In this document: piece by piece, positions 1 through 39,986 of the stretch
Layout of the letters: each line of letters opens with the position of its first letter
Numbering within the stretch: position 1 is the stretch's first letter
Program-made: the position numbers and the translations under genes
Notes under the pieces: model-generated
Databases searched by the model: none
Seen by the model: the letters and a program-made list of their open reading frames with translations, nothing else
Told to the model about the DNA's origin: nothing
From: a virus
DNA: 39,986 nucleotides
Virus record (IMG/VR): IMGVR_UViG_3300045993_001142
Location: 1 to 39,986 of that record
Reading direction: 5' to 3' (one strand)

Positions 1-237
1 CTTCGGCACGCCCAACGTGGACCTCGCCCTGGTGCGCGTCTGGGACGCCCTCCTCTCCGACGCCGAGGTAGAGGCCGAGCGCCTGGCCAGCACCCCGGCC
101 CGGACGGCCAACCTCGCCGCCTTCTGGAAGCTGGACACCGTCGCGACGATGCTGGTGGACTCGGGCCCCAACGCCCGCACCCTCAGCAACAGCGGCGGCC
201 TCGGGACGTGGGCGCAGGTGGCGGGGCCCACCCTCAG
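1..237. repeat. Terminal direct repeat, left copy (assembly overlap of a circular or permuted genome)
   Basis: This stretch is nearly identical to 39750-39986. I see two differences: A at 70 versus G at 39819, and C at 118 versus T at 39867. Both fall at third codon positions of the LamG gene and are silent (GTA/GTG, GCC/GCT). Joining the ends restores one open gene. The simplest reading is the overlap of a circularly assembled contig, with the mismatches reflecting population variation, rather than a biological terminal repeat. Confidence 0.9.
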
Positions 238-1390
238 CGGGGGCGTCGCCACCGTCACCGGCGCACTGGCCGCGACGGCCCCGGTGGCCAGCTCGGCACT
301 CGCCGCCGCGCACGGCGTCACCGCCGCTGGGAGCTCTACCGCCCCGGTCGCGGCGTCGGCGCTGGCCCTCGCGCACGGCGTCACCCTCACCGCCGCGGCC
401 ACCGCTCCCGTCGCCTCCAGTGCCCTGGCGCTGGCCAGCGGCGCCACCGTTGGCCTCGCCTCGACGGCGCCCACGGCCTCCGGCGCCATCGCCGTCACCC
501 ACGGCGCCCTCACCGTCGCCGCCGCCCTGGCGGCTACCGCCCCGGTGGCCTCCAGCGCCCTGGTGCTCGAGGCCCGCACCGGCGCAAGCCTTGCGTCTAC
601 CGCCCCGGTAGCGGCCTCCTCCCTGGCGCTGGCCCACGGCGTCACCGTCGCGGCCGCAGCGTCGGCGCCCGTCGCCACCTCTGCGCTGGCCCTCGAGGTG
701 CGGGTGGGCGTCGCGCTGGCCTCGACGGCGCCCGTGGCGGCCTCCGGCGTGGCCGTGGCGCATGGGGTTGCCGCAGGCCTTGCCAGCACCGCCCCCGTCG
801 CCCTGAGTGCCCTGGCGGCTGCGGTGGGGGCCTCCGTGTCCCTCTCCGCGACGGCCCCGGTGGCGGCGTCGGCCATCTCCGTCACCGCCTCGGCGGCAGG
901 CACCGTCAGCGCCAGCTTCTCCAGCACGGCCCCGGTGGCCTCGGGGGCGGTGTCCGGCCTGGTGGGCGAGTCGGCGGCCCTCTCCAGCACCGCGCCGGTG
1001 GCCAGCTCGTCGGCGGCGGCGGCCGTCGGCACGTCGGCCAGCCTCTCCAGCACCGCCCCCGTCGCGGCCTCGGCCATGACGGGGCGGGTGGTGGTGACGG
1101 CGGCCCTGGCGGCCACCGCGCCGGTGGCCTCGAGCTCCATCTCCGTCACCGTGGTGGCGGCTCCGGTGGTGGGCGGCCTGGCGTCGACGGCGCCCGTGGC
1201 GGTATCGGCCCTCTCGCTCTTCGCCGGCGCCCTTGTGCTGCCCGTCGCCTACCCCGGCACCTTCTACGTCGCTGAGCTGCTTCACCCCGGCTGGGCGGCG
1301 GCCTCCATCGCCTCCCAGGCCGACGCCGCGCCCCTCGGGGGCCCCGCGGGCGCCACCCCCCTTACCTTGGAGTACGGAGCCACCCCATGA
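2..1390 (+). CDS. LamG/repeat tail-fibre-like protein, 3' part (gene continues from 39277)
   Basis: This is the C-terminal part of the gene that starts at 39277. The frame is already open at base 2, so the GTG at 17 is internal. The first ~80 residues finish a concanavalin-like LamG domain (AFWKLD and LVDSG signatures). From about 269 to 1240 there are some 15 imperfect repeats of about 21 residues with the core (S/A)TAPVA(S/A)SA, almost wholly Ala, Ser, Thr, Val and Gly. A non-repeat C-terminus follows. Repeats behind a lectin-like fold suggest a host-binding fibre or appendage, but the exact role is inferred. The joined protein is about 620 residues. The stop overlaps the next ATG (ATGA). 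Confidence 0.85.
   Translation, partial: FGTPNVDLALVRVWDALLSDAEVEAERLASTPARTANLAAFWKLDTVATMLVDSGPNARTLSNSGGLGTWAQVAGPTLSGGVATVTGALAATAPVASSALAAAHGVTAAGSSTAPVAASALALAHGVTLTAAATAPVASSALALASGATVGLASTAPTASGAIAVTHGALTVAAALAATAPVASSALVLEARTGASLASTAPVAASSLALAHGVTVAAAASAPVATSALALEVRVGVALASTAPVAASGVAVAHGVAAGLASTAPVALSALAAAVGASVSLSATAPVAASAISVTASAAGTVSASFSSTAPVASGAVSGLVGESAALSSTAPVASSSAAAAVGTSASLSSTAPVAASAMTGRVVVTAALAATAPVASSSISVTVVAAPVVGGLASTAPVAVSALSLFAGALVLPVAYPGTFYVAELLHPGWAAASIASQADAAPLGGPAGATPLTLEYGATP
269..1240 (+). repeat. About 15 imperfect 63-bp repeats encoding a TAPVA(S/A)SA motif
   Basis: Roughly 63-nt units, some with 3-12 nt insertions, encode the core TAPVA followed by S/A-S-A and a variable 10-12 residue tail often ending in G-V/A-x-x-L-A/S. 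The units differ at many silent and some replacement positions, so the array is old rather than freshly amplified. It lies inside the LamG fibre gene. The low-complexity Ala/Ser/Thr/Val make-up fits an extended beta-rich or fibrous stalk. Confidence 0.85.
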
Positions 1391-1725
1391 ATGTCGTCAC
1401 CGTGAAGAAGGGCGACCGGATGCCGGCGCTCACTATGCAGCTGAAGGACGTCACCTCCGGCGCCGCGCTGGACCTCACCAGCGCCTCGGGCGTCACCTTC
1501 CGCATGCGCCTCCCGGCGGCGGCCCCCGGCGTCTACAAGGCCTCCGGCGCCGGCAGCATCGTCACCGCGGCCTCGGGCATCGTCTCCTACCCGTGGGGGG
1601 CCACCGACACCGACACCGTCGGCGACTTCGCCGGGGAGTGGGTGGTGACGTGGCCGACGTCCCTGCCGCAGACGGTGCCCACCTCGGGCTTCGTCCAGGT
1701 GCGGGTGGTGGCGTCTCTGGCCTAG
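1387..1725 (+). CDS. BppU-N-like baseplate/appendage protein (112 aa)
   Basis: The N-terminus (VKKGDRMPALTMQLKD, then LDLTSASGVTFRMR) resembles the beta-sandwich N-terminal domain of BppU-type phage baseplate upper proteins and related phage proteins. The length of 112 residues fits that single domain. It starts with ATG overlapping the stop of the upstream fibre gene, so the two are probably translationally coupled and may act together at the tail tip. It is the last plus-strand gene before the converging leftward operon, whose end lies only 7 bp away. Family assignment is by motif only. Confidence 0.6.
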   Translation: MNVVTVKKGDRMPALTMQLKDVTSGAALDLTSASGVTFRMRLPAAAPGVYKASGAGSIVTAASGIVSYPWGATDTDTVGDFAGEWVVTWPTSLPQTVPTSGFVQVRVVASLA

Positions 1726-1732
1726 CGCCCCG

Positions 1733-2200
1733 TCACTCGCGCCGTCCGTTCATCCATCGGACGCTGAGGCAGGGAAGCGGGGGCGGCGTGGCCTCCACGT
1801 CGCCGAGGGCGGGCTCCAGGTCGAGGCACTGCTGCACCAGCTTCACCCACTTCGAGTCGCAGGCCAGCGGCGGGTAGCCCACCCTCTTGAGCAGCCCGTC
1901 CGCAGCCTTGATGGCCGCCTTGGCGTCGACGGCGGCCTCGCCGAGCTCGTTGAGGGTGCCCCTGTTGACGACGCCCACCAGGCGCCCCTTCTCCTTCTCG
2001 CGGGCCACCCCCGCCAGGGCGGCGTCGTACTTCGCCTGCTGGGTGCACCGCTCCCACGAGGCGAACTGCTGGTAGATGCCGCGGTGGGCCTGGGCGTAGG
2101 CCTCAGGGTCAAACGGTGCCCCAGCGTCCGCATCAACCTGCGACAACACCACCAGCAGCGCCAGCACCATGGGACACCCCCGCGTCGATGAGGCTACCAC
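1733..2200 (-). CDS. Exported small protein of unknown function (155 aa)
   Basis: The N-terminus carries a short hydrophobic stretch (MVLALLVVLSQVDADAG) that looks like a signal peptide, with likely cleavage near ADA-G. I chose the GTG at 2200 because it adds an arginine ahead of the hydrophobic core; an ATG at 2170 is the alternative. The mature part is helical and carries several cysteines (ERCTQQ, LACDSKW, QQCLDL, LPCLS), which would suit disulfides in the periplasm. It is last in the leftward operon, 28 bp after the previous gene, and is the only exported member. No family was recognised. Confidence 0.6.
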   Translation of the reverse strand: MVASSTRGCPMVLALLVVLSQVDADAGAPFDPEAYAQAHRGIYQQFASWERCTQQAKYDAALAGVAREKEKGRLVGVVNRGTLNELGEAAVDAKAAIKAADGLLKRVGYPPLACDSKWVKLVQQCLDLEPALGDVEATPPPLPCLSVRWMNGRRE

Positions 2201-2228
2201 GGCCCTTCACGGGGGCCAGGCGTCAGTC

Positions 2229-2531
2229 CTACTCCACCCGTCCGCGCAGCTCGGCCAGCCAGGCCGCTGCGAAGTCCTCCAGGAGCTGGTCCGCGTCCTT
2301 GCCCAGCGCCTCGGCGACGATGCGGAAGCGCGCCAGGGCATCCCCGGCCGGCTTCACCGCCCGCGGCGCCTTCGGCGCGTCCTCGTCCTTCCACCCGGGC
2401 TTGCCCCACCCCTCCCGCTGCGACGGCCTCGCGTCGGGGCTGCGGCAGCCGGTGGCGCAGGCGCCGGTGGAGTTGTTGGCCCGCAGCGTCTTGCCGCAGC
2501 CGGGGCGGCTGCACGTCTTCGCGTCGCTCAC
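2229..2531 (-). CDS. Small zinc-finger protein (100 aa)
   Basis: Starts with GTG in a GTGA overlap with the upstream gene. Residues 7-29 contain four cysteines (C7, C12, C25, C29) in a CxxxxC-x12-CxxxC pattern that would bind one zinc. The middle is polar and Pro/Lys-rich, and the C-terminal 40 residues look helical and acidic (ARFRIVAEALGKDADQLLEDFAAAWL). A DNA-, RNA- or protein-binding role is plausible for an early phage zinc protein, but nothing specific can be assigned. Confidence 0.6.
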   Translation of the reverse strand: MSDAKTCSRPGCGKTLRANNSTGACATGCRSPDARPSQREGWGKPGWKDEDAPKAPRAVKPAGDALARFRIVAEALGKDADQLLEDFAAAWLAELRGRVE

Positions 2532-2764
2532 GGCGCCTCCCCGAAGCGCCGCTCGAGCTCGGCCAGCGGCGTGGAGCGGTCGGCGTTCCACAGCAACACC
2601 AGCCGCCGCACCACCGCCTGGTGCTGCTCGGCCAGCATCGACGCCTCCAGGCGCACCCGGGTGAGGGGGATGTTGCCACCGATGTTGAGGTCCAGGCTCC
2701 GGCCGCCCTTGTTGATGCTGGCCACGATGCCCACCGTCTCGTCTTCCGCCTCCTGGGCCTTCAT
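2528..2764 (-). CDS. Unknown small early protein (78-79 aa)
   Basis: Two adjacent starts are possible: GTG at 2767 (GTGA overlap) or ATG at 2764 (TGATG, one-base overlap); I give the ATG. The first half has short alternating hydrophobic segments (VGIVASINKGGRSLDLNIG) like a small beta barrel, and the second half is helical (VRRLVLLWNADRSTPLAELERRFG). No family was recognised. The end overlaps the zinc-finger gene by 4 nt, so translation is probably coupled. Confidence 0.55.
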   Translation of the reverse strand: MKAQEAEDETVGIVASINKGGRSLDLNIGGNIPLTRVRLEASMLAEQHQAVVRRLVLLWNADRSTPLAELERRFGEAP

Positions 2765-3183
2765 CACGTCACCTCCGTTGCGCTGCGTTTGGTTGCGACT
2801 TCGTCGATGCGTCGGGGCGGCTTGGCCGGCGCCCGCGGGCCAGGCACGTAGACGGTGGCGAAGGTCCCGCGCTCATCCGCGTGCACTCCCTCGTGGCCGT
2901 CCAGTAGCTTGCAGCGCAGGCCGGAGGCGCTGGAGACGGCTCGGCAGGTAGACCGCCAGCGCCCGTCGGTGGGCAGCAGGCGGGGGGGGGCTGGCGGCTG
3001 GGCCGGCAGGTACACCGGCTCGCCCACCTCCACGTCCTGGTCGACGCGCACGAGGGCGAGCGGCTGGGCGAGCTCGCGCAGCACCTGGGCCATGGGCGGC
3101 TCGATCACTGCCGCCCTATGAGAATGCTTGCTCGACACCACCCGGGGAGCGAGCTGGCGGGCGAGGCGGTCAATGAGGCTCAC
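2764..3183 (-). CDS. Unknown early protein with Cys/His motif (139 aa)
   Basis: GTG start in a GTGA overlap. A proline-rich middle (AQPPAPPRLLP) is followed by CKLLDGHEGVHADERGTF, a Cys-x5-GHxGxH pattern seen in many small actinobacterial and phage proteins and possibly metal-binding. A run of nine G (plus strand 2982-2990) lies inside the proline-rich part and could be unstable in replication or sequencing. The C-terminus is basic. Function unknown. Confidence 0.55.
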   Translation of the reverse strand: MSLIDRLARQLAPRVVSSKHSHRAAVIEPPMAQVLRELAQPLALVRVDQDVEVGEPVYLPAQPPAPPRLLPTDGRWRSTCRAVSSASGLRCKLLDGHEGVHADERGTFATVYVPGPRAPAKPPRRIDEVATKRSATEVT

Positions 3184-3635
3184 GGCGCCCTCTTTGGGAA
3201 GGCGACGACCTCGACCCGCTCGAGCGACTTCGGTGGCCTGGCTAGATCGCCCACCACCTTGGCCACCTCCTCCTTCGTCCAGGTCCTGGTGCCCACCTGC
3301 TCGCACTGCCACACCACCGCGTGCTGGGCGGCGATGTCGCGCAGGATGGGCAGGAGCAGGGCCTCCAGGGCCTCCAGGGCCTCGACGGCGGCGTCCTTGA
3401 AGCAGCCGTCCTCCCCGCCGTGCTCCTCGTCGAAGTCCTCGGTGAAATGCTCGGCCAGGGACCCCGCCTCGTTCCGCAGCCAGGTCTCGGACACATCCTT
3501 CCGCTTGAACTCGGCCACCTCGACCTCGCCCAGCTCCAGGTCGTTCTCCTCGTAGAGCCTGAGGATGTAGTCCTCGGGCTCGGTCTCCGTGTAGCTCTCG
3601 TCATCCGGGCCGCCGAAGAAGGTGTTAGCCGGCAT
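3180..3635 (-). CDS. Unknown acidic early protein (151 aa)
   Basis: ATG start at 3635, overlapping the upstream gene by 11 nt. The N-terminal 80 residues are strongly acidic (DDESYTETEPEDYILRLYEEND, then HFTEDFDEEHGGEDG). An EALEALEALL heptad-like helix comes from short tandem 9-bp repeats near 3361-3390. Such acidic early phage proteins sometimes mimic DNA to block host nucleases, but that is speculation here. No conserved family was recognised. Confidence 0.55.
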   Translation of the reverse strand: MPANTFFGGPDDESYTETEPEDYILRLYEENDLELGEVEVAEFKRKDVSETWLRNEAGSLAEHFTEDFDEEHGGEDGCFKDAAVEALEALEALLLPILRDIAAQHAVVWQCEQVGTRTWTKEEVAKVVGDLARPPKSLERVEVVAFPKRAP

Positions 3636-3795
3636 GGGACACCTCGACCGGCCTCGTCAGCTCCACCCGGGCCTGCGTCAGCAGCTGGGCCCACGTCTTG
3701 GCCGGGAGCCAGATGCCGCCCTCCACGTCCCCCGGGTAGAGCTTGTCGATGGCCACCACCTGGGCGGCGAGGCTGGGCGCGGAAGTCGGCTTCAC
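3625..3795 (-). CDS. Unknown small early protein (56 aa)
   Basis: GTG start at 3795 in a GTGA overlap. The protein has a mixed hydrophobic pattern (AAQVVAIDKLYPGDVEGGIWLPAKTWAQLLTQARVEL) consistent with a compact alpha/beta fold. Support comes from the unbroken chain of overlaps in the operon rather than from homology. Function unknown. Confidence 0.5.
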   Translation of the reverse strand: MKPTSAPSLAAQVVAIDKLYPGDVEGGIWLPAKTWAQLLTQARVELTRPVEVSHAG

Positions 3796-4139
3796 GCCCG
3801 GCCCTCCAGCTCCGCCTCGACGGCCTCCAGCAGCGCCTCGTCCTTGGCGCGGAAGCGGGCCTTCTCCGGGTCCGCGATGCTGGCGTGCAGCCGCTCCACC
3901 ACCCACTGCAAGTCCTCGGTGGCCGCCTCGCTGACGGGCTTGCCCTTGCTGCGGCTGAAGTTGAGGACCAGGTCCCCGCCCGGCTTCGCACCCGCCTCCC
4001 GCGGAGGCCTCCAGCCCCGGGACTCAGCCCAGGCATCCGCGGCCGTCGCCAGGGCCTGCGACTGCACCGCCTCCCGCGTTGCCGCGTAGGCCACCGCGGC
4101 GATGCTCAGCTCTGTCCACGCCTGCTTCTTGTCCTTCAC
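3792..4139 (-). CDS. Unknown early protein (115 aa)
   Basis: GTG start at 4139 in a GTGA overlap with the nuclease gene upstream. Mainly helical: an Ala-rich N-terminal helix (WTELSIAAVAYAATREAVQSQALATAADAWAES) and a C-terminal helix pair around WVVERLHASIADPEKARFRAKDEALLEAVEAELEG. Its place directly behind the ERF/nuclease pair suggests an accessory recombination role, but this is inference only. Confidence 0.5.
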   Translation of the reverse strand: MKDKKQAWTELSIAAVAYAATREAVQSQALATAADAWAESRGWRPPREAGAKPGGDLVLNFSRSKGKPVSEAATEDLQWVVERLHASIADPEKARFRAKDEALLEAVEAELEGRA

Positions 4140-5347
4140 GTTGTCTCCCCTTCCTTCAGTTGCGCCCGCGGCTTGAAGACGCGGACGGACTTCCACACCG
4201 ACACCGTCGCGCCGCCGGCCTCGCGGATGGCCTCGTGGGCCTCCCGCTCCAGCCCGGACAGCGTCACCTTCTGCCCTGCCGCCTTCCGCGCTTCGTAGAC
4301 GCCGCGCAGCTCCCGCTTCACCGCGGCCTTCGTCAGCTCCTTCGTCACCTCGACGGCCTTGGCCGCCACCTCGGGCCCGAAGAGACGGGCGAGGACGGAG
4401 CCGCCCACGTCGGGGTCGAAGGACTCCTTCGACTGCTCCACGGCGCCGAAGATGCGCCCGTCCGGCAGCCGCACCGGGGAGGTAGCCGCCCACTCCTCCA
4501 GCACCCGCCGCACCCGGGCCAACACCTCCTCGGCCGCCAGGAGACGCTCCAGCACCTGGGGCACCGAGTCGGCGTCCAGCACCGGGGCCAAGTCCGTCGG
4601 GTCTGACGACGCCGCCTGCAGCGCCAGCTCCCTCACCAGGGTGGCCTTCGCCGGGCACCTCAAGAAGGCCGGGCAGTACCGGCAGTGCTCTCCGCTGCGG
4701 GGAGTGACGTGGCCGTCGGCCTGGTAGCGGGCCTCGAGCTCCCGGCAGCGCTCGACGACGGCCCGGAGGCGCTCCGCCGCGGCCGCGAGGTCGAAGGCGT
4801 CCAGGTGGGCTGTCTTCGACTGCCGCCCGTCCGGGTAGACGAATCCGACGGTGGCCTCGGTGGCCCCCCAGGCTGCCGCCAGGCCGACGGCGTAGAAGAG
4901 CAGCTGCAGCGCCTCGCCCGGGGGGCCGAGGTCCGCGAAGCCGGACTTCACGTCCAGCACCACCAGGCGGCCGTCCACCAGTGTGGCGAGGTCCGCGGTG
5001 CCGGCCGACTCGGTGGGGCCGATGTCGTACTCGTGGCGCCCGCTGCCGCGGGCCATCTCCCGGCCGGCGCCAGTTGCCCAATCCCAGGCCACCGACACCT
5101 CCGCGGCCCAGGCGCCCCGCTGGGCGTGGGGGAGCTGCTCGAGGTCGATGGCGGCGCACACCTCCCGGTGCTCGAGGTTCATCAGCTCGAGCGCCGCCTC
5201 CGCCCCCACCTCGGACACCAGGCAGAGGTAGCGGTGGACGACGTTGCCGTGGACGGCCGCCGCCCCGCCGGCCTCCTTGACGGCTGGGAGGAAGGTGGAG
5301 GCGGGGCACGCCTCGGCGCGCCCGAAGCCGGAGCCAGTCAGGCGCAC
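4136..5347 (-). CDS. PD-(D/E)XK (RecB/Cas4/DUF2800-like) exonuclease with probable 4Fe-4S cluster (403 aa)
   Basis: The nuclease core is visible: H33 and H38 (VHGNVVHRYL), D119 in GTADL, and D132-x-K134 in LDVKSG, the D...DxK pattern of RecB-type nucleases. One early cysteine, C14 (AEACPAS), plus C222, C225 and C231 (HCRYCPAFLRC) match the one-plus-three arrangement that binds an Fe-S cluster in Cas4/AddB-type enzymes. The C-terminal 170 residues form a second, mostly helical domain. Beside an ERF annealing protein it would resect DNA ends for single-strand annealing. GTG start at 5347 gives a 10-bp overlap; the exact family (DUF2800 or Cas4-like) needs a profile search. Confidence 0.75.
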   Translation of the reverse strand: MRLTGSGFGRAEACPASTFLPAVKEAGGAAAVHGNVVHRYLCLVSEVGAEAALELMNLEHREVCAAIDLEQLPHAQRGAWAAEVSVAWDWATGAGREMARGSGRHEYDIGPTESAGTADLATLVDGRLVVLDVKSGFADLGPPGEALQLLFYAVGLAAAWGATEATVGFVYPDGRQSKTAHLDAFDLAAAAERLRAVVERCRELEARYQADGHVTPRSGEHCRYCPAFLRCPAKATLVRELALQAASSDPTDLAPVLDADSVPQVLERLLAAEEVLARVRRVLEEWAATSPVRLPDGRIFGAVEQSKESFDPDVGGSVLARLFGPEVAAKAVEVTKELTKAAVKRELRGVYEARKAAGQKVTLSGLEREAHEAIREAGGATVSVWKSVRVFKPRAQLKEGETT

Positions 5348-5526
5348 GGGAGCACCTTCTGCGTCTCGCGGGTGGCCTGGGAGCCGGCCTCGGCGGCGAC
5401 GGCGAGCAGCGCGGCGAGCTCGGCCTCGCTGATGTGGACCTCGACCTGGCGGACCCGCTTCCCCTTGCTGCGCCGGGCGAAGAAGCGATCCGCCATGGCG
5501 ACGCCGATGCGGTCGAAGGCGCTCAC
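5338..5526 (-). CDS. Unknown small protein between ERF and nuclease (62 aa)
   Basis: GTG start in a GTGA overlap with the ERF gene. Basic in the first third (ARRSKGKRVRQVEVHI), then a helix (SEAELAALLAVAAEAG). The basic beta-strand-like segment followed by helices could bind DNA, but no family was recognised. Its place between the annealing protein and the nuclease suggests a recombination partner. Confidence 0.5.
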   Translation of the reverse strand: MSAFDRIGVAMADRFFARRSKGKRVRQVEVHISEAELAALLAVAAEAGSQATRETQKVLPCA

Positions 5527-6188
5527 GACGGCACCCCGCGCAGCTCGGTCGCCCGGGCATTGTAGATGCCCCGCAGCCGGGCCTGCTCGGCGGCGTCCAG
5601 CCCGGCGTCCTTCACCCGCGCCCCCACCTTCGACAGCTCGGCGACGGTGCGGCAGGAGGCCATCTGCTGCTCCAGCTCCGCGGCCGAGACGGGCGCGCCC
5701 TGGGTGGCCTTCCGCGGCGGCGTGGGGGGCGGCCGGCCCATGGACCTCGGCGCCGTCTCGTTGCCCGCCGCGGCGGCCCCGTCGTCGTCCTCATCCTCGG
5801 AGGCCAGGCCCAGGAGGGCGCCCATGGCGTACCGGCGGGCGTAGCTGATGGCCGAGCCGATGCCCTGGGGCGTCACCTGCGCCACCGGCAGGGCCAGCAC
5901 GTTGACTTCCTGCTCCCCGCTGACGTGGCGCAGGGTGGTGGTGACTCGCACCAGCGTCCGCGCCCCATCCGTCACCACCTCGGGCGACTGCAGCAGCGCC
6001 AGGCCGTTGGCGGCCAGCGGCGCCCGCGCCACCTTCCAGAGCGCCGCCAGGGTGGCGTAGCGGAAGGTGTACCGCCCCTTGTCCGACTTCACCTCCACGT
6101 CCCTGTCTCTCCCGATGATGCTGATGGCCCCCTGGAAGGCCGCCACCGCCGCCGCCAGCCCGCTTCGCACCTCAGTCGCCTCACCCAT
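5523..6188 (-). CDS. ERF-family single-strand annealing protein (221 aa)
   Basis: The N-terminal 150 residues carry ERF hallmarks: YTFRYATLAALWKVARAPLAANGL, the TTLRHVSGE strand, and QGIGSAISYARRYAMGALLGL followed by an acidic EDEDDDG tail. ERF proteins bind single-stranded DNA, anneal complementary strands, and act in phage genome circularisation and recombination (P22 Erf type). The C-terminal third is a Pro-rich linker and a helical segment, typical of variable ERF C-termini. ATG at 6188 overlaps the upstream gene by 8 nt. It works with the nuclease encoded just downstream. Confidence 0.9.
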   Translation of the reverse strand: MGEATEVRSGLAAAVAAFQGAISIIGRDRDVEVKSDKGRYTFRYATLAALWKVARAPLAANGLALLQSPEVVTDGARTLVRVTTTLRHVSGEQEVNVLALPVAQVTPQGIGSAISYARRYAMGALLGLASEDEDDDGAAAAGNETAPRSMGRPPPTPPRKATQGAPVSAAELEQQMASCRTVAELSKVGARVKDAGLDAAEQARLRGIYNARATELRGVPS

Positions 6189-6393
6189 GTCGTGCCTCCT
6201 CCGTCGTCACCACCATCTGCTTCACCGACTCCACGTAGGCCTTCGTCGCCTCGCACAGCGCCCGCCAGGCCGCGTCCGCGTCGGCCCGGGGGCCGGCGGC
6301 GAGCGCCTGGTGGTAGGCCTCGCGGGCCTCGTCCAGCTTCGCGCGGGCGGCCTTCTCGCGGGCCTCGTCCAGCTTCGCGCGGGCGGCCTTCAC
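6181..6393 (-). CDS. Small helical protein with internal 12-residue duplication (70 aa)
   Basis: GTG start at 6393 in a GTGA overlap. The N-terminus has two identical consecutive copies of KAARAKLDEARE, from a 36-bp tandem duplication, extending one charged helix. The rest (AYHQALAAGPRADADAAWRALCEATKAYVESVKQMV) is also helical, so a coiled coil is likely. Function unknown. Confidence 0.55.
   Translation of the reverse strand: MKAARAKLDEAREKAARAKLDEAREAYHQALAAGPRADADAAWRALCEATKAYVESVKQMVVTTEEARHG
6321..6392. repeat. Perfect 36-bp tandem duplication
   Basis: Bases 6321-6356 and 6357-6392 are identical except for the last base (T versus A). The unit is 12 codons, so the duplication keeps the reading frame of the small helical gene and adds one copy of its N-terminal helix motif. 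The near identity implies a recent event. Confidence 0.9.
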
Positions 6394-6689
6394 GACTCCC
6401 CCTCCGCCGCCAGCTCGACGATGGCCGAGGCGAAGCGCAGGGCCGCCCGGTGGAGGTCCATCCGTCGCCGGGCCTCGTGCGGCTCCTTCGCCAGCACCAT
6501 GGCCGCGCGCTCCAGGTTGCGCGTCGCCCGCTGCGTCACCGTCACCGTCGTCTCGCTGCAGGACTCGCAGCGGCCGTCGTCCTCCAGCTCCAGCACCCGC
6601 TTGCCGCACTCCAGGCAGGGCGTGGTGTCGTCGAGATCGCTGTGGCCGGGGAGGCGGCCCGACGAGTAGCCAGGGAATGGGCGGCTCAC
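6390..6689 (-). CDS. Zinc-ribbon early protein (99 aa)
   Basis: GTG start at 6689 in a GTGA overlap. Residues 25-44 form a clear CxxC...CxxC zinc ribbon (C25, C28, C41, C44; CLECGKRVLELEDDGRCESC). The C-terminal half is a long helix (LERAAMVLAKEPHEARRRMDLHRAALRFASAIVELAAEG). Small zinc-ribbon proteins of this kind are common in early phage operons and often bind nucleic acid or host enzymes; the target is unknown. Confidence 0.65.
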   Translation of the reverse strand: MSRPFPGYSSGRLPGHSDLDDTTPCLECGKRVLELEDDGRCESCSETTVTVTQRATRNLERAAMVLAKEPHEARRRMDLHRAALRFASAIVELAAEGES

Positions 6690-7003
6690 TGGTGCCCCCA
6701 GCTGCAGCCCTTGGAGTCGATGGTGCTGCGGGACGCCAGCGGCTGTCGGCGGATGGCGACGCGAATCTCGCAGCCGCACTCGCAGGCCCAGCGCACCCGG
6801 GCCAGCGGGTGGAGGATGGCGACGCCCAGCCCCACCATGCGCGGGTCCCCAACCAGCTTGTCGGCCTGCCGCTTGGCCTCGTTGATGGCCCGCTGGTAGG
6901 TGGCCTTGCCGCCGGCCTCCACCTGCCGGAGGACGCGGTCCTCGACCTGCTCGGCGTCCTCCTCGAAGACGTCGGAGGCGTCGTAGTTGATGGCGTAGCT
7001 CAC
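6686..7003 (-). CDS. Unknown early protein (105 aa)
   Basis: GTG start at 7003 in a GTGA overlap with the first gene of the operon. An acidic helical N-terminus (ASDVFEEDAEQVEDRVLRQVEAG) leads to WACECGCEIRVAI, whose close cysteines may bind metal. No recognisable family. Second gene of the leftward operon. Confidence 0.55.
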   Translation of the reverse strand: MSYAINYDASDVFEEDAEQVEDRVLRQVEAGGKATYQRAINEAKRQADKLVGDPRMVGLGVAILHPLARVRWACECGCEIRVAIRRQPLASRSTIDSKGCSWGHQ

Positions 7004-7230
7004 GGCTGCACCGCCCGCCGCGCCCGCTCGGCCGCCGCCTCGAGGTCGCGACCGGCCTGCTGCCAAGCCTCGTACACGTCGTCATCGAAGCGGTGCGCCT
7101 CGTACTCGGCGCGGGCCTTGATGTAGGCGCCCACCGCCAGGAGCAGCTCGTCGGCCTGGGCCTGACGAATCCCCCCCTCGGCCCGCTTCCAGAAATCCCG
7201 CCTCGACTCCACCTGCGTCGCCTCGTCCAT
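7000..7230 (-). CDS. First gene of leftward early operon, unknown helical protein (76 aa)
   Basis: The ATG at 7230 is preceded by a strong Shine-Dalgarno sequence (GAGGAGG, about 5 nt upstream on the minus strand), which decides this start over longer in-frame options that would run through the promoter. The protein is charged and helical (ESRRDFWKRAEGGIRQAQADELLLAVGAYIKARAEYEAHR...). It is the first cistron behind the leftward promoter at 7299-7271, so likely the most strongly expressed immediate-early product. Function unknown. Confidence 0.65.
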   Translation of the reverse strand: MDEATQVESRRDFWKRAEGGIRQAQADELLLAVGAYIKARAEYEAHRFDDDVYEAWQQAGRDLEAAAERARRAVQP

Positions 7231-7270
7231 GTGCGCCTCCTCGGGGCCCTCTCTGCCGGCCCGACACGAG

Positions 7271-7299
7271 GTGTATCGTTGTCGTATACGACTTGTCAA
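7271..7299 (-). promoter_or_regulatory. Leftward sigma70-type early promoter
   Basis: Read on the minus strand, a perfect TTGACA (-35) lies at 7299-7294, followed after 16 nt by GATACA (7277-7272), a fair -10. The 12-bp palindrome occupies the spacer, so a bound repressor would exclude RNA polymerase. The promoter would start transcription about 30 nt upstream of the Shine-Dalgarno sequence of the first leftward gene. Seen by eye only. Confidence 0.65.
7281..7292. promoter_or_regulatory. Palindromic operator candidate GTCGTATACGAC
   Basis: A perfect 12-bp palindrome sits in the spacer of the leftward promoter and just upstream of the rightward -35 element. A second short palindrome (CTTGTCAAG, 7292-7300) abuts it. 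The adjacent ribbon-helix-helix regulator binds DNA as a dimer of two-fold symmetric units and is the natural candidate ligand. Binding itself is inferred. Confidence 0.6.
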
Positions 7300-7321
7300 G
7301 CCGGGCGCGACACGGTATCTA
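7293..7321 (+). promoter_or_regulatory. Rightward sigma70-type promoter giving a leaderless transcript
   Basis: TTGTCA (7293-7298), a 17-nt spacer and TATCTA (7316-7321) form a good sigma70-like promoter. Transcription would start around 7328-7329, at or next to the ATG of the ribbon-helix-helix gene, so the message would be leaderless. No Shine-Dalgarno sequence precedes that ATG, which agrees. The -35 overlaps that of the leftward promoter, so the two promoters compete. Confidence 0.6.
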
Positions 7322-7328
7322 TACGGGC

Positions 7329-7589
7329 ATGAATGCACTTGCAAAGGCGACGCGCCCTGCGCGAGAGTCGCAGTGGAGGTGGCGCTTGGTTAGCCCGATT
7401 GTTCCGCCCGGGGAGGGCAACGGAGTCCCGCTGTCGATGCGCTACCCGAAGCTGCTGCTTCAGAGGGTAGACGCCGTGGCCAAGGAGACGGGCAACCCGC
7501 GGACGGAGACGATTCTCCACCTCATCCGCTGGGCGCTGGACGAGTACGACAAGGAGCGGTCTGAAGAGTCGGGGATGAGGAAAAAGTAG
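7329..7589 (+). CDS. Ribbon-helix-helix (CopG/Arc-type) transcriptional regulator (86 aa)
   Basis: Residues 33-75 give the RHH pattern: a strand (VPLSMRY), helix A (PKLLLQRVDAVAKET), the turn GNPRTET, and helix B (ILHLIRWALDEYDKE). Such proteins dimerise to form a two-stranded sheet that reads the major groove. The N-terminal 30 residues are basic and probably flexible. The start is the ATG at 7329, directly downstream of a -10 element and without a ribosome-binding site. The gene lies beside divergent promoters and a palindrome, so it is probably an autoregulated switch between the two early transcripts. Whether it sets lysogeny cannot be told. Confidence 0.8.
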   Translation: MNALAKATRPARESQWRWRLVSPIVPPGEGNGVPLSMRYPKLLLQRVDAVAKETGNPRTETILHLIRWALDEYDKERSEESGMRKK

Positions 7590-7598
7590 CTAAAGCGT

Positions 7599-7640
7599 AG
7601 GGCGCGGAAATCTGGGTTATGTCAACTCAGCCCGCGCCCT
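7599..7640 (+). promoter_or_regulatory. Strong two-part hairpin in the gap after the regulator
   Basis: AGGGCGCGG (7599-7607) pairs with CCGCGCCCT (7632-7640). Inside it, CTGGGTT (7612-7618) pairs with AACTCAG (7624-7630) with one G-T wobble, leaving a five-base loop. An ATG in the loop opens an eight-codon ORF (7619-7645, MSTQPAPS). There is no T-run, so a classic intrinsic terminator is unlikely; an attenuator, a processing site or a Rho-related pause is possible. Confidence 0.6.
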
Positions 7641-7658
7641 CCTGATGGGGGCGTCACC

Positions 7659-8150
7659 GTGCGACGGACTGAGAAGAAGACCTCTGGTGGGCAGGCATCC
7701 CTAAACCTCCAACACCCGGCGCTCGCGCCGCGACCCGCGGCCCTGTGGCCGAAATCTGGACTGCTACATGGCGGGCCGTCTACCCCGCTCCCTCCGGGGG
7801 GCGTGGTGGCGGCGAAGCGGCGGCGTCGGGTGTCGGGCTACGTGGTGCGCGTCGAGGCCGAGGCTCTCCCGCTCTGCCCGGCCGCTAGGCGGTCCCAGGC
7901 GCGCGGACAGCTCGAGGCCGCGCAGCGGCGGCTCCTGCAGGTGCAGCGCGACGTGATGGCGGGCGCCACCCTCTTCGAGGCGGTGGCCGACGCGACGGTT
8001 GAGGGCTGGCACGCGCGCATGGCGCTGACTGCCGCCCTCGGGGGCGTCGACGTCGCGCTCCCCCAGTGGGACGCCGAGCGCGGCCGCAACCTCCGGGACC
8101 GCCTCTGGCTGGTGGGCAAGACGCTCGAGATGTGGGGCGTCGCGCCATGA
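7659..8150 (+). CDS. Unknown protein (up to 163 aa)
   Basis: The frame is open from GTG 7659. The first ~48 residues are low-complexity and Pro-rich, so the true start may be the GTG pair at 7803/7806, giving a basic N-terminus (VVAAKRRRRVSGYVVRVEAE). The C-terminal 100 residues are helical (RGQLEAAQRRLLQVQRDVMAGATLFEAVADATVEGWHARMAL) and end with LWLVGKTLEMWGVAP. No family was recognised. The end overlaps the HNH gene as ATGA, which supports the frame. Confidence 0.55.
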   Translation: MRRTEKKTSGGQASLNLQHPALAPRPAALWPKSGLLHGGPSTPLPPGGVVAAKRRRRVSGYVVRVEAEALPLCPAARRSQARGQLEAAQRRLLQVQRDVMAGATLFEAVADATVEGWHARMALTAALGGVDVALPQWDAERGRNLRDRLWLVGKTLEMWGVAP

Positions 8151-8557
8151 AGGGCACCCCGCTGCAGCGCTTCCTGGCGAAGGTGACGCCGGAGCCGATG
8201 ACCGGCTGCTGGCTCTGGACCGCCGCGCTCAACTCGGGCGGCTACGGGCTCTTCGCCTTCGGGCCCAACAAGCGCCTGGTGCTGGCCCACCGCTGGGCCT
8301 ACCAGCTTGTCCACCGCGAGCTCCCCGACGAGCTGGACCACGTCTGCAACCAGCGGTGCTGCGTCAACCCTCGCCACCTCCGGCCCACCACCCACCGCGC
8401 CAACATGGCGCGCAGCTCGGGCCCCGTGGGCGCCAACGCCCGCAAGACCCACTGCGTCAGGGGCCACGCCTTCACGCCGGAGAACACCTACGTGCGCCCC
8501 GAGGGGCGCGGGCGCCAGTGCCGCGCCTGCATGGGGCGTGGCGAGGTGCGGACTTGA
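8147..8557 (+). CDS. HNH endonuclease (136 aa), copy 1
   Basis: An HNH_3-type domain: GCWLW near residue 21, AHRWAY with H48, then ELDHVCNQRCCVNPRHL with D64-H65, zinc-type cysteines 67 and 71/72, N74 and H77, and a closing HRANM (H83). A C-terminal C-RGH...RQCRAC segment looks like a second zinc site. Enzymes of this family nick or cut DNA with a single metal ion. The ATG at 8147 overlaps the upstream stop. A related gene sits at 14379. It may be a free-standing homing nuclease or a DNA-processing factor. Confidence 0.85.
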   Translation: MKGTPLQRFLAKVTPEPMTGCWLWTAALNSGGYGLFAFGPNKRLVLAHRWAYQLVHRELPDELDHVCNQRCCVNPRHLRPTTHRANMARSSGPVGANARKTHCVRGHAFTPENTYVRPEGRGRQCRACMGRGEVRT

Positions 8558-8778
8558 GCGCCGAGAAGGAGCTGCGCCTGGCCCAACGGGCCATCCGTCA
8601 GGCCATCACCCACCTCGAGCAGGCCCGCGGCCTCAACCCGCTGCCCGAGTCCATCCGGGGCCTGGTGAAGCTGCTGGAGGACGAGCTCCGGGGCGTGGAC
8701 GGGGCCATCGAGCCCCGCGTCACCGACGCCAACCGGCACATCGCGCGCCTGCGCCAGCACCCCGGGAGGGCCGCATGA
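8554..8778 (+). CDS. Unknown helical protein (74 aa)
   Basis: TTG start at 8554 in a TTGA overlap with the HNH gene; no better start exists in frame. The protein is almost entirely helical (EKELRLAQRAIRQAITHLEQARG, then SIRGLVKLLEDELRGVDGAI), suggesting a small coiled coil or bundle. Function unknown. It ends in an ATGA overlap with the next gene. Confidence 0.55.
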   Translation: MSAEKELRLAQRAIRQAITHLEQARGLNPLPESIRGLVKLLEDELRGVDGAIEPRVTDANRHIARLRQHPGRAA

Positions 8779-9017
8779 GCTGCCCCACCTGCAACGACTG
8801 GGGGAGCGTGAAGCTGCTAGCCACCGGGATGCCCGTCCCCGTTCCCTACGCGGTGCCCTGCCCCACCTGCCGGCCCGTCGAGCACCAGGTCGCCATCGGC
8901 GGGGAGCAAGGGCCCGACGCCACCGAGCTCGAGATCGACCGCCTCCGCCGCCGGGTGGCGGACCTCGAGGCTGACCTCGCCGCTCTTCGCCCCGCCGCGC
9001 CCAGGAGCACGCCGTGA
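8775..9017 (+). CDS. Zinc-binding coiled-coil protein (80 aa)
   Basis: Two CPTC motifs (residues 3-6 and about 34-37) form a DnaJ-like zinc site around a short loop (NDWGSVKLLATGMPVPVPYAV). The C-terminal third is a predicted coiled coil (ELEIDRLRRRVADLEADLAAL). It lies directly before the replication initiator with a GTGA overlap, so an accessory role in replication is plausible but unproven. Confidence 0.6.
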   Translation: MSCPTCNDWGSVKLLATGMPVPVPYAVPCPTCRPVEHQVAIGGEQGPDATELEIDRLRRRVADLEADLAALRPAAPRSTP

Positions 9018-9886
9018 GCAAGTCCATCGACCCCCAGCTGCCCTACATCCAGGTGGCCCGCGGCGTCGCCGCCAAGGCCGCCCAGCTCGCCGCCCGCTGC
9101 CAGGCCGACTACTACCGGGTCCGCGGCGTCCTCGACTGCTTCTGGGAGGAGCTGGCCGACCGCCGCGTCCTCCTCAAGGCCATCCAGGGCCCAGGGTGCG
9201 TCGTCGTCACCCTGGAGCAGGCCGAGGCGGGCATCTGCAAGCCCATCGGCGCCTCCATCGCCGACGTCATCCAGGCCGGGTTTCTGGAGGCCAGGCCCGA
9301 CGGGTACCGCGTCCGGGGGATGTCCCGGTACCTGGACGCTGAGCGACTGCGGCTGGGACGCAAGGGGGGTTCAACCCCCCTCCGACCCCCCTTCGACCCC
9401 CCCGCGACCCCCCCTCCAGTACCACTTCAAGGGGGGTCGGAGGCCACAGACGTAAGACGTGAGACTAGAGACGGAAGACGTAAGACAGAAGGAGAAGAGG
9501 AAGCACCTCCGCCTCCGGTGCTCAAGGTGGTGGAGCCGGAGGACCCGCTCGCCACCCTGACGCCCGCCCAGCGCCACCAGCAGCTCGAGCCCCCTGACGC
9601 CTCAAGGCGCGAGGACTGGACGCGTCAGGACTTCTGGCGCTGGGCCCAGTGCGCCCGCCGGGACAGGGCCCGCCTGGTCGTCGAGAAGTGGCCCAACGAC
9701 GTCACCTTCCGGGCCTGGTGGGGCGACGCTCGCGCGCTGGCCTCGGTGGACGCCCTCCAGGCGGCCTTCGTCACCTTCGGAGATGACTCCAAGTGGCAGC
9801 GGGCGACGCCCCCCCTGCCCTTCGCCGCCTTCATGTCGCAGTTCACCAACTACCTGCCTCAGGGAGCCGCCCATGCTGCGCGTTGA
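9014..9886 (+). CDS. Replication initiator-like protein carrying an internal origin (290 aa)
   Basis: Residues ~1-110 look like a winged-helix domain found in phage replication proteins (ADYYRVRGVLDCFWEELADRR...IGASIADVIQAGFLEARPDGYRVRGMSRYLDAE). A disordered, charged linker (about 117-175) is encoded by the iteron and heptamer block at 9364-9491. The C-terminal part is Trp-rich (WTRQDFWRWAQCARRD) and may contact host replication factors. This arrangement, with the origin inside the initiator gene, recalls lambda O. No helicase or polymerase gene was found, so host enzymes must be recruited. GTG start, GTGA overlap. Confidence 0.65.
   Translation: MSKSIDPQLPYIQVARGVAAKAAQLAARCQADYYRVRGVLDCFWEELADRRVLLKAIQGPGCVVVTLEQAEAGICKPIGASIADVIQAGFLEARPDGYRVRGMSRYLDAERLRLGRKGGSTPLRPPFDPPATPPPVPLQGGSEATDVRRETRDGRRKTEGEEEAPPPPVLKVVEPEDPLATLTPAQRHQQLEPPDASRREDWTRQDFWRWAQCARRDRARLVVEKWPNDVTFRAWWGDARALASVDALQAAFVTFGDDSKWQRATPPLPFAAFMSQFTNYLPQGAAHAAR
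9364..9491. other. Candidate replication origin: 11-bp iterons plus purine-rich heptamers
   Basis: Four tandem 11-mers ending in ACCCCCC lie at 9370-9380, 9381-9391, 9392-9402 and 9403-9413, one per helical turn. Exact or near inverted copies lie at 9431-9441 (GGGGGGTCGGA) and 9364-9374. From 9450 to 9491 come six tandem heptamers (ACGTAAG, ACGTGAG, ACTAGAG, ACGGAAG, ACGTAAG, ACAGAAG), followed by more purines. This is among the least GC-rich stretches of the window, as expected for an unwinding element. The order of iterons then easily melted tract inside an initiator gene matches lambdoid origins. Confidence 0.7.
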
Positions 9887-10136
9887 CGAGAAGCCACCCG
9901 CCATCCCCTGCGCCGCCTGCGCCCAGCCTGCCATCGAGGGCTGGGAGGTGTGGGGGCACCGTCTCTGCGGCCCTTGCGTGGGGGCCTGGAAGGCCCTGCC
10001 TGGGCTCGACGCTGGCGAGGTGGCCGCCGAGGTGGGTGGCTGGGGTTTGGACGCCATGATGGCCGCCTGGGCGTCGAAGACGGCCGCCTGGGTGGCCTCC
10101 TGCCGTCGCGGGCTGCCGCAGCGGGTGGCGCGGTGA
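9873..10136 (+). CDS. Small zinc-finger protein (87 aa)
   Basis: ATG 9873 has an AGGGAG ribosome-binding site 7 nt upstream and overlaps the initiator gene by 14 nt. CAAC (about residue 13) and CGPC (about residue 32) form a zinc ribbon, followed by helices with many alanines and tryptophans (LDAMMAAWASKTAAWVASC). It sits where lambdoid phages often encode a helicase loader, but it is far too short for one. Function unknown. Confidence 0.6.
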   Translation: MLRVDEKPPAIPCAACAQPAIEGWEVWGHRLCGPCVGAWKALPGLDAGEVAAEVGGWGLDAMMAAWASKTAAWVASCRRGLPQRVAR

Positions 10137-10315
10137 GCGCCGTCCTGGACCGAGTCGCGAAGTGGCCGGAGGCCGACAGGGCGCTCTTTGAGGAGCGCGC
10201 GGCCCTCATGGAGGTGGGCAACCACTGGCTGCGTGAGACGGCGGAGCTGGCCGCCTACGAGCTCATCTCGAAGCAGCGCAAGGCCCGGGCGGCTTCGCAG
10301 GAGCTGCCGCTGTGA
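10133..10315 (+). CDS. Unknown helical protein (60 aa)
   Basis: GTG start in a GTGA overlap. Amphipathic helices throughout (LDRVAKWPEADRALFEERAALMEVGNHWLRETAELAAYELISKQRKAR). No family was recognised. The next short gene also begins in a GTGA overlap. Confidence 0.5.
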   Translation: MSAVLDRVAKWPEADRALFEERAALMEVGNHWLRETAELAAYELISKQRKARAASQELPL

Positions 10316-10407
10316 GGCCCCTCCGCCCTCGCGCCTGCGCGCACGCCTCCGCCGCGCCGCGGTGCTGCCTCATCTGCCTCGAGCTGGACAAGAGGCTGCG
10401 CGCGTGA
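10312..10407 (+). CDS. Tiny Cys/His-rich ORF (31 aa)
   Basis: GTG at 10312 overlaps the upstream stop (GTGA), and its own stop overlaps the next GTG, so it fills exactly the space between two coupled genes. The product has an Arg-rich start and CAHASAAPRCCLIC, a Cys/His cluster that could hold a zinc ion. The perfect fit into the overlap chain is the main reason to call it; expression is unproven. Confidence 0.5.
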   Translation: MRPLRPRACAHASAAPRCCLICLELDKRLRA

Positions 10408-10730
10408 GTCGCCTGCGCCCGCATCGCCTCTCCGCCGGCCACCCGGACGCCAACCAGGGCGAGGTGGTGGCGGCCTTCCGCCGCTGCGGCGCCCTCGTCG
10501 AGGCGCTGTCCGCGCTGGGCGGCGGCATCCCCGACTTGCTCGTCGGCATCCAGGGCCGCTGGCTCCTGGTGGAGGTGAAGGACGGCAGCCGCCCGCCCTC
10601 TGGCCGCCGCCTCCGCCCGTCGCAGGCGGCCTTCCACCGCATCGCCCAGGCTGCAGGCCTCCCGGTGCACATCGTCGAGTCCCCGCAGCAGGCAGTAGAG
10701 CTCTTCAACCGGGAGGTGCGTCGTGGGTAA
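10404..10730 (+). CDS. VRR-NUC / Holliday-junction-nuclease-like protein (108 aa)
   Basis: Shows the VRR-NUC core of the PD-(D/E)XK superfamily: E20 (NQGEVV), GGIPDLLVG with D44, LLVEVKDG with E57 and K59, then the basic RRLRPSQAAFH. Stand-alone VRR-NUC proteins are structure-specific nucleases, often found in phages where they may resolve branched DNA before packaging. The length is typical for a single-domain member. GTG start, GTGA overlap. Confidence 0.8.
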   Translation: MSRLRPHRLSAGHPDANQGEVVAAFRRCGALVEALSALGGGIPDLLVGIQGRWLLVEVKDGSRPPSGRRLRPSQAAFHRIAQAAGLPVHIVESPQQAVELFNREVRRG

Positions 10731-10929
10731 CAAGTCGCGGAAGGCGAAGGCTGGCGTGAAGTGGGCTGCGGTGCGCGACGCTGGCGCCGCCCAGGTGCTG
10801 CCGCGGGAGGAATTCGCGCGGCTGCTGCGCCTGGAGGCGCGCGGGCGCAAGCCCCGGCCGACGCTTCTGCGCAAGGTGGTGTGGGCGTCCAGCCTCGTCG
10901 GCACCTGCCGGAGGCGTGATGCAGCCTGA
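10723..10929 (+). CDS. Small basic protein (68 aa)
   Basis: GTG start at 10723, overlapping the nuclease gene by 8 nt. Very basic at both ends (VGNKSRKAKAGVKW and RGRKPRPTLLRK) with a helix in the middle (REEFARLLRLEARG), so nucleic-acid binding is likely. No family was recognised. Confidence 0.5.
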   Translation: MGNKSRKAKAGVKWAAVRDAGAAQVLPREEFARLLRLEARGRKPRPTLLRKVVWASSLVGTCRRRDAA

Positions 10930-11083
10930 CTGGGACGTCCTGGTGCTGTGGCTGGTGGCGGCGGTGGTACTGGCCGGCCTCATCGGCTGGGTGCTGGAAC
11001 GGCACGAGCGAGAGCAAGCCCGGCGTCGGTGGCTGGACTCGCTGTGGCGTCGGCAGGCGGGGCGAGACGAGGAGGGGCCGTGA
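10919..11083 (+). CDS. Single-pass small membrane protein (54 aa)
   Basis: ATG at 10919 overlaps the upstream gene by 11 nt; the stop overlaps the GTG of the HU-like gene. Residues 7-25 form one transmembrane helix (VLVLWLVAAVVLAGLIGWV), followed by a strongly basic and acidic tail (ERHEREQARRRWLDSLWRRQAGRDEEG). The order predicts N-out, C-in topology. Such early single-pass peptides may act in superinfection exclusion or membrane anchoring. No homologue was recognised. Confidence 0.6.
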   Translation: MQPDWDVLVLWLVAAVVLAGLIGWVLERHEREQARRRWLDSLWRRQAGRDEEGP

Positions 11084-11352
11084 CGCCCCGCTCGGTCCTG
11101 GTCGGCCGCGTCTCAGCCCGCACCGGTCTCGGCACCCACTCCACGGCGCGGGTCCTCAACGCCCTCGCCGACCTGGTGCTCGAGGGCGTCCGCGAGGAGG
11201 GCCGGGCGGCCTGGCCGGGCTTCGGCGTCTTCCTCCGCACGACGCGCAAGGCCAGGCGCATCCTCAACCCGGCCACCGGCAGGCCGATGCGGGTGGGCAA
11301 GGCCGTCCGGGTGCTGTTCCGCGTGGCGAAGTCGAGGCGGGGTCACCTGTGA
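11080..11352 (+). CDS. HU/IHF-family DNA-binding protein (90 aa)
   Basis: A full-length HU-like fold: N-terminal helices (VGRVSARTGLGTHSTARVLNALADLVLEGVREEG), the WPGFGVF strand (45-51), and the arm with LNPATGRPM (62-70), matching the RNPxTG motif whose proline intercalates into bent DNA. The C-terminus VLFRVAKSRR closes the fold. Such proteins bend DNA in replication, recombination or packaging. GTG start, GTGA overlap; a second HU-like gene follows. Confidence 0.85.
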   Translation: MTPRSVLVGRVSARTGLGTHSTARVLNALADLVLEGVREEGRAAWPGFGVFLRTTRKARRILNPATGRPMRVGKAVRVLFRVAKSRRGHL

Positions 11353-11714
11353 GTGCCGCCCCTACAGCCCGGCCGGTGACTTCCCTCCCAGTGGAAGACG
11401 CCGCCGCCTACGACAACCTCGTCACCATCGTCGTCCGCACCACCGGCCTCTCGCACCGCCTGGCCCGCGCGCTGCTGCGGCAGCTCGGCGAGGCGGTGGC
11501 GCGCGAGGCCCTCCTCCGCGGCCGCCGCGTCTGGTGGCCGCACCTGGGCGTCTTCCGGGCGTACCGGCAGAAGGCCCGGCGGGTGTCGCTGACGGCCCTG
11601 CGCGACGCTGGGCACGTCCCGGCGAGCTCGCCCGACGAGGCGCGCGTCCCGCCCACCCGCCGGCTGCGCTTCACCCCGTCGCGGTGGACGGCCCTCATCC
11701 GGGAGGCCCCTTGA
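11349..11714 (+). CDS. Divergent second HU/IHF-like protein (121 aa)
   Basis: Residues ~22-80 repeat the HU layout: helices (LVTIVVRTTGLSHRLARALLRQLGEAVAREALLRG), then VWWPHLGVF (62-69), the counterpart of WPGFGVF. The arm region is replaced by a longer stretch (about 80-105), and the intercalating RNPxTG motif is missing, before RRLRFTPS closes the fold. HU/IHF proteins act as dimers, so it may pair with the product just upstream. GTG start, GTGA overlap. Confidence 0.7.
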   Translation: MSAAPTARPVTSLPVEDAAAYDNLVTIVVRTTGLSHRLARALLRQLGEAVAREALLRGRRVWWPHLGVFRAYRQKARRVSLTALRDAGHVPASSPDEARVPPTRRLRFTPSRWTALIREAP

Positions 11715-11962
11715 GCTACGCCTGGGACCCATGCCCCGCCCGCTGCGACTTCTGGGGCTGTCGGTGGTGCGCCCCCGACTGCCTCAGCCACCCGCCCCTG
11801 CGCGGGCCGGTGGACCCGCACCTGGTCGAGAAGGTGAGTGAGGCCATCGGCAGGGCCTTCGCCCGCGTCGAGACGGAGATCCGCCCGGCCGCCTACCGCA
11901 TCGCCGGCCCCGACTGGCGGTACGCCTCTGGCTGGCCGCCGCCGAAGCGGGTGCCGCTGTGA
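11711..11962 (+). CDS. Cysteine-rich small protein (83 aa)
   Basis: TTG start in a TTGA overlap. The N-terminus has five closely spaced cysteines (DPCPARCDFWGCRWCAPDC), probably one or two zinc sites. A helix follows (PHLVEKVSEAIGRAFARVETEI). It lies between the HU-like genes and the methyltransferase. Function unknown. Confidence 0.55.
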   Translation: MSYAWDPCPARCDFWGCRWCAPDCLSHPPLRGPVDPHLVEKVSEAIGRAFARVETEIRPAAYRIAGPDWRYASGWPPPKRVPL

Positions 11963-12477
11963 CCGACCTCTTCCCGGAGACGCGCGTCGACCCGGGCCTG
12001 GACCTGGACCGCCGGTACACCACCCCGGAGACGATGGACCTCTGTCGGCGGATGGCGGGCGTCGACGCCTTCGACCTGGACGTGGCCGCCGACGCGGAGA
12101 GCCACTGGGCGCCGCACTGGTACGGCCTCGAGCAGGACGGGCTGGGCCAGCGGCAGCTGTGGTGGGGACGCGTCTGGTGCAACCCGCCATGGAGCGACGT
12201 GGAGCCGTGGGTGATGAAGGCGTGGAAGTCCTGGACTCAGGGGGCGCCGAAGTGCATCGCGATGCTGCTCCCAGCCAACCGCTGCGAGCAGTACTGGTGG
12301 CAGGAGCTGGTGGAGCGGCACCGGGACGGCCGGGGTGATGCGCGCTCTCTCCGGGTCCGGCTCACCACCCATTTCCTGCCCAGCCGGGTGAAGTTCGGCC
12401 ACCCGGGCAACCCTCGCGGGGTGGGCGTCGGCTCGCCCCCCTTCGGCTGCGTGCTGCTCGTCTGGAGGCTCGCGTGA
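11959..12477 (+). CDS. Phage DNA N6-adenine methyltransferase (172 aa)
   Basis: Matches the phage Dam family layout: RRYTTPE at the start, VDAFDLDVAAD, the acidic AdoMet-binding strand, WCNPPWSDVEPWV with the catalytic NPPW (75-78), then AMLLPANRCEQYWW and a C-terminal GVGVGSPPFGCVLLVW. Enzymes of this family transfer methyl groups to adenine N6, often in GATC, protecting phage DNA from restriction or marking it. The length is typical. GTG start, GTGA overlap. Confidence 0.85.
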   Translation: MTDLFPETRVDPGLDLDRRYTTPETMDLCRRMAGVDAFDLDVAADAESHWAPHWYGLEQDGLGQRQLWWGRVWCNPPWSDVEPWVMKAWKSWTQGAPKCIAMLLPANRCEQYWWQELVERHRDGRGDARSLRVRLTTHFLPSRVKFGHPGNPRGVGVGSPPFGCVLLVWRLA

Positions 12478-12947
12478 AGCGCAAGGCCAAGCGGGTGAAG
12501 AAGGCGCGGGCGGTGCCAGCTCAAAGCAGCGGCCTTGAGCGGGTGCCTCGAGACGAGAAGGGGCGGCTTCTCGAGGGCAACCCCCTCCGCTTCCGACGGG
12601 GCGTGAGTGGCAACCCCGGCGGCCTGCCCACCTGGGTCAAGGCGGTGCGGGACAGCCTCGAGGACGCCAGCGCCGAGGGCGCCGCCTTGCTGACGTCCAT
12701 CATCCGCGGCGAGGAGGTGGAGCTGCTCACCCGCGACGGCGACGTGGTGAAGGTGAAGCCGTCGGTGGAGAGCCGGCTGAAGGCGGTGGAAATCGCCCTC
12801 TCCTACACCGTCCCGAGGCCTTCCCCGCGCAACCACGAAGCCGCGGCCGACGCCGGGCCCGAGCTGCGCGCCCTCCCGACTGAGGCCCTCGAGGCCATCG
12901 AGGCCATCCTTGACGCCCACGCCGCGCCGCCCCCTACCACCCATTGA
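12474..12947 (+). CDS. Small terminase subunit candidate / DUF5681-like (157 aa)
   Basis: A Lys/Arg-rich N-terminus (KRKAKRVKKARA) is followed by FRRGVSGNPGGLPTW, close to the SGNPGGRP motif of DUF5681-type proteins often encoded next to terminases. The remainder is helical (WVKAVRDSLEDASAEGAALLTSII...ESRLKAVEIALSY), as expected for an oligomeric DNA-recognition subunit. It directly precedes and overlaps the large terminase gene, which is the strongest argument. GTG start, GTGA overlap. Confidence 0.6.
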   Translation: MKRKAKRVKKARAVPAQSSGLERVPRDEKGRLLEGNPLRFRRGVSGNPGGLPTWVKAVRDSLEDASAEGAALLTSIIRGEEVELLTRDGDVVKVKPSVESRLKAVEIALSYTVPRPSPRNHEAAADAGPELRALPTEALEAIEAILDAHAAPPPTTH

Positions 12948-14310
12948 CGCCGCCGCGGTGAAGCGGGAGCTGGCCCAGCGCAGCCTTCTCCGCTTCGTCC
13001 CCTGGCTGACGTCCACCTACCAGCCCCCGCGGCACCTGGGGGCCCTGGTGGAGCGCCTGGAGGCCATGGTGGCCGGCAAGCCCCAGCGCCTGGTGGTGCA
13101 CGCCCCGCCCCGCCACGGCAAGACGGAGCTGCTGCTGCACTTCATCGCCTGGGTGCTGTGGCGCCGGCCGGAGCTGCAGATGGCCTACTGCAGCTACGGG
13201 GCGGACATCACCCGCAGCAAGTCGCGGGTGGCGATGGGCTTCGTCCAGCGCCTCGGCGTGCAGCTGGCCACGGAGAATGTCACCGAGTGGCTGACGCCGC
13301 AGCGGGGTGGGCTGCGGGCGAAGTCCGTCACCGAGGGCCTCACCGGCCACGCCGTCAACCTGGGTATCATCGATGACCCAGTGAAGGGGCGCCTGCAGGC
13401 GGAGTCCTCGAGGATGCGCGACAGGCTGAAGGACTGGGCGGAGTCGGAGTTCCTCACCCGCCTCGAGCCCGGGGCCTCGGCCGTCTGCACCATGACGCGG
13501 TGGCACCCGGATGACTTGGCCGGCTGGCTCATCCGCGAGAAGGGGTGGGAGGAGCTGCGCCTCCCGGCCCTCACCGACGGCGACGTGGCGCTGTGGCCGG
13601 AGCGGTGGAGCCCCGAGGCCCTGAAGACGCGGCGGGCGGAGGTGGGCGAGTACACCTGGGCCAGCCTCTTCCAGGGCGTGCCGCGGCCGCGCGGGGGCGC
13701 CGTCTTCGGGGACCCCGAGGCCTACGAGGCGCTGCCGGCCACCTACCGCATCGCCATCGGCCTCGACTTCGCCTACTCGAAGCGCACCTCCAGCGACTGG
13801 AGCGTCGCTGTCGTCATGGCCGAGTGCGCCGGGTACTTCTACGTCCTGGACGTGCTGCGGGCGCAGCAGCGGGCGCCCGAATTCTCCGCGGCGCTGCGCC
13901 CCTACCGGGTGCGCTACCCCACGGCGCGGTGGCGCTGGTACGCGGCGGGGACGGAGACGGGCGTGGCCGACTTCCTACGGCCGATGCTCGCTGGCGCCGG
14001 CGAGAAGCGGCCGGACGGCAGCGCCTTCAGTCCGGTGCCGCTGGAGGTGCTGGCGCCGCACGGGGACAAGTTCACCCGCGCCATCCCCTACGCCGCCGCG
14101 TGGAATGCCCGCAAGGTGCTGCTGCCGGAGGACGCGGCCGCGAGGTGGGTGGATGAGTTGGTGGCAGAGCACTCCAGCTTCACCGGCGTCAACGACGCGC
14201 ACGACGACATCATCGACGCCGCGGTGGCCGCCTTCGACGTGCTGGCGACGGCGCCGGTGTCCTTCGGCGCGCCCGGAGAGCGCCGCGTGCTGTCCCCTCG
14301 CCGCATGTAA
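12910..14310 (+). CDS. Large terminase subunit (466 aa)
   Basis: ATPase part: Walker A APPRHGKT (65-72), Walker B LGIIDD (151-156), and the coupling motif around TRWHP (196-200). Nuclease part: D286 in GLDFAYSK and D432-D433 in DAHDDIIDA, the RNase-H-like metal ligands. It pumps DNA into the prohead and cuts it. The TTG at 12910 gives a 38-nt overlap with the preceding gene; a GTG at 12958 is an alternative that keeps all motifs. The stop TAA is the first part of the repeated motif at 14307. Confidence 0.92.
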   Translation: MTPTPRRPLPPIDAAAVKRELAQRSLLRFVPWLTSTYQPPRHLGALVERLEAMVAGKPQRLVVHAPPRHGKTELLLHFIAWVLWRRPELQMAYCSYGADITRSKSRVAMGFVQRLGVQLATENVTEWLTPQRGGLRAKSVTEGLTGHAVNLGIIDDPVKGRLQAESSRMRDRLKDWAESEFLTRLEPGASAVCTMTRWHPDDLAGWLIREKGWEELRLPALTDGDVALWPERWSPEALKTRRAEVGEYTWASLFQGVPRPRGGAVFGDPEAYEALPATYRIAIGLDFAYSKRTSSDWSVAVVMAECAGYFYVLDVLRAQQRAPEFSAALRPYRVRYPTARWRWYAAGTETGVADFLRPMLAGAGEKRPDGSAFSPVPLEVLAPHGDKFTRAIPYAAAWNARKVLLPEDAAARWVDELVAEHSSFTGVNDAHDDIIDAAVAAFDVLATAPVSFGAPGERRVLSPRRM

Positions 14311-14328
14311 CACCGAGAGTTTCGGCAC
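14307..14328 (+). promoter_or_regulatory. Three-copy intergenic motif, copy 1 (before HNH/portal/sigma/MuF block)
   Basis: Starts GTAACACCGAGAGTTTCGGC and continues AC. The TAA is the terminase stop. The 68-nt gap to the next ATG is among the largest between plus-strand late genes. CCGA and TCGG could form a four-bp stem around GAGTT. Copies 2 (18630) and 3 (36044) also begin at a TAA stop. A late promoter for the encoded sigma factor or an RNA element are the main readings. Confidence 0.7.
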
Positions 14329-14378
14329 GGGCGTGCGGGCCCCTTGCGGGCGGCCCGGTGGCGCGCGCAGTGTGGGCC

Positions 14379-14888
14379 ATGCCCGCGCCGAACACCGTGG
14401 ACCGGTTCTGGTCGCAGACGACCCCAGAGCCCACCACCGGATGCTGGCTTTGGATGAGCACCGTCGGGCCAACCGGGTACGGGGCTTTCGCGCTGCGCGG
14501 CATCAACTGGAAGGCCCATCGGCTCGCCTACCACCTGCACCGCGGACCCATCCCCGCCGGCCTCATCGTTCGGCACCGCTGCGACACGCCCCTCTGCGTC
14601 AACCCCGCGCACCTGGTGCTGGGCACGCACGCGGAGAACGTCGCCGATCGCGTGCGTCGGTGCCGCACCGTCACCAACCAGGGGCGCGCCCCGCTGACGC
14701 CAGAGGCCATTTCCGCCATGCAGGAGCTCTACGCCTCGGGGGCCTTCACGCAAGCCGAGCTCGGACGGCGCTTCGGGCTCACGCAGGTGGGTGCATCGCG
14801 CTACCTGAAGGGCATCGAGTTGCCCAGGGGCCGCCGAGGGCGTCCTGGCTCTGGGAGTCGTCGCGTGCCTGGGGGTCGGCCATGCTGA
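14379..14888 (+). CDS. HNH endonuclease with C-terminal helix-turn-helix (169 aa), copy 2
   Basis: GCWLW (22-26), KAHRLAY with H47, IVRHRCDTPLCVNPAHL with H66, C68, C73, N75 and H78, then THAENV. It is clearly a paralogue of the 8147 gene. Residues ~110-150 (LTPEAISAMQELYASGAFTQAELGRRFGLTQVGASRYLKGI) form a helix-turn-helix that should add DNA specificity. HNH genes beside terminases can assist packaging cleavage in HK97-like phages, or they can be homing nucleases. ATG 14379 is chosen; a GTG at 14358 would add seven residues. It ends 7 nt inside the portal gene. Confidence 0.85.
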   Translation: MPAPNTVDRFWSQTTPEPTTGCWLWMSTVGPTGYGAFALRGINWKAHRLAYHLHRGPIPAGLIVRHRCDTPLCVNPAHLVLGTHAENVADRVRRCRTVTNQGRAPLTPEAISAMQELYASGAFTQAELGRRFGLTQVGASRYLKGIELPRGRRGRPGSGSRRVPGGRPC

Positions 14889-16510
14889 CGCCGCGGATGC
14901 CGTACCGGGAGATCCCGAATTTTTCTTGGACGGACGTCGACTCCGTCCAGCAGGTGAAAGCGGCCATCCGGCAGCTCGAGTTCGGCCACCTCCAGGCCGC
15001 GGCCCTCATCGTCGACGCCATGCGGCGGGACGACAGAATCAGCGCCTGCCTCGACAGGCGGACGCAGGCCCTGCCGGCCCTCCCCTTCCGGCTCGAGCCC
15101 GGCGAGGGCGCCCAGGCGCAGCGCGCCATGGATGCCCTGGAGGAGTCCTTCGAGGAAGTCTTCCCCGACGCCGTCCTCGGAGAGCTGCAGTCCTGGGAGG
15201 TGATGCTGGGCATCAGCATCGCCCAGCTGCTGCCCTGGGAGGAGCGCGGGGGCCTCCTCTGGCCGCGCCTGAAGGTGTGGCACCCGCGGCACCTCATGTG
15301 GCGCTGGGACACCCGGGCCTGGCACATCAACACCGAGACGGAGGCGTCGGTGAAGGTGACGCCCGGGGACGGGCAGTGGCTGCTGTACGCCAGCCACAGC
15401 CTCGACAGGGCCTACATGTGGGGCGCCTCGAGGTACCTCTACGTCCCCTGGCTGCTGCGCCAGTGGGGGCTGCGGGACTGGGGCAGGTGGAGCGAGGTGT
15501 ACGGGACGCCCATCCGCAAGGCCTTCACCCCCGCCGCGGCCGACGAGGCCGACAAGCAGCGCTTCCTGGACGAGGTGACGCAGCTGGGGGTGGAGTCCAC
15601 CATCCGCCTGCCCACCAGCGCGGATCCGTCGCAGAAGTTCGACGTCGAGCTGCTCGAGGCGAAGTCGACGGGCAGCGACGGCTTCGACCGCCTCGTCAGC
15701 AAGGCGGAGGCGGGCATCGCCATCTGCATCCTCGGGCAGAACCTCAGCACCGAGGTGAAGGGTGGCAGCTACGCCGCCGCCCAGGTGCACGAGTCAATCC
15801 GAGGGGAGATTCTCCAGGCCGACGCGCAGCGCCTCGCCGTCTGCCTCCGAGAGCACGTCCTCAAGCCGTGGGCCGCCCTCAACTTCGGCGACGCCAACCT
15901 CGCCCCCCGCCTCTGCTGGAATACCGAGCCGCCCGCCGACAAGGTGCAGGTGGGGGTGGCGCTGAAGGGCCTCGGCGAGGGCATCTCTGCCCTCAAGGCC
16001 GCCGGCGCCAACCCCGACGTGGACGAGCTCCTGGAGGACGCGGGCGTCCCCATCTCGGCCCCGGCCAAGACGCCCCAGCAGGAGGCCGAAGAGGCCGAAG
16101 AGAAAGCCGAAGCCGCGAAGCAGGCGGCGGAGGCCCTACAGCCCGGCGGACGCCCCCCCGACGCCGCCGGCAGTCCCGTCGCACCGCCCCCACCCGCTCC
16201 CGCCAAAGCCCTCGCGGCCAGGCTGGAGGGCGTGAAGGCCTCGGGGGCGGTGCGCGGGCAGCTGTACATCGACGCCGTCGCCGACGACGCCAAGGCGGCC
16301 GCGGTGAAGGCCGTCGCGCCCGACGTGCACCTCCTCCTGACGGCCGTGATGAATTCCTCGGACTTCGAGGGCCTCAAGGCGCAGCTGGTGGCGGCCTTCG
16401 GGACGTTGGAGCCTGACGCGCTGGCAGACCTCGTCCAAAAGGCGATGGTGATGGCGGAGCTCGCCGGCCGGCTGTCGGCCCTCGAGGACGTCGGTGCGTC
16501 CCGCACCTGA
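14882..16510 (+). CDS. Mu gp29-like (DUF935) portal protein (542 aa)
   Basis: The N-terminal and central regions match the DUF935 portal family: QLEFGHLQAAALIVDAMRRDDRISACLDRRTQAL, WEVMLGISIAQLL, VPWLLRQWGLRDWGRWSEVYGTPIRKAF and AICILGQNLSTEVKGGSYAAAQVHESIRGEILQAD. It forms the dodecameric DNA gate of the capsid. After ~residue 390 comes an acidic coiled coil (EAEEAEEKAEAAKQAAEAL), a Pro-rich linker and a helical tail. ATG 14882 overlaps the HNH gene. Its end overlaps the sigma gene by 17 nt. Confidence 0.88.
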   Translation: MLTPRMPYREIPNFSWTDVDSVQQVKAAIRQLEFGHLQAAALIVDAMRRDDRISACLDRRTQALPALPFRLEPGEGAQAQRAMDALEESFEEVFPDAVLGELQSWEVMLGISIAQLLPWEERGGLLWPRLKVWHPRHLMWRWDTRAWHINTETEASVKVTPGDGQWLLYASHSLDRAYMWGASRYLYVPWLLRQWGLRDWGRWSEVYGTPIRKAFTPAAADEADKQRFLDEVTQLGVESTIRLPTSADPSQKFDVELLEAKSTGSDGFDRLVSKAEAGIAICILGQNLSTEVKGGSYAAAQVHESIRGEILQADAQRLAVCLREHVLKPWAALNFGDANLAPRLCWNTEPPADKVQVGVALKGLGEGISALKAAGANPDVDELLEDAGVPISAPAKTPQQEAEEAEEKAEAAKQAAEALQPGGRPPDAAGSPVAPPPPAPAKALAARLEGVKASGAVRGQLYIDAVADDAKAAAVKAVAPDVHLLLTAVMNSSDFEGLKAQLVAAFGTLEPDALADLVQKAMVMAELAGRLSALEDVGASRT

Positions 16511-17060
16511 GGACGTCGCGGCTGCGCAGGCAGGCAACCGCCTAGCCATGACTCGCGTCGTCCAAGCCTGCACCCGCCTCGTCGCCTACCTCGCCAGCCG
16601 CTACCACGTCCCGGCCGGCCTCGAGGTGGAAGACCTCCACCAGGAGGGCAACATCGGCATCCTCCTGGCGGTGCGGAGGTACGAGGCCTCCCGAGGCGAC
16701 TTCGTCCCCTACGCCATGCAGTGGGTGCGGGCGCGGATGTCCAGGGCCTGCGACGTCGCCGCTGGCCGGCGCGGGCGCGGGAGTGGCTCCGTCGAGGCGG
16801 TGCTGACGGGCGAGCTCGAGGACTTCCCCGCCCCCCACCCCAGCGCCGAAGATGCGGCCGCGCGCGCGTCCGAGAGGAGGGCCGTGGAGGGCCTCTTGGA
16901 CGCGCTGCCCGTCCGCGAGGCGCTGGTGGTGCGGGCCCGGCTGGCCGGGGCCACCCTGGAGGAGGCGGGGGAGGAGCTGGGGTACGCCCGGAGCTGGGCC
17001 AGCGGCGTCGAGTCGCTGGCCGTCGCCAGGCTGAAGGTGGCGGCCCGGGGGCTGCGGTGA
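16494..17060 (+). CDS. Phage-encoded sigma70-family factor (188 aa)
   Basis: Residues ~20-85 are a sigma region 2 (LVAYLASRYHVPAGLEVEDLHQEGNIGILLAVRRYEASRGDFVPYAMQWVRARMSRA), with the EDLxQEGxIGLL-type core-binding helix and the F-PYA-W-R strand-opening part. Residues ~136-188 form region 4 (LDALPVREALVVRARLAGATLEEAGEELGYARSWASGVESLAVARLKVAA), a helix-turn-helix that would read a -35 element. Regions 1 and 3 are short, as in alternative sigmas. It sits between portal and MuF, overlapping both, and would redirect host RNA polymerase late in infection. GTG start. Confidence 0.85.
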   Translation: MRPAPEDVAAAQAGNRLAMTRVVQACTRLVAYLASRYHVPAGLEVEDLHQEGNIGILLAVRRYEASRGDFVPYAMQWVRARMSRACDVAAGRRGRGSGSVEAVLTGELEDFPAPHPSAEDAAARASERRAVEGLLDALPVREALVVRARLAGATLEEAGEELGYARSWASGVESLAVARLKVAARGLR

Positions 17061-18421
17061 GTGCCCCCACCGACGTGAAGCGCTTCCACGAGGCCGTGGA
17101 GGCCCTCGCCGCGCGCCTGACGGCGGCGGGGTACCCGGTGGACGTCGAGCGCCTGGGGCAGGACATGGCGGCCCGGGCGCAGCTGCTGGGGGCCACGGCG
17201 CAGCTGGACATGGCCGCCGAGGTTTGGGAGGCCATCGACGCCGCGGTGGCCAACGGGGAGACGTTCGAGGACTTCCGGCAGCGCATCTCCGACTCGATGG
17301 CGAAGTCCTGGGGCCGGGGGCAGGTGGGCGGCGCTGGCACCGCCTTCGCGGCCAACCGCCTCGACAACCTCTTCCGCACCAACCTCCAGCGCGCCTACTC
17401 CGCCGGCCGGGTGGCCTCGTACCTCGAGCCCGACATCGCCGCGACGCGGCCGGTGTGGAAGTACTCGGCCATCCTGGACTCCCGCACGTCGCCGCTCTGC
17501 AAGGCCTGCGCGGGCACGGTGCTGCCGGCCTCGTCCACCTGGTGGCAGTCGCACACCCCGCCGCTGCACCACCGCTGCCGCAGCACCATCATCGCCCTGA
17601 CGCAGCGCCAGGGGGACGTGCTGGGGATGACGCGGCACCCACCCACCGGCCAGCCGACGGAGGGCTTCGGGGAGCTGGACAACCCCTGGCGGCCCGACTT
17701 GCGCAGCTACCCCAAGCCGCTGGTGGCGGTGGCGAAGGTGCCGAAAGCCACCCCCAAGCGGGCGGCAAAGCCCCCGCCTCCGCCGGCCCTTGCTGTCACG
17801 GGGACGGCGGTGGCCGACGTCCAGAAGTACGCCCCGAGGGCCGCCGCCATCCTCGGCAAGCACCTGCACGTCGACAGGATGTCCAACGCCAGCCACCAGG
17901 CCCTCCTCATCCAGCTGGAGGCCGAGTCGCCGGACGTCCTGCGGGCGCTGGTGAAGGACGGCGTCACCATCCGGGTCACGCCAGGGAGCGTCGTGGACGC
18001 GGACCTGCCTGGCGGCACCATCAGGCGGCTCTTCGCCCAGGGCGTCACCACCTTCGACGGGCGGACGTGGGACAAGGTGTACGGAGTCTACGACTCCGCG
18101 AACAAGCGGCTCCTGGTGGGCGAAGGCTTCCGCCCCGTCGGCACGCTGCTGCACGAGCTCGGCCACGCGCTGGACAACATCGGAGAGCGCCCCGGCGTCT
18201 GGGCGCTGTCGACGGATCCATCCTTCCGCCAGGCCCACGCAGCCTGGGAGGCGGGCGGCAATCGCCCCTCCTACTTCGCCAACCACTCAACCGCGCACGT
18301 CGAGACGTGGGCCGAGGCCTTTGCCTTGCTGCGGGACTACGGCGCCGACTTCGTGGCCCGCTTTTTCTCGCCTGGCATCAAAGACGCCCTCCTGGCAGTC
18401 TTGAAACGAAAGGGCTACTGA
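17057..18421 (+). CDS. MuF head protein fused to an HExxH metallopeptidase domain (454 aa)
   Basis: Residues ~60-190 are the Mu F/SPP1 gp7 head-morphogenesis domain (RLDNLFRTNLQRAYSAGR, ILDSRTSPLCKACAG with C148 and C151, HHRCRS with C174). A Lys/Pro-rich linker covers ~228-250. The C-terminal domain holds LLHELGHALDNIG with H366, E367 and H370, and E420 in ETWAEAFA as likely third zinc ligand, like lethal-factor-type (ATLF) metallopeptidases. MuF proteins lie inside the capsid and can carry C-terminal toxin domains in temperate phages; this one may be injected with DNA. A self-processing role is the alternative. Confidence 0.82.
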   Translation: MSAPTDVKRFHEAVEALAARLTAAGYPVDVERLGQDMAARAQLLGATAQLDMAAEVWEAIDAAVANGETFEDFRQRISDSMAKSWGRGQVGGAGTAFAANRLDNLFRTNLQRAYSAGRVASYLEPDIAATRPVWKYSAILDSRTSPLCKACAGTVLPASSTWWQSHTPPLHHRCRSTIIALTQRQGDVLGMTRHPPTGQPTEGFGELDNPWRPDLRSYPKPLVAVAKVPKATPKRAAKPPPPPALAVTGTAVADVQKYAPRAAAILGKHLHVDRMSNASHQALLIQLEAESPDVLRALVKDGVTIRVTPGSVVDADLPGGTIRRLFAQGVTTFDGRTWDKVYGVYDSANKRLLVGEGFRPVGTLLHELGHALDNIGERPGVWALSTDPSFRQAHAAWEAGGNRPSYFANHSTAHVETWAEAFALLRDYGADFVARFFSPGIKDALLAVLKRKGY

Positions 18422-18633
18422 TGGCCGCGTACCGCGTCCCAGGCACCGAGGACATCATCGCGCCAGCCGGCGAGGTGAAGAGCGGCACCGCCGCCGACGG
18501 CGTCGTCCTCCTCCGCCCGGGCGATGCAGAGCACGACGTCTGGCTGGGCTTCGTCGTGGCCGATGTGCCGAAGTCCAGCCTGGCATTCGTCCGAGGCCTG
18601 TACCTGGCTCGAGGCCTCCCCTCGCCCGTGTAA
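18421..18633 (+). CDS. Small protein after MuF-peptidase, possible immunity partner (70 aa)
   Basis: The ATG overlaps the MuF stop by one base (TGATG), so the two are coupled. The protein is short and slightly acidic, with beta-type segments (GVVLLRPGDAEHDVWLGFVVADVPKSSLAFVRGLYLARG). No family was recognised. A small coupled gene behind a toxin-like fusion is the usual place for an immunity protein; it could equally be a minor head component. It ends at the TAA of motif copy 2. Confidence 0.55.
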   Translation: MAAYRVPGTEDIIAPAGEVKSGTAADGVVLLRPGDAEHDVWLGFVVADVPKSSLAFVRGLYLARGLPSPV

Positions 18634-18651
18634 CACCGAGAGTTTCGGCAC
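18630..18651 (+). promoter_or_regulatory. Three-copy intergenic motif, copy 2 (before protease/capsid/tail block)
   Basis: Identical to copy 1 over all 22 bases. It begins at the TAA stop of the preceding gene, and the next ATG (18680) lies 50 nt after the motif start. Copy 3 has the same 50-nt spacing to an ATG and the same GCGTCATGGC around it. This fixed geometry suggests promoter and leader function. Confidence 0.7.
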
Positions 18652-18679
18652 CGCCCGACGCCCAGGGCGCGCCCGCGTC

Positions 18680-19729
18680 ATGGCGCTGGCGATGCAGGAG
18701 CAGGCGGCCCTCACCTTCCATCTCGCGCTCGGTGCGGACAAGCAGCCGCCGACGGAGTTCCGCCTCTTCAAGGCCGGGAAGAACAAGACGCTGAAGGGCG
18801 AGCTCTCCTTCTCGGCGCGCAGCGCCAAGGAGTGCGCCGCCTTCGCCGAGGAGCTGGGGCGGGACCTGGTCATCGACTACGAGCATGCATCGCTCGGTGC
18901 CTCGTCCGCCGTCGACCCCTCCAAGGCGGGCGAGGCGGCCGGGTTCTTCTCCATCGAGACGCGTGACGACGGCCTCTGGGCCACCAACGTCTCCTGGACG
19001 GACGACGCCGCGGCCAAGCTGTCGGCCCGCAAGTACAGGTACTTCTCGCCCGTCGTCACCTACGACAGGGAGACGCGCGAGGTGCTGAGCGTCTTCAACG
19101 CCGCCCTCACCAACAACCCCGCCACCCTCGCCCAGAAGCCCCTCGTGGCGTCTGCAACCCCTGTCGCACCTTTCCTGGAGACCGCCGTGGCCAACGCCTT
19201 CAACGTCGCCCTGTCCCTGCATCCCGACGCCGCTGAGAGCGTCGCCCTCACCGCGCTGGAGAAGCTGAAGGCGGGCGCCGAGGCCCTCCTCTCGGCCACC
19301 GGCAAGGCCACCGTCTCCGAGGCCGTCGGCACCATCTCCGCCTGGAAGGCCGGGGCCGAGAAGGCCGAGGCCCTGGCGGCCGAGCTGGCCACCCTCAAGG
19401 CCGCGGCCGTCGACGGCCAGGTGGCGGCCCTCATCGCCGAGGGCAAGAAGGCCGGCAAGGTGGCCCCCGCCCAGGTGGAGCTGCTCACCAAGATGGGCAA
19501 GCGGGACGTCGAGGAGCTGAAGGCCTTCCTGGCGGCCTCGCCCAAGCTGATGGGCGGCGCGGCCATCGAGCCCACCAGCGACGCGGCCGGCGTGGGTGCG
19601 GTCGGCCTCACCGCGACCGAGCTGGCCGTCCTCAACCTCATGGGCGTCAAGCCCGAGGCCTTCGCGAAGACCAAGGCCGCCTTCGGCGGCGTGGTGCCCG
19701 AGGGCATCAACACCCCCTCGTCGAACTGA
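18680..19729 (+). CDS. Mu I-like prohead protease/scaffold (349 aa)
   Basis: Residues ~10-150 match the Mu I protease: GRDLVIDYEHAS (D66, H69), AAGFFSIETRDDGLWATNVSWTDDAA, KYRYFSPVV (119-126) and FNAALTNNPAT. The C-terminal 200 residues are helical and Ala/Lys/Glu-rich, typical of the internal scaffold that the protease cleaves after assembly. The frame is open far upstream, but the ATG at 18680 is the first sensible start after the stop and motif; no strong ribosome-binding site precedes it. Confidence 0.85.
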   Translation: MALAMQEQAALTFHLALGADKQPPTEFRLFKAGKNKTLKGELSFSARSAKECAAFAEELGRDLVIDYEHASLGASSAVDPSKAGEAAGFFSIETRDDGLWATNVSWTDDAAAKLSARKYRYFSPVVTYDRETREVLSVFNAALTNNPATLAQKPLVASATPVAPFLETAVANAFNVALSLHPDAAESVALTALEKLKAGAEALLSATGKATVSEAVGTISAWKAGAEKAEALAAELATLKAAAVDGQVAALIAEGKKAGKVAPAQVELLTKMGKRDVEELKAFLAASPKLMGGAAIEPTSDAAGVGAVGLTATELAVLNLMGVKPEAFAKTKAAFGGVVPEGINTPSSN

Positions 19730-19749
19730 GCCACCAGGAGAACTGACCC

Positions 19750-20193
19750 ATGGCCGCACTGACTGCAGAGCGCAACACTCCCCGCCTCGGCGACGAGGGC
19801 GCCGTCACCGCCATCCTCAAGCTGCCGATGAAGGCGTCGACGAAAATCTACAAGGGCAGCCTCGTCGTCATCGACGCGGGCTACGCGGCCCCGGGCCGCA
19901 CCGCCACCGGCCTCATCGCCGTGGGCCGGGCCGAGCGCACCGTCGACAACAGCTCCGGCGCGGCCGGGGCGCTCTTCATCGAGGTCCGCCGCGGCTGCCA
20001 TGGCTTCGCCAACAGCGCCGCGGGCGACCTCATCGCCCAGGCCAACGTCGGGGCCATCGTCTACATCGTGGACGACCAGACCGTCGCGCTCACCTCCGCC
20101 ACCAACACCCGCAGCGTGGCTGGCCAGGTGCTGTCCATCGGTGAGGGCGACTCCCTCGTCTACGTCGAGACCACCGGCCGCGTGGCCGCCTAA
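19750..20193 (+). CDS. Capsid decoration (DUF2190-like) protein (147 aa)
   Basis: AGGAGA lies 8 nt before the ATG. The protein is beta-rich and of the right size for a head-stabilising cement protein: KIYKGSLVVIDAGYAAPGRTATGLIAVGRAERTVDNSSG, then FANSAAGDLIAQANVGAIVYIVDDQTVALT. This pattern is usual for DUF2190-type proteins between protease/scaffold and major capsid in Mu-like phages. It would sit on the capsid surface. Confidence 0.75.
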   Translation: MAALTAERNTPRLGDEGAVTAILKLPMKASTKIYKGSLVVIDAGYAAPGRTATGLIAVGRAERTVDNSSGAAGALFIEVRRGCHGFANSAAGDLIAQANVGAIVYIVDDQTVALTSATNTRSVAGQVLSIGEGDSLVYVETTGRVAA

Positions 20194-20211
20194 CCCCTCG
20201 GAGCCACCACA

Positions 20212-21144
20212 GTGAACATCACGCCTGCAGTCATCGACGCCATCTTCTACTCGTTCAGCACCCAGTTCCAGGGCGCCTACGCGCGCATCGACCCCTGGTG
20301 GACCAAGGTGGCCTCGGACGTGCCCAGCGCGGGCCGCGAGAATCGCTACGCCTGGCTCCGCCTGCTCCCCCGCATGCGGGAGTGGATCGGCGAGCGCAAG
20401 TACGCCAACCTCGAGGCCGCGGGCTACGCGCTGGCCAACAAGGACTACGAGCTCTCGGTCGAGGTCGACCGCAACGACATCCAGGACGACAACATCGGCG
20501 TCTACGCGCCCTTCGTCCAGATGATGGGCGAGCAGGCGAAGCGCTGGCCGGACGACCTGGTGCTGTCGCTGCTGCAGAACGGCTCCACCAACCTGGCCTT
20601 CGACGGGCAGGCCTTCTTCTCGGCCTCGCACCCCACCGGCCAGCCGGGCAGCGCCTCCACCTACTCCAACTACTCCGCGTCGGCGATGGCGCTCAGCGCG
20701 GCCAACTACCAGACGGTGCGCCAGACGATGATGTCCTACGTCGGCGAGGACGGGCGCCCGCTCCAGGTGCAGCCCTCCCTCCTGGTGGTGCCGCCCCAGC
20801 TCGAGGCGGCGGCCCGGCAGATTCTCAACGCGGACTTCATCGCGCCGGCCGCTGCCGTCGGCCAGAACGCCGCCAGCGTCCAGCAGACCAACGTGCTGAA
20901 GGGCTCGGCGGAGCTGCTGGTGGTGCCGGACCTCACCGCCGCCGCCACCACCTGGTACCTGCTGGACACCACCAAGCCCATCAAGCCCTTCGTCTTCCAG
21001 ACGCGCAAGGCGCCCACCTTCGTCCCGATGGCGGATCCGACTTCGGAGAACGTCTTCAAGCGCCGCAAGTTCATCTTCGGCGTCGACGCCCGTGGCAACG
21101 CCGGCTACGCGCTCCCCTTCCTGGCGTACTCCGCCACCGCGTAA
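20212..21144 (+). CDS. Mu T-like major capsid protein (310 aa)
   Basis: Length and motifs fit the Mu T family: IFYSFSTQFQGAYAR at the start, RYAWLRLLPRMREWIGERKYANL, the YELSVEVDRNDIQDDNIGVYAPFVQMMGEQAKRWPDDLV segment, DGQAFFSASHP, and a C-terminal FKRRKFIFGVDARGNAGYALP. It forms the T-number shell. GTG start with GGAG about 9 nt upstream. Its place after the decoration gene and before DUF1320 matches Mu order. Confidence 0.9.
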   Translation: MNITPAVIDAIFYSFSTQFQGAYARIDPWWTKVASDVPSAGRENRYAWLRLLPRMREWIGERKYANLEAAGYALANKDYELSVEVDRNDIQDDNIGVYAPFVQMMGEQAKRWPDDLVLSLLQNGSTNLAFDGQAFFSASHPTGQPGSASTYSNYSASAMALSAANYQTVRQTMMSYVGEDGRPLQVQPSLLVVPPQLEAAARQILNADFIAPAAAVGQNAASVQQTNVLKGSAELLVVPDLTAAATTWYLLDTTKPIKPFVFQTRKAPTFVPMADPTSENVFKRRKFIFGVDARGNAGYALPFLAYSATA

Positions 21145-21148
21145 GGGC

Positions 21149-21400
21149 ATGGCCACCGTCGCCATCACCATCCCGCAGCGGCCCCAGTACAACAACGCCT
21201 ACTGGGTGCTGCAGCGCCGCTTCGAGTCCGGGGGGCCCTACCTCCTGGACGTCACCGAGGCGCAGCTGGCGGAGCTGAAGGCGGACCCCGTCCTCACCCT
21301 CATCGAGGACACCGCCGCCGTGCTGTCCATCGACGCGGCCCGGCCGGCTCCGGCCGCGGCCGCCCCGGATGTGCCGAAGACGAAGCCCTTGAAGCGGTGA
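21149..21400 (+). CDS. HI1506/Mu gp35-like small head-tail protein (83 aa)
   Basis: ATG at 21149, four bases after the capsid stop. LLDVTEAQLAELKADPVLTLIED resembles the C-terminal signature of small Mu gp35/HI1506-type proteins, which lie between the capsid and DUF1320 genes. An Ala/Pro tail ends in a basic PKTKPLKR. Role in head maturation or joining is inferred from position. Confidence 0.6.
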   Translation: MATVAITIPQRPQYNNAYWVLQRRFESGGPYLLDVTEAQLAELKADPVLTLIEDTAAVLSIDAARPAPAAAAPDVPKTKPLKR

Positions 21401-21412
21401 AGGAGATGAGAC

Positions 21413-21865
21413 GTGGCGGCCTACGCAACGCAGACCGACTTCGCCGCGCTGGGGCTGGCCTCCAAGGCCACCGCCTCGGTGTCGTCGTCGGACGTTGACG
21501 CGGCCCTCGAGGCCGCAAGCCGCGTCGTCGACTCCTACATCGGCAGCCGCTTCGACCTCCCCCTGGTGCTGTGGGATGGCTCCGTGACGCAGGCGGTGGT
21601 GGCCATCGCCACCTACCGCATCCTCGCCCGCCGCGGGTACGCCGCCGGCACCCCGGAGTCCGACGTCATCCGCCAGGGCTACGAGGACGCCATCGCCTGG
21701 TGCAAGGACGTGGCGAAGGGCCTCGCCCTCCCGTCCGTCACCACCACGACGGACCAGTCGAAGCCCCCCATCGACCCGCAGGCCCAGCCCTACGTCCGCA
21801 GCCTGCAGTACTCCTCCACCGACGGCAGCGCCATCAGCGCCCGCCCCGTGCCGAGGGGGTGGTAG
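21413..21865 (+). CDS. DUF1320 (Mu gp36-like) head-completion protein (150 aa)
   Basis: The N-terminus AAYATQTDF and the helical body (VDAALEAASRVVDSYIGSRFDLPL, VVAIATYRILARRGYAAGTPESDVIRQGYEDAIAWCKDVAKG) are characteristic of DUF1320, a connector protein below the portal in Mu-like and related phages. GTG start with AAGGAGATGA just upstream, a strong ribosome-binding site. Confidence 0.85.
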   Translation: MAAYATQTDFAALGLASKATASVSSSDVDAALEAASRVVDSYIGSRFDLPLVLWDGSVTQAVVAIATYRILARRGYAAGTPESDVIRQGYEDAIAWCKDVAKGLALPSVTTTTDQSKPPIDPQAQPYVRSLQYSSTDGSAISARPVPRGW

Positions 21866-22369
21866 GTGGCCACCTTCGAGCTCAAGGGCAACACGGCTGG
21901 CCTGGGGCGCCTCCTGGCCAGCGTGAAGCGCCTCCAGGGCGCGGAGATGCGGAACCGCCTGGCCAAGGTGGTGGCCGCCGAGGCCCTCGCGCAGACGCTG
22001 CTGGGCTTCGAGGCGTCGAGGGACCCCTACGGCAAGGCCTGGAAGGCGCTGCGGGTGCGCCATGGCCAGCCGCTGCTGGACACCGGCCGCCTGCGCAACA
22101 GCCTCCACACCTACACCTCTGGCACCCTGGCCGGCGTCGCCACCGACGTGAAGTACGCGCCCATCCACCAGGCGGGCGGCGTCATCCGGCCCGTCCGGGC
22201 GAAGGCGCTGCGCTTCAAGGGGCCGAAGGGGTGGATCTTCACCAAGGGCCCCGTCACCATCCCCGCCCGCCCCTTCTTCCCGACGCGCGGCCTGCCGCGG
22301 GCCTGGCTGAGGGAGTTCGAGGCGGTGGCTGGCGACTTCCTCAGGCGCCGCGCGAAGGTGGGGGCCTGA
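21866..22369 (+). CDS. Mu G-like virion morphogenesis protein (167 aa)
   Basis: Signature blocks of the family: DPYGKAWKALR, LLDTGRLRNSL, YAPIHQAGG and IPARPFFP. In Mu the G protein is a tail-completion or tail-head joining factor. The GTG follows the DUF1320 stop without a gap. The length is usual for the family. Confidence 0.88.
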   Translation: MATFELKGNTAGLGRLLASVKRLQGAEMRNRLAKVVAAEALAQTLLGFEASRDPYGKAWKALRVRHGQPLLDTGRLRNSLHTYTSGTLAGVATDVKYAPIHQAGGVIRPVRAKALRFKGPKGWIFTKGPVTIPARPFFPTRGLPRAWLREFEAVAGDFLRRRAKVGA

Positions 22370-22370
22370 G

Positions 22371-22901
22371 GTGCTGACGGACGTCTTCACCGTGGTGCGT
22401 ACCAACGCCTACCTGACGGGCGTCGACTGCCAGCTGGGGGCCGAAAGCCTGGCGGAGAATGGCGCCCCGCCGCGCATCGTCTGGACGCCCACCACCGACT
22501 CCTTCGAGCCCGGCAAGCGCATCAACACCCCCGGCCTCTCCACCAAGGAGCCGAAGGCCTTCGGCACCCGCCGGGCAGGCGTCAGGGCCCGGGTGTGGGC
22601 GGTGGGCAACGGGACGGCCCTGGGCGACATCGCCGCGTGCGAGGAGCTGGTGCGCCGGCTCCTGGCGGCCGTGCACCAGGAGACGTTCGGCAGCTACCGG
22701 GTGGAGTCCATGTCCTGGGTGCTGGCCGACGGCGCAGAGCTGGTGCAGCTGGGCCGCACCTGCGACGTCAACCTCGCCTTCGACATCCCCGTCTTCTTCG
22801 ACGCCTCGCGGACGGCGCCTCTCACCGTCGTCACCTTCGCCGGGATGGATGGCGGGATGACGTTCCCCGCCGGCGACGTCGCCGCCACGCCTTCACCCTG
22901 A
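22371..22901 (+). CDS. Tail terminator/neck-like protein (176 aa)
   Basis: Position after the G-like gene and the profile (LTDVFTVVRTNAYLTG at the start, RARVWAVGNGTALGDIAACEELVRRLLAAVHQ, then beta strands) fit the tail-terminator genes of Mu-like phages. GTG start one base after the preceding stop. The family name is not certain from the sequence alone. Confidence 0.6.
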   Translation: MLTDVFTVVRTNAYLTGVDCQLGAESLAENGAPPRIVWTPTTDSFEPGKRINTPGLSTKEPKAFGTRRAGVRARVWAVGNGTALGDIAACEELVRRLLAAVHQETFGSYRVESMSWVLADGAELVQLGRTCDVNLAFDIPVFFDASRTAPLTVVTFAGMDGGMTFPAGDVAATPSP

Positions 22902-22908
22902 GGAAGCC

Positions 22909-23106
22909 ATGCCCGACACCATCGACACCCCCCTGCAGGCCATCGAGGACTGGGCCGAGCTGCACCTCGAGGCGCTGGGCCCCAACCGCGTCTGGCTGGC
23001 CGTCGCCAAGGCCACCAACCCGGGCTGGGGCGTCGGCAAGCAGGTGTCCGAGTCCGACTTCCTCACGGCCATCTCGGCCGCGAGCAACCTCCTCATCCTG
23101 GGGTAA
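22909..23106 (+). CDS. Unknown small protein before tail sheath (65 aa)
   Basis: ATG with GAGGAAG about 3 nt upstream. The protein has one helix (LQAIEDWAELHLEALG) and a mixed rest (VWLAVAKATNPGWGVGKQVSESDFLTAISAASNLLIL). Mu has a small gene in this place too, but I do not recognise homology. Probably structural or assembly-related. Confidence 0.6.
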   Translation: MPDTIDTPLQAIEDWAELHLEALGPNRVWLAVAKATNPGWGVGKQVSESDFLTAISAASNLLILG

Positions 23107-23112
23107 CCAGCC

Positions 23113-24534
23113 ATGACCCTCCCCTACGCCAACGTCGCAGTCCGAGATGGGGCCCTCGGCATCGTCAACCCCTCCGCCTCCAACGTGGTGGCCCTCCTCG
23201 GCACCTCCTCGAGCGGCACCGTCGGGGCCGTGCAGGCCTTCACCGACATCCAGTCCGTCAAGGATGCCCTCGGCACGGGCCCCCTGGTGGAGGCCGCCGG
23301 GTACGTCCTGGCGGTGGCCGGCACCACCGTCATCTGCGTCCGCGTCAACGCCACCAACGCCGCGAGCTCCGGCGCCGTCACCAAGGTGGGCACCGGCACC
23401 GCCACCGTGACCACCACCGGCAGCGCGCCGCTGGACAGCTACCTCGTCCAGGTGCTGATGGTGCAGGGCGGCGCTTCCATCGCGGCCGGGACGGCGACGT
23501 TCAAGCTGTCCCTCGACGGCGGGCGCACCTTCGGCCCGGAGACGGCGGTGCCCACCAGCGGCACCTACACCGGGGCGCAGGCGGCCTACGGCGTCACCAT
23601 CGTCTGGAGCGGCGCCACCACCATGGTGGCCGGCGACACCTACTCCTGGGCGACGGTGGGCCCGGGGTACAGCACCGGGGACTTGCAGACGGCCATCACT
23701 GCCCTCCTCAACGACGCGCGGACGTGGTTCCTCCTCTACGCGGTGGGCATCCCCGCCGACGCCACGGCCACCCAGGGCGTGCACGCGATGCTGGCCACCA
23801 ACCTGGCCACCGCGGGGACGCAGTACCGCTTCGCGCGGGCGCTGCTGCAGTGCGCGGATCTCTCCGACGCCAACATCCTCACCGCCGTCTCGGCGCTGCA
23901 GGACACCCGCGTCATGGTGGCGGCCGGCTTCTACTACGGCGTCAGCGTCACCAACGGCTACCAGATGAAGCTGCCGGCGGCCTCCGCCCTCGCCGGCCGA
24001 GCGGCCGCGGTGTCGCCGGCCGAGGACTTGGGCCGGGTGGCCTCGGGCAACCTCAAGGGCATCATCAGCCTCATCCGCGACGAGTACCGCACCCCCGCGC
24101 TGGACTCCGTCCAGCTGGCCACCCTTCGGACTCACGTCGGCCTCGCCGGCGCCTACGTCACCTCGCCGGCCATCAAGGCCGGCCTCACCAGCGACTTCCG
24201 GCTGCTGCAGTACGGCCGCGTCATGGACATCGCCAGCGACACCGTGCGCCAGGCCATGCTGCGCTTCCTCAACGACGCGGTGCGCGTCAACGCCACCACC
24301 GGCCTCATCCTCGAGGCGGACGCCAAGGCCATCGAGAAGTACTGCGAGGCGCTCCTCCGCAGCACCGTCACCCAGCCCGGCTACGCCAGCGACTGCAGCG
24401 TGCAGCTCGACCGCACCGTCAACGTCCTCAGCACCCAGCGCCTGGCGGTGAAGTTCCGCATCGTCCCGCTGGGGTACGCCCGCTTCATCGACGGCGACCT
24501 CGGCTTCAGCAACCCCGCCCTGCAGCTCGTCTAA
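23113..24534 (+). CDS. Tail sheath protein (473 aa)
   Basis: The body (VRDGALGIVNPSASNVVALLGTSSSGTVGAVQAFTDIQSVKDALGTGPLVEAAGYVLA) and the C-terminus (VNVLSTQRLAVKFRIVPLGYARFIDGDLGFSNPAL) fit DUF2586-type sheath proteins of Mu-like myophages, including the conserved C-terminal strand exchange region. An inserted beta domain (about residues 95-185, with FKLSLDGGRTFGPETAVP) decorates it. Presence of a sheath shows a contractile tail. Confidence 0.85.
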   Translation: MTLPYANVAVRDGALGIVNPSASNVVALLGTSSSGTVGAVQAFTDIQSVKDALGTGPLVEAAGYVLAVAGTTVICVRVNATNAASSGAVTKVGTGTATVTTTGSAPLDSYLVQVLMVQGGASIAAGTATFKLSLDGGRTFGPETAVPTSGTYTGAQAAYGVTIVWSGATTMVAGDTYSWATVGPGYSTGDLQTAITALLNDARTWFLLYAVGIPADATATQGVHAMLATNLATAGTQYRFARALLQCADLSDANILTAVSALQDTRVMVAAGFYYGVSVTNGYQMKLPAASALAGRAAAVSPAEDLGRVASGNLKGIISLIRDEYRTPALDSVQLATLRTHVGLAGAYVTSPAIKAGLTSDFRLLQYGRVMDIASDTVRQAMLRFLNDAVRVNATTGLILEADAKAIEKYCEALLRSTVTQPGYASDCSVQLDRTVNVLSTQRLAVKFRIVPLGYARFIDGDLGFSNPALQLV

Positions 24535-24546
24535 GGAGACGCCACC

Positions 24547-25026
24547 GTGCCCGCCCTCTACCCCCTCATCAACGGCTTCCGGTACGACTTCTCCTCGGTG
24601 GAGATCCGCGTCGGCGGCACCATCTTCAACGGCGTCAAGTCCCTCAAGTACTCCCAGACGCTGGAGCCCGGGAAGGCCCGCGGCAACCGCAGCCAGGTCA
24701 TCGGCCGCACCCGCGGCAAGCTGGACTCCGACGGCAGCATCGAGCTCTACCGCCTGGAGTTCGACGACCTGGTGCGCGCCCTCGGGCTGCTGCAGCCCGG
24801 CCTCGGCTACATGGAAGTCCCCTTCGACATCGTCGCCATGTACGGCGAAGTCAACATCGCCCAGCCCACCGTCGACTCCCTGATGGGCTGCCGCATCAAG
24901 AAGCACGACACCCCCCTCCAGGAGGGCGGCGACGCCGTCACCGTCAGCTGCGACCTGGACGTCATGTACGTGCTGATGAATGGCCAGGCGCCCATCGGCC
25001 TCACCAACCCCCGCTTCGCGAGGTAA
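24547..25026 (+). CDS. Tail tube protein (159 aa)
   Basis: Follows the sheath gene, as is usual. The protein is beta-rich (YDFSSVEIRVGGTIFNGVKSLKYSQTLEPGKARGNRSQVIGRTRGKLDSDGSIELYRLEFDDLVRAL) with the conserved strand-loop pattern of contractile-tail tube proteins and the usual length. GTG start with AAGGAGA upstream. It forms the inner tube. Confidence 0.85.
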   Translation: MPALYPLINGFRYDFSSVEIRVGGTIFNGVKSLKYSQTLEPGKARGNRSQVIGRTRGKLDSDGSIELYRLEFDDLVRALGLLQPGLGYMEVPFDIVAMYGEVNIAQPTVDSLMGCRIKKHDTPLQEGGDAVTVSCDLDVMYVLMNGQAPIGLTNPRFAR

Positions 25027-25029
25027 CCC

Positions 25030-25335
25030 GTGGCCGCTGACGTCGAGGAGCTGAAGGCGAAGCACGGGGCGCTGCACAGCCTCTCGGTGGGTGATGCCGA
25101 AGTCATCGTGAAGGCCCCCAGGGGCGAAATCTGGCGCCGGTACCGGACGCAGCTGCTGGACGAGCAGAAGCGCATCGTCGCCACGGAGAACCTCGTCCGC
25201 GGCTGCGTGGTGTGGCCCGACAAGGCCGGCCTGGACTCGATGCTGGACGCACGCCCCGGCCTGGCGGAGGCCTTCGGGCGCGAGCTGGTGAAGATGGCCG
25301 GCGCTGGCGAGGACGTGGAAAAAAAAGCCCTCTAG
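25030..25335 (+). CDS. Tail assembly chaperone, upstream frame (101 aa)
   Basis: Small alpha-beta protein between tube and tape-measure genes, the standard place of the chaperone. The frame ends at a TAG at 25333, right after a run of eight A. A -1 shift on A AAA AAA joins it to the next frame up to 25499, giving an estimated 156-residue fusion. Both forms wrap the tape measure during assembly. GTG start three bases after the tube stop. Confidence 0.85.
   Translation: MAADVEELKAKHGALHSLSVGDAEVIVKAPRGEIWRRYRTQLLDEQKRIVATENLVRGCVVWPDKAGLDSMLDARPGLAEAFGRELVKMAGAGEDVEKKAL
25319..25326 (+). promoter_or_regulatory. Programmed -1 frameshift slippery run (eight A)
   Basis: In-frame codons read GAA AAA AAA GCC. 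Slipping back one base on AAA AAA moves ribosomes to AGC CCT CTA GCC, avoiding the TAG at 25333 and continuing to 25499. An eight-A run is exceptional in this GC-rich genome. The G-rich sequence just downstream (CGCCTTCCGGGAGGCG) contains CGCCTTCCGGGAGGCG, an inverted repeat that could form a stimulating hairpin. Confidence 0.85.
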
Positions 25336-25499
25336 CCGACGCCTTCCGGGAGGCGCAGCGGTCGCCGGAGGTGGCAGCGCAGTACCTCCTGGCCCTCGCC
25401 AGGGGGCATGACGAGGAGGACGAGGACGCGCCCTACCTGGGCGCGCTGCTGGTGGCGGAATTCCTCCACCTGGTGAGGAGCCTGGGCACGAAGGGGTGA
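25326..25499 (+). CDS. Tail assembly chaperone, -1 frame extension (57 aa)
   Basis: Read only by frameshift from the upstream frame. The extension is helical (ADAFREAQRSPEVAAQYLLALARG) with an acidic patch (HDEEDEDAP) and ends FLHLVRSLGTKG. Its stop overlaps the tape-measure GTG (GTGA). No ribosome-binding site or start is needed, which agrees with a frameshift product. Confidence 0.8.
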   Translation, partial: SPLADAFREAQRSPEVAAQYLLALARGHDEEDEDAPYLGALLVAEFLHLVRSLGTKG

Positions 25500-27181
25500 C
25501 GGACGTGGACTCGATGCGGTGGCTCATCCAGCTGGTGGACGGTGTCTCCGGGCCAGCCAAGTCCGCCGAGGCCAGCCTGGGGGGCCTGGAGGACTCCGTC
25601 CGCCGCCTGCCCACCGCCACCGCCATGGCCACCATCGGCTTCGAGGCCCTCATCAGCGGCGCCCGCGAGCTGGGCCGCATCGGCATCGAGTCGGGGAAAT
25701 TCGTCGTCGACATGCTGGCCTTCAAGGAGTCCACCCTGGAGTCCTTCCAGCTGATGCTGGGGACGAAGGAGGAGGCGCGCGGCTTCTTCGACCAGGCCCG
25801 GCAGTTCGGCAAGGAGACGCCCTTCAGCACGCAGCAGGTGGTGAAGGGCTTCCAGCAACTGCTGCAGGCCGGCTTCAAGGCGCCGGAGGTGCCCGTCCTC
25901 TTCTCGGCCGTCGGGGACGTGGCCGCGGGGAAGGGCTTCGACGGCCAGGTGCTGGACCGCCTCATCCTGGCCATGGGGCAAATCAAGGCCAAGGGCCGCC
26001 TCATGGGCGGGGAGCTGCTGCAGCTGGGCGAGGCCGGCGTCGGCAGGCAGGGCATCTTCGAGTCCGTCGGGAAGATGATGGGCATCGACCCGACGCAGGT
26101 GGACAAGGCGATGGAGGCCGGGAAGGTGTCCGCGGAGATGGGCATCAACGCCATCCTCGACACCGTGAAGAAGGTGTACTCCGGCGGCGCCGAGCTGGGC
26201 CAGGGGATGCTGAATCAGTCGAAGACAATCCGCGGCGTGCTGTCCAACATCAAGGACGCCATCCCGGATCTCTTCCTCAACATCGACCTCGACAAGTCCA
26301 GCGGCTTCGTCGGGCTGAAGAAGTTCCTCGTCGGCATCCAGGACGCCCTCAACCCGGCCAGCGAGGCCGGCCAGAAGCTGCAGCGCATCATCGAAAGCAT
26401 GCTGGACACGGCGGGCCAGTGGCTCGGCAGCTTCAGCCTCGAGGACATCACGAAGGGCTTCGACACCCTGGTGAGGGGCGTCGAGGGCTTCGGCACCAGC
26501 TTCTCGAAGTCCTTCAAGCCCTACCTCGACAGCTTCCTGAAGGACATGGGCGTGGCCCCCGGCTCGACGGACACCTTCGCTGACTCGATGAAGGGGCTTG
26601 GCTCGTCCCTCGGCACGGTGGCGGGCGGCCTGCTGAAGGTGGTGGGACTCGTCGAGCGCCTGGCGGGGACGATGGACGTCTTCTCCAACGGCAAGGGCAG
26701 CTTCGGCATCGGCGGGTACGGCGACGAGGCCTTCCACAAGAAGTACTGGGCGGGGCGCGCCGCCGAGGACGCGGGCAACTCCACCGGCAAGGGCTACATC
26801 GACGGCATGCTGGGGTGGGTGCCGGAGGTGGAGTCCGCCGGCAAGGCGCTTGGCGCCGCCTCGGTGGCCGGCGCCGCCGTCGCCCTCGACGCGCACAGCC
26901 CCTCGCGCGTCTTCGAGCAGCTCGGCGGCTACGCCGCGCAGGGCTTCGCCCAGGGCGTGGCCGGCGGCACCCTGGGCGTCGACGGCGCGGTGGCCAACAT
27001 GGTGAAGGCGCCCTCCGGCGCAGGCGGGCGCACCGTCAGCGGCAACCAGGTGCACCTCACCATCCAGGTGCAGGGCGGCAATGACTCGGCCGACACCATC
27101 GCCCGGCGCCTCTCCGAGTTGCTGCCCACCCAGCTGGCCAGCCTCTTCGAGGAGCTGGCCATCGAAGGGGGTGCAGCGTGA
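25496..27181 (+). CDS. Tape measure protein (561 aa)
   Basis: N-terminus WLIQLVDGVSGPAKSAEASLGGLEDSVRRL and the conserved FKESTLESFQLMLGTKEEARGFFDQARQFGKETPFSTQQVVKGFQQLLQAGF block are typical of tape measure proteins. The C-terminal SPSRVFEQLGGYAAQGFAQGV motif is seen in many. At 561 residues the tail should be short to medium. GTG start, GTGA overlap with the chaperone. Confidence 0.88.
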   Translation: MTDVDSMRWLIQLVDGVSGPAKSAEASLGGLEDSVRRLPTATAMATIGFEALISGARELGRIGIESGKFVVDMLAFKESTLESFQLMLGTKEEARGFFDQARQFGKETPFSTQQVVKGFQQLLQAGFKAPEVPVLFSAVGDVAAGKGFDGQVLDRLILAMGQIKAKGRLMGGELLQLGEAGVGRQGIFESVGKMMGIDPTQVDKAMEAGKVSAEMGINAILDTVKKVYSGGAELGQGMLNQSKTIRGVLSNIKDAIPDLFLNIDLDKSSGFVGLKKFLVGIQDALNPASEAGQKLQRIIESMLDTAGQWLGSFSLEDITKGFDTLVRGVEGFGTSFSKSFKPYLDSFLKDMGVAPGSTDTFADSMKGLGSSLGTVAGGLLKVVGLVERLAGTMDVFSNGKGSFGIGGYGDEAFHKKYWAGRAAEDAGNSTGKGYIDGMLGWVPEVESAGKALGAASVAGAAVALDAHSPSRVFEQLGGYAAQGFAQGVAGGTLGVDGAVANMVKAPSGAGGRTVSGNQVHLTIQVQGGNDSADTIARRLSELLPTQLASLFEELAIEGGAA

Positions 27182-27921
27182 GCTCCACGGCGCCCTCCTC
27201 GCCCAAGCTGCCCTACCAGGACCTCTCCATCGGCGGGATGTCGGTGGCCTCGGGCAACCTGGCGCCCATCCCCTTCTGGGGAGACTCCCCTGAGTCCTGG
27301 GACACCGTCGTCATCGCCGGGATGTGGCTGCCCGGGACGTGCAGCATCAAGGGCGGGGTGAAGCGGAAGCACGACAGGAAGGGGGTGGCCGGCAACAACG
27401 GCAGCACCGTCACCTACCTCGGCGACGACGAGGCGGAGTTCCGCATCATGGTGCGGATGTGGACGGATGAGCACCTGTCCCGCTTCTCGGCCATCATCGA
27501 CGCCCTGAAGTCGGCCGGGGCCGTCCGGGGGGCCAGCTCGGCGACGACGGCCTCGAGCTCGCGCCAGGCCGGCCGGCAGGACTCCAGCCGATTCCCGACG
27601 GTGGGCGTAGTCGTCGACCACCCCGCGCTGGCCCTCTACGGCATCCGCAAGGTGCACATCCTCGGGTACACCTTCCCCGAGGCCGTCGGCGGGGAGGGGG
27701 TGGGCATCATGGAGGCCTCCATCCAGTGCCTGGAGTTCCTCCAGGGCGGCCCGGCCAAGGGCAAGGTGGGCACGCCCATCGCCACGCTGGACATCGCCAG
27801 CCGGGCGACGGCCATCGGCGCCGCCGCGAGGGCCAAGCCCAGCGCCGCCAACAGCGGCGTCCCCTGGGCGCCCACCGAGGGCCCCGCGCACCCGGAGTAC
27901 GGCAACTGGGGGGTGCCATGA
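27178..27921 (+). CDS. Baseplate/tail protein after tape measure (247 aa)
   Basis: GTG start in a GTGA overlap with the tape measure. Beta-rich (WDTVVIAGMWLPGTCSIKGGVKRKHDRKGVAGNNGSTVTYLGDDEAEFRIMVRMWTDEHLSRFSAIID) with a Ser/Arg linker and an Ala-rich tail. Genes in this spot usually encode baseplate-hub or tube-end parts (like the DNA-circularisation or LysM class). The specific family is not recognised. Confidence 0.6.
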   Translation: MSSTAPSSPKLPYQDLSIGGMSVASGNLAPIPFWGDSPESWDTVVIAGMWLPGTCSIKGGVKRKHDRKGVAGNNGSTVTYLGDDEAEFRIMVRMWTDEHLSRFSAIIDALKSAGAVRGASSATTASSSRQAGRQDSSRFPTVGVVVDHPALALYGIRKVHILGYTFPEAVGGEGVGIMEASIQCLEFLQGGPAKGKVGTPIATLDIASRATAIGAAARAKPSAANSGVPWAPTEGPAHPEYGNWGVP

Positions 27922-28574
27922 GTCTCTTCGCGCTGGACGGAGCCGACGGCATCGACGTCCGGCTGTCCCTTCCCCGGTACGGGGCCTGGCATGCCGACGT
28001 GTCGGCCGACGTCACCTCGGGCGCCGTCGCCACCTCGGGCAAGGTGGTGCTGGACTTGGACGGCACCCGCTTCACCGGCACCGTGCGCCGGGGCGGGGTG
28101 ACGGCCGACACCGGCGTCTACCGGATGGTGGGAGGCGCCGGGGCGCTGGGGCAGGTGGCCACCCCCAAGGCCTACGCCCAGGTGACGCCCCAGGTGGTGC
28201 TGCAGGACGTCCTGGGGGCGGCGGGCGAGTCCTTGTCCTCCTCGGTGGCCCCGTCGCTCCTGGCGGCCTCCTGGGCCTCCTGGACGACACCAGCGTGGCC
28301 GGTGGGGCAGGTGCTGACGGAGGTGGCCGCCCGCCTGGGGGTGGGGTGGCGGCTGCTGGCCGACGGCACCGTCTGGCTGGGCGCCGAGACGTGGCCCCTG
28401 GCCTCGCCGGACTGCGTGGAGTGGCGGCGCGACGACAGGCTGGGCCGGCGCTACCTCCACCTCCTCGAGGGCTCGATGCTGCTTCCCGGCACCACCTACG
28501 CCGGGGGCCAGGTGGAGTACGTCCAGGTGACGTCCGACGGGGGCCGCTTCGAGGCGGAGGTGTGGCTGGCATGA
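27918..28574 (+). CDS. Baseplate hub-like protein (218 aa)
   Basis: ATG in an ATGA overlap. The start (FALDGADGIDVRLSLPRYGAWHADVSADV) and beta-strand pattern (TGTVRRGGVTADTGVYRMVGGAGAL) with the later VLTEVAARLGVGWRLLADGTVWLG fit hub proteins that carry the spike. It is shorter than the Mu P/gp44-like class. The next gene is spike-like, which supports the call. Confidence 0.6.
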   Translation: MSLFALDGADGIDVRLSLPRYGAWHADVSADVTSGAVATSGKVVLDLDGTRFTGTVRRGGVTADTGVYRMVGGAGALGQVATPKAYAQVTPQVVLQDVLGAAGESLSSSVAPSLLAASWASWTTPAWPVGQVLTEVAARLGVGWRLLADGTVWLGAETWPLASPDCVEWRRDDRLGRRYLHLLEGSMLLPGTTYAGGQVEYVQVTSDGGRFEAEVWLA

Positions 28575-29068
28575 GTGCCTTGGACCGCATCAAGCTGCCG
28601 CTGGCCAAGTTCATCGACAGCCTTACGAGGCGGATGGACTACCTCGCCCTCTACCCCTGCAAGGTGGTGGCGCAGAACGGCGACGGCAGCCTGGAGCTCC
28701 AGCCCGACGACTCCCGCATCCCGGCCCTCTCGCGGGTGCCGATGCGGCTGGGCATCCCCGGCAGCACCGCCACCGTCCAGGCTGGGGCCCGGGTGCTGCT
28801 GACGTGGGCGGGGGGAGATCCGCGCCTGCCCATCGCCTTGGCCTGGGAGGCCTCCGGGCTGTCCGTGCTGTCGGTGGGCCCCGGGCCACTCGACTTCGTC
28901 GCCCTGGCCGCCAAGGTGGACCAGAACTTCCAGGCCCTGAAGACGCTCTTCAACGGGTGGACGCCGGTGCCCAGCGACGGCGGGGCCGTGCTGAAGACGG
29001 CCGCCACCGCCCTCATCGCCACGGGCTGGCCCAGCTCCACGCCGGCCTCCTCCCTCAAGGTGACGTGA
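28571..29068 (+). CDS. Baseplate spike (gpV/Mu gp45-like) protein (165 aa)
   Basis: An OB-fold-like segment (YPCKVVAQNGDGSLELQPDDSRIPALSRVPMRLGIPGSTATVQAGARVLLTWAGGDPRLPIALAW) is typical of gpV/gp45 spikes that pierce the outer membrane. Its C-terminal half lacks a long beta-helix needle. ATG in an ATGA overlap. Confidence 0.75.
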   Translation: MSALDRIKLPLAKFIDSLTRRMDYLALYPCKVVAQNGDGSLELQPDDSRIPALSRVPMRLGIPGSTATVQAGARVLLTWAGGDPRLPIALAWEASGLSVLSVGPGPLDFVALAAKVDQNFQALKTLFNGWTPVPSDGGAVLKTAATALIATGWPSSTPASSLKVT

Positions 29069-29069
29069 C

Positions 29070-29507
29070 GTGGCCGCCGCCGCCTCCACCTTCTTCGTCA
29101 GCCAGCAGCTGGCCGCGGCCGGAAGTGGCTACGGCAGCGACATCCTCGTCTTCCCGGGGCTGGATGAGACATTCAACCTCGTCAACGACGGCCGAGTCCT
29201 GGCGGAGGCCCTGGGCCGGCGCCTCACCACCCCCCGGGGCGCCCTCCCCTTTCACCCCGACTACGGCCTGGACGTCCGGGCCTGGCTGAATGAGGGCTTC
29301 ACCCAGGACGCCGCCTACCGACTCAAGGCGGCCATCGAGCGCGAGTGCGAGGCCGACGAGAGGGTGGCCTCGGCCACGTCCAGCGTCTCCTTCAACCTCG
29401 CCGCGCAGTCCCTGCGCTTCAAGGTGTCCTGCGCCACCGCCACGGGCCCCTTCACCTTCGTGATGAATGTCACCTCCCTCACCATCGAATTGCTGGCCTC
29501 GGAGTAG
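29070..29507 (+). CDS. Baseplate wedge (gpW/gp25-like) protein (145 aa)
   Basis: Length, place between spike and J-like genes, and the pattern LAEALGRRLTTPRGALPFHPDYGLDVRAWLNEG ... YRLKAAIERECEADERVASATSSVSFNL match the gp25-like lysozyme-fold wedge protein that joins sheath to baseplate. GTG start one base after the preceding stop. Confidence 0.8.
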   Translation: MAAAASTFFVSQQLAAAGSGYGSDILVFPGLDETFNLVNDGRVLAEALGRRLTTPRGALPFHPDYGLDVRAWLNEGFTQDAAYRLKAAIERECEADERVASATSSVSFNLAAQSLRFKVSCATATGPFTFVMNVTSLTIELLASE

Positions 29508-29510
29508 CGC

Positions 29511-30956
29511 ATGGCAACCACCCTCGCCCAGCTCCTGCCCTCGCCCACCAAGGAGGCGCTGCGCGCCGAGCTGCTGGCGCAGCTCCAGGGCGTGGGCTTC
29601 ACCTCGCTGACGGGCTACTCCACCGGCACCGTCGGCCTCACCGGCGCCGCTGACGCGGCCTACGACATCCGCGTCCTCATCATCGCCTCTGGCATCCTGG
29701 GCATCGCCACCTTCCAGGTGTCCCTCGACGGCGGGGTGACGTACTCCGGCACCATCACCGTCCCGGGGGGCGGCAGCTACGCCCTCTCCGCCATCATCTC
29801 CACCTCGACGCTGTCCCTGGCCTTCGGGGCTGGCAGTACCACCTCGGGCAGCGCCTTCACGGCCGGCGACGTCTACCGCATCCAAACGCGCGTCCCGACG
29901 CTGCCGGCCACCTCCTGGCAGACGGGCAGCGTCCCCCTCACTCTCATCGAGAATGACGCGGCCGTCCTCGAGGACCTCTACGCCCTGGTGGGCAAGGTGG
30001 CCTCGGGTGGCCTGCTGGCGACGGCCGGGGGGCCTTGGCTGGACTTGCTGGCCACCAACGTCTACCAGCTGACGCGGAACCAGGCGGTGGCCACCCAGGG
30101 CGTGGTGAAGCTGACGGACGCGGGCGCCGCGGGGCCCTTCACCATCACCGCCGGGCAGCTCTGGTTTGCCGCCTCCAACGGCCTCCGCTTCACCAACACC
30201 ACCGGCGGCACCCTGCCCCTCTCCGGCACCCTGACGCTGACGGTGAAGGCGGAGGCCCCCGCTGCGGCCTACAACGTCGGCAACGGCGCCATCACCACCA
30301 TGGTGACGACGCTGCCGGGCGTCACCGTCAACAACCCCAACCCCGGCAGCGGCAGCTGGATTACCATCTCCGGCGCCGACCAGGAGGCCGACGCCGCCCT
30401 CGTCAGCCGATGCAAGGCGAAGTGGCCCACCATCGGCATCGGCGCGACGTCGGCGGCCTACGACTACTGGGCGCGCACCGCCGACGTCTCGGTGACGCGG
30501 ACGCAGGTTGCGGCCTCGGGCACGGTGGCCGGCACCGTCAACGTCTACCTGGCCGGGGCCTCGGGGCCGGTGACGGGAGGCGCTGTCACCAACGTCGTCA
30601 ACTACCTCGCCTCGCGCACGCCGCTGGGCGTCCTCGTCAACGTGGCCAGCTGCACGGCCGCGCCGGTGACGGTGACGGCCACGGTGTACGTCGCCTCCGC
30701 CTACCTCGCCGCAGCCACCGCCCAGTGCGCCACCAACCTCGCGGCCCTCTTCAACGGCGGCACCAACTCCATCGGCGAGGTGCTGCCGGGCATCCCCCTG
30801 GGCCCCTCCACCGTCTACCTCTCGGCCATCATCGAGCAGCTCCAGCTTCCGACGGGCGTGCGCAACGTCGTCATCTCCGGGCCCGGCGCCGATGTGGCGC
30901 TGACGACTGCGCAGGTGGCGACGCTGACGCAGGCCCTCACCTTCGTGGGAGTGTAG
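29511..30956 (+). CDS. Baseplate J-like (Mu gp47) protein (481 aa)
   Basis: The C-terminal half carries J-family signatures: VVKLTDAGAAGPFTI...TAGQLWFAASNGLRFTNTTGGTLPLSG, SGADQEADAALVSRCKAKW, then VYLAGASGPVTGGAVTNVVNYLASRTPLGVLVNV. The first 150 residues contain an extra beta domain (FQVSLDGGVTYSGTITVPGGGSYALSA) like that of the sheath insertion. It forms the baseplate wedge with the next gpI-like protein. Confidence 0.85.
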   Translation: MATTLAQLLPSPTKEALRAELLAQLQGVGFTSLTGYSTGTVGLTGAADAAYDIRVLIIASGILGIATFQVSLDGGVTYSGTITVPGGGSYALSAIISTSTLSLAFGAGSTTSGSAFTAGDVYRIQTRVPTLPATSWQTGSVPLTLIENDAAVLEDLYALVGKVASGGLLATAGGPWLDLLATNVYQLTRNQAVATQGVVKLTDAGAAGPFTITAGQLWFAASNGLRFTNTTGGTLPLSGTLTLTVKAEAPAAAYNVGNGAITTMVTTLPGVTVNNPNPGSGSWITISGADQEADAALVSRCKAKWPTIGIGATSAAYDYWARTADVSVTRTQVAASGTVAGTVNVYLAGASGPVTGGAVTNVVNYLASRTPLGVLVNVASCTAAPVTVTATVYVASAYLAAATAQCATNLAALFNGGTNSIGEVLPGIPLGPSTVYLSAIIEQLQLPTGVRNVVISGPGADVALTTAQVATLTQALTFVGV

Positions 30957-30958
30957 CC

Positions 30959-32491
30959 ATGTCCCTTCCCCGCCTCGCCCTCGCCCTCCTCGCCCTGGCG
31001 CTGCTGGCCGCGCCGTCGCCGATGCCCTCGCCGCCGCCGGACGCGACGCCGACGACGCGGGGCCTGGTGTCCACCGGGGCGCAGAAATTCGGGGGCCTGA
31101 AGACGTTCGACGGGGGCATCCAGGCCGACATCCGGCCGGGCTCGTACTTCAATGGCGTCCCGCTGTGCAGCGCCACGCCAGCCGAGGGCGCGGTGCTGAC
31201 GTACTCGGGTGGCCAGTGGTGCTGGACGGCGTACGTGGCGCCCACCTACACGTGGGCGGCGTTTGAATTCGCGCCGGGGTTGCAGGCCGATGGCGGTGGC
31301 GGGACGGCGGGCCTCGGACTTGGGCCCGACGGCGGCGTGGGAGTCGCGTGCGCGTGCCTGCCGACGGTGTACGGCCTGACGACGGACGGTGGAGTCACGA
31401 CGAAGACGGCGCTGACGTTCACCCGCGCCAGCACCGCCACCTGCACCAAGGGCAACACCACGGCCTCCATCGCCAACGGCGACCTCGTCACCTGCGCCGC
31501 CGCCCAGCCGCGCGTCATGCCGGGCGGCGACGGGACGGGCGGGTTGGGGCTGTTGGTGGAGTCGAGCCGGGTGAATTCGCTGCTGCAAAGCCAGGCGCTG
31601 GACAACGCGGCGTGGCCCACGGCGCAGACTGCCGCCCCCGGCCTCCCCACCGTCACCGCCGACTTCGCCGTGGCGCCCGACGGCACCACCACCGCCGAGA
31701 GGTTCCAGTTTCCCGCCACCTCGGCGGTGCAGGCGTCGTACACCAGCCAACTGTCCTGCCCAGGCGGCGCCGTACCGGCCACCGGCAGCGTGTACCTCAA
31801 GGGCAACGGCACCTCGGGTACGGTGGATGTCTGCGCGGGGAGTATTGCGGTGTGCTCGTCGTGCACCTACGTCGCCGCCTCGTGGAGTCGATGCACCATC
31901 ACCACGGGCGCCAACGCCGGAATCAATACCTACTACATCGGAAACTTCTCGGCCTTCAACGGCGGCATCGCGCGCGCTGCCAACGATGTACTGCTGTGGG
32001 GCGCGCAGTGCGAGGCTGGCGCCTACGCCACCAGCTACATCCCCACGACGACGGTGGCGGTGACGCGGGCGGCGGAAACGGCGAGCTTCGCTGGCATCGC
32101 GCTTGGAACGTCGGGCTTCTCGATGGCCGTGTCCACCACGTCCACCGTTGCATCCTTCCCTTTCGCGTCGTCCGGGCTGCTGGATTACGGCGCTGGTGAG
32201 TGGCAGATGACGCGGAACCCTAGCGACCCACGGCTGACTCGCGCCGGGATTGGTGGCACGGCGTCCGGGGTGTCTGCGGCGTCCCCGGCTAGGTATGCGT
32301 GCGTGCGGGATTCGGTTGGCCTCACGTCCTACTGCTGCGCGAATGGCGCGTGCAACGCCCCGGCTGCTCAGGCCGGAGCGCAGACGGGGTCCGGTGTGCT
32401 TGCGCTCGGCGTCCCTCTCGGCTCCCAGCCGTATCCCGAGGGCGTACTGAAGCAAGTCTGCGTAGACCCCAGCCAGTCTCGAAGTCGGTGA
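30959..32491 (+). CDS. Signal-peptide-bearing fibre-like protein (510 aa)
   Basis: N-terminus MSLPRLALALLALALLAAPS is a strong signal peptide, unusual for a tail protein. The body is Gly/Thr/Ala-rich and beta-type; LLVESSRVNSLLQSQALDNAAW and GAQCEAGAYATSYIPTTTVAVTRAAE resemble carbohydrate-binding segments of tail fibres. About 14 cysteines occur. From ~32080 onward codons are less GC-biased. It lies between J-like and I-like baseplate genes, which normally adjoin. Secretion, or a lipid-free surface role, is inferred; a plain fibre whose N-terminus merely looks like a signal is the alternative. Confidence 0.65.
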   Translation: MSLPRLALALLALALLAAPSPMPSPPPDATPTTRGLVSTGAQKFGGLKTFDGGIQADIRPGSYFNGVPLCSATPAEGAVLTYSGGQWCWTAYVAPTYTWAAFEFAPGLQADGGGGTAGLGLGPDGGVGVACACLPTVYGLTTDGGVTTKTALTFTRASTATCTKGNTTASIANGDLVTCAAAQPRVMPGGDGTGGLGLLVESSRVNSLLQSQALDNAAWPTAQTAAPGLPTVTADFAVAPDGTTTAERFQFPATSAVQASYTSQLSCPGGAVPATGSVYLKGNGTSGTVDVCAGSIAVCSSCTYVAASWSRCTITTGANAGINTYYIGNFSAFNGGIARAANDVLLWGAQCEAGAYATSYIPTTTVAVTRAAETASFAGIALGTSGFSMAVSTTSTVASFPFASSGLLDYGAGEWQMTRNPSDPRLTRAGIGGTASGVSAASPARYACVRDSVGLTSYCCANGACNAPAAQAGAQTGSGVLALGVPLGSQPYPEGVLKQVCVDPSQSRSR

Positions 32492-32503
32492 AAGGACGCC
32501 ACC

Positions 32504-33103
32504 ATGCGTAGAACCCTCGTCACCCTCGTCTCCGTCGCTGGCCTCTCGTATTCCGTCTACCTCGTCGTCGGCGGCACCGTGCAGGACCAGACCAACTTCC
32601 TCGTGGACGCGGGCGCCAGCGTCACGCACGCCGCCACCTGCCCGGTGCGCCTCTCCGACTGGGGCCTCGCGCAGGGCCGCCTCGCCTACGGCGATGGCCT
32701 CAAGCGGAACGTCCGCATCAAGTTCCCCGCGTGGGTACGGCTCCAGGCCGACGGCGGGTACGACGTGCAGTTGCCGCCGATGGAGCAGGAGCTGGCGGGG
32801 CGGGCCTTTGAGGTGGTGTCCTGGGCCGACTGCACGCTGTCCAACGCGCCCGCTGACATCGCCTCGGTGACGGCGCTCCTGGGGCAGGCCCTCCCGGTGA
32901 CGCCCGTGGCCGTCGTGCCGACGTGGGTGCGGCCCCGCTTCGATGCCGGGTTGCCGTGCCTGCGCCGGGGTGCGGACGGGGGCGGCTTCTCGTTTGGAGA
33001 TTTGAACGTCTTCCCGAGGGCGGAAGCGGTGAACGACACCACCTGCGAATTCGTCGGGAGTGGAGTCATCATGGCCGGGGACTCCCCGGACGTGGACCTC
33101 TGA
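32504..33103 (+). CDS. Exported-looking protein of unknown function (199 aa)
   Basis: ATG preceded by AAAGGA 9 nt upstream. MRRTLVTLVSVAGLSYSVYLVVGGTV has two arginines and a hydrophobic core, a signal peptide or N-terminal anchor. Four cysteines in the rest (ATCPVRLSDWGL, ADCTLSN, LPCLRRG, TTCEFVG) fit an oxidising compartment. No family was recognised. It follows another exported-looking gene and precedes the I-like baseplate gene. Confidence 0.6.
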   Translation: MRRTLVTLVSVAGLSYSVYLVVGGTVQDQTNFLVDAGASVTHAATCPVRLSDWGLAQGRLAYGDGLKRNVRIKFPAWVRLQADGGYDVQLPPMEQELAGRAFEVVSWADCTLSNAPADIASVTALLGQALPVTPVAVVPTWVRPRFDAGLPCLRRGADGGGFSFGDLNVFPRAEAVNDTTCEFVGSGVIMAGDSPDVDL

Positions 33104-34321
33104 ATGTCCTCCCCCGTCGCCTGGGCACTGTACGGCTCCACCGGGGCGCCCCTCACCGGCGCCACGCCGGCCTTCGTCGACTACTGCACCCGCGCGGGCG
33201 TGGCGCGCACCCCACCCACCATCCTTGAGTTGGGCGGCGGCCTCTACGGATTCGCCCCCACCGACGCCGACGAGTCCACCGGCGTCTGCTACCTCATCGA
33301 CAACGGGGCCGCCGCCTCCCCGCGCCGCGTCTCCGGGGCCGTCACCACCGCCGCCCTGCCCTTCACCGCCTGGCACCTGGAGGACGGTGCCGGGGCGCTG
33401 TGGGCCGGGGCCGCGCCTACCGTCGCCACCTACCGCAGCCTGGCCGGGGCCCTCGCCTCGCCCGGCGTGGTGGCGGCGACGGCGTACCTCGTCTCGGTGA
33501 CGCCGACGGGCGCCGATGCCGCGGTGGGGGTGACTTTCCGGGCGGACTCCGCGGCAGGGGCGTGGCCGGCCAACGTCACCGACGTGCTGGTGGCGGCGGC
33601 GGGCGGCTCCGTCATCTACTCGCCGGTGGTGCACCCCTCGCAGCCGTCGACGTACCAGGCGGCGCTGCAGCGGTCGGGCGCGGCGGTGACGTGGAAGGAC
33701 TACCAGACGGACATCGCCCCGCCCTGGCTGCAGGCCGGCAGCGGGTGGGCCTGGCTGCGGGCCCTGGGCGACATGAAGGACGAGCTCGAGCTCCGGGTGA
33801 AGGACGCGACGAAGGCCCGCTTCCCCCTCCTGGCGCCCGTGGATGCCCTCGCCGTGCTAGCGGATGAGAGGGGCCTGCCGCAGGGCGGCTACGAGTCCGT
33901 CGCTGAATGGAGCGCCCGCCTGCAGGCCGCGTGGGCCTCGTGGGCCACGGCAGGCACTCTCGAGGCCGTCGTCGCAGAGCTGGCGCGGACGGGCATCGGC
34001 TCAAGGTTCGCCATCATCACTCCGACCAGGTGGTGGCTCTACGACATGGTGGGCGTAACGGTGACGGTGGTCAGCAGCTCTCTGGGCATGTGGAATTCAG
34101 CGGTCCTCGTCCATGAGGCGATTTCCCTGTCGCCGGACAAGCTGCTGAAGTTGGCCTCCATCTGGCGCCAGTGGGCTCCGGCCCACGAGCGCCTGGAGTC
34201 CATCAGCTATGGCAGCAGCCGCATCTGGGGCCCCTCTGGCCTACTCGGCGGCACCACCTGGTCGTGGGGCGCAGGCACCTGGACTACCACCGAAGTCACC
34301 TGGCTCAACCCGTCTCCCTGA
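33104..34321 (+). CDS. Tail protein I/DUF2313-like baseplate protein with N-terminal beta domain (405 aa)
   Basis: The N-terminal ~190 residues are beta-rich, perhaps an attachment domain (STGVCYLIDNGAAASPRRVSGAV). The central part is I-like: DIAPPWLQAGSGWAWLRALGDMKDELELRVKDATKARFPLLAPVDALAVLADERGLPQG, typical of the protein that completes the wedge and holds the fibre. The C-terminus (GTTWSWGAGTWTTTEVTWLNP) is Trp/Thr-rich. The ATG follows the preceding stop directly. Confidence 0.72.
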   Translation: MSSPVAWALYGSTGAPLTGATPAFVDYCTRAGVARTPPTILELGGGLYGFAPTDADESTGVCYLIDNGAAASPRRVSGAVTTAALPFTAWHLEDGAGALWAGAAPTVATYRSLAGALASPGVVAATAYLVSVTPTGADAAVGVTFRADSAAGAWPANVTDVLVAAAGGSVIYSPVVHPSQPSTYQAALQRSGAAVTWKDYQTDIAPPWLQAGSGWAWLRALGDMKDELELRVKDATKARFPLLAPVDALAVLADERGLPQGGYESVAEWSARLQAAWASWATAGTLEAVVAELARTGIGSRFAIITPTRWWLYDMVGVTVTVVSSSLGMWNSAVLVHEAISLSPDKLLKLASIWRQWAPAHERLESISYGSSRIWGPSGLLGGTTWSWGAGTWTTTEVTWLNPSP

Positions 34322-34330
34322 AGGCTCCCC

Positions 34331-35305
34331 ATGTCCAGCCCGTACACCGGCAACCCCGCAACCCCCGTGGCGCTGACGGCGCCCACCATCACCTGTCCCT
34401 CCGACGGCGACGCAGCAAATGCGGCGTCGGTGAATACGGCGCTTCAGAAGCTGGCCGACGAGGTGGCCTTTTCCAAGACGAAGGGCGCCCTGGCCCTCGG
34501 CGTCAACAACGCCTCCAGCGGCGTGGCGGCGGGGCTCCAGGGAAGCGGCGGCTCAGCCGGCACCGGCGCTTCCGGGAGCGGCGCCGGCGTCATGGGTACG
34601 GGCGGAGGCCTCGGCAGCGGCGTCTACGGGGTGGGCGGTGCGACTGCTGGCGCCTCAGGCGTGCAGGGACAGGGGACGGGGGCGGGCGTCGGCGTGTACG
34701 GGACGGGCGGATCCACCGGCCATGGCGTCAGCGGCATCAGCGGCGGCCTGGGCGGGGCGGGGGTGTCTGGCCTCGGGTCGGGCCTCAACTCGGACGGCGT
34801 TCGGGGCCAGGGCGGCGGCAGTGGCGCAGGCGTGCTTGCCGTCAGCGGTGGGACGGGGCCCGGCCTGCGCGCCACGCCCGGCTTCAGCGGAGTCAACAAC
34901 GTCACCATCGACGTGACCGACGGCGCCCTTCGGTTCACCAACGCCTCCCCCAACCCGGCATCAACCGCAGCCCTGGCCGCCAATGTCCTCTGCGCGGCCA
35001 ACATCGTGAAGGCATGGGGGCGCATCTCCACGGTTCCAGCTGTCGTAGTCAACGCAGGGGCGACGGCCTTCAACGTTGCGTCCGTGGCCGCCGTAGGCAC
35101 CAACATCCGAGTCACCTTCGCGCAGCCCATGGCCGGCGCCATGTCCTACGTCGTCCTGCTGACCGGCATCAGCAACGCCGTATGGAACTACAGCACGCTG
35201 AGCGCGTCGTACTTTGAGGTCAGCGCCGTGACCCTTGCCGGCGCCGCCATCGACTTGTCCACCACCGGCACCGGCTTCAGCTTCGTCGTCCTCGGCTTCC
35301 AGTAG
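34331..35305 (+). CDS. Glycine-rich tail fibre (324 aa)
   Basis: From ~residue 60 to 185 the sequence repeats G-V-x-G-x-G-type units (GVMGTGGGLGSGVYGVGG, GVGVYGTGGSTGHGVSG), like glycine-rich fibre stalks that form polyglycine-helix or beta structures. The C-terminal 110 residues have the alternating pattern of a beta-sandwich receptor tip (VTFAQPMAGAMSYVVLLTG). Position after the I-like gene is usual for the tail fibre. A 48-bp gap follows. Confidence 0.75.
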   Translation: MSSPYTGNPATPVALTAPTITCPSDGDAANAASVNTALQKLADEVAFSKTKGALALGVNNASSGVAAGLQGSGGSAGTGASGSGAGVMGTGGGLGSGVYGVGGATAGASGVQGQGTGAGVGVYGTGGSTGHGVSGISGGLGGAGVSGLGSGLNSDGVRGQGGGSGAGVLAVSGGTGPGLRATPGFSGVNNVTIDVTDGALRFTNASPNPASTAALAANVLCAANIVKAWGRISTVPAVVVNAGATAFNVASVAAVGTNIRVTFAQPMAGAMSYVVLLTGISNAVWNYSTLSASYFEVSAVTLAGAAIDLSTTGTGFSFVVLGFQ

Positions 35306-35353
35306 GCCTGACCCCTACCCCGTCCACCTGGTTACCCTCCCAATACCCTGCCC

Positions 35354-35671
35354 GTGCCAGACACCAAGTCCATGTGCGACGCCTGCCCCCGCCTCGAGGC
35401 CATCGAGGTGGACCTCCAGGAGCTGAAGTCCTGGAAGGAGAGGCAGGACGCGGCCCTCCGGGAGCTGCGCAGCGAGTACGGCCGCCACGGGGTGGAGCTG
35501 GCCAACCTCCGCATCGCCGTCGACAGGCACTCCGACATCCTCACCACCCTCGACGGGCGCGTCCTCACCGTCCAGCGCCAGCAGGCGCGCACCCTGGAGG
35601 AGGTGGGGCACCTCAAGGGCCTCGTGGAGCAGGCGCTGGAGCTGCTGCGCGGTGGCCGCGGCCGTGAATGA
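35354..35671 (+). CDS. Coiled-coil protein (105 aa)
   Basis: GTG start at 35354. Long charged heptads (VDLQELKSWKERQDAALRELRSEYGRHGVELANLRIAVDRHSDILTTLDGRVLTVQRQQARTLEEVGHLKGLVEQALELL) predict an extended coiled coil; CDACP near the start is a possible metal site. Genes of this kind before phage lysis cassettes are often called haemolysin-XhlA-like or unknown. Function unproven. Confidence 0.6.
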   Translation: MPDTKSMCDACPRLEAIEVDLQELKSWKERQDAALRELRSEYGRHGVELANLRIAVDRHSDILTTLDGRVLTVQRQQARTLEEVGHLKGLVEQALELLRGGRGRE

Positions 35672-36047
35672 CGAGGCGCGGCTGCTGGTGGCCCTGGCGG
35701 CGCTGCCGGGCTTCGGCTTCATGGCCAAGTGGCTCTTCGACAGGTGGGTGGCCGCGGCCGACAAGGCCCGCGCCGAGGTGGCCTCCGTGCAGGCCGCCGC
35801 CCAGGCTGCTGCCGCGGCCCAGCTGCAGAAGGCCGCCGCCGACATCAGCGACATGAAGGGCGAGTTGAAGGGCATCGCCAAGGACTTCTCCCTCTTCCAG
35901 GGCACCGTCTCCAAGGTGGAGTCCCGGGTGGAGGGCATCAGTCGGGACTACTCCGCGCGCCTCCACTCCCTCGAGGAGCGCGCCTCGAAGCTGGAGGCCT
36001 GGGCGGAGCCACCCTTCCCCACCCCACCCCCGAAGCGGCGCCGGTAA
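35664..36047 (+). CDS. Membrane-anchored coiled-coil protein (127-131 aa)
   Basis: GTG 35664 overlaps the previous gene by 8 nt; a GTG at 35652 would add four residues. One short hydrophobic segment (LLVALAALPGFGFMAKWLFD) is followed by a coiled coil (ADKARAEVASVQAAAQAAAAAQLQKAAADISDMKGELKG...SLEERASKLEAW). An anchor plus long periplasmic coiled coil is reminiscent of an i-spanin, though order and cassette position differ from lambda. Its TAA stop is the start of motif copy 3. Confidence 0.55.
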   Translation: MNDEARLLVALAALPGFGFMAKWLFDRWVAAADKARAEVASVQAAAQAAAAAQLQKAAADISDMKGELKGIAKDFSLFQGTVSKVESRVEGISRDYSARLHSLEERASKLEAWAEPPFPTPPPKRRR

Positions 36048-36065
36048 CACCGAGAGATTCGGCGC
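36044..36065 (+). promoter_or_regulatory. Three-copy intergenic motif, copy 3 (before lysis cassette)
   Basis: GTAACACCGAGAGATTCGGC followed by GC; two differences from copies 1 and 2 (T to A in the loop, A to G near the end), with the CCGA/TCGG arms kept. It starts at the stop of the coiled-coil gene. As in copy 2, an ATG follows exactly 50 nt after the first base, within GCGTCATGGC, though here that ATG is not in the lysin frame. Confidence 0.7.
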
Positions 36066-36104
36066 AGCCTGACGGGGCCCCGGAGGGCGCGTCATGGCTG
36101 CCAC

Positions 36105-36635
36105 GTGCTGGACTGGCTGCCGGTTGACCCATGGCTGTCGTGCACGGCGCCGCTGACGTCGGGCACCGCTGCGCGCAGCCCCGGCCTGCTGGACACCCTC
36201 ATCGGCCAGTTCCAGGTGGCGACGCACCCCCGGTACCAGCCTCGGGACGTCGGCAGCGGCCGCACCACCTTCTGCAACGTTTTCCTCTCCGACGCGACGA
36301 AGGCCCTGGGGTGCGGCATCCCCCACGTCGACCTCACCGCCGCCGGGTGGGGCGAGCTGGACGCCAACGCCTGCATCCGCTGGCTGGCCAGCGTGGGCCA
36401 GCGCCACGGCTGGCAGCCCCTGCTTCGCGGGGGCGTCCTCGGCGCGGCCGACGCCGGCCGGGTGGTGGTGGCCACCTACCTGGCCCCGGGGGCCATCGGC
36501 CACGTCGCCCTGGTGGTGCCCAGCTACGGCACCCACGACATCCTCATCACCCAGGCCGGCGCCCGGTGCTTCGAGCGAGAGCCGCTCGAGCACGGCTTCG
36601 GCGGCCTGCCCGTCGCCTTCTTCTTCCACCAGTAG
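36105..36635 (+). CDS. Cys/His peptidoglycan hydrolase, endolysin (176 aa)
   Basis: TFCNVFLSDATKALG carries a likely catalytic C57 and GHVALVVPS the likely catalytic H133, the layout of CHAP/NlpC-P60-type peptidases or amidases. HVDLTAAGWGELDANACIRWLASVGQRHGW between them fits endolysins of this class. GTG start at 36105. GGAGGG (36082-36087) is better spaced for an out-of-frame ATG at 36094, which opens a 20-codon ORF across the start. A holin gene follows, confirming a lysis cassette. No signal peptide, so holin dependence is expected. Confidence 0.75.
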   Translation: MLDWLPVDPWLSCTAPLTSGTAARSPGLLDTLIGQFQVATHPRYQPRDVGSGRTTFCNVFLSDATKALGCGIPHVDLTAAGWGELDANACIRWLASVGQRHGWQPLLRGGVLGAADAGRVVVATYLAPGAIGHVALVVPSYGTHDILITQAGARCFEREPLEHGFGGLPVAFFFHQ

Positions 36636-36643
36636 GAGTCACC

Positions 36644-37030
36644 ATGCCCGACAGCCCCATCCCTCCCCAGGCCCGCGTCGCCATCGGCGGCCTCGGCCTC
36701 GCCCTGGCGGCCGGCAGCGTCGCCGTCCCCGCCCCGTGGGGCGTCCCGGTGGCGGCGCTGGGCGCCCTCGCCGCGGCCCTCGCCGGCTTCTCCGCCCCCT
36801 CGCCTGCGGTGGTGGAAGGGAAGCCGCTGCTGCAGGGCGGCGCCCTGGCGGCCGCCGGCAGCGCGGCCCTCGTCCTGCAGATGTCCTGGGCCGTCATCCC
36901 GGCCGGCTGGCCGCAGTCGGTGGCCCTGGCCGCCCTCACGCTGCTCTGCTGGGCCACGGGGAAGGTGCTGCCCCAGGTGAAGGGGCCCTCGGCGCCGGCG
37001 CCCGGCCCGACGCCTCCGGTGGCGCCGTGA
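36644..37030 (+). CDS. Holin candidate (128 aa)
   Basis: Three to four hydrophobic segments (about residues 12-28, 33-49, 64-85, 92-108: GLGLALAAGSVAV, VPVAALGALAAALAGF, ALAAAGSAALVLQMSWAVIPAG, VALAALTLLCWATG) with short loops and a Pro-rich C-terminus. GGAG 6 nt before the ATG. It directly follows the lysin, the usual holin position, and would permeabilise the inner membrane. Confidence 0.65.
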   Translation: MPDSPIPPQARVAIGGLGLALAAGSVAVPAPWGVPVAALGALAAALAGFSAPSPAVVEGKPLLQGGALAAAGSAALVLQMSWAVIPAGWPQSVALAALTLLCWATGKVLPQVKGPSAPAPGPTPPVAP

Positions 37031-37428
37031 CGATGCTCGGGAGAGGCCTCGACCTGGTGCGCGAGAAGGGCCTGGACGTGGTCATCGGCTTCGTCCTGGC
37101 GGCGGCCCTCGTCCTCGGCTTCCTCCTCCTCGAGGGCTGCGCCACCACCAGGGCCCAGGCAGTGGCTGGCGCCGGGCAGGGCATCGCCCTGGCCGGGGCC
37201 CTGTACGACACCACCAACCGGCAGGCCGTCGCCGGGTGCGTCGCCCACACCCTCCCCACCGACTTCTGCGGCGAGTGGGCCCGCTTCGAGGCCGCCTACG
37301 TCCCGGCCTTCAACGCTGCGGCCGACGCCTGGAAGGCGGGCGCGGAGCCGTCGCCTGATTGGGTGGCGCTGGTGCAGGCCCTGGTGGACTTCGCCGGTCG
37401 TTTGGCCGCCTACGCGGGAGGCAAGTGA
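37027..37428 (+). CDS. Lipoprotein-like lysis-cassette protein (133 aa)
   Basis: GTG start in a GTGA overlap. A hydrophobic segment (VVIGFVLAAALVLGFLLLEG, about 18-37) ends at C38 in LLEGCATT, a weak lipobox. A basic N-terminus (GRGLDLVREKG) fits a type II signal. The rest (AQAVAGAGQGIALAGALYD...) is helical. An o-spanin-like role is possible, but it is longer than usual and has no Pro-rich middle. Confidence 0.55.
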   Translation: MTMLGRGLDLVREKGLDVVIGFVLAAALVLGFLLLEGCATTRAQAVAGAGQGIALAGALYDTTNRQAVAGCVAHTLPTDFCGEWARFEAAYVPAFNAAADAWKAGAEPSPDWVALVQALVDFAGRLAAYAGGK

Positions 37429-37667
37429 TGCCGCCCATCACCTTCGAGTCCGTCCTCGGCATCATCAACCTGGCGGTGCCTGTCGCCGTGGAGCTGGGCA
37501 AGGGCATCGTCGAGTTGGTGGCGTGGATCCGCAGCCTCGGGGCCAGCCCGGAGCAGGAGGCGGCCCTCATCACCGTGGCAGATCAAAAGATGGAGGCGGC
37601 CCGGGCGCGCGTGAATACCTCGCCCCGGCTGGACCCCGCCAACCCGCATCAGGTCCTGAACCCGTAG
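37428..37667 (+). CDS. Small lysis-region protein (79 aa)
   Basis: ATG in a TGATG overlap. A mildly hydrophobic N-terminal helix (SVLGIINLAVPVAVELGKGIVELVAWI) and a charged tail (ASPEQEAALITVADQKMEAARARV). Unknown; such proteins often follow holins in phages of high-GC hosts and could be accessory holin or membrane-bound. Confidence 0.5.
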   Translation: MPPITFESVLGIINLAVPVAVELGKGIVELVAWIRSLGASPEQEAALITVADQKMEAARARVNTSPRLDPANPHQVLNP

Positions 37668-37682
37668 CACTCCGAGGCACCC

Positions 37683-38081
37683 ATGGCGCTCCAGTACGAC
37701 ACCACCCTCCGCAACGGCCGGGCCGACGCCGTCACCACCAGCGTGGGCGCCGGCGCCAAGCTGCGCATCTACACCGGCACGGCACCGGGCACCTGCGGTG
37801 CGGCGTTCACCGGGACGCTGCTCTCGGAGCACACCTGCGGAACGCCCTTCGCGGCGGCGGCATCCGGCGGGGCGCATTCCCCCACCCTCCCGGCGAACGT
37901 CAACGCCGTCGCCACCGGCACCGCCGGCTACTGGCGCTTGTACGACTCGACCGGCACCACCTGCAAGGTGCAGGGCACCGTGGGCACCACCGGAGCGGAC
38001 CTCAACCTCAACACCCTCAGCATCACCTCCGGCGGGCCGGTGCAGGTGACGAGCTGGACGTGGACCGAGGGCGGCGTGTAA
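37683..38081 (+). CDS. Beta-rich accessory virion-like protein (132 aa)
   Basis: ATG at 37683, 15 nt after the preceding stop, with a weak GGCA-type upstream site. The Gly/Thr/Ala-rich beta pattern (KLRIYTGTAPGTCGAAFTGTLLSEHTCGTPFAAAASGG, then GYWRLYDSTGTTCKVQGTVGTTGADLNLNTLSITSGGPVQVTSWTWT) is common in phage proteins encoded next to fibres. Possible capsid or tail decoration. Confidence 0.6.
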   Translation: MALQYDTTLRNGRADAVTTSVGAGAKLRIYTGTAPGTCGAAFTGTLLSEHTCGTPFAAAASGGAHSPTLPANVNAVATGTAGYWRLYDSTGTTCKVQGTVGTTGADLNLNTLSITSGGPVQVTSWTWTEGGV

Positions 38082-38083
38082 CC

Positions 38084-38284
38084 ATGGAACCCGTCGCCAC
38101 CGTCACCCTGACGCTGAAGAAGAACGGCGAGCTCGACATCCAGGGGCCCACCAACAACCGGCTCGTCTTCCTGGGCATGCTCGAGCTCGCCCGCGACGCC
38201 GTCAACCATCACCACCACGAGGCCACCGCTCGCGTCGTGCGCGCCCCGGCCTCCACCCTCGAGCTGCTGAAAGGCGGGTCCTAA
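38084..38284 (+). CDS. Unknown small protein with His run (66 aa)
   Basis: ATG two bases after the preceding stop. Two beta strands (VATVTLTLKKNGELDIQG), a helix (LVFLGMLELARDAVN) and a natural HHHH run. The layout recurs in small proteins of phage appendage regions. Function unknown. Confidence 0.55.
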   Translation: MEPVATVTLTLKKNGELDIQGPTNNRLVFLGMLELARDAVNHHHHEATARVVRAPASTLELLKGGS

Positions 38285-38285
38285 A

Positions 38286-38852
38286 TTGAGTCTGCAGACG
38301 TGGCAGGAAACCCTCACCGTCGGCGTCACCGATGGACCCACCCTCACCGCCGCGGCGCGGGCGAGCTGCATCCCCGTCGCCAACCGCATCATCCTGCCGA
38401 ACTCGTACTTCTACGTCGGGCGCATCCTGAAGATCATGATGTCGGGCCGAATCTCGTGCGCCGTCACCACCCCCGGCACGGCCCGCTTCGACATCTGCCT
38501 GGGCTCGGCGGGCACTACGGTGGTCTTCGACACCCTGGCGCTCGGGCTGAACGTCGTGGCGAAGACCACGGTCCCCTGGTACTTCGAGGCGAAGCTGGTG
38601 TGCCGCACCGTCGGCAACGCCACCGGAACCACGATGTTCCCGATGGGCGCCTACTTCTCCTCGGAGGCTGTCGTCGGCTCGGCGCTCCCCACGGTCGGCG
38701 GTAACGGCTCGCTCCTGGTGCCCGTCGGCGCCCCCGCCGTCGGCGCGGGCTTCGACAACACCGCGGCCTCCGCGCTGGATGTCTTCTTCACCCAGACGGT
38801 GGCCACCGGCTCGCTCACCGTCCACAATTTCCAGGTCGATTCTCTCAACTGA
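38286..38852 (+). CDS. Beta-rich structural-like protein (188 aa)
   Basis: TTG start at 38286, one base after the preceding stop. Repeated beta segments (ANRIILPNSYFYVGRILKIMMSGRISCAVTTPGTARFDICLG, then FFTQTVATGSLTVHNFQVDSLN) fit a jelly-roll-like virion protein. The C-terminal motif LTVHNFQVDSL is seen in phage proteins of unknown role near fibre genes. Likely a virion appendage. Confidence 0.6.
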   Translation: MSLQTWQETLTVGVTDGPTLTAAARASCIPVANRIILPNSYFYVGRILKIMMSGRISCAVTTPGTARFDICLGSAGTTVVFDTLALGLNVVAKTTVPWYFEAKLVCRTVGNATGTTMFPMGAYFSSEAVVGSALPTVGGNGSLLVPVGAPAVGAGFDNTAASALDVFFTQTVATGSLTVHNFQVDSLN

Positions 38853-38865
38853 CGCGGAGGGCGCC

Positions 38866-39273
38866 GTGCCCATCGACACCGGCCGCATCGGGGCACCGAA
38901 GATTCTGGGATGCCCAGCGATGCGCCGGGCGTCCTCCCTCGACCAAGGTGGCATGCGCTTCACCGGCGGCGGGCCGATGGGGAGCGGCATCCTCCGGGCT
39001 GGGTACAGGGCGCAGCCGTTCCGCTCGCCCAACTTCTCCCAGGAGGGCTTCTTCATCTCCGGGGTGACTCGGGACTCCACGGGCGCGGCACTGGCCGGGG
39101 TGACGGTGGACCTCTACCTCACGGCGACCGACCGGCGCGTGGACAGCGTCGTCTCCGACGGCTCCGGGGCCTTCTCCTTCGGGGCCACCGCCGGGCCCTA
39201 CTACCTGGTGGCCTACAAGGCCGGCGCGCCGGACGTGGCGGGCACCTCCGTCAACACCCTCGCGGGGCTGTAG
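38866..39273 (+). CDS. Protein with carboxypeptidase-regulatory-like Ig domain (135 aa)
   Basis: GTG at 38866 with GGAGGG upstream. Residues ~65-130 (FISGVTRDSTGAALAGVTVDLYLTATDRRVDSVVSDGSGAFSFGATAGPYYLVAYKAG) match the carboxypeptidase regulatory-like/transthyretin-like Ig fold, common on phage surfaces and thought to bind carbohydrates weakly. It immediately precedes the LamG/repeat fibre gene. Confidence 0.75.
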   Translation: MPIDTGRIGAPKILGCPAMRRASSLDQGGMRFTGGGPMGSGILRAGYRAQPFRSPNFSQEGFFISGVTRDSTGAALAGVTVDLYLTATDRRVDSVVSDGSGAFSFGATAGPYYLVAYKAGAPDVAGTSVNTLAGL

Positions 39274-39276
39274 CCC

Positions 39277-39986
39277 GTGGTGGACGTTTACCTCTACGCG
39301 GGCGAGGCGGCTCCAGCCGACGTGCGGCTGGCAGACCCGACCGCACTGCGCGGCGGCGCGCCGGCTGTCACGGCCCTCACCTTCGACTCCACGGCAGACC
39401 TCTGTCTGGTGGGCGGCAACGTCGTCCCGGCCAACCCGCAGGCCTGCACCTTCGCCGGATGGGTGAAGGTCCACTCCTCGGCGCAGGCGGCGCTCTTCGG
39501 CGTCAACCCCTCGGGCAGCTCGTGCCTGCTTGCCGTGGACACGACGGGCTTCACCATCCAGGAGGGGACTACCATCCGCGTCACCGGCAGCGCGGCGACA
39601 GTGGATGTCTGGGCCTTCCTCGCCGCCCGCGTCAACGGCACCGCCATCACCCTCAGCGTGGGCAGCGAGTCGGGTGCCGTCGCGCACTACACCGGCACCC
39701 TCGCGGCCCTCTCAGGGACGGCGTTCCAGTTCTGGGTGGGGAGCCAGTTCTTCGGCACGCCCAACGTGGACCTCGCCCTGGTGCGCGTCTGGGACGCCCT
39801 CCTCTCCGACGCCGAGGTGGAGGCCGAGCGCCTGGCCAGCACCCCGGCCCGGACGGCCAACCTCGCTGCCTTCTGGAAGCTGGACACCGTCGCGACGATG
39901 CTGGTGGACTCGGGCCCCAACGCCCGCACCCTCAGCAACAGCGGCGGCCTCGGGACGTGGGCGCAGGTGGCGGGGCCCACCCTCAG
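39277..39986 (+). CDS. LamG/repeat tail-fibre-like protein, 5' part (continues at base 2)
   Basis: GTG start three bases after the preceding stop. The first ~230 residues form a LamG-type lectin domain (CTFAGWVKVHSS, FTIQEGTTIRV, WAFLAARVNGTAITLSVGS, FQFWVGSQFFGTPNVDLALVRVWDALLSDAEV). Part of it (from 39750) repeats the left end. Across the join the gene runs 621 codons to base 1390 and includes the TAPVA repeats. Likely host-surface binding. Confidence 0.85.
   Translation, partial: MVDVYLYAGEAAPADVRLADPTALRGGAPAVTALTFDSTADLCLVGGNVVPANPQACTFAGWVKVHSSAQAALFGVNPSGSSCLLAVDTTGFTIQEGTTIRVTGSAATVDVWAFLAARVNGTAITLSVGSESGAVAHYTGTLAALSGTAFQFWVGSQFFGTPNVDLALVRVWDALLSDAEVEAERLASTPARTANLAAFWKLDTVATMLVDSGPNARTLSNSGGLGTWAQVAGPTL
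39750..39986. repeat. Terminal direct repeat, right copy
   Basis: Matches 1-237 with two silent differences (39819 and 39867). The overlap closes the genome at about 39,749 bp in the middle of the LamG gene. Confidence 0.9.

Follow-up and report, generated by a model that had tools for sequence, protein, structure and literature searches.

A candidate theta-type replication origin inside the coding sequence of a putative phage replication initiator

Does a cluster of short repeats in the middle of one gene of an uncultured phage mark the place where replication begins, and does the protein encoded around it act there? The window, by which we mean the whole stretch of DNA that was analyzed, consisted of 39,986 bases of the record IMGVR_UViG_3300045993_001142 and had a GC content of about 72%. 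The analysis indicated that positions 9364-9503 are likely to be a theta-type origin that is located within the gene for its own initiator and is similar to ori-lambda in its working. Judged by sequence, the initiator is not a recognizable lambda O homologue. The features of the gene and of the candidate origin were as follows.

9014-9886, plus strand: putative replication initiator gene, 290 aa; an open reading frame with a GTG start that overlaps the stop of the upstream gene
9014-9361, plus strand: conserved N-terminal domain, helices and a two-strand hairpin (AlphaFold mean pLDDT 84; 42-49% identity to relatives)
9362-9583, plus strand: codons of the disordered linker (residues ~117-190), host of the candidate origin (pLDDT <50 over residues 118-190)
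9366-9378, unstranded: dyad GGGGTTCAACCCC, formed by an inverted copy and the first iteron core; unique in the window
9370-9413, plus strand: four 11-bp direct iterons that have an ACCCCCC core and fall in all three reading frames (synonymous null 17/2000)
9370-9380: iteron 1, TTCAACCCCCC
9381-9391: iteron 2, TCCGACCCCCC
9392-9402: iteron 3, TTCGACCCCCC
9403-9413: iteron 4, CGCGACCCCCC
9431-9440, minus strand: downstream inverted iteron copy GGGGGGTCGG, within a 15-nt inverted repeat
9448-9489, plus strand: six strand-asymmetric purine heptamers, AGACNNN; proposed unwinding element (synonymous null 3/2000)
9462-9503, unstranded: least stable 42 bp of the gene in a nearest-neighbour scan (among the top two of 39,944 window positions)
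9599-9883, plus strand: C-terminal helical region in which W..DFW... and PFAAF are kept in relatives (alignment; model confidence low)

The four iterons, the inverted copies at both edges, and the six purine heptamers were present as the original prediction had claimed. The sequence ACCCCCC or GGGGGGT occurred six times within 75 bp, compared to five times in the remainder of the 40 kb, and the inverted GGGGGGT copies were located at 9364 and 9431. The dyad GGGGTNNNACCCC had a single copy in the window, at 9366-9378, where 0.06 copies were expected by chance. In addition, a perfect 15-nt inverted repeat paired 9379-9393 with 9429-9443. The distance from the last direct iteron to the heptamers was 41 bp, with an inverted copy in between. 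The heptamers read AGACGTA, AGACGTG, AGACTAG, AGACGGA, AGACGTA, and AGACAGA (9448-9489), and degenerate copies continued to about 9503.

The locus had also been described as one of the least GC-rich in the window, and this was true of the heptamer half. Specifically, the 64 bp starting at 9440 had a GC content of 51.6%, and only 11 of 39,923 segments of this length were lower. The claim did not hold for the full 128 bp, which were exceeded in GC poverty by about 1,686 of 39,859 segments, because the iterons are GC-rich. No other 42-bp stretch of the window, on either strand, was as rich in purines as that starting at 9461. In the duplex-stability scan, in which lambda O served as the positive control, the weakest 42 bp of the gene was the tract directly 3' of the iterons in lambda O and in all four genes of the family described below. 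The heptamer tract was matched in thermodynamic weakness by only one other site in the window, 31919-31960. Cumulative GC skew, which had been suggested as a check, was monotonic across the window; it had no turning point and provided no support for an origin.

To separate the DNA repeats from the protein that they encode, we held the protein fixed and redrew the synonymous codons 2000 times. Of the 2000 redraws, 1 matched the low stability of the window gene, 3 matched its 7-bp periodicity, and 17 matched its 11-bp periodicity. The heptamers exceeded the synonymous null in all seven genes tested; the 11-bp periodicity was not above it in two relatives, L050 and L165 (267/2000 and 352/2000, respectively). 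Successive iterons and heptamers fall in different reading frames, covering all three, and a protein repeat therefore cannot explain them. The DNA repeats exceed the demands of the encoded protein.

These results bear on the idea that the repeats are neutral or act at the protein level, having been made by slippage in a linker that is first Pro-rich and then Arg/Glu-rich, with selection on linker chemistry only. The linker is indeed disordered, as the original prediction had said of the residues encoded by the repeats, it is charged in all relatives in the alignment, and many contigs contain pure tandem heptamers that are not in genes. Against this idea, the 11- and 7-bp units cycle through the frames, and the synonymous nulls reject it for the heptamers in 7/7 genes. 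The codons of the heptamer tract were also nearly unused otherwise: AGA accounted for 3 of 219 Arg codons and GTA for 0 of 162 Val codons in the reference genes. Finally, the heptamers were degenerate copies in a fixed register rather than perfect ones. We consider this neutral or protein-level explanation quite improbable, and the nulls favor a function of the DNA itself, as had been proposed.

If the DNA is under selection, the repeats should be found with related proteins. Protein searches identified L002, whose best segment was 44% identical, and L050, with 33% identity across most of the length. When 2.9 million virus contigs were scanned for the DNA pattern of iterons plus heptamers, exactly two matches were obtained, and these were L002 and L050. 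A pattern of heptamers only yielded 105 stretches and recovered all three relatives; the fourth family member, L114 (the same as L165), had surfaced in this heptamer scan before any protein search. A wider protein scan carried out afterwards yielded the contigs of these three relatives and nothing else. The family thus has four members, and the proteins of the three relatives were 32-37% identical to the window protein. The family had no match in Pfam, PHROGs, or NCBIfam and none in reference phages, tblastn against reference phages and plasmids found no relative of P0001, P0002, or P0005, and a protein scan of genome contigs found no relative. The sole genome-contig match to the DNA signature, in a Gemmatimonadota contig, was intergenic and weak and was taken as chance. 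The sole other exact GACCCCCC array, in L049, was outside any initiator gene and was set aside.

All four family genes contained ACCCC iterons followed by purine heptamers, which were of the form NNAGAGG in the relatives. In L002, L050, and L165, the distance from the start of the last ACCCC to the first heptamer core was exactly 7 bp. The arrangement of the iterons varied: L002 had direct 11-bp repeats only; the sites of L050 and L165 were dyads spaced about 22-23 bp or 45 bp apart, with ACCCC dyads recurring every 22-23 bp in L165; and the GGGGTNNNACCCC dyad was common to the window, L050, and L165. One reading of these sequences is that ACCCC represents one half-site, which may be used in a direct or a dyad arrangement.

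Repeats of this type could also be operators or regulatory sites at the RNA level, with autoregulation by protein binding or by mRNA hairpins, instead of an origin. Strong RNA folds were predicted in 4/4 genes (z of -2.9 in the window and -3.3 to -5.8 in the relatives), and direct 11-bp CGACCCC arrays are found between genes in marine phages, at sites that could serve regulation. The folds, however, differed in layout among the relatives, and a shared RNA structure was rejected for this reason. Furthermore, the coding strand had no promoter-like site and no terminator, and regulation would leave the adjoining heptamers and the stability minimum at a fixed distance unexplained. We therefore regard a regulatory site as unlikely.

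Structure prediction indicated what kind of protein surrounds the repeats. In a Foldseek search of BFVD, the best match of the N-terminal domain was 'Primosomal protein 1' (probability 1.00, E 0.0098, TM only 0.53), and a Replisome organizer was found lower in the list (probability 0.33). Fold and sequence searches of the PDB yielded nothing significant. Based on the model, the N-terminal domain is probably a winged-helix domain that would bind DNA. Together, the synonymous nulls, the conservation in three relatives, the placement of the stability minimum as in lambda O, and the putative phage-initiator-like fold supported the original prediction that an origin is embedded in the initiator gene.

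The neighboring genes were examined as well. Near the initiator gene were genes for an HNH endonuclease, a VRR-NUC/Holliday-resolvase-like protein, an HU-like protein, and a Dam methylase, and genes for Erf and a PD-(D/E)XK nuclease were nearby on the opposite strand. These surroundings are an early replication/recombination region. No helicase or loader gene was recognized near the initiator gene of the window. In the relatives, a DnaB gene was located directly downstream of the initiator-like gene of L002, and RusA-like genes were located downstream in L050 and L165. Elsewhere in the window, positions 7503-7630 had the lowest GC content, near the point at which genes on the two strands diverge, and are possibly the main control region. 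An ORF at 17-1390 contained many near-identical 'STAPVA.SALA' repeats, and its product is probably a repetitive structural protein.

Phage genomes carry repeated sites for packaging (pac or cos), recombination, or partition, and a terminase gene was about 3.5 kb away; such a site might lie in the initiator gene by chance. We judge this to be highly unlikely, as the repeat site accompanied an initiator-like gene in 4/4 contigs and matched the layout of the lambda origin, and the terminase and recombination genes were located elsewhere.

For the embedded origin, we infer a series of steps from binding to helicase loading. The N-terminal domain would bind the ACCCC half-sites; the four direct repeats of 11 bp all face the same side of the helix, and inverted copies lie at the edges. 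On these half-sites, the initiator would build a compact nucleoprotein complex. Strain and supercoiling would then open the adjoining tract of purine heptamers, which is the weakest duplex of the gene, and the exposed strand would perhaps be held by the initiator through the heptamers. The host DnaB helicase would be delivered to this strand via the C-terminal region, which is proposed to contact the helicase or a loader.

The heptamer scan also led to a second group of genes. In L061, L065, L080, L101, and L103, heptamers were found in genes of about 245-257 aa. In these L061-type genes, unrelated 11-bp iterons of the TGTAACGC type ended at a constant distance before AGAGGNN heptamers. The C-terminal part of the proteins matched phrog_15768 and phrog_28809, and the N-terminal part showed a weak match to replisome organizers. 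A profile comparison detected no homology between the window family and the L061 family. Among 61 unique heptamer matches, all six with strong lag-11 periodicity were mid-gene, compared to 5 of the 55 others (Fisher p = 8e-6), and in two of these five (L103 and L114) the best lag was also 11. The five L061-type genes are not five independent events because they resemble each other. In addition, the heptamers are common to both families partly by selection because they were the search key; the independent result of the heptamer-based search was the 11-bp array together with the mid-gene position.

By analogy, we suggest tentatively that the AGAGGNN/AGACGNN heptamers might be a modular, strand-specific unwinding element that unrelated initiators use with different iterons (ACCCC here and TGTAACGC in the L061 family). 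Such an element could perhaps be read by a shared factor or a single-stranded DNA-binding mode rather than by sequence-specific initiators, and its role in phages would correspond to that of DnaA-trios or plasmid 13-mers.

Similar repeats were observed in other settings. Pure tandem heptamers of the AGAGGNN type were located outside genes and without iterons in L056, L068, L069, L099, L124, and other virus contigs. CGACCCC arrays occurred in 46 virus contigs and were considered as a sign of wide conservation; most of those inspected were intergenic and in AT-rich marine phages, and they were discounted. About 35-40 AT-rich, mostly marine phage contigs (L003-L048) carried intergenic 11-bp CGACCCC arrays, examples being L020:1873-1901 and L041:7781-7809, and in some cases arrays faced each other about 90 bp apart. 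In L020, the array had a terminase-small-subunit-like gene on one side and an exonuclease gene on the other. In L030, a DUF6291 (PF19808) gene at 1947-2606 on the minus strand contained mid-gene 11-bp CGACCCC iterons and, after them, GTAAAT hexamers. A gene downstream was recognized by eye as encoding a P-loop ATPase; DUF6291 may be a phage replication initiator. Mid-gene tandem repeats of 5-7 bp were found in L159:1501-2208 (Pam1), L160:1429-2118 (a Vibrio phage), and L162:1285-1875. These genes of reference phages were annotated as hypothetical or DUF4373, and some were beside helicase genes; in Pam1, 12-bp repeats immediately preceded the heptamers. In L024:3-443 (minus strand), which encodes a phrog_9474 replication initiation protein, GGGGTCGGGTA-type repeats were in the N-terminal coding part and not in a linker.

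No annotation library contains an origin or an initiator family for these phages, and the locus provides candidates for both. It also indicates that the DNA sequence by itself can reveal an in-gene origin in a genome with 72% GC, in which AT-richness is no help. If the heptamers were a shared unwinding module, phage origins could be searched for by means of them, and the opening of DNA by non-AAA+ phage initiators could be tested directly.

Three known systems were compared with the window. The replisome organizers (Phage_rep_org_N, Lin1244_N, and DUF6291) may be weakly similar in the N-terminal fold, and they resembled the window gene in having in-gene repeats with short purine-rich tandem repeats and, in several cases, helicase or ATPase neighbors. 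They differed in iteron sequences and repeat lengths, the window and L061 families showed no profile homology, and PF09681 (Phage_rep_org_N) did not match P0001, P0002, P0003, or P0005.

Plasmid initiators bind duplex iterons as well as one strand of the repeats in the unwinding element (PMC5043065, PMC10797057). As in the iteron plasmid origins (RK2, F, and R6K) and V. cholerae ori2, the window had helically phased direct iterons beside a repeated, destabilized unwinding element, which is the iteron-type theta layout. Unlike these origins, that of the window was inside the initiator gene, its protein had no match to a Rep family, and its unwinding repeats were heptamers instead of AT-rich 13-mers.

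In ori-lambda, an AT-rich tract that unwinding requires flanks the mid-gene iterons (PMC7466680), and the purines of this tract are almost all on one strand (PMC5043065). The window had the same layout of iterons and an easily unwound tract mid-gene. The iterons began at codon 119, nearly the same codon as in O, in which they span codons 116-144; the purine-asymmetric, least stable tract was directly downstream on the same strand; and a disordered linker joined the N- and C-terminal parts. The label 'lambda-O-like' was thus apt for the layout and did not extend to the sequence or to the iteron spacing. The protein had no PF04492 (Phage_rep_O) match at E<=0.5, and none was found in the genome search, whereas the lambda O control gave 5.7e-36. 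The lambda iterons are 18-bp dyads about two turns apart and its unwinding tract is AT-rich DNA; those of the window were 11-bp GC-rich direct half-sites one turn apart, next to 7-bp repeats in a 72% GC genome. The layout of the lambda origin is known, and here it appears in an otherwise unknown protein family.
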